A program made the position numbers and the translations under genes. A DNA stretch of 43,488 nucleotides from Corallococcus carmarthensis (GTDB lineage: Bacteria; Myxococcota; Myxococcia; Myxococcales; Myxococcaceae). Positions within the stretch are counted from its first letter, which is position 1. Every line of letters begins with the position of its first letter. Below the pieces are notes generated by a model that ran no database searches, was not told where the DNA came from, and saw only the letters and a list, made by a program, of their open reading frames with translations. Where the stretch lies: the NCBI RefSeq assembly GCF_003611695.1, contig NZ_RAWE01000069.1, forward strand, positions 1 to 43,488, in the 5' to 3' direction. Positions 1 to 43,488 of the stretch are shown in pieces.

Positions 1-17
1 CGCCAGGGGAGGGCGAG

Positions 18-755
18 ATGCGGGGTTGGATGGTGGCGATGGCGGCGGCGGTGGCGCTGGTGGGGACGAACGCGGTGGCTTTCCCGGTGCAGGTGCCGGT
101 GGGTGCGCAGGGTGAAGCGCCGGACGTCGCGGCCCTGCGGGCGCAACTGGCGGAGAAGGACGCACAGCTCAAGGCGGCCCTGGCCCGCCTGCAGGTGTAC
201 GAGGACGAGGCGGACTTCCTCCGCGCGGAGCAGATGGGCGTGACCGAGGCCGTGCGCGCCTCCGGGCTCCCGGAGCGGCAGCAGCGCCGGCTGGCGGTCT
301 CCATCGTCCGCGAGGCGGAGCGCAACAACCTGGATCCGCTGCTGGTGGTGGCGTTGATCCGCTGCGAGTCGTCCTTCAACAACTACGCGGTGTCCGGGGT
401 GGGCGCCATGGGCCTCATGCAGGTGATGCCCGACACGGGCAAGTACCTGGCGGAGAAGTCCGGCTACAAGCTGGGCCGCCACACCAACCTCTTCGACTTC
501 GAAACGAACGTGAACCTGGGCACGGCCTACCTGGCGGACCTGATCAGCCGCTTCGGATCCGTGGAGGGCGCGCTCGTCGCCTACAACGCGGGCCCCGGGC
601 TGGCCAAGCGCATCCTGGCCAAGAAGGAGAACCGGGTGAAGTTCATGGCCGGCTATCCCGCCAAGGTCGTGAAGGAGTTCCGCAAGCTGAAGGCCCAGCA
701 GGAGCGCGCCATCAGCCTGCGTGCCGAGCAGACGACAACCGACCGCAAGGGTTGA
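18..755 (+). CDS. Secreted lytic transglycosylase (SLT domain)
   Basis: A 245-residue protein that probably cleaves peptidoglycan glycan strands in the periplasm. Residues 1-22 form a signal peptide (hydrophobic run ending near NAVAFP). Residues about 36-72 are a charged, coiled-coil-like stretch. The SLT (GH23) domain covers about 100-205, with the catalytic Glu at position 117 in RCESSFN, then GAMGLMQVMP (129-138) and AYNAGPG (188-194), all hallmark motifs of the family. A purine-rich AGGGGAGGG lies just before the ATG and supports this start. The basic C-terminal tail has no recognised domain. It is transcribed in the same direction as the next genes but is separated by 223 bp and a possible hairpin. 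Seen: motifs and signal peptide. Inferred: enzymatic activity. Confidence 0.9.
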   Translation: MRGWMVAMAAAVALVGTNAVAFPVQVPVGAQGEAPDVAALRAQLAEKDAQLKAALARLQVYEDEADFLRAEQMGVTEAVRASGLPERQQRRLAVSIVREAERNNLDPLLVVALIRCESSFNNYAVSGVGAMGLMQVMPDTGKYLAEKSGYKLGRHTNLFDFETNVNLGTAYLADLISRFGSVEGALVAYNAGPGLAKRILAKKENRVKFMAGYPAKVVKEFRKLKAQQERAISLRAEQTTTDRKG

Positions 756-837
756 CCGCTGCGTGACACGCGCTTCGCCCGGTCGCCAACACTCCGGCCG
801 AAGTTGCCTGCCTGCCACTGACCTGATCGCCCGTGAA

Positions 838-866
838 GGTGCACTGTTCGGCTCCGGCTGTGCACC
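838..866 (+). terminator. Possible hairpin after transglycosylase gene
   Basis: GGTGCAC (838-844) and GTGCACC (860-866) form a perfect 7-bp stem around a 15-nt loop, about 80 bp after the stop codon. There is no T-tract, so it may be a weak or Rho-assisted terminator, or a chance dyad. I saw nothing else in 756-978. Confidence 0.3.
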
Positions 867-978
867 CCCACGAAACGCGTGGGATCCCCCCGGGCCCTCC
901 GTGGCCCGGAACGTGCCTCAGCCGCCAATCACCATCGCGGGCGGCACACACGTGCACACCTCAGCGGGAGCGCGGATC

Positions 979-1305
979 ATGACGGGGCTTCAGATTCATC
1001 GGGAGGAGGAGGCGGCGGGTCGGATCACGCTGCGCCTGGAAGGAACGCTGGACGGCCGTACGGCCCAGGAGCTGCGCAACTCGCTCCAGGCGCTGGGCCA
1101 GAGCGAGGTCGTCCTGGACTTCGCGCACCTGCGTGAGTTCAAGGACAGCGCGGTGGGCGTGCTGACCCACGGCATGAAGGAGGGCGCCGTGCAGCTGCGC
1201 GGGCTGGCCACGCACCACGAGCGGATGTTCCGCTACTTCGGCGTGCTGTCCTCGCCGGCGACGCACCGGGCGTACTACACGCCCGAGGACATCCTGTCCG
1301 CCTGA
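979..1305 (+). CDS. STAS-domain protein
   Basis: A 108-residue single-domain protein. The pattern of an N-terminal strand (ITLRLEGTLDG), an alpha-helix (AQELRNSLQAL) and a central strand (EVVLDFAHLREFKDSAVG) fits the STAS fold of anti-sigma-factor antagonists. Such proteins switch partners through protein contacts, often controlled by phosphorylation of a Ser or Thr at the loop after the central strand; here that loop reads FKDSAVG, so the Ser could be the site. The frame is open upstream to 721, but the ATG at 979 fits the domain start and is preceded by GGAG. No anti-sigma kinase or phosphatase lies beside it, so its partner is unknown. The fold call is good; the role is inferred. Confidence 0.75.
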   Translation: MTGLQIHREEEAAGRITLRLEGTLDGRTAQELRNSLQALGQSEVVLDFAHLREFKDSAVGVLTHGMKEGAVQLRGLATHHERMFRYFGVLSSPATHRAYYTPEDILSA

Positions 1306-1447
1306 GTCACGGGTGGAAGGCCCTCCGGGCCGTGTGCATCCCCGGAAAGCGTCCGCGCCTCCAAGGCAGGCGGGCATCCGGCGTGGACCACGGGCGGCCT
1401 GGAGGGGTGCCGGTTGGCGCTCGCCTGGGCTAGAGTCCGCGCCCAGG

Positions 1448-2428
1448 ATGACCCAGCCCGCTCGCGTCCTCGGTCCAGTTCCCTCCCCTGCTACCGCGCG
1501 TGCGGTGATGGAGCGGCTCGCCGCCCAGCTTGGCCGCGCCGTTCAGGGCAAGCCCGAGGAGGTCCGGCGCGTCGTCACCTGCGTGGTGGCCGGCGGACAC
1601 CTGCTCCTGGAGGACATGCCGGGGGTGGGCAAGACGACGCTGGCGGAAGCCCTGGCCCGCGCGTGCGCCCTGTCCTTCGCCCGCATCCAGTTCACCGCGG
1701 ACCTGCTGCCGGCGGACATCCTGGGCGCGCAGGTGTTCCACGCGCAGACGGCCACCTTCTCCTTCCGGCCCGGGCCGCTGTTCCGGCAGCTGGTGCTGGC
1801 GGACGAGCTCAACCGCGCGCCCCCGCGCACCCAGTCCGCCCTCCTGGAGGGCATGGCCCAGGGCCAGGTGTCGCTGGACGGGCAGACGCATCCGTTGCCC
1901 TCCCCGTTCACCGTGGTGGCCACCCAGAACCCGGTGGACTTCTCCGGCACCTATCCGCTGCCGGACTCGCAGCTGGACCGCTTCCTCGTGCGGCTGTCGC
2001 TGGGCCACCCGGCTCCGGACGTGGAGGCACGGCTGCTCACCACGCGCGGCGCGGCGTCCCCGCTGCCTTCGGTGGAGGCGGTGACGGGGCCGGAGGAGCT
2101 CGCGTCGCTGCGCGACTTCGTCCAGGACGTGAAGCTGGACGCGGCGGTGGCGGACTACGTGGTGCGGCTGGCGAGGGCCACGCGCGAGCACGGTGACCTG
2201 GAGCGCGGCGCGTCCACGCGCGCGGTGCTGGCGCTGGGCTCCGCGGCCCGGGCCCAGGCCCTCTGGGAGGGGCGCGACTTCGTCACCCCTGGCGACGTGC
2301 GCGCGATGCTGGTGCCCTGCTGGGCGCACCGCGTGCTGCTCAGGAGCGCCGTGCAGGGCGTGTCCGCGCGGGACGAGGCGGCGCACCTGGTGGAGGAGAT
2401 TGCCCGCAAGGTGGCGGCGCCCCGGTGA
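1448..2428 (+). CDS. MoxR-family AAA+ ATPase
   Basis: About 326 residues from the ATG at 1448. The frame is open further upstream, but that part is low-complexity and lacks family features. Walker A is GVGKTTLA (about 59-66), Walker B LVLADE (115-120), then NRAPPRTQSALLEGM and a sensor-1-like ATQNP (158-162), all typical of MoxR. These ATPases act as chaperones that mature or regulate partner complexes, commonly encoded next to DUF58 and transglutaminase proteins. That is exactly the arrangement here: the stop codon overlaps the GTG start of the next gene (GTGA at 2425-2428), implying translational coupling. The specific client is unknown. Confidence 0.92.
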   Translation: MTQPARVLGPVPSPATARAVMERLAAQLGRAVQGKPEEVRRVVTCVVAGGHLLLEDMPGVGKTTLAEALARACALSFARIQFTADLLPADILGAQVFHAQTATFSFRPGPLFRQLVLADELNRAPPRTQSALLEGMAQGQVSLDGQTHPLPSPFTVVATQNPVDFSGTYPLPDSQLDRFLVRLSLGHPAPDVEARLLTTRGAASPLPSVEAVTGPEELASLRDFVQDVKLDAAVADYVVRLARATREHGDLERGASTRAVLALGSAARAQALWEGRDFVTPGDVRAMLVPCWAHRVLLRSAVQGVSARDEAAHLVEEIARKVAAPR

Positions 2429-3399
2429 AGGCCCCTGCCCGTCCGTCCTTCAAGGCGCGGCTGCGCGCCTTCTTCCGTCCGCCGCGCACGCTGTCGGTGA
2501 CGAAGACGGGCCGCACGTACCTGGTGGTGACGTTCGGCGTGGGACTGGGCGCGCTCAACACGGGCAACAACCTGCTCTACCTGCTGCTGGGCCTCCTGCT
2601 CAGCATGGTGGTGGTGTCCGGCGTGCTGTCGGAGCGCTGCCTGCGCGACCTGACGGTGCGCCGGGTGGGCGCGGACGCGGCCTTCGCGCGTGAGCCCTTC
2701 GCCTACCGCTGGGCCGTGTCGCGCAAGGCGGGCCACGGCTTCGCGCTGACGCTCTCCGAGGACCTCTCCCCGCTCACCGGCACCGGGAAGCTGGGACACC
2801 TGCCCGCGGGCAAGGAGCACATCGTCCGGGCGGACCTGGCCGCGCCACACCGGGGCCCCGTGCGCCTGTCCGGCGTGCGCGTCACCACGACGTGGCCGCT
2901 GGGCCTGTTCGCCAAGACGCGCGTGTTCTCCCTGGAGGGGACGCTGCTCGTGTATCCGCGCCGGGGCTACGCCTGCAAGGAGCCGGGACCCGCGGAGCGG
3001 GGGCCTCAAGGAGAGGCGGGCAGCCCGCGCCACCTGGACGGCACCGGCGACATGGCGGGCCTGCGCGAGCTTGCCGTGAACGAGGACGCGCGCCGCATCC
3101 ACTGGCTGAAGAGCGCCGCGATGGGACGCCTGCTGAAGGTGGAGCGCGAGCGCGAGGAGCGCCGCATCTGGAAGCTCGCGCTGGAGACGGGCCTCACGGG
3201 CGACGCGCTGGAGCGCCGCTGCGAGGAGGTCGCCGCCCAGGCGCACCAGCTCCTGGACGCGGGGAACGAGGTCGGCCTCCAGTTGCCGGAGCGCACGCTG
3301 CGTCCGGCGGCGGGGGCTTCGCAGGAGCGGCGCATCCTCCAGGCGCTCGCGTGGGTGGGCTACGAGGACGCGGACGCGGACTCGCGGGAGGCCGCGTGA
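2425..3399 (+). CDS. DUF58 domain membrane protein
   Basis: A 324-residue protein starting at a GTG that overlaps the stop of the MoxR gene. Residues about 31-68 hold two closely spaced hydrophobic segments around GALNTGNNLLYLLLG, the usual DUF58 N-terminal membrane hairpin. The soluble part contains WPLGLF and the family core at about 206-240 (GTGD, then NEDARRIHWLKSAAMGRL), which matches the conserved DUF58 motif. The fold of this family resembles von Willebrand A domains, and the genes are almost always beside MoxR ATPases. Its own stop overlaps the GTG of the transglutaminase gene (3396-3399). Function in the cell is unknown; an envelope role is suggested by both neighbours. Confidence 0.9.
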   Translation: MKAPARPSFKARLRAFFRPPRTLSVTKTGRTYLVVTFGVGLGALNTGNNLLYLLLGLLLSMVVVSGVLSERCLRDLTVRRVGADAAFAREPFAYRWAVSRKAGHGFALTLSEDLSPLTGTGKLGHLPAGKEHIVRADLAAPHRGPVRLSGVRVTTTWPLGLFAKTRVFSLEGTLLVYPRRGYACKEPGPAERGPQGEAGSPRHLDGTGDMAGLRELAVNEDARRIHWLKSAAMGRLLKVEREREERRIWKLALETGLTGDALERRCEEVAAQAHQLLDAGNEVGLQLPERTLRPAAGASQERRILQALAWVGYEDADADSREAA

Positions 3400-5465
3400 A
3401 GCGCCCCTTGCGGCTGAGGCTCACCCTGCGCGACCTGGCGGCGGGCTCCGCCTTCGGCGCGATGGCCGTGTCCGGGCAGCTTCCCCTGTGGGCGCTGGGC
3501 GTCTTCTTCGGGGCGCTGGTGCTGGCGCTGTGCGACGTGCGGCTCGTCGCGCGCCACGCGCGCCTGTCCGCGTCCGCGCTGCTGATCGCCGCGGTGCTCC
3601 TGGGCCTCCAGCTGACGTCCGGCGCGATGAACGCGGTGGTGGCCGCGTGCTCCTTCGCGGGCCTCATCGCCGCGCAGCGGATGCTGTCCGCGCCGGACGC
3701 CGCGGCGGAGGGGCAGACGCACCTGACGGGCCTGTTGATGGTGGCCGGCGGCGCGGCGCTGTCGGGCGACATGACGTACGCCATGTGCCTCATCGCCTTC
3801 GGGGTGCTGGCCAGCCTGTCCCTGGCGCTGGGCGTGGTGGAGGCGGCGGTGCCGGACGGCGAGCCCGTGCCGGTGCGCGCGGTGATGCGTCCGCTGTCCG
3901 CGGGACTGGCCTTCGCGGTGGCCGGCGCGATGGCCTTCTTCATCCTCTTCCCGCGTCTCAACTGGGCCATGGTGGGTCCGCGCTCGGCGCCGGGCCTGGG
4001 CGCGGTGAGCGCCGCGGGCTACTCCAACACCGTGCGGCTGGGCGGCGCCGGCACCATCAAGGGCAACCCGCGCGTGGTGCTGCGCGCCACGCTCACGCCG
4101 GATCCGGACCGCGACGCGCTGGACGCCTACTGGGTGGGCCGCACCTACGACACCTTCGACGGCATGGAGTGGACGAACGTCGTCGGCGCGCGGCAGACCG
4201 AGCGGCAGATCACCCTGCGCCCCGCCAGCGACACGCTCCTGCACCAGCGCATCGAGCTGCTGCCCGCGTACGGCGCCCGCACGTTGATTGCCCTGGAGAC
4301 CCCCTCGCGGCTGGGCAACGCCATGGCCCACACGCCCACCGGCACCCGGAGCAGCCCCGTGCAGCTCCAGGGCGGAGGCGAGGTGCGCTTCACCGTCACC
4401 GCGCCCTCGTACACCTACGAGGCCTACAGCCTGCCTCCGGATACGAAGGCGGGGCTGGCCGCCGGCCTGGTCCAGGCGGAGCGCGACCAGCTCCTGGCGG
4501 TGCCCGAGCACCTGGACCCCCGCGTGAGCCAGCTCGCGGCGCGGGTGCTCCAGGGAGAGAAGGAGCCGCTGGCCGCGGCGCGCAAGCTCGCCGCCTTCCT
4601 GCAGAAGGACTACGCGTACACGCTGGAGCAGGAAGGCACCCCGGAGGATCCGCTGTCGGACTTCCTCTTCGTGCACAAGGGGGGACACTGCGAGCACTTC
4701 GCCACCGCGCTCACGCTGATGCTGCGCACGCAGGGTATCGCCGCGCGGCTCGCCACGGGCTTCTATGGCGGCACCCGCGTGGACGGCGGCTACCTGGTGC
4801 GTGCCGGTGACGCGCATGCCTGGACACACGTGCTCGTGCCAGGGCGGGGCTTCGTCACGGTGGACGCGACGCCTCCGTCGAACCGCACGAGCCAGGGCTC
4901 CGTGCTGCTGGAGAAACTGCTCGCCTTCTATGAGGCGGTGGAGGCGCGCTGGCGCAACTCCGTCGTCGACTACTCCTTCCGCGACCAGTTCGAACTGGCG
5001 AGCGCCCTGGTCCGCCCGCCACGCCGCCCGCGCGGCGCCACCGAGAACGAAACGCCCAGCCGCCTGCCTCCGGCGCGCGCGTGGGTGACGGCCGCCGTCG
5101 TGGCCTTCGGCGTCTGGCGCGCGGGCCGTTTCGTCTCCCGCTGGACGCGCCGTGCTCCCGCGCTGGAGGCCACGCGCTTCCTCGACCGGGTGGACGCGCT
5201 GCTCCAGCGCGCGCACGTGCCGCGCTTCGAACACGAGTCGCTGGAGGACCTGACCACGCGCCTGGCGCGCGAAGGCCACCCGCTGGCGCTGGCGCTGACG
5301 CCCCTCACCCGCCGCTACCTGGAAGCCCGCTTCGGCGGACGCGTCCTGCGCGAGGGAGAGGCCGAGCACCTGCTCGCCACCTTGCGCCGCGCGCTGGACG
5401 CGGAAGCCGCCCGCCGCGCCGTGAAGACGGCCGGACAGGCGGGCCCTACCGCCCGCGCATCCTGA
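3396..5465 (+). CDS. TgpA-type membrane transglutaminase
   Basis: A 689-residue protein from the GTG at 3396, overlapping the previous stop. The N-terminal third (about 12-190) carries several hydrophobic segments ending at FILFPRLNW, as in DUF3488/TgpA proteins. A periplasmic region follows with the transglutaminase-like core. The probable catalytic triad is Cys432 (GGHCEHFA), His474 (DAHAW) and Asp490 (VDATPP). A final membrane segment near 565-580 (AAVVAFGVW) precedes a cytoplasmic C-terminal domain resembling DUF4129. In Pseudomonas the related TgpA is an essential inner-membrane transglutaminase; the substrate here is unknown. The GTG start is favoured by the overlap and by the basic N-terminus before the first helix. 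The open frame upstream is a shadow of the DUF58 gene. Confidence 0.9.
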   Translation: MKRPLRLRLTLRDLAAGSAFGAMAVSGQLPLWALGVFFGALVLALCDVRLVARHARLSASALLIAAVLLGLQLTSGAMNAVVAACSFAGLIAAQRMLSAPDAAAEGQTHLTGLLMVAGGAALSGDMTYAMCLIAFGVLASLSLALGVVEAAVPDGEPVPVRAVMRPLSAGLAFAVAGAMAFFILFPRLNWAMVGPRSAPGLGAVSAAGYSNTVRLGGAGTIKGNPRVVLRATLTPDPDRDALDAYWVGRTYDTFDGMEWTNVVGARQTERQITLRPASDTLLHQRIELLPAYGARTLIALETPSRLGNAMAHTPTGTRSSPVQLQGGGEVRFTVTAPSYTYEAYSLPPDTKAGLAAGLVQAERDQLLAVPEHLDPRVSQLAARVLQGEKEPLAAARKLAAFLQKDYAYTLEQEGTPEDPLSDFLFVHKGGHCEHFATALTLMLRTQGIAARLATGFYGGTRVDGGYLVRAGDAHAWTHVLVPGRGFVTVDATPPSNRTSQGSVLLEKLLAFYEAVEARWRNSVVDYSFRDQFELASALVRPPRRPRGATENETPSRLPPARAWVTAAVVAFGVWRAGRFVSRWTRRAPALEATRFLDRVDALLQRAHVPRFEHESLEDLTTRLAREGHPLALALTPLTRRYLEARFGGRVLREGEAEHLLATLRRALDAEAARRAVKTAGQAGPTARAS

Positions 5466-5542
5466 GCGGAAGAGAAGTGCCCTCCGGACGGAAGCTGGCT
5501 TCCTTCGCCGGTCGCCCGCCCTCCCCAGGAACGCCCAGCCGA

Positions 5543-5562
5543 GGTGGAGAAATGTCTCCACC
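5543..5562 (+). terminator. Hairpin after MoxR-DUF58-transglutaminase operon
   Basis: GGTGGAGA (5543-5550), loop AATG, then TCTCCACC (5555-5562): a perfect 8-bp stem with a 4-nt loop, 77 bp after the operon's last stop. There is no T-tract downstream, so termination is likely but unproven. The rest of the 420-bp gap 5466-5885 holds the regulatory elements listed next. Confidence 0.5.
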
Positions 5563-5691
5563 GCCGCCCTGCGTCGCCATTAAGCGTTTCAGCGAACCTC
5601 CATTCGCGAGCGTCATGGCGACGCGCGCCCGAGGGCCGTGAGACGTGCGCTTTCTCTCCTCGTAGACCCCCGGATTTCCTCTCGGCCACGG

Positions 5692-5710
5692 GTAACGGTT
5701 ACAGACCGTT
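5692..5710. promoter_or_regulatory. Overlapping dyads upstream of sigma gene
   Basis: GTAACGGTTAC (5692-5702) is a perfect palindrome about a central G. It overlaps a second inverted repeat, AACGGT-N5-ACCGTT (5694-5710). The block lies roughly 100 bp upstream of the predicted start point of the sigma-54-like promoter, the usual position for an enhancer-binding activator site. The protein that binds is unknown. Confidence 0.45.
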
Positions 5711-5775
5711 CCCAGGAGGCGCCGCCCTGCGTCTTCCAACCCCTTGGAGACACACGCGAATACATCCAACCCCGG

Positions 5776-5792
5776 TTGGCATCCCGGTTGCT
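5776..5792 (+). promoter_or_regulatory. Sigma-54-type (-24/-12) promoter of rpoH-like gene
   Basis: TTGGCATCCCGGTTGCT keeps the invariant GG (5778-5779) and GC (5790-5791) separated by exactly 10 nt and resembles the consensus TGGCAC-N5-TTGCA closely. Transcription would begin near 5803, about 83 nt before the ATG of the RpoH-family gene. Sigma-54 promoters need an enhancer-binding ATPase; myxobacteria have many. Seen: spacing and core. Inferred: activity. Confidence 0.6.
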
Positions 5793-5885
5793 CAGGGCAG
5801 ACACGTCAAGTTGTAGGACTTGAACCCAGAGCACCTTTCAAGCGCCTCCGCCGCGGCAGGAGGCCCGATTTGGAGAATCCATCCC

Positions 5886-6773
<888 letters not shown>

Positions 6774-6830
6774 GGGCTGTTTTCGCGCCCCGGCGGAGAC
6801 CCTGCTACAACAGGCCCCCTGATTTCCTGT

Positions 6831-6846
6831 CAGGAGTGCCTGCTTG
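6831..6846 (+). promoter_or_regulatory. Shine-Dalgarno deciding a TTG start
   Basis: AGGAG at 6831-6835 is followed by 8 nt and a TTG at 6844. No ATG or GTG with a comparable ribosome site lies nearby before the first membrane segment, so TTG is the likely start of the transporter. Confidence 0.65.
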
Positions 6847-9297
6847 TCCCACGGTTCCCCGCCGGTCGTCGATGATCGCGTCCCTCTCGCGGAGGCGCAT
6901 GGTGCCGCCCCGCACAAACCCTATGTCTCGCCGGCCCAGTCGCCCGCGGAGCTGACGATCCGCGGCCTGGTGCTCGGGTCGGTGCTGGGCATCGTGTTCG
7001 CGGCGTCGTCCGTGTACCTGGCCATCAAGGTCGGCCTCACGGTGTCCGCGTCCATCCCGGTGGCGGTGCTCTCCATCGCCATCTTCCGGGCCCTGGGGCG
7101 CTCCAGCATCCTGGAGAACACCATCGTCCAGACGACGGGCTCCGCGGGCGAGTCGCTCGCGTTCGGCGTGGCGGCGGCCCTGCCCGCGCTGCTCATCCTG
7201 GGCTACGACATCAGCCTCACGCACGCGTTCCTCACCGCCGCGCTGGGCGGCGTGCTGGGCGTGCTGATGATGATTCCGCTGCGCCAGGGCCTCATCGTCC
7301 AGGAGCACGGCAAGCTCACCTATCCAGAGGGCACCGCCAGCGCGGACGTGCTCATCGTCGGTGAGCAGGGCGGCACCAACGCGCGCACGGTCATCCTGGG
7401 TTTCATCATCGGCGGCGTCTACAAGTTCGCCTACTCCGGGATGAAGCTCTTCAAGGAGGCCATTGGCACGCCCATCAAGGGGCTCAAGGCCGCGACGCTC
7501 TCCACGGAGGTGTCCCCGGAGCTTTTGGGCGTGGGCTACATCATCGGGCCGCGCGTCGCGTCCATCACCTTCGCGGGCGGCGTGCTCAGCTACCTCATCC
7601 TCATCCCGATGGTGTCCTTCTTCGGCAGCGGCATGGACACGCCGCTGCTGGTGCACAACGGGATGCTCATCCGGGACATGTCGCCGGATCAGATCCGCAA
7701 CGCGTACGTGCTCTACATCGGCGCGGGCGCGGTGGCGACGGGCGGCCTCATCAGCCTCATCCGCTCGCTGCCCACCATCGTGGGCGCCTTCAAGCGCAGC
7801 GTGGAGACGCTGCGCCAGTCGCGCACGCAGGGGGCCCTGCCCACGGTGCTGCGCACGGACCAGGACCTGCCCATCACGGTGGTGCTGGTGGGCAGCGCGC
7901 TGCTCATCCTGGCCATCTGGCTGGCGCCGCCGCTGCACGTGAACTTCATCTCCGCCATCCTCATCGTCATCTTCGGCTTCTTCTTCGTGACGGTGAGCGC
8001 GCGCATCACCGGTGAGATTGGCAGCTCCTCCAACCCCATCTCCGGCATGGTGGTGGCCACGCTGCTCGTCACCTGCCTCGTGTACCTGCTGTTCGGCTGG
8101 ACGTCTTCGCCGGACCGCTTCATGGCGCTCACCACGGCGGCCATCGTGGGCATCGCGGCGTCCAACGGCGGCACCACCGCGCAGGACCTGAAGACGGCGT
8201 TCCTCGTGGGCGGTACGCCCAGGAAGCAGCAGATCGCCCTCTTCGTCGGCGTGCTCACCAGCGCGATGTTCATCGGCCTGGTGCTGGTGCTGCTCAACCA
8301 GGGCGCCACGGCGGTCATCCCGGAAGCGCACCCCGGCGTGCAGGTGACGGAGATGTCCACCGAAACGCGCACCCAGCACACGTACCGCTGGGCGGTGTCC
8401 CAGGACGCGCTCACCCAGCGCGGCATGACGCCCGCGCTGATCAAGCGCTCGCTGTGGGCGGAGCGCCTGGACATGGTGCCCGCGGACGGCGCGCTGGAGC
8501 TGCGCAGCTGGCGCCCCGTGCCCGCCACGGAGCTGTCCAACCTCACGCTGACGCCGGCCAACGGCCCGTCGCTGAAGCTGTCGGACGCGGGGCTCGTCAC
8601 CGCCGGTCCGGACCGCGTCTACAAGGAAGGCTTCGTGCGCGGCGCGGACACGCCCGTGCCCGCCGGCCGCTACCTCGTGGATGATCAGGGCAACATCCAG
8701 TACGTGGTGGACCCGGGCATCGGCGGCCGCATCAGCGAATACGAAGGCCAGACGCTCACCCGCTACTCCGCCCCCAAGGCGCAGCTGTTCGCGCTCATCA
8801 TCGACGGCATCCTCACGCAGCGGCTGCCGTGGGACCTGGTGCTGCTGGGCGTCTTCATCGCGCTGATGCTGGAGCTGTGCGGCGTGTCCTCGCTGCCCTT
8901 CGCCGTCGGCGTGTACCTGCCCATCAGCAGCAGCGCCCCCATCTTCGTGGGCGGCATGGTGCGCCACTTCGTGGACAAGCTGCGCGGCGGCAGCGCGGCG
9001 GAGTCCGAGTTCTCCCCCGGCACGCTGATGTCCTCCGGCTACATCGCGGGCGTGCTCATCGCGTTCCTCGAAATCGCCAGCGACGGCGCCTGGACGCGGG
9101 CCATCAACCTGCCCGCCCTCTTCGGGCACGAGAACGCGGTGGGCGCGTTCCTCAACGCCGTGGGCGAGAGCGAGCTGGCGCACCCGACGTGGTCCAACGT
9201 CTGGGGCCTGGCGTTCTTCGCCATCCTCACCGCGGTCCTCTTCCGCTCCGCCCTCAAGGGCCAGAGCGGCGCGGAAGCCCCGCCGCCGTCGCACTGA
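6844..9297 (+). CDS. OPT-family oligopeptide transporter
   Basis: An 817-residue polytopic membrane protein starting at TTG. After a soluble N-terminus, about 37-600 contains many hydrophobic segments, beginning with TIRGLVLGSVLGIVFAASSV and including the family-typical NTIVQTTGSAGES and LTYPEGTASADVL segments of OPT/YSL transporters. These carry peptides, metal chelates or similar small substrates by proton coupling. A non-membrane insert of about 150 residues (about 497-645, starting after HPGVQVTEM) interrupts the membrane part and contains Arg/Trp-rich stretches and a RYLVDDQGNIQYV-like segment. Similar inserts occur in some bacterial OPT proteins. The gene stands alone and ends at a hairpin. 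Substrate is unknown. Confidence 0.9.
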   Translation: MSHGSPPVVDDRVPLAEAHGAAPHKPYVSPAQSPAELTIRGLVLGSVLGIVFAASSVYLAIKVGLTVSASIPVAVLSIAIFRALGRSSILENTIVQTTGSAGESLAFGVAAALPALLILGYDISLTHAFLTAALGGVLGVLMMIPLRQGLIVQEHGKLTYPEGTASADVLIVGEQGGTNARTVILGFIIGGVYKFAYSGMKLFKEAIGTPIKGLKAATLSTEVSPELLGVGYIIGPRVASITFAGGVLSYLILIPMVSFFGSGMDTPLLVHNGMLIRDMSPDQIRNAYVLYIGAGAVATGGLISLIRSLPTIVGAFKRSVETLRQSRTQGALPTVLRTDQDLPITVVLVGSALLILAIWLAPPLHVNFISAILIVIFGFFFVTVSARITGEIGSSSNPISGMVVATLLVTCLVYLLFGWTSSPDRFMALTTAAIVGIAASNGGTTAQDLKTAFLVGGTPRKQQIALFVGVLTSAMFIGLVLVLLNQGATAVIPEAHPGVQVTEMSTETRTQHTYRWAVSQDALTQRGMTPALIKRSLWAERLDMVPADGALELRSWRPVPATELSNLTLTPANGPSLKLSDAGLVTAGPDRVYKEGFVRGADTPVPAGRYLVDDQGNIQYVVDPGIGGRISEYEGQTLTRYSAPKAQLFALIIDGILTQRLPWDLVLLGVFIALMLELCGVSSLPFAVGVYLPISSSAPIFVGGMVRHFVDKLRGGSAAESEFSPGTLMSSGYIAGVLIAFLEIASDGAWTRAINLPALFGHENAVGAFLNAVGESELAHPTWSNVWGLAFFAILTAVLFRSALKGQSGAEAPPPSH

Positions 9298-9311
9298 CGG
9301 CCGGCAAGCGC

Positions 9312-9340
9312 CCTCCCCGCTTCGTTCCCAGGCGGGGAGG
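9312..9340. terminator. Bidirectional hairpin between convergent genes
   Basis: CCTCCCCGC (9312-9320) pairs with GCGGGGAGG (9332-9340) across an 11-nt loop. It lies 14 bp after the transporter stop and 6 bp after the stop of the convergent lipoprotein gene, so it could end both transcripts. No strong T-tract is present. Confidence 0.6.
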
Positions 9341-9346
9341 CCTGAA

Positions 9347-9679
9347 TCACAGCCCGGGCACCGACGGCGGCACCTCCGTGTCGCCGCCGCCGGAGTCCGC
9401 GCCCCCCTTCGCGCAGACGTACTCCGCGCGCAGCGGCGTCACGATGCCGAAGGTGAAGGCGTAGACGAACGGGCTCCACCACGGCCAGTACACGTCCACC
9501 CGCGACAGGCCATGCCGGCACTCCGCCGCGGCCACGTTGGACGTCGTCAGCCCCGCCACGAAGCTCGCCCCCGTGCGCGACTCCGGTGCGCCGTCGCGCG
9601 GCGCCGGACTGCGCACGCTCATGCGGAAGCACCCCGTGAGGGACGCCAGGACCAGGGCGGACGCGGCCAGTCGCTTCAT
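9347..9679 (-). CDS. Bor-like small lipoprotein
   Basis: A 110-residue protein starting at MKRLAASALVLASLTGC. The lipobox LTGC places the modified Cys at about residue 17, so the mature protein is lipid-anchored. The mature part has GASFVAGL, a Cys in AAECRHGLSRVDVY, a hydrophobic stretch, FGIVTPLRAEYVCAK and an acidic/Gly tail. The order Cys, short beta-rich segment, G-I-x-T-P-x-A-x-x-x-x-C matches the Bor family (lambda Bor and relatives), outer-membrane lipoproteins linked in phage lambda to serum resistance. The homology is by eye and distant. A 54-nt upstream extension of the frame is possible, but it would put the signal peptide internally. It is convergent with the OPT gene and divergent from the HEAT-repeat gene. 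Confidence 0.7.
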   Translation of the reverse strand: MKRLAASALVLASLTGCFRMSVRSPAPRDGAPESRTGASFVAGLTTSNVAAAECRHGLSRVDVYWPWWSPFVYAFTFGIVTPLRAEYVCAKGGADSGGGDTEVPPSVPGL

Positions 9680-9700
9680 GGGCGGGAACTCCGGACAAAA

Positions 9701-9751
9701 AGGGGCCCCTTGCCTAACACACCGGGGATTCACCGCCAGTCCGCCCGGTGT
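9701..9751. promoter_or_regulatory. Dyads in divergent promoter region
   Basis: The 199-bp gap between the Bor-like gene and the HEAT-repeat gene holds a perfect palindrome AGGGGCCCCT (9701-9710) and an inverted repeat ACACCGGG (9719-9726) / CCCGGTGT (9744-9751). These are reasonable operator candidates for the divergent pair, but no -10/-35 boxes are clear. Low confidence. Confidence 0.3.
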
Positions 9752-9878
9752 TACCCAGGTGTCACTTCAACCCACTGGAATCCGGGCGGTTTGCGGATTG
9801 GGAGCCAGCCCGGGACGGGAGTACACTTCGGATCCCCCCATCGGGGCCTTCCGCCCCATCCGGATTCTTCCAGGTTTC

Positions 9879-11645
9879 ATGGCACAGCCCCAGAAAGTCA
9901 CGGACGCGAAGGCCGAGCCGGAGCAGTCGCCGGAGGTTCGCGAGAAGGTCGAACTGGCGAAGACGTTCGCGTTCCACCTGCTCAAGGGCATCAAGCAGAT
10001 TGGCATGTACCGCCACAACGAAGCGCGCTTCCCGGAGTTCCTCTCCAAGGCGCAGGAGTCCATCTCCTCGTACACGGAGAAGTTCGGGCCGCTCTCGCTG
10101 AAGGTGGAGCAGCAGAACTTCATGCTGTACGGCGAGCCGCTCTTCTCCGAGGAGTCGCCGCTCCCCTACAAGTTCTTCCGCGACGGCATCCGCCAGCTCA
10201 TCTTCCGGCCGGGGCTGCCCCTGGAGGAGCTCGTCACCCTCACGCTCATCGCGCTGTCGGAGCCGGAGCGCGGCGCGGACGACGTGCTCGCGCAGCTGTG
10301 GCGCGCGGGCATGCAGCAGGTGGAGTACGTGGTGGTGGAGGGCTTCTCCATGGAGGGCGCCTCCGAGGACGAGGTCCAGGTGGAGGTGGACAAGGTGGTG
10401 GGCTACCTCTACTCCCGCCTCCAGACGAACTCGGACGACTTCCTGCGCTTCGCGCGCGTGTCCGCGGAGGACCTGGACGCGAAGCTGGACGGCGTGGAGC
10501 AGATCCGCGGCCTCGTCGTGGGCGGCCGGCACGCCACGGACGACCTGAAGGCCCGCATCCAGCGCGAAATCACCGAAGAGGAGAACGCGCGCCTGTTCCC
10601 GAAGCTGGTGGGCGCGGTGTTCCAGGTGGTGGAAGGCGGCGTGGATGACGCGGCGCTCTTGGAGGAGATCTTCCTGCAGCTGCTGGACATGCTGCTGCTC
10701 CAGGACGACTTCGCCACGGTGAACCAGATCGTCCTCAAGCTGCGCGCGCTCTCCCAGCGCGAGGGCGGCGAGGACCTGGGCCGCCTCTTGAACAACTTCC
10801 TCCACAAGATGGGCGAGGAGCAGCGCCTGACGCGGCTGGGCGAGTCGCTGAAGACGACGCGCACGCGGCAGCCCCAGGACGTGACGCGCTACCTGCAGTC
10901 GGTGGGCGTGGACTCCGTGCTGCCCCTGCTCAGCGTGTTGGAGACCATCGAGTTGCCGGAGAACCGCCTGCTCTTGGGCGACGTGCTGGCCACGTTCGCG
11001 CGAGACCTGCCGGAGCCGTTCGTGGCGCGCCTGTTGTCGGACCGGCCGCAGACGGTGCGCGACATGGTCTACATCCTGGAGAAGAGCAACCACCCGGAGC
11101 GGGTGAAGATGTTCGGCCAGGTGATGAAGAGCCCCAACCTGGTGGTGAAGCTGGAGGTGATGCAGATCATCGGGCGGGGCCGCACGGCGGAGGCCCGGCG
11201 CATCATCCACGACGCGCTCACCGACAGCGTCTCCCAGGTGCGCATGCTGGCCGCGAAGCTGCTGCCGGAGTTCGACCGCGAGCGGGCCTTCACGGACCTG
11301 GTGCGGCTGGTGCGCGAACCCACCTGGGACAAGAAGACGTCCGACGAGAAGGCCGCTGTCTACGCGGCCATCGGGGCCACCAACCTGCCCGCCGCGCTGT
11401 CGATGATGCAGCAATTGCTGACGGTGAAGCCGTCCCTGCTCAACAAGCGGCGGGTGATGGAGGACAAGCTGCTGGCCATCACCGGCCTGGGCGGCGCGGG
11501 CTCCATCCAGTCCTACAAGATGTTGCAGGCATTGGTGGAGGACAAGACGCAGCCCCTGGACCTCCTCACCGCGGCCCGCAAGGCGATGTACCAGACGCGC
11601 AAGGCCCTCTTCGGGGACTCGGCGCTTCCGGAAGAGGCGAGCTGA
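9879..11645 (+). CDS. HEAT-repeat protein with shared N-terminal domain
   Basis: A 588-residue soluble protein from the ATG at 9879 (MAQPQKVTDAKAEPEQ). Residues about 20-130 form an N-terminal domain (GIKQIGMYRHNEARFP, LKVEQQNFMLYGEPLF, FRPGLPLEELVTL) that resembles the N-terminus of the next gene's product. The C-terminal half (about 330-560) contains helical repeats with the HEAT pattern, e.g. VLPLLSVLE, VVKLEVMQIIGRGRTAEARR and VSQVRMLAAKLLPEFD. HEAT repeats normally act as protein-protein scaffolds. No catalytic motif is visible. It lies 4 bp upstream of the HD-domain gene, so the two are co-expressed. The frame is open further upstream, but that part includes intergenic DNA and has no protein-like character. 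A role in signalling with its partner is an inference. Confidence 0.85.
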   Translation: MAQPQKVTDAKAEPEQSPEVREKVELAKTFAFHLLKGIKQIGMYRHNEARFPEFLSKAQESISSYTEKFGPLSLKVEQQNFMLYGEPLFSEESPLPYKFFRDGIRQLIFRPGLPLEELVTLTLIALSEPERGADDVLAQLWRAGMQQVEYVVVEGFSMEGASEDEVQVEVDKVVGYLYSRLQTNSDDFLRFARVSAEDLDAKLDGVEQIRGLVVGGRHATDDLKARIQREITEEENARLFPKLVGAVFQVVEGGVDDAALLEEIFLQLLDMLLLQDDFATVNQIVLKLRALSQREGGEDLGRLLNNFLHKMGEEQRLTRLGESLKTTRTRQPQDVTRYLQSVGVDSVLPLLSVLETIELPENRLLLGDVLATFARDLPEPFVARLLSDRPQTVRDMVYILEKSNHPERVKMFGQVMKSPNLVVKLEVMQIIGRGRTAEARRIIHDALTDSVSQVRMLAAKLLPEFDRERAFTDLVRLVREPTWDKKTSDEKAAVYAAIGATNLPAALSMMQQLLTVKPSLLNKRRVMEDKLLAITGLGGAGSIQSYKMLQALVEDKTQPLDLLTAARKAMYQTRKALFGDSALPEEAS

Positions 11646-11649
11646 CACC

Positions 11650-12960
11650 ATGGCCGACAACCTGAAGATCAATCAGACCCAGGAAGAGAACCTGGGGGAG
11701 TACGGGCGGGAGCACAACGAGAAGCTCCAGAACCTGTCGCGCTCCATGCTCGCGGGCCTCTACATGCTCGTGCGCTCCGTGAAGATGTACGACCCGGAGA
11801 ACGCCGTCTTCGAGAAGCCGCTCCACCAGCTCCAGGACATCATCAACCAGATCATCGGCAAGGAAGGCCGGCTGGAGCTGACGGGCGTCAAGGACTCGTT
11901 CTACCTGAACGGCATGCTGGTGAAGGTGGACCTGAACTCCATCGAGAACCAGCGCTACCTGCTGTCGGAGATGCGCGCCAAGGACGTGGGCGGCATCACG
12001 CTGACGAAGCCCGTCACCACGCAGGAGCTGAAGAACTTCGTCTGGATCTTCAGCAAGGAGCAGTCCTCCACCGCGGAGGAGGACGGCCTCCAGGGGCGCA
12101 AGCTCCTCAACATGCGCGTGGCGAAGTTCTCCAAGCTCAAGGAGAAGATGAACAAGGACATGGACACGCCGGGCGACCAGAAGGTCGACCGCAAGAAGTA
12201 CGCGATGACCGTGTACGCGCGTGCCGTGTTCTTCCTGCAGAAGTACCTGGAGTCCGTGCGCGCGGGGAAGCCCATCGGCTCCTCGCGTGCGCTGCGCCTG
12301 GTGCAGGACTTCGTGGACATCTCCTACGATCAGCGCACCCACTTCCTGGGCATGACGACGCAGAAGCGCGAGGAGGACTACCTCGTCTACCACCAGGTGA
12401 ACGTGGCGCTGATGTGCATCGTGTTCGGCGCGGAGCTGGGCCTCACGAAGCCGCAGCTGCGCGACCTGGGCTACATCGCGCTCTTCCACGACGCGGGCAT
12501 GACGACGCTGCCGGAGGAGCTGTCCACCAAGCGGGGCGCGCTCACCGCGGACGAGAAGACGGCGGTGGCCCGCGCGCCGCTCATCAGCGTGCGCAACATC
12601 CTGATGGAGAAGGGCTTCAGCCGCTCCACGCTGTTGCGCGTGGTGACGACGTTCGAGCACAAGACGGACTACGGCACCGCGGTGCGGGATGCGCGCGGCA
12701 ACATCCAGATGATCATCCCCAAGACGAACCTGGGGGTGTACGCGAAGATCATCGCCATCTGCGACGCGTATGACGCGCTCACCTCCCGCAGGCCCTACCG
12801 CGACGCGTACGGCCCGGAGGTGGCGCTGATGCTGATGTGGACGGAGATGCGCCAGAAGTTCGACCCGGAGCTGCTGGCCGTCTTCATGCGGGTGATGGCC
12901 ATCCAGCCCATCAAGGTCCTCTCCCGCCGGCAGCAGCAGATCAGCGTTTCCGGCTTGTAG
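11650..12960 (+). CDS. Degenerate HD-GYP domain protein
   Basis: A 436-residue protein. Residues about 25-135 repeat the N-terminal domain type of the preceding gene (LVRSVKMYDPENAVFEKPL, LTGVKDSFYLNGMLV, TTQELKNF). The C-terminal part (about 180-420) is HD-GYP-like: His248 in YHQVNVAL, the HD pair at 280-281 (LFHDAGM) and YDALTSRRPYR, a typical HD-GYP segment. The canonical HDxGK is HDAGM and the GYP loop reads FEHKTDYG, so key residues are changed. HD-GYP enzymes hydrolyse cyclic di-GMP; this one may bind without cleaving, or may be inactive. It is translated with the HEAT-repeat protein. Its 3' end overlaps the convergent rluD gene by 20 bp. Confidence 0.85.
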   Translation: MADNLKINQTQEENLGEYGREHNEKLQNLSRSMLAGLYMLVRSVKMYDPENAVFEKPLHQLQDIINQIIGKEGRLELTGVKDSFYLNGMLVKVDLNSIENQRYLLSEMRAKDVGGITLTKPVTTQELKNFVWIFSKEQSSTAEEDGLQGRKLLNMRVAKFSKLKEKMNKDMDTPGDQKVDRKKYAMTVYARAVFFLQKYLESVRAGKPIGSSRALRLVQDFVDISYDQRTHFLGMTTQKREEDYLVYHQVNVALMCIVFGAELGLTKPQLRDLGYIALFHDAGMTTLPEELSTKRGALTADEKTAVARAPLISVRNILMEKGFSRSTLLRVVTTFEHKTDYGTAVRDARGNIQMIIPKTNLGVYAKIIAICDAYDALTSRRPYRDAYGPEVALMLMWTEMRQKFDPELLAVFMRVMAIQPIKVLSRRQQQISVSGL

Positions 12961-13951
12961 CCTTCTTCGCGACGGGCTTCGCCTTCGTGGGAGGCCCCGC
13001 GGGAATGCTCGCCTGGCGCAGCAGCGTGAGCGCCTTCGTGAAGTCCTCCGGGAGGGGGGCTTCCAGGTCCAGCGCCTTGTGGGTGCGCGGGTGTTCGAAG
13101 GCCAGCCGCCACGCGTGCAGCGCCTGGCGGCCCAGCGCCTCCTGGGCTTCCGCCACCGCGCCCTTCGCCTTGCGGCCAGCGCCGTAGAGCGCGTCGCAGA
13201 GCAGCGGGTGGCCGGCTTCCGCCAGGTGGACGCGGATCTGATGCGTGCGGCCGGTGAGCAGGTCCACCTCCACCAGCGCGGCGCCGTCGAAGGCCTCGCG
13301 CACCCGGAACAGGGTGATGGCGGGCTTGCCCTCCTTCACCTTGCCGGTGAACTTCTGGCGGTGGATGGGGTGGCGGCCGTAGAGCGTTTCGATGCGCCCT
13401 TCCGCGGGCGGCACGCCGTGCACCAGCGCCAGGTACGTCTTCTGGACCTCGCGCGTCTTGAAGGCCTTCTGGAGCGCCACCAGGGCCTGCTCGTGCTTGG
13501 CGACGACGAGGCAGCCGGTGGTGTCCTTGTCCAGCCGGTGGACGATGCCGGGGCGCAGCTCTCCGCCCACGCCGGCCAGGTCCTTCACGCGGTGCAGGAG
13601 CGCGTTGACCAGCGTGCCGGTGGCGTGGCCCGCGCCCGGGTGCACCACCATGCCGGCGGCCTTGTCCACGACGACGAGGTCGCGGTCCTCGTGCAGCACG
13701 GACACGGGCAGGGCTTCGGCCTGGGGAATCGCGGCGACGGGCGCGGGGACGTGGAGGGACAGCAGCTCCCCTCCGCGCAGGCGCTGCGCGGCCTTGGCGG
13801 GCTTGCCGTCGGTCAGCACGTGGCCGTCGGCGATGAGGCCCTGGAGGCGGGAGCGGGTGAGATCCGGGAACGCGCGCGCGAGGTACGCATCCAGCCGCTC
13901 GCCCCGGGCTTCCGGGAGGGCGCGGTGTTCGCGCGTGTCGGGTGAGGCCAC
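12941..13951 (-). CDS. rluD: RluD-type rRNA pseudouridine synthase
   Basis: A 336-residue protein starting at GTG. An S4 RNA-binding domain (about 17-75, ERLDAYLARAFPDLTRSRLQ) precedes the RluA-family catalytic domain. The catalytic Asp is at 141 in HRLDKDTTG, and GRTHQIRVHL and HPLLCDALYG follow as expected. RluD converts uridines of 23S rRNA helix 69 to pseudouridine; the S4 domain and motifs favour RluD over RluC, but the exact target is inferred. The C-terminus ends in a Lys/Arg-rich tail (AKPVAKKATSRKR), which overlaps the end of the convergent HD-GYP gene by 20 bp. It lies 11 bp after the small conserved gene and is probably in one operon with it. Confidence 0.9.
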   Translation of the reverse strand: MASPDTREHRALPEARGERLDAYLARAFPDLTRSRLQGLIADGHVLTDGKPAKAAQRLRGGELLSLHVPAPVAAIPQAEALPVSVLHEDRDLVVVDKAAGMVVHPGAGHATGTLVNALLHRVKDLAGVGGELRPGIVHRLDKDTTGCLVVAKHEQALVALQKAFKTREVQKTYLALVHGVPPAEGRIETLYGRHPIHRQKFTGKVKEGKPAITLFRVREAFDGAALVEVDLLTGRTHQIRVHLAEAGHPLLCDALYGAGRKAKGAVAEAQEALGRQALHAWRLAFEHPRTHKALDLEAPLPEDFTKALTLLRQASIPAGPPTKAKPVAKKATSRKR

Positions 13952-13962
13952 GGCGGAGGGCG

Positions 13963-14226
13963 CTACCAGATCTTCGACTTCACGTGCGCCTTGGAGCGCA
14001 GCACGATGTCGTTGATGGCGCGCTCGAAGAAGTTCGCCTGGGTGCTGATCTCCGCGCTCACGCGGCTCTTGTAGAGCGCGCGCCCCTCTTCCAGTTCCTC
14101 CTTGAGGACCTCGAAAAGGTTGTCCTGCTCGATGCCCTTGATGATCTTCTGCTCGTTGTAGAGCGAGATATCGGAGGCGATCGCGCGAGCGAGTCGCATC
14201 GCCTTGACCTTTTCCTCTTCCGTCAT
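13963..14226 (-). CDS. Small conserved-looking helical protein
   Basis: An 87-residue protein, highly charged and predicted mainly helical (EEEKVKAMRLARAIASDI, then KEELEEGRALYKSRV), ending in KAHVKSKIW. It has good myxobacterial codon use, a clear ATG and an 11-bp spacing to rluD, so it is very likely a real gene. I do not recognise the family and see no catalytic or metal motif. The operon position suggests a housekeeping link to ribosome modification or translation, but that is a guess. Confidence 0.75.
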   Translation of the reverse strand: MTEEEKVKAMRLARAIASDISLYNEQKIIKGIEQDNLFEVLKEELEEGRALYKSRVSAEISTQANFFERAINDIVLRSKAHVKSKIW

Positions 14227-14303
14227 CGTGCCACTACTTAGGCACCCACCCCGTGCGAGTCAACTTTTCCCGTCGCATGGCAGGGCGCCCAGCCGACTCC
14301 CGG

Positions 14304-16103
14304 TCAACGGCCCGACTTGGCGGGTTTCTCGGAGAACAGCGCGAGGTAGCTCTTGGACACGCGCAGGGGGTCCAGGCCCAGCTCCCGGGCCAGGTTCATG
14401 AGGATGCCGCGCAGGTACACGGTGGTGGGGAGCGCGGTGTAGCGGTCCGCCTCCACGTTCTCCAGGTGACGCACGGAGATGCGGGTGCGGTCGGCCAGCT
14501 GCTGGATGGACAGGCCCCGGGCCTCGCGGACGCGGCGGAGCAGTTCGCCGTTGAACTCGGCGTCCGCGGGGATGTCCACGCCCCGGGGACGGGCCTCGCG
14601 GACCTTGGCGGCCACCTGGGCCAGCGCGGACTCGGCGGTCGCGATGGCGGAGTCCTGCGCCAGCACCTGGGCATCCCCGAGCTTGCGGACCGTGGGGCTC
14701 TTCATGGTGCCCGGCCCCGTGGGGCCCTTCACGGTGCCCGGCCCCGTGGGGCCCGCCGGACGCGAGTCGATGGGGCGCGACGTCAGGGGCCGGACAGCCG
14801 CGCGCGAGGCCCCGGTGGCCGGAGTCCGGGCCAGCGCGGTGGAGGTCGCGTCCGGGGTTGGAGTGCCCTGGGCGGGGTTCGGATCCGACTCGCCCTGGGT
14901 GGTCGTGACTGCCGAAGCCGTGGATGCATCCGGGCCGGGCGCGGGGCTGGCGGCCACGGATCCGGCCTCGGCCGGGGGCGTCACCTCACTGGCCTCCGGA
15001 ACGGGAGTCGCGGCCGGGGCCTCGGCGGAGGCCTCCACGGCGGGAGCCTGGGGGGCGTCCTCGGCGACCGGAGGGCTCGAGACGGCGGGAACAGGCGCGG
15101 CGTCCACGCGGTCCGGCGCGACGGCGGATGCGTCAGCGCCTCCCGTGGATCCAGCCTCGCTCTCCACCGGAGCAGCGGCTTCGGTGCGCTCCGGAGTGGA
15201 GTGAGCAGGTGCTTGCGCGGCCTCGTCCTGCGCGGGCGTCGAAGCAGGGGCGCCGGCCGGCTCCGAAGCCGAGGCAGCCATGGCGGGCGCGGCCGACGGA
15301 GGCGCTTCGGGGGGCGAAGCGACGGCCTCGGCGGGAACGGCCGTGGCGGCGGACACCTCGGCCTCCACGGCCTTGGGGGCCGTGACAGGCGTCGCGTCCT
15401 CGGCGCCGGACGACTTCGCGTCCACGGCGGGGGCCGGTGCTTCCGTGGCTCCCCTGCCCTGCCCGCGCAGCGGACTCGCGGGGACGTAGACGAACGACAG
15501 GCTCCGGGTGAACGAGGCACGGAAGGCCTCCACCACCGCCACGCCACCCACCATCACCGGCTCGGAGGGCACGCCCTGGGCGTCCTTCCCCGAGGACTCC
15601 TGCCGCTTCGACTCCTCACCCCGCATCCGCTCCTCGCTCTTTCCAGGCGTCCCGCTCGCGCGTGAGGCCTCCCCTTCCGTGTCGTTCACGGAGGTCGCGG
15701 CCTTCAGTCGCGACTCCGCCTCCAACCGTTCCGCGTCCACCGCGCCCGCGGCCTTCGCGAGCGCCGCCGCGGCGGTGGCCAGGGCCTCCGCGACGCGCGC
15801 GGCGGAATCCACCTTGTCCGCGGCGTCCGCCGTCCCGGCCGCCTTCGAAAGCCGCTCCGTGGACAGGCCGATGGAGCGGTCATACTCGACGCGCAGGTCC
15901 GCGTCGGTGAGCATCTCCATCGCTTCGTTCATCCGTTCACGCAGCGCGTCCACCTGATCCGGATCCCCCAGCGCGTACACCGCGATGGAATCCGGCGAAT
16001 ACAGCTCCATCAGGCGCTGGTGGGCCGCGCGGATCTCCGCGTCGGACGCCGTGTGCGGAACCTCCAGGAGCTCGTAGTAGGTCTGCTGCGCGAAGGGCTT
16101 CAT
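14304..16103 (-). CDS. DnaJ-like / RodZ-type HTH protein with low-complexity linker
   Basis: A 599-residue protein. Residues about 8-75 resemble a J domain (YYELLEVPHTASDAEIRAAH, then NEAMEMLTDADLRVEYD), but the diagnostic HPD loop reads SPD, so stimulation of DnaK is doubtful. A linker of about 430 residues follows, rich in Ala, Pro, Glu, Thr and Ser. The C-terminus (about 515-590) is a Cro/RodZ-type helix-turn-helix (LLRRVREARGLSIQQLADRT, then VEADRYTALPTTVYLRG), as in HTH_25 proteins. No membrane segment is visible, unlike RodZ. The ATG at 16103 overlaps the stop of the upstream MinD/ParA gene (ATGA at 16100-16103), so the two are translationally coupled and may work together. Function is unknown. 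Confidence 0.85.
   Translation of the reverse strand: MKPFAQQTYYELLEVPHTASDAEIRAAHQRLMELYSPDSIAVYALGDPDQVDALRERMNEAMEMLTDADLRVEYDRSIGLSTERLSKAAGTADAADKVDSAARVAEALATAAAALAKAAGAVDAERLEAESRLKAATSVNDTEGEASRASGTPGKSEERMRGEESKRQESSGKDAQGVPSEPVMVGGVAVVEAFRASFTRSLSFVYVPASPLRGQGRGATEAPAPAVDAKSSGAEDATPVTAPKAVEAEVSAATAVPAEAVASPPEAPPSAAPAMAASASEPAGAPASTPAQDEAAQAPAHSTPERTEAAAPVESEAGSTGGADASAVAPDRVDAAPVPAVSSPPVAEDAPQAPAVEASAEAPAATPVPEASEVTPPAEAGSVAASPAPGPDASTASAVTTTQGESDPNPAQGTPTPDATSTALARTPATGASRAAVRPLTSRPIDSRPAGPTGPGTVKGPTGPGTMKSPTVRKLGDAQVLAQDSAIATAESALAQVAAKVREARPRGVDIPADAEFNGELLRRVREARGLSIQQLADRTRISVRHLENVEADRYTALPTTVYLRGILMNLARELGLDPLRVSKSYLALFSEKPAKSGR
14706..14754 (-). repeat. Tandem repeat in linker (period 27)
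   Basis: A 22-bp unit beginning GGTGCCCGGCCCCGTGG occurs identically at 14706-14727 and 14733-14754, with a 27-bp period. It encodes two copies of GPTGPGT with a following Met/Val-Lys near the HTH end of the linker. It looks like a recent slippage duplication in low-complexity coding DNA. Confidence 0.7.
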
Positions 16104-17158
16104 GGGATGGCGGACTCGGGGGAAAGGCCGTCGAGCGACAAAAGACGCGCGGCGATGCGCTGGAGGCCCTGGGACACGGGCGAGCCGGGCTGCTCGATGA
16201 GCACCGGCTTGCGCTTGCGCACCGCGCGCCACGCCTCGTCGTCGTAGCGCAGGGCGCCCAGATCATCCATGTCGATGCCGAAGAACTTCTTCCACGCGGA
16301 CACCATCGCGGCGCCCACCTTCTCATCCGCGTCCGTGCGCGCCTGGTTCACGACGAGCCGCACGCGGAACGCCGCCAGCTCGCGCTCCAGCCGCTCCGCG
16401 TCCGAAGGGGCCTTGCGCCGCACCTGCGCGACGACGTCGTGCAGCGTCCGCAGGCCGCCCTCGCGGGTGGACAGCGCGCCTTCGACGAGGTCCTGGATGC
16501 CGTAGCGCGCTTCGGTCTGCTGGAGCTTGCGGAAGAAGGCCGCCTTGACGAAGCGGTACGCGTTCTCCACGGACGTGGGCTCCGGCAGCACGACGAGCAG
16601 GCCGTGATCCGCGATGAGGAAGAAGTCGAGCGTGTTGAAGCTGGTGCCCGCGCCCAGGTCCAGGATGAGGTAGTCCGCCGTCGTCTGCGACAACAGCGTG
16701 CGAAGCAGCTTCTGCTTCTGCGCGTACTTGAGGTTCGCCGCGTCCAGCGAGTCCTGCGCCCCGGCGATCAGCGACAGCCCCGGCACGCCGGTGGAGACCA
16801 TCACCTCTTCGAGGTTGGCCTTCCCGCGCCGGAGGAAGTCCGACAGCGTGGATTCCGGAGGGCCCACGCCCAGGCACGTGTGCAGGTTGGCGCCGCCCAG
16901 GTCCGCGTCCACGAGCAGCACCTTGTGGCCGGCCTGCGCGAGCGCGACGCCCAGGTTCGCGGACACCATGGACTTGCCGATGCCGCCCTTGCCGCCGCCC
17001 ACCGCGATGATCCGCCGCGAACGGGAGCGCCGCGCGAGGCCCGCGGGTCCCGCGGGCGACACGTCATGGGCCGAGTCCCCCACCGGGCGCGGCGAAGGAC
17101 CAGCCAGCGAGGCGGGAGCGGATGGAGGCAGGGGGGCGGGCTTCACGAAGGCTCGCAT
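16100..17158 (-). CDS. MinD/ParA (FlhG-like) ATPase
   Basis: About 352 residues from the ATG at 17158 (MRAFVKPAPL), which has AGGA eight bases upstream; a GTG at 17188 would add 10 residues but has no good ribosome site. After a Pro-rich N-terminus (to about 48), the deviant Walker A GGKGGIGKS lies at about 55-63, followed by VLLVDADLGGANLHTCLG (Walker A') and YLILDLGAGTSFNTLDF (Walker B). The family contains MinD, ParA and FlhG/FleN, which position cell structures through ATP-driven dimerisation. The DLGGANLH and LDLGAGTSFNTLDFF segments fit the FlhG/MinD branch. No flagellar genes are present, as expected for a gliding organism. Its stop overlaps the start of the DnaJ-like/HTH gene. Confidence 0.87.
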   Translation of the reverse strand: MRAFVKPAPLPPSAPASLAGPSPRPVGDSAHDVSPAGPAGLARRSRSRRIIAVGGGKGGIGKSMVSANLGVALAQAGHKVLLVDADLGGANLHTCLGVGPPESTLSDFLRRGKANLEEVMVSTGVPGLSLIAGAQDSLDAANLKYAQKQKLLRTLLSQTTADYLILDLGAGTSFNTLDFFLIADHGLLVVLPEPTSVENAYRFVKAAFFRKLQQTEARYGIQDLVEGALSTREGGLRTLHDVVAQVRRKAPSDAERLERELAAFRVRLVVNQARTDADEKVGAAMVSAWKKFFGIDMDDLGALRYDDEAWRAVRKRKPVLIEQPGSPVSQGLQRIAARLLSLDGLSPESAIP

Positions 17159-17280
17159 CAAAGCCCGTCCTACCGCCCGAGTCGACACCCCGCCATTTCA
17201 CGGCCGGCCCACGGGGCTCCCGGTGCCCGCGCCCGTCGCCAGGAGGCTCGGGGAGCAGGCGGCCGGGGAGCCGTTCGCTG

Positions 17281-17874
17281 TCATTCGTCAAGCAGCTCGA
17301 CGTTCCAGTACGACACGTCCGCGAGGTGCAGGAACGGCAGCCACTCGCGGTAGGTGACCTTGCGGATGGCGCCTCGGAACAGCGGCGTCCAGCGCGGCCG
17401 GACGGGCTTCTTGAGCAGCCGCATCCCGGCCTGTTCCGGCGTGCGCCCGCCCTTCTTCAGGTTGCAGGGAACGCAGGAGCACACCACGTTCTCCCAGGTC
17501 GTCTTCCCACCCTGGGTGCGCGGGTTGACGTGGTCCAGGTTGAGCTCGCTGCGGGGCAGCTGCTTCGCGCAGTACTGGCAGGTGTCGTTGTCGCGCGCGT
17601 AGATGTTGAGGCGCGAGAAGCGCACCTTGGCACGCGGCAGGTGGTCATACGCGCCCAGCACGAGGACGCGAGGGACACGGATGGTGCGGTCGATGGTGGT
17701 GATGCTGTCCTGGGTGGCGCTGAGGGCGGCCCAGTCCTCGAACTCATACAGCCGGTACTGCTCGTCGATGGCCTTGGCGACGCCCTGATACAGCAGGGAA
17801 AAAGCCCGTTTGACTGACGTCACGTGAACCGGTTGGTAGTACCGGTTTAAAACGAGCACGGCGCTGTTGATCAT
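17281..17874 (-). CDS. HNH endonuclease
   Basis: A 197-residue protein from the ATG at 17874 (MINSAVLVLNRYYQPVHV). The C-terminal half is an HNH_5-type nuclease: a CxxC zinc pair at 99/102 (CQYC), the catalytic LDHVNPRTQGG (Asp114-His115), the WENVV segment with Asn129, and a second CxxC at 134/137 (CVPCN). Proteins of this layout, with an N-terminal LVLNRYYQP segment, are widespread in bacteria and their substrate is not established. The start overlaps the selA stop as ATGA (17871-17874), so it is translated from the selA transcript. The longer frame to 17943 lies inside selA and is a shadow. Confidence 0.88.
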   Translation of the reverse strand: MINSAVLVLNRYYQPVHVTSVKRAFSLLYQGVAKAIDEQYRLYEFEDWAALSATQDSITTIDRTIRVPRVLVLGAYDHLPRAKVRFSRLNIYARDNDTCQYCAKQLPRSELNLDHVNPRTQGGKTTWENVVCSCVPCNLKKGGRTPEQAGMRLLKKPVRPRWTPLFRGAIRKVTYREWLPFLHLADVSYWNVELLDE

Positions 17875-19265
17875 GGCTGGCTTCCCGAACGGGCGGCCGC
17901 CACAGCCTGCGCGACCTGCCCCAGGTCCTCCTCTGAGAGACACCGGACGTCGAGAACGACCTCGTCATCCGCAATCCTGCCAATAACCGGCACCTCGCCT
18001 TCGCGCAGATGATCCAGGAATACTTTCGGCGCTCCTACGGTGAGGCTGCAAGCGTAGGAAGGCAACCGGGACAGGGGCATGGCACCTCCACCCACCTGTC
18101 CATCCACGGACACGACCCGGCCCTCGACGCCGCGCGCTGCGAGCAGGGCCGACAGGCGTTCGGCACGGGCCCGTAACACCGCTGGTTGCTGGGTGAGCAG
18201 GCTTTGGGTGGGAACCGCGTCCGGACGGCCGTCCCGGTACAGCTCCAGCGTCGCCTCCAGGGCCGCGACCGTCATCTTGTCGACACGCAGCGCCCGTGTG
18301 AGCGGGTGGGATTTGATGCGCTGGAGCAGGTCCGCCCGGCCGACGATGACGCCTGCCTGGGGTCCGCCCAGGAGCTTGTCGCCGGAGAACGCGACGACGT
18401 CCGCGCCATCGCGGATGGCCTGGCCCACCGTGGGCTCAGGGGTCAGGCCCGGCCCGGACAGCGGCACGAGCGCGCCGGAGCCCAGGTCCTGGAACACGGG
18501 CACGTCACGGGAGCGTCCCATTCCGGTGAGTTCCGCGAGGGATGCCTCTTCCGTGAAGCCGACGAGCGCGAAGTTGGACCGGTGGACCTTCACGATGAGG
18601 CCCGTGTCCGGACCCAGTGCGTTGGCATAGTCCGCGCGGCGGGTGCGGTTGGTGGTGCCGACCTCCACGAGCTTCGCGCCGGACTGACGCATGACGTCCG
18701 GGATGCGGAAGCCCCCTCCTATTTCCACGAGCTCGCCGCGAGAGACGATGCATTCACGGCCGGAGGCGAGCGCGGCGAGGACGAGCAGCACGGCGCCCGC
18801 GCAGTTGTTGACCACGATGGCGTCCTCCGCGCCGGTGAGCGTGCGCAGGTGGCCGATGAGCGGCGCGTAGCGGCTGCCCCGTTCGCCTTCGTCCAGGTCG
18901 TATTCGAGGTTGGAGTACCCCCGGGCCACGGCGGCGACACGCTCCACGGCTTCGGGCGCGAGGGGCGCGCGGCCCAGGTTGGTGTGGAGCACGACGCCGG
19001 TGGCGTTGATCACCGGCCGCAGGTTCGGCCTGGCCAGGGACGCGAGCGCCGCCTCCACGTCCGCGTCCTCGAAGGGCCGTAGGTCACCTGCGAGGAGCCG
19101 GGACCGGACCTGTTCGACCGCGAGTCGCAGGGCCGCGACCGCGCGGGCATGGGGAAGGTTCGCGAGCCGGGACTCCAGCGACGGCCGCCGCAGGAGTTGC
19201 TCGATGGAGGGAAGGCCGCGCAGCAGCGCGTTCTTGCTGTCCGGTGGGTTCGACGCAGCGCCCAT
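17871..19265 (-). CDS. selA: L-seryl-tRNA(Sec) selenium transferase
   Basis: A 464-residue PLP enzyme that turns Ser-tRNA(Sec) into Sec-tRNA(Sec) using selenophosphate. Features of SelA: N-terminal LRGLPSIEQLL, INATGVVLHTNLGRAPL (about 86-102), YSNLEYDLDEGERGSR (117-132), VNNCAGAVLLVL, and the PLP lysine at about 297 in FSGDKLLGGPQAG. Length is normal for the family. selB usually follows selA, but here the downstream overlapping gene is an HNH endonuclease; no selB, selC or selD was seen in the window. An IS element begins about 50 bp upstream of the start codon, so the native selA promoter region may have been shortened. Confidence 0.95.
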   Translation of the reverse strand: MGAASNPPDSKNALLRGLPSIEQLLRRPSLESRLANLPHARAVAALRLAVEQVRSRLLAGDLRPFEDADVEAALASLARPNLRPVINATGVVLHTNLGRAPLAPEAVERVAAVARGYSNLEYDLDEGERGSRYAPLIGHLRTLTGAEDAIVVNNCAGAVLLVLAALASGRECIVSRGELVEIGGGFRIPDVMRQSGAKLVEVGTTNRTRRADYANALGPDTGLIVKVHRSNFALVGFTEEASLAELTGMGRSRDVPVFQDLGSGALVPLSGPGLTPEPTVGQAIRDGADVVAFSGDKLLGGPQAGVIVGRADLLQRIKSHPLTRALRVDKMTVAALEATLELYRDGRPDAVPTQSLLTQQPAVLRARAERLSALLAARGVEGRVVSVDGQVGGGAMPLSRLPSYACSLTVGAPKVFLDHLREGEVPVIGRIADDEVVLDVRCLSEEDLGQVAQAVAAARSGSQP

Positions 19266-19331
19266 GACCCGGGAGTCTACGCGGACCGCCCCTGACTTGT
19301 CGGCGCTCCGCGACTAGGGCGTGTCCGCAAA

Positions 19332-19790
19332 TTAGAGCCAGAGGCGGATGGAGGCGATAAGGACCATCGCCAGGTAGTTGGCGGCGCGCTTCTCATAGCG
19401 CGTCGCCACCCGCCGGTTCTGCTTCAAGCGATTGAAGAGACACTCCACCCGGCAGCGCTTGCGGTAGGCCGCGCGCCGGAAGGCGCGCTGCCGGGGCTGG
19501 TTCGAGCGAGTGGGGATGATGGCGTGCACCCCATGTTCGCGGCACCAGGCGCGGAGGCTGGGGTAGCTGTAGCCTTTGTCCGCCGCGAGGGCGTCGGGCA
19601 AGCGGCGTGGCGCACCCGGCGAGTGAGCTCTCGGCACGCTGCCACCCGCCATCAGCGCCTCGAAGGCCTGCGTCTCATGGCGCTGACCTGCCGTCAGCTC
19701 GAAGACGAGCGGCCGCCCCTGGCCCTCCGCCCGGACGTGCAGCTTGGTAGAGAAGCCTCCCTGGCTGCGGCCCAGCGCTTCGGCCTCCCC
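19332..19790 (-). CDS. IS5-type transposase, C-terminal frame (orfB)
   Basis: The frame read after a -1 shift continues the transposase with GGFSTKLHVRAEGQGRPL and LTAGQRHETQAFEALM, then the second Asp in ADKGYS and the catalytic Glu in RCRVECLFNRLKQ. It ends with YLAMVLIASIRLWL. It has no good independent start before these conserved segments, so it is most likely made by ribosomal frameshifting from orfA. The join is at the A/G run around 19787-19797. Confidence 0.85.
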   Translation of the reverse strand, partial: GEAEALGRSQGGFSTKLHVRAEGQGRPLVFELTAGQRHETQAFEALMAGGSVPRAHSPGAPRRLPDALAADKGYSYPSLRAWCREHGVHAIIPTRSNQPRQRAFRRAAYRKRCRVECLFNRLKQNRRVATRYEKRAANYLAMVLIASIRLWL

Positions 19791-20152
19791 CCTTTTACCG
19801 GCGTGCCGCGTGCGCCGGCTGCGTGCTGGTGGGCTCGGATGACGCTGGCGTCCAGGAAGTGCAGCGTCCAGTCCAGGTGCTCATCCTCGTGCGCTTCGGC
19901 CTGCAACTGCCGCAGCACCCGCGCCCAGATGCCTGCCTCCTGCCAGCGGTAGAATCGGCTGCTGAGCGTCTTCCAACTGCCGAACTGCTCCCGAGGCACG
20001 TCGCGCCAGGGCGCTCCCGTGCGCAGCACCCAGAGGATTCCGTCGAGCACTTCGCGGTGCTCCTTGTTCGGACGGCCCCGCGCGGGTTTCTGGGGCGGCA
20101 GCAGTCCTACCAGCCGCTCCCATTGGGCGTCCGTCAGCTCTCCTCGGCTCAT
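19694..20152 (-). CDS. IS5-type transposase, N-terminal frame (orfA)
   Basis: 152 residues beginning MSRGELTDAQWERLVGLLP, the standard start of IS427-group transposases, through WRDVPREQFGSW, and containing the first catalytic Asp in FLDASVIRAHQH. After VKGGRPKRW the frame leaves the family pattern and soon stops, because the conserved continuation is in another frame. It is expressed alone or as part of the fused transposase. Confidence 0.88.
   Translation of the reverse strand: MSRGELTDAQWERLVGLLPPQKPARGRPNKEHREVLDGILWVLRTGAPWRDVPREQFGSWKTLSSRFYRWQEAGIWARVLRQLQAEAHEDEHLDWTLHFLDASVIRAHQHAAGARGTPVKGGRPKRWAAAREASLPSCTSGRRARGGRSSSS
19787..19797 (-). other. Probable -1 frameshift site in transposase
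   Basis: On the minus strand the sequence reads TAAAAGGGGGG, with codons AAA GGG GGG in the orfA frame. Slipping back one base on the G run keeps Gly-Gly pairing and enters the orfB frame exactly where the transposase pattern resumes. IS5/IS427 elements commonly use such sites. Not experimentally shown. Confidence 0.65.
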
Positions 20153-20243
20153 GCCCTCCTAACACCCGGCTCCGCTCGAACTATTTGCGGACACGTCCTA
20201 GACTCAACACAGCACCTGAATCACCAGAGGGGGAGGTCATCCA

Positions 20244-21425
20244 ATGCAGCAACACCTGGAGCCGCGTCCGGACTTTCGTTCGGAGAGTCACTCCCTGTCA
20301 GCACTGACGATGCTGCTGACGGAGCAATGCAACCTGCGTTGCACGTATTGTTACATCGACAAGAACGCCAAGCGCATGAGCCGGGAAACGGCGGAACGGA
20401 GTATCGACTTCCTGTTCGCGCATGCGGGCGACGAGAAGCAGCTCGCCATCTGCTTCTTCGGTGGAGAGCCCCTGCTCGCACCCGACCTGCTGGACTACGT
20501 CGCCACCGAGGCGAAGCGCCGGGCGAAGGAAGCCCACAAGGTGATGGTGTTCTCCATCACGACGAACGCCACCCTCCTCACCGAGTCACGTGTCGCGCTG
20601 CTGCAGAAGCACCGGGTGGGCGTCACCGTCAGCCTGGATGGCCTGCCCGAGGAGCATGATCGCCATCGCAAGCTCGTGAACGGCGAGGGCTCGTTCCAGC
20701 TCATCGAGCGCAACCTGGAGCGGCTGGTCTCCCTCTCGCCCACCATCCGCCTCACGGTGACGCCGGAGACAGCTCCCAGCCTCCAGAAGTCCGTCGCCTG
20801 GCTCGTGGAGCGCGGCCTGACGAAGATCTCTTTCTCGCCGGTGTTCGAAGCTGCCTGGGACGAAGAAACGCTGTCCACCTACTACGACGCGCTCGGGAGC
20901 CTCTACCGCTACCAGGTTGAAGGCCTGAAGCGGGACGCGTCCTACCGCGTGGGCAACCTGTTCAACCTCGAAGACGAGATGACGTCCGTGATGGGCCGCG
21001 GCTTCGGCTGTGGCGCGGCCCGCAAGATGGTGGCCATCGACGCGCAAGGCTTCATGTATCCGTGCCACCGTTTCGTGGGCTACTTCCGCAACGCGGAGGC
21101 CCAGCGCATCGGCCACGTGGCCTCCGGCTTCGACGTGGACCGCCGCGGCTACTACATCGAGAGCTGCCATCGGAGCACCCACACGGGCTGTGGCTCCGGC
21201 CTCTTCGAAGCCAAGGTCACCCCCGAGGAGAAGCAGTGCACGACGTGCTCGCTCTCGCCGGGTTGTGGCAGCGCCTGCATGGCCGTCAACGAACACATGA
21301 CGGGGGACCCGCGCAAGCCGGACCCCATCCACCGCGTCTTCTCCCAGATCCACGCCTCCCTCCACCTTGACCACCGCAGCGACCTGGTCCCCCTGCGTCT
21401 TCCCGCCCCGGAGCAACATCCATGA
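20244..21425 (+). CDS. Radical SAM/SPASM peptide-maturase-like protein
   Basis: A 393-residue enzyme. The radical SAM 4Fe-4S motif is CNLRCTYC (Cys29, 33, 36), followed by FFGGEPLL and TTNATLL, typical of the SPASM subgroup. The C-terminal SPASM region has Cys256 and Cys274, Cys308, and the block C332-x2-C335-x5-C341-x3-C345, expected to hold auxiliary Fe-S clusters. Relatives include sulfatase maturases and enzymes that form thioether or C-C links in ribosomal peptides. A strong ribosome site (GGAGGT, 20232-20237) precedes the ATG. The stop overlaps the ATG of a small Cys-rich protein gene (ATGA at 21422-21425), which suggests that protein is the substrate. No sulfatase gene is near. An IS ends only 45 bp upstream, so the native promoter is probably displaced. 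Confidence 0.9.
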   Translation: MQQHLEPRPDFRSESHSLSALTMLLTEQCNLRCTYCYIDKNAKRMSRETAERSIDFLFAHAGDEKQLAICFFGGEPLLAPDLLDYVATEAKRRAKEAHKVMVFSITTNATLLTESRVALLQKHRVGVTVSLDGLPEEHDRHRKLVNGEGSFQLIERNLERLVSLSPTIRLTVTPETAPSLQKSVAWLVERGLTKISFSPVFEAAWDEETLSTYYDALGSLYRYQVEGLKRDASYRVGNLFNLEDEMTSVMGRGFGCGAARKMVAIDAQGFMYPCHRFVGYFRNAEAQRIGHVASGFDVDRRGYYIESCHRSTHTGCGSGLFEAKVTPEEKQCTTCSLSPGCGSACMAVNEHMTGDPRKPDPIHRVFSQIHASLHLDHRSDLVPLRLPAPEQHP

Positions 21426-21718
21426 GTGATGAAAAGCCCAACGACAGTGAGCTGGCGAAGCGTCTCTTTGGACACCTGAAGCCCGACGAGATTCCCTCCG
21501 TGGAGCGGGTGCTCCGCGCGCTGCAGGTCGCCAAGGGCGTCAAGTTCCAGCTGAACCCGGAGAAGCTTCAGGCCCTGCGCACGCGGGAGCAGGAGCCCAT
21601 CCACGCCCTGCAGTGCCCGACCGATACAGACATCTGTATCTTGTGCGACTCCCCGAGGGACCTCTGCAAGCTGTGCGATACCCTGGACTGCGGTCCAACC
21701 TACCGGGACGTGGACTGA
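21422..21718 (+). CDS. Small Cys-rich protein, probable radical SAM substrate
   Basis: A 98-residue protein overlapping the radical SAM gene by 4 bp. Residues 1-63 are charged, probably helical and free of cysteine (PSVERVLRALQVAKGVKF), like a leader. The tail carries six cysteines at 65, 72, 75, 82, 85 and 90, spaced x6-x2-x6-x2-x4, with two similar units, DICILCD and DLCKLCD. The leader-plus-Cys-core layout and coupling to a SPASM enzyme suggest a precursor of a thioether-bridged peptide (sactipeptide or ranthipeptide type). Two CxxC pairs could instead bind zinc or Fe-S. There is no Gly-Gly cleavage site, and no protease or exporter is next to it. I do not recognise the family. Confidence 0.8.
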   Translation: MSDEKPNDSELAKRLFGHLKPDEIPSVERVLRALQVAKGVKFQLNPEKLQALRTREQEPIHALQCPTDTDICILCDSPRDLCKLCDTLDCGPTYRDVD

Positions 21719-21726
21719 CCGCCCCG

Positions 21727-21772
21727 ATGGAAGCCATCACCCGCCGCCGTAGGGCACGGTGATGGCTTCCAT
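21727..21772 (+). terminator. Perfect 15-bp hairpin after the Cys-peptide gene
   Basis: ATGGAAGCCATCACC (21727-21741) and GGTGATGGCTTCCAT (21758-21772) form a perfect 15-bp stem with a 16-nt loop, starting 8 bp after the peptide gene's stop. It overlaps the 3' end of the VOC remnant on the other strand, whose codons supply one arm. It lacks a T-tract but is an unusually strong structure and probably ends the radical SAM transcript. Confidence 0.7.
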
Positions 21773-21870
21773 GTCGTGGCCGCTGGGGTCCTGGAAGTAG
21801 ACCCCGCGGCCTCCATCCCCTGCTCCGCACGCGCTTGTGCATGGCTTCGTGCCGCACCGGGTTCCCCTTG
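21737..21870 (-). pseudogene. Remnant of VOC (glyoxalase-like) protein
   Basis: On the minus strand the last residues read GGRGVYFQDPSGHDMEAITV then PYGGG and stop, the characteristic C-terminus of VOC/glyoxalase-bleomycin-resistance proteins. Upstream the sequence (FARGTRCGTKPCTSACG) no longer fits the family and the rest of the gene is missing. It is therefore a 3' fragment left by rearrangement. Confidence 0.65.
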
Positions 21871-22059
21871 CAAAGCTAGACCCGCTCATGACGACATCGC
21901 GACCGCCACGTTCTGGCTGAATGCCATCCACGCGACGCGCCCCTTCAGCACCTGGAACGCAGTGGGAGCCGCGAGCATTGTCGTGGGGGCCCTGTCCGCA
22001 CCGTTGATTCATGCCCTCATCGGCTCCCGTTAGCGGCGTGGCACCACGAGCGGGAGCAC

Positions 22060-22240
22060 CCGCGGCCACAGCCACCGCAAAGGCATTGGCCAGCGTGGGG
22101 CGCCCTTCCTGCATCACCTGACACAGGTCCTTCCCCTCCAGCAGCTCCACCGTCAGGGAGTGCCGGTCCCCATCCGAGCCCACGTCGAAGACTTGCAGGA
22201 TGTTCACGTGCTCCAGGGCCCAGGCGAGCGGACCGCGGCG
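22060..22240 (-). pseudogene. Remnant of Ser/Thr protein kinase
   Basis: The minus strand encodes LEHVNILQVFDVGSDG followed by LTVELLEGKDLCQVMQEG, matching kinase subdomains IV-V (H-x-N-I-x-x-V-F-D-V-G and the hinge E-L-L-E-G). No ATP-binding loop, catalytic HRD or DFG segment is present on either side. The frame runs by chance into the VOC remnant, giving a 156-residue chimera starting at 22207 that is unlikely to be functional. The region between the remnants (about 21870-22060) shows nothing I can identify. Confidence 0.6.
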
Positions 22241-22311
22241 TCAAGGCCCCCACCCCACTGAGTCAAAAGTCGCCGCGAGGCGGGAAGCCCGGCGGCCTGT
22301 CGGAGCCCGGG

Positions 22312-22327
22312 ATGTTTCATGAGACAT
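22312..22327. promoter_or_regulatory. Imperfect palindrome before NRPS operon
   Basis: ATGTTTCATGAGACAT is a dyad centred on TCATGA, with symmetric outer ATGT/ACAT. It lies about 50 bp before the first NRPS start codon in an otherwise featureless leader, a plausible operator for a dimeric repressor or activator. No clear -10/-35 was recognised. Confidence 0.4.
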
Positions 22328-22376
22328 TCGCCGGGTTCTCAACGTTTTCATGCCCTCCGGGGCGATGATGGAAACC

Positions 22377-43488
<21,112 letters not shown>

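Follow-up and report, generated by a model that had tools for sequence, protein, structure and literature searches.

The adjoining papB-like and papA-like genes of Corallococcus carmarthensis form, with a probability of about 0.8, a two-gene unit of the freyrasin type, in which a radical SAM (rSAM)/SPASM enzyme would staple cysteines of a ranthipeptide precursor to aspartates. This reading is preferred because both proteins pass the cut-offs of curated family models, the pair recurs in Methylocystis, and nine cluster cysteines of the enzyme and six aspartates of the peptide are kept. Counted against it are the missing counterpart of the PapB cysteine C440, the CX3D spacing of only three of the six precursor cysteines, the lack of an adjacent protease or exporter, and a scan that found no promoter. 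The family is known already, as the freyrasin PapA/PapB ranthipeptides of Paenibacillus, and this copy is a new variant; the freyrasin-type family is known here from two pairs, this one and that of Methylocystis.

A PapA-like precursor would be made with a cysteine-free leader, and cross-linking would be repeated over the core to give up to six Cys-Asp thioethers, a change of minus 12 Da. The reaction would follow that of P. polymyxa PapB; the residue pairing, the recognition of the leader without an RRE and the fourth AC2 ligand at C316 are predictions from sequence. The predicted product is most likely a ranthipeptide with thioethers from cysteine to the beta-carbon of aspartate. It is possible, though on balance doubtful, that the pair represents a Gram-negative branch of PapB without an RRE, in which AC2 is completed through C316 in a SPASM insert and, in this strain, rings of CX3D, CX4D and CX5D are natively mixed in one peptide.

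The window, a stretch of 43,488 nucleotides of contig NZ_RAWE01000069.1, holds these features:

19317..20198, minus strand: IS4/5-family insertion sequence (near-terminal inverted repeats; identical copies elsewhere; transposase domains)
20244..21425, plus strand: papB-like gene for a ranthipeptide maturase of the radical SAM/SPASM type (393 aa, N-terminal RRE absent; NF047865, 404.7 bits)
21188..21241, plus strand: papB SPASM insert carrying C316 (about residues 316-332, borders approximate; from the C274-C332 distance)
21422..21718, plus strand: papA-like gene for a ranthipeptide precursor of the freyrasin family (98 aa; NF037957, 40.2 bits)
21614..21715, plus strand: precursor core, residues 65-98 (from Cys-Asp distances; six Asps kept in Methylocystis; predicted pairing)
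21727..21772, plus strand: hairpin 3' of papA (15-bp perfect arms, no T-run)

The gene pair and its family

Both open frames, papB of 393 and papA of 98 residues, are present and intact, and the papB stop and papA ATG share the four bases ATGA (21422-21425), which agrees with the 4-bp overlap between a radical SAM/SPASM gene and a 98-residue protein described in the initial annotation. A Shine-Dalgarno-like GGGGGAGG stands directly 5' of the papB ATG. No sigma-70-like promoter was found at the locus by a scan that covers this one promoter type. The neighbours of papAB are selA, the insertion sequence (IS) and an NRPS gene, with no protease or exporter gene directly adjoining, as first described, and no candidate gene for leader removal, export or biological role lies near the pair.

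The enzyme scores 404.7 bits against the NCBIfam PapB model (NF047865, cut-off 340), and the peptide 40.2 bits against the NCBIfam model of freyrasin-like ranthipeptides (NF037957, cut-off 30). Matches of the two proteins to two curated models above their cut-offs place the pattern beyond chance and bear out the proposed coupling of a SPASM maturase to a Cys-rich RiPP precursor; the suggested search against radical SAM peptide-maturase families thus leads to PapB, and the peptide, first taken as unrecognised and the mark of a possible new RiPP locus, belongs to the freyrasin family. PapB is the only maturase model that the enzyme passes in hmmscan: the SCIFF/ScfB model TIGR03974 gives 142.5 bits (cut-off 425), and the other models listed lie far under their cut-offs. 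In Pfam, Radical_SAM and Fer4_12 match the enzyme above cut-off. Its best match among solved structures is PDB 5WGG (E 1.7e-32), identified in a passage of PMC10470005 as the SCIFF maturase CteB.

The freyrasin-family peptide gene adjoins a PapB-family gene both here, through the ATGA overlap, and in Methylocystis. Wide occurrence of the small protein apart from a radical SAM gene had been named as evidence against a maturation pair; it was not observed, as each of the freyrasin-family peptides found (2/2) adjoins a PapB gene and no orphan copy was found, though this covers two cases only.

Cysteines and aspartates of the two proteins

The precursor consists of a cysteine-free leader (residues 1-64) and a core (65-98) with six cysteines at 65, 72, 75, 82, 85 and 90, so that the tail does have the reported spacing x6-x2-x6-x2-x4 and the two CxxC-D units, CILCD and CKLCD. 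Three of the six cysteines stand in CX3D motifs (C72-D76, C82-D86, C85-D89), short of the six such motifs of PapA. The other three have an aspartate at +5 or +6: C65 is accompanied by D68 (at +3) and D70, C75 by D76 (at +1) and D80, and C90, within seven residues, by D96. All of D70, D76, D80, D86, D89 and D96 are kept in the Methylocystis peptide, in a gapped alignment of two sequences with C90 offset by one column. Because these six aspartates are conserved with a canonical peptide, the alignment suggests that the partners are the same and that rings are enlarged by one or two residues; the most likely pairs would be C65-D70, C72-D76, C75-D80, C82-D86, C85-D89 and C90-D96. Of the two kinds of maturation first envisaged, thioether cross-links are likely, and nothing found points to Fe-S-related ones.

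The number of motifs is by itself not significant, as at least three CX3D occur in 20.7% of tails shuffled with the cysteines fixed. Full one-to-one Cys-Asp pairing at +4 to +6, a range picked afterwards, arises in 2.0% of shuffles. Shuffles of the Methylocystis peptide give 0/20,000 for the CX3D count and 0.1% for the pairing. Published evidence on ring-size tolerance is divided. Passages of PMC9413430 speak for it, as PapB tolerates n = 0-6 in vitro on a substrate with one motif (0 and 6 incompletely), with a preference for CX3D where a choice is offered; a passage of the review PMC8172795 speaks against it, stating that P. polymyxa PapB leaves a CX4D within full PapA unlinked.

In the enzyme, the SAM-cluster motif CX3CX2C lies at C29/C33/C36 and the SPASM motif CX2CX5CX3C at C332/335/341/345. 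The cysteines of AC1 (C256/274/345) and AC2 (C332/335/341) are spaced as published for P. polymyxa PapB, whose cluster cysteines are given as C119/123/126, C352/370/421 and C408/411/417/440 in a passage of PMC10470005. Nine of these ten have counterparts with the published spacing. The tenth, C440, 19 residues past the last CX3C cysteine, corresponds to R364, and there is no cysteine from there to the C-terminus.

An alignment of 38 rows combines this enzyme and the Methylocystis enzyme with 36 further relatives, of which 35 are distinct and several are near-copies. Cysteine occupies the fourth AC2 column in 36/36 of the others and is absent there in the two focal enzymes, which alone carry a cysteine in the C316 column. 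The distance from C274 to C332 is 58 residues here, 56 in Methylocystis and 33-42 in the 36 relatives, six of which have one cysteine within this interval and three more two or three, none in the C316 column. Relocation of the fourth AC2 ligand to C316 would be the simplest reading of the alignment; alternatively, AC2 may be open, or C316 may serve AC1. The AlphaFold model, built on a seven-row alignment, has a mean pLDDT of 68.1, with residues 311-343, which cover C316, below 50, too low for this cysteine to be placed. Mutation of PapB Arg372 abolished cross-linking, according to a passage of PMC9413430; its counterpart R276, two residues past C274, is also present in Methylocystis, and it is not specific because 18 of 27 relatives have arginine there.

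The first SAM-cluster cysteine is residue 29 here and residue 119 in PapB, which leaves about 90 residues fewer in front of it. With this position and an open frame of at most 401 aa, there is no room for an N-terminal RRE, the domain to which the leader is expected to bind in P. polymyxa PapB (a passage of PMC9413430). It is not unusual for wider relatives to lack an RRE: 15/36 have the first SAM-cluster cysteine within the first 41 residues. Because the NF047865 model, of 330 positions, takes in rSAM and SPASM only and leaves the region of the N-terminal RRE outside, PapB members without an RRE may be commoner than is visible here. The genome also has two PqqD-like frames, on contigs other than this one, which would be candidates for an RRE acting in trans. 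SPASM maturase-like proteins at L013-L023 in Myxococcota genomes (245-286 bits for PapB, below cut-off) have longer N-termini, with the first SAM-cluster cysteine at about residue 99-126.

Distribution, insertion site and alternative readings

Both papA and papB are single-copy in their own genome, where other peptide matches have E values of at least 0.5 and the other two enzyme matches are below cut-off. Among 195 Myxococcota genomes, the freyrasin family occurs in one and PapB above cut-off in one, both times this genome; 22 others have SPASM relatives below the PapB cut-off with E 1e-40 or better. A search of 145 genomes from the order gives one match to the peptide elsewhere (E 9e-5, over 39 leader residues), at L005, rejected on inspection as the frames there are implausible as a precursor. 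Against 72,556 plasmid records the peptide has one match, in Methylocystis iwaonis, with an E value (0.2) that is weak alone. It has no Pfam match.

In the phylum of genome G196, 2/400 genomes match the freyrasin family, both below cut-off. Peptide matches at L091 and L092 were rejected as well, being below the family cut-off and in frames implausible as precursors; these loci span 2.0 and 3.1 kb, and an rSAM gene further off is possible. The freyrasin family is found in 0/398 genomes from the phylum of G198, a result that shows little as controls were likewise unmatched. In G198, SPASM maturase-like frames at L048 and L050 are broken by 4-5 TAG codons, and TAG may be recoded in this genome. 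Viral contigs yielded no relative with the enzyme alone as query and, with a two-row profile, five distant relatives that served in the alignments only; 121 phage records hold rSAM relatives, the best 8 of 121 at 27-29% identity.

Counting this strain, 16/16 genomes of the genus retain selA. Flanks were compared in eight of the 15 others, and none has a stretch longer than 80 bp that aligns to papAB. Window positions ~21737-21817 correspond to the 3' terminus of a glyoxalase-like gene and are conserved in 6/8 of these genomes: L069, L072 and L075 have the stretch about 27-70 bp past the selA flank, whereas in L071, L074 and L076 it lies at a distance of 1.6-4.1 kb. In L070 a later stretch alone (window 22069-22229) is retained, and L073 has selA, then about 170 bp, then the NRPS cluster at 94% identity. 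The intact neighbour gene in L072 encodes 126 aa and is glyoxalase-like, with a score just below the Pfam cut-off. In the window only the 3' terminus of this gene is left, so the site has been rearranged.

On this comparison, papAB and the IS appear to have been added in this strain; the alternative, that all eight genomes lost them, is less simple. The pair was probably acquired by horizontal transfer, because it is present in this genome alone among the 195 of Myxococcota and absent at the site in the eight relatives compared. GC content is 65.0% in papB, 62.6% in papA and 71.1% in the window, but composition alone shows no transfer because two other window genes have 63.8 and 64.7%. The IS, between selA and papB, is an element separate from papAB. 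Its transposase is read in two frames, with the DUF4096 and DDE parts separate, and the genome has two 100% identical copies elsewhere (G000, C3 and C59) and several fragments at contig ends. The idea of papAB as cargo of the IS was rejected, as different genes flank the copy at C3 and neither papA nor papB has a second copy. Membership in the NRPS cluster was rejected too: in genome G057, about 170 bp without papAB separate selA from the NRPS stretch (window 22296-38698, 94% identical). From window 22350 onwards lie NRPS genes with condensation, adenylation and carrier domains, which adjoin selA in G057.

The hairpin behind papA has perfect 15-bp arms (21727-21741 and 21758-21772), the right one within the 3' remnant of the glyoxalase-like gene. 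The structure reported there in the initial annotation is real (MFE z -3.84; 0/200 shuffles as low), but the label of strong terminator is not borne out, as no T-run follows and the terminator scan, whose loop limit is shorter than the 16-base loop, does not list it. It is not a canonical intrinsic terminator and may stop or protect the transcript.

The IS ending 45 bp before papB, the negative sigma-70 scan, the three cysteines outside CX3D and the restriction of the pair to this strain among related genomes would also suit a transferred freyrasin pair in decay, non-working or partly working, with drifted spacing, a lost AC2 cysteine and the IS as steps. Such decay is unlikely, given intact frames, ATGA coupling, a Shine-Dalgarno-like site and conserved partner aspartates, with a promoter scan of one type only. 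Decay of this copy does not account for the absent AC2 cysteine or for the insert with C316, because both traits recur in the distant enzyme of Methylocystis, which is paired with a canonical peptide (7/7 CX3D).

Compared with a working Cys-to-Asp stapling unit, a RiPP maturase pair with another linkage, either alpha-carbon thioethers (sactipeptide) or non-Asp acceptors, has a slim chance: SPASM maturases of several chemistries score for the enzyme in the same hmmscan, and its AC2 ligand departs from P. polymyxa PapB, but PapB is the sole model passed, and the residues conserved with Methylocystis are aspartates, not hydrophobic or Thr acceptors. The reading of the small protein as a metal binder (e.g. 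of zinc) that stays unmodified beside an unrelated rSAM gene, as its two CxxC pairs could suggest, is very improbable in view of its freyrasin-family match, the ATGA overlap, the pairing repeated on an alphaproteobacterial plasmid, and the absence of a Pfam match or convincing PDB relative (best E 0.89).

Comparison with known systems

Among the titles and passages covered by a literature search, none was recognised as reporting a freyrasin-type pair from myxobacteria or a PapB without an RRE. P. polymyxa PapB is in use for stapling designed peptides (a passage of PMC9413430), and a passage of PMC10470005 describes the function of its second auxiliary cluster as unknown. A natural branch with other cluster ligands and no leader-binding domain would allow a direct test of the role of AC2, of leader reading and of native ring-size tolerance. 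The remaining interest lies in a variant enzyme common to two distant Gram-negatives and in unequal ring spacing.

The SCIFF maturase CteB/ScfB (PDB 5WGG) shares rSAM and SPASM with this enzyme, but has an N-terminal RRE (a passage of PMC8326336) that is lacking here. Freyrasin PapA/PapB of P. polymyxa is alike in a precursor gene adjoining that of a SPASM enzyme, in Cys-Asp pairs and in nine cluster cysteines spaced alike (a passage of PMC10470005). It differs in the six CX3D motifs of PapA (a passage of PMC9413430), against 3/6 here, and, compared by published residue numbers, in about 90 further residues in front of the SAM cluster, in an expected RRE and in C440, all absent here, and in 38 residues where C274 and C332 are 58 apart.

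The nearest relative found is the plasmid pair of Methylocystis iwaonis, WP_281932655.1 and WP_350356532.1. Both its proteins pass the same two families, NF047865 and NF037957, and the peptide, annotated as freyrasin family, directly adjoins the enzyme's best plasmid match. The two enzymes cluster at 97/91 in a 27-row tree, and the placing of this group among the other rows is uncertain because of the long branch of the Methylocystis row. Identity is 37% for the enzyme and 32% for the peptide. The Methylocystis genes are 4 bases apart, whereas those here overlap by ATGA, and its peptide has seven cysteines, 7/7 in CX3D, against six and 3/6 here; gene order is the same, and its enzyme, like this one, is without an RRE, lacks the C-terminal AC2 cysteine and has the insert with a C316 counterpart.
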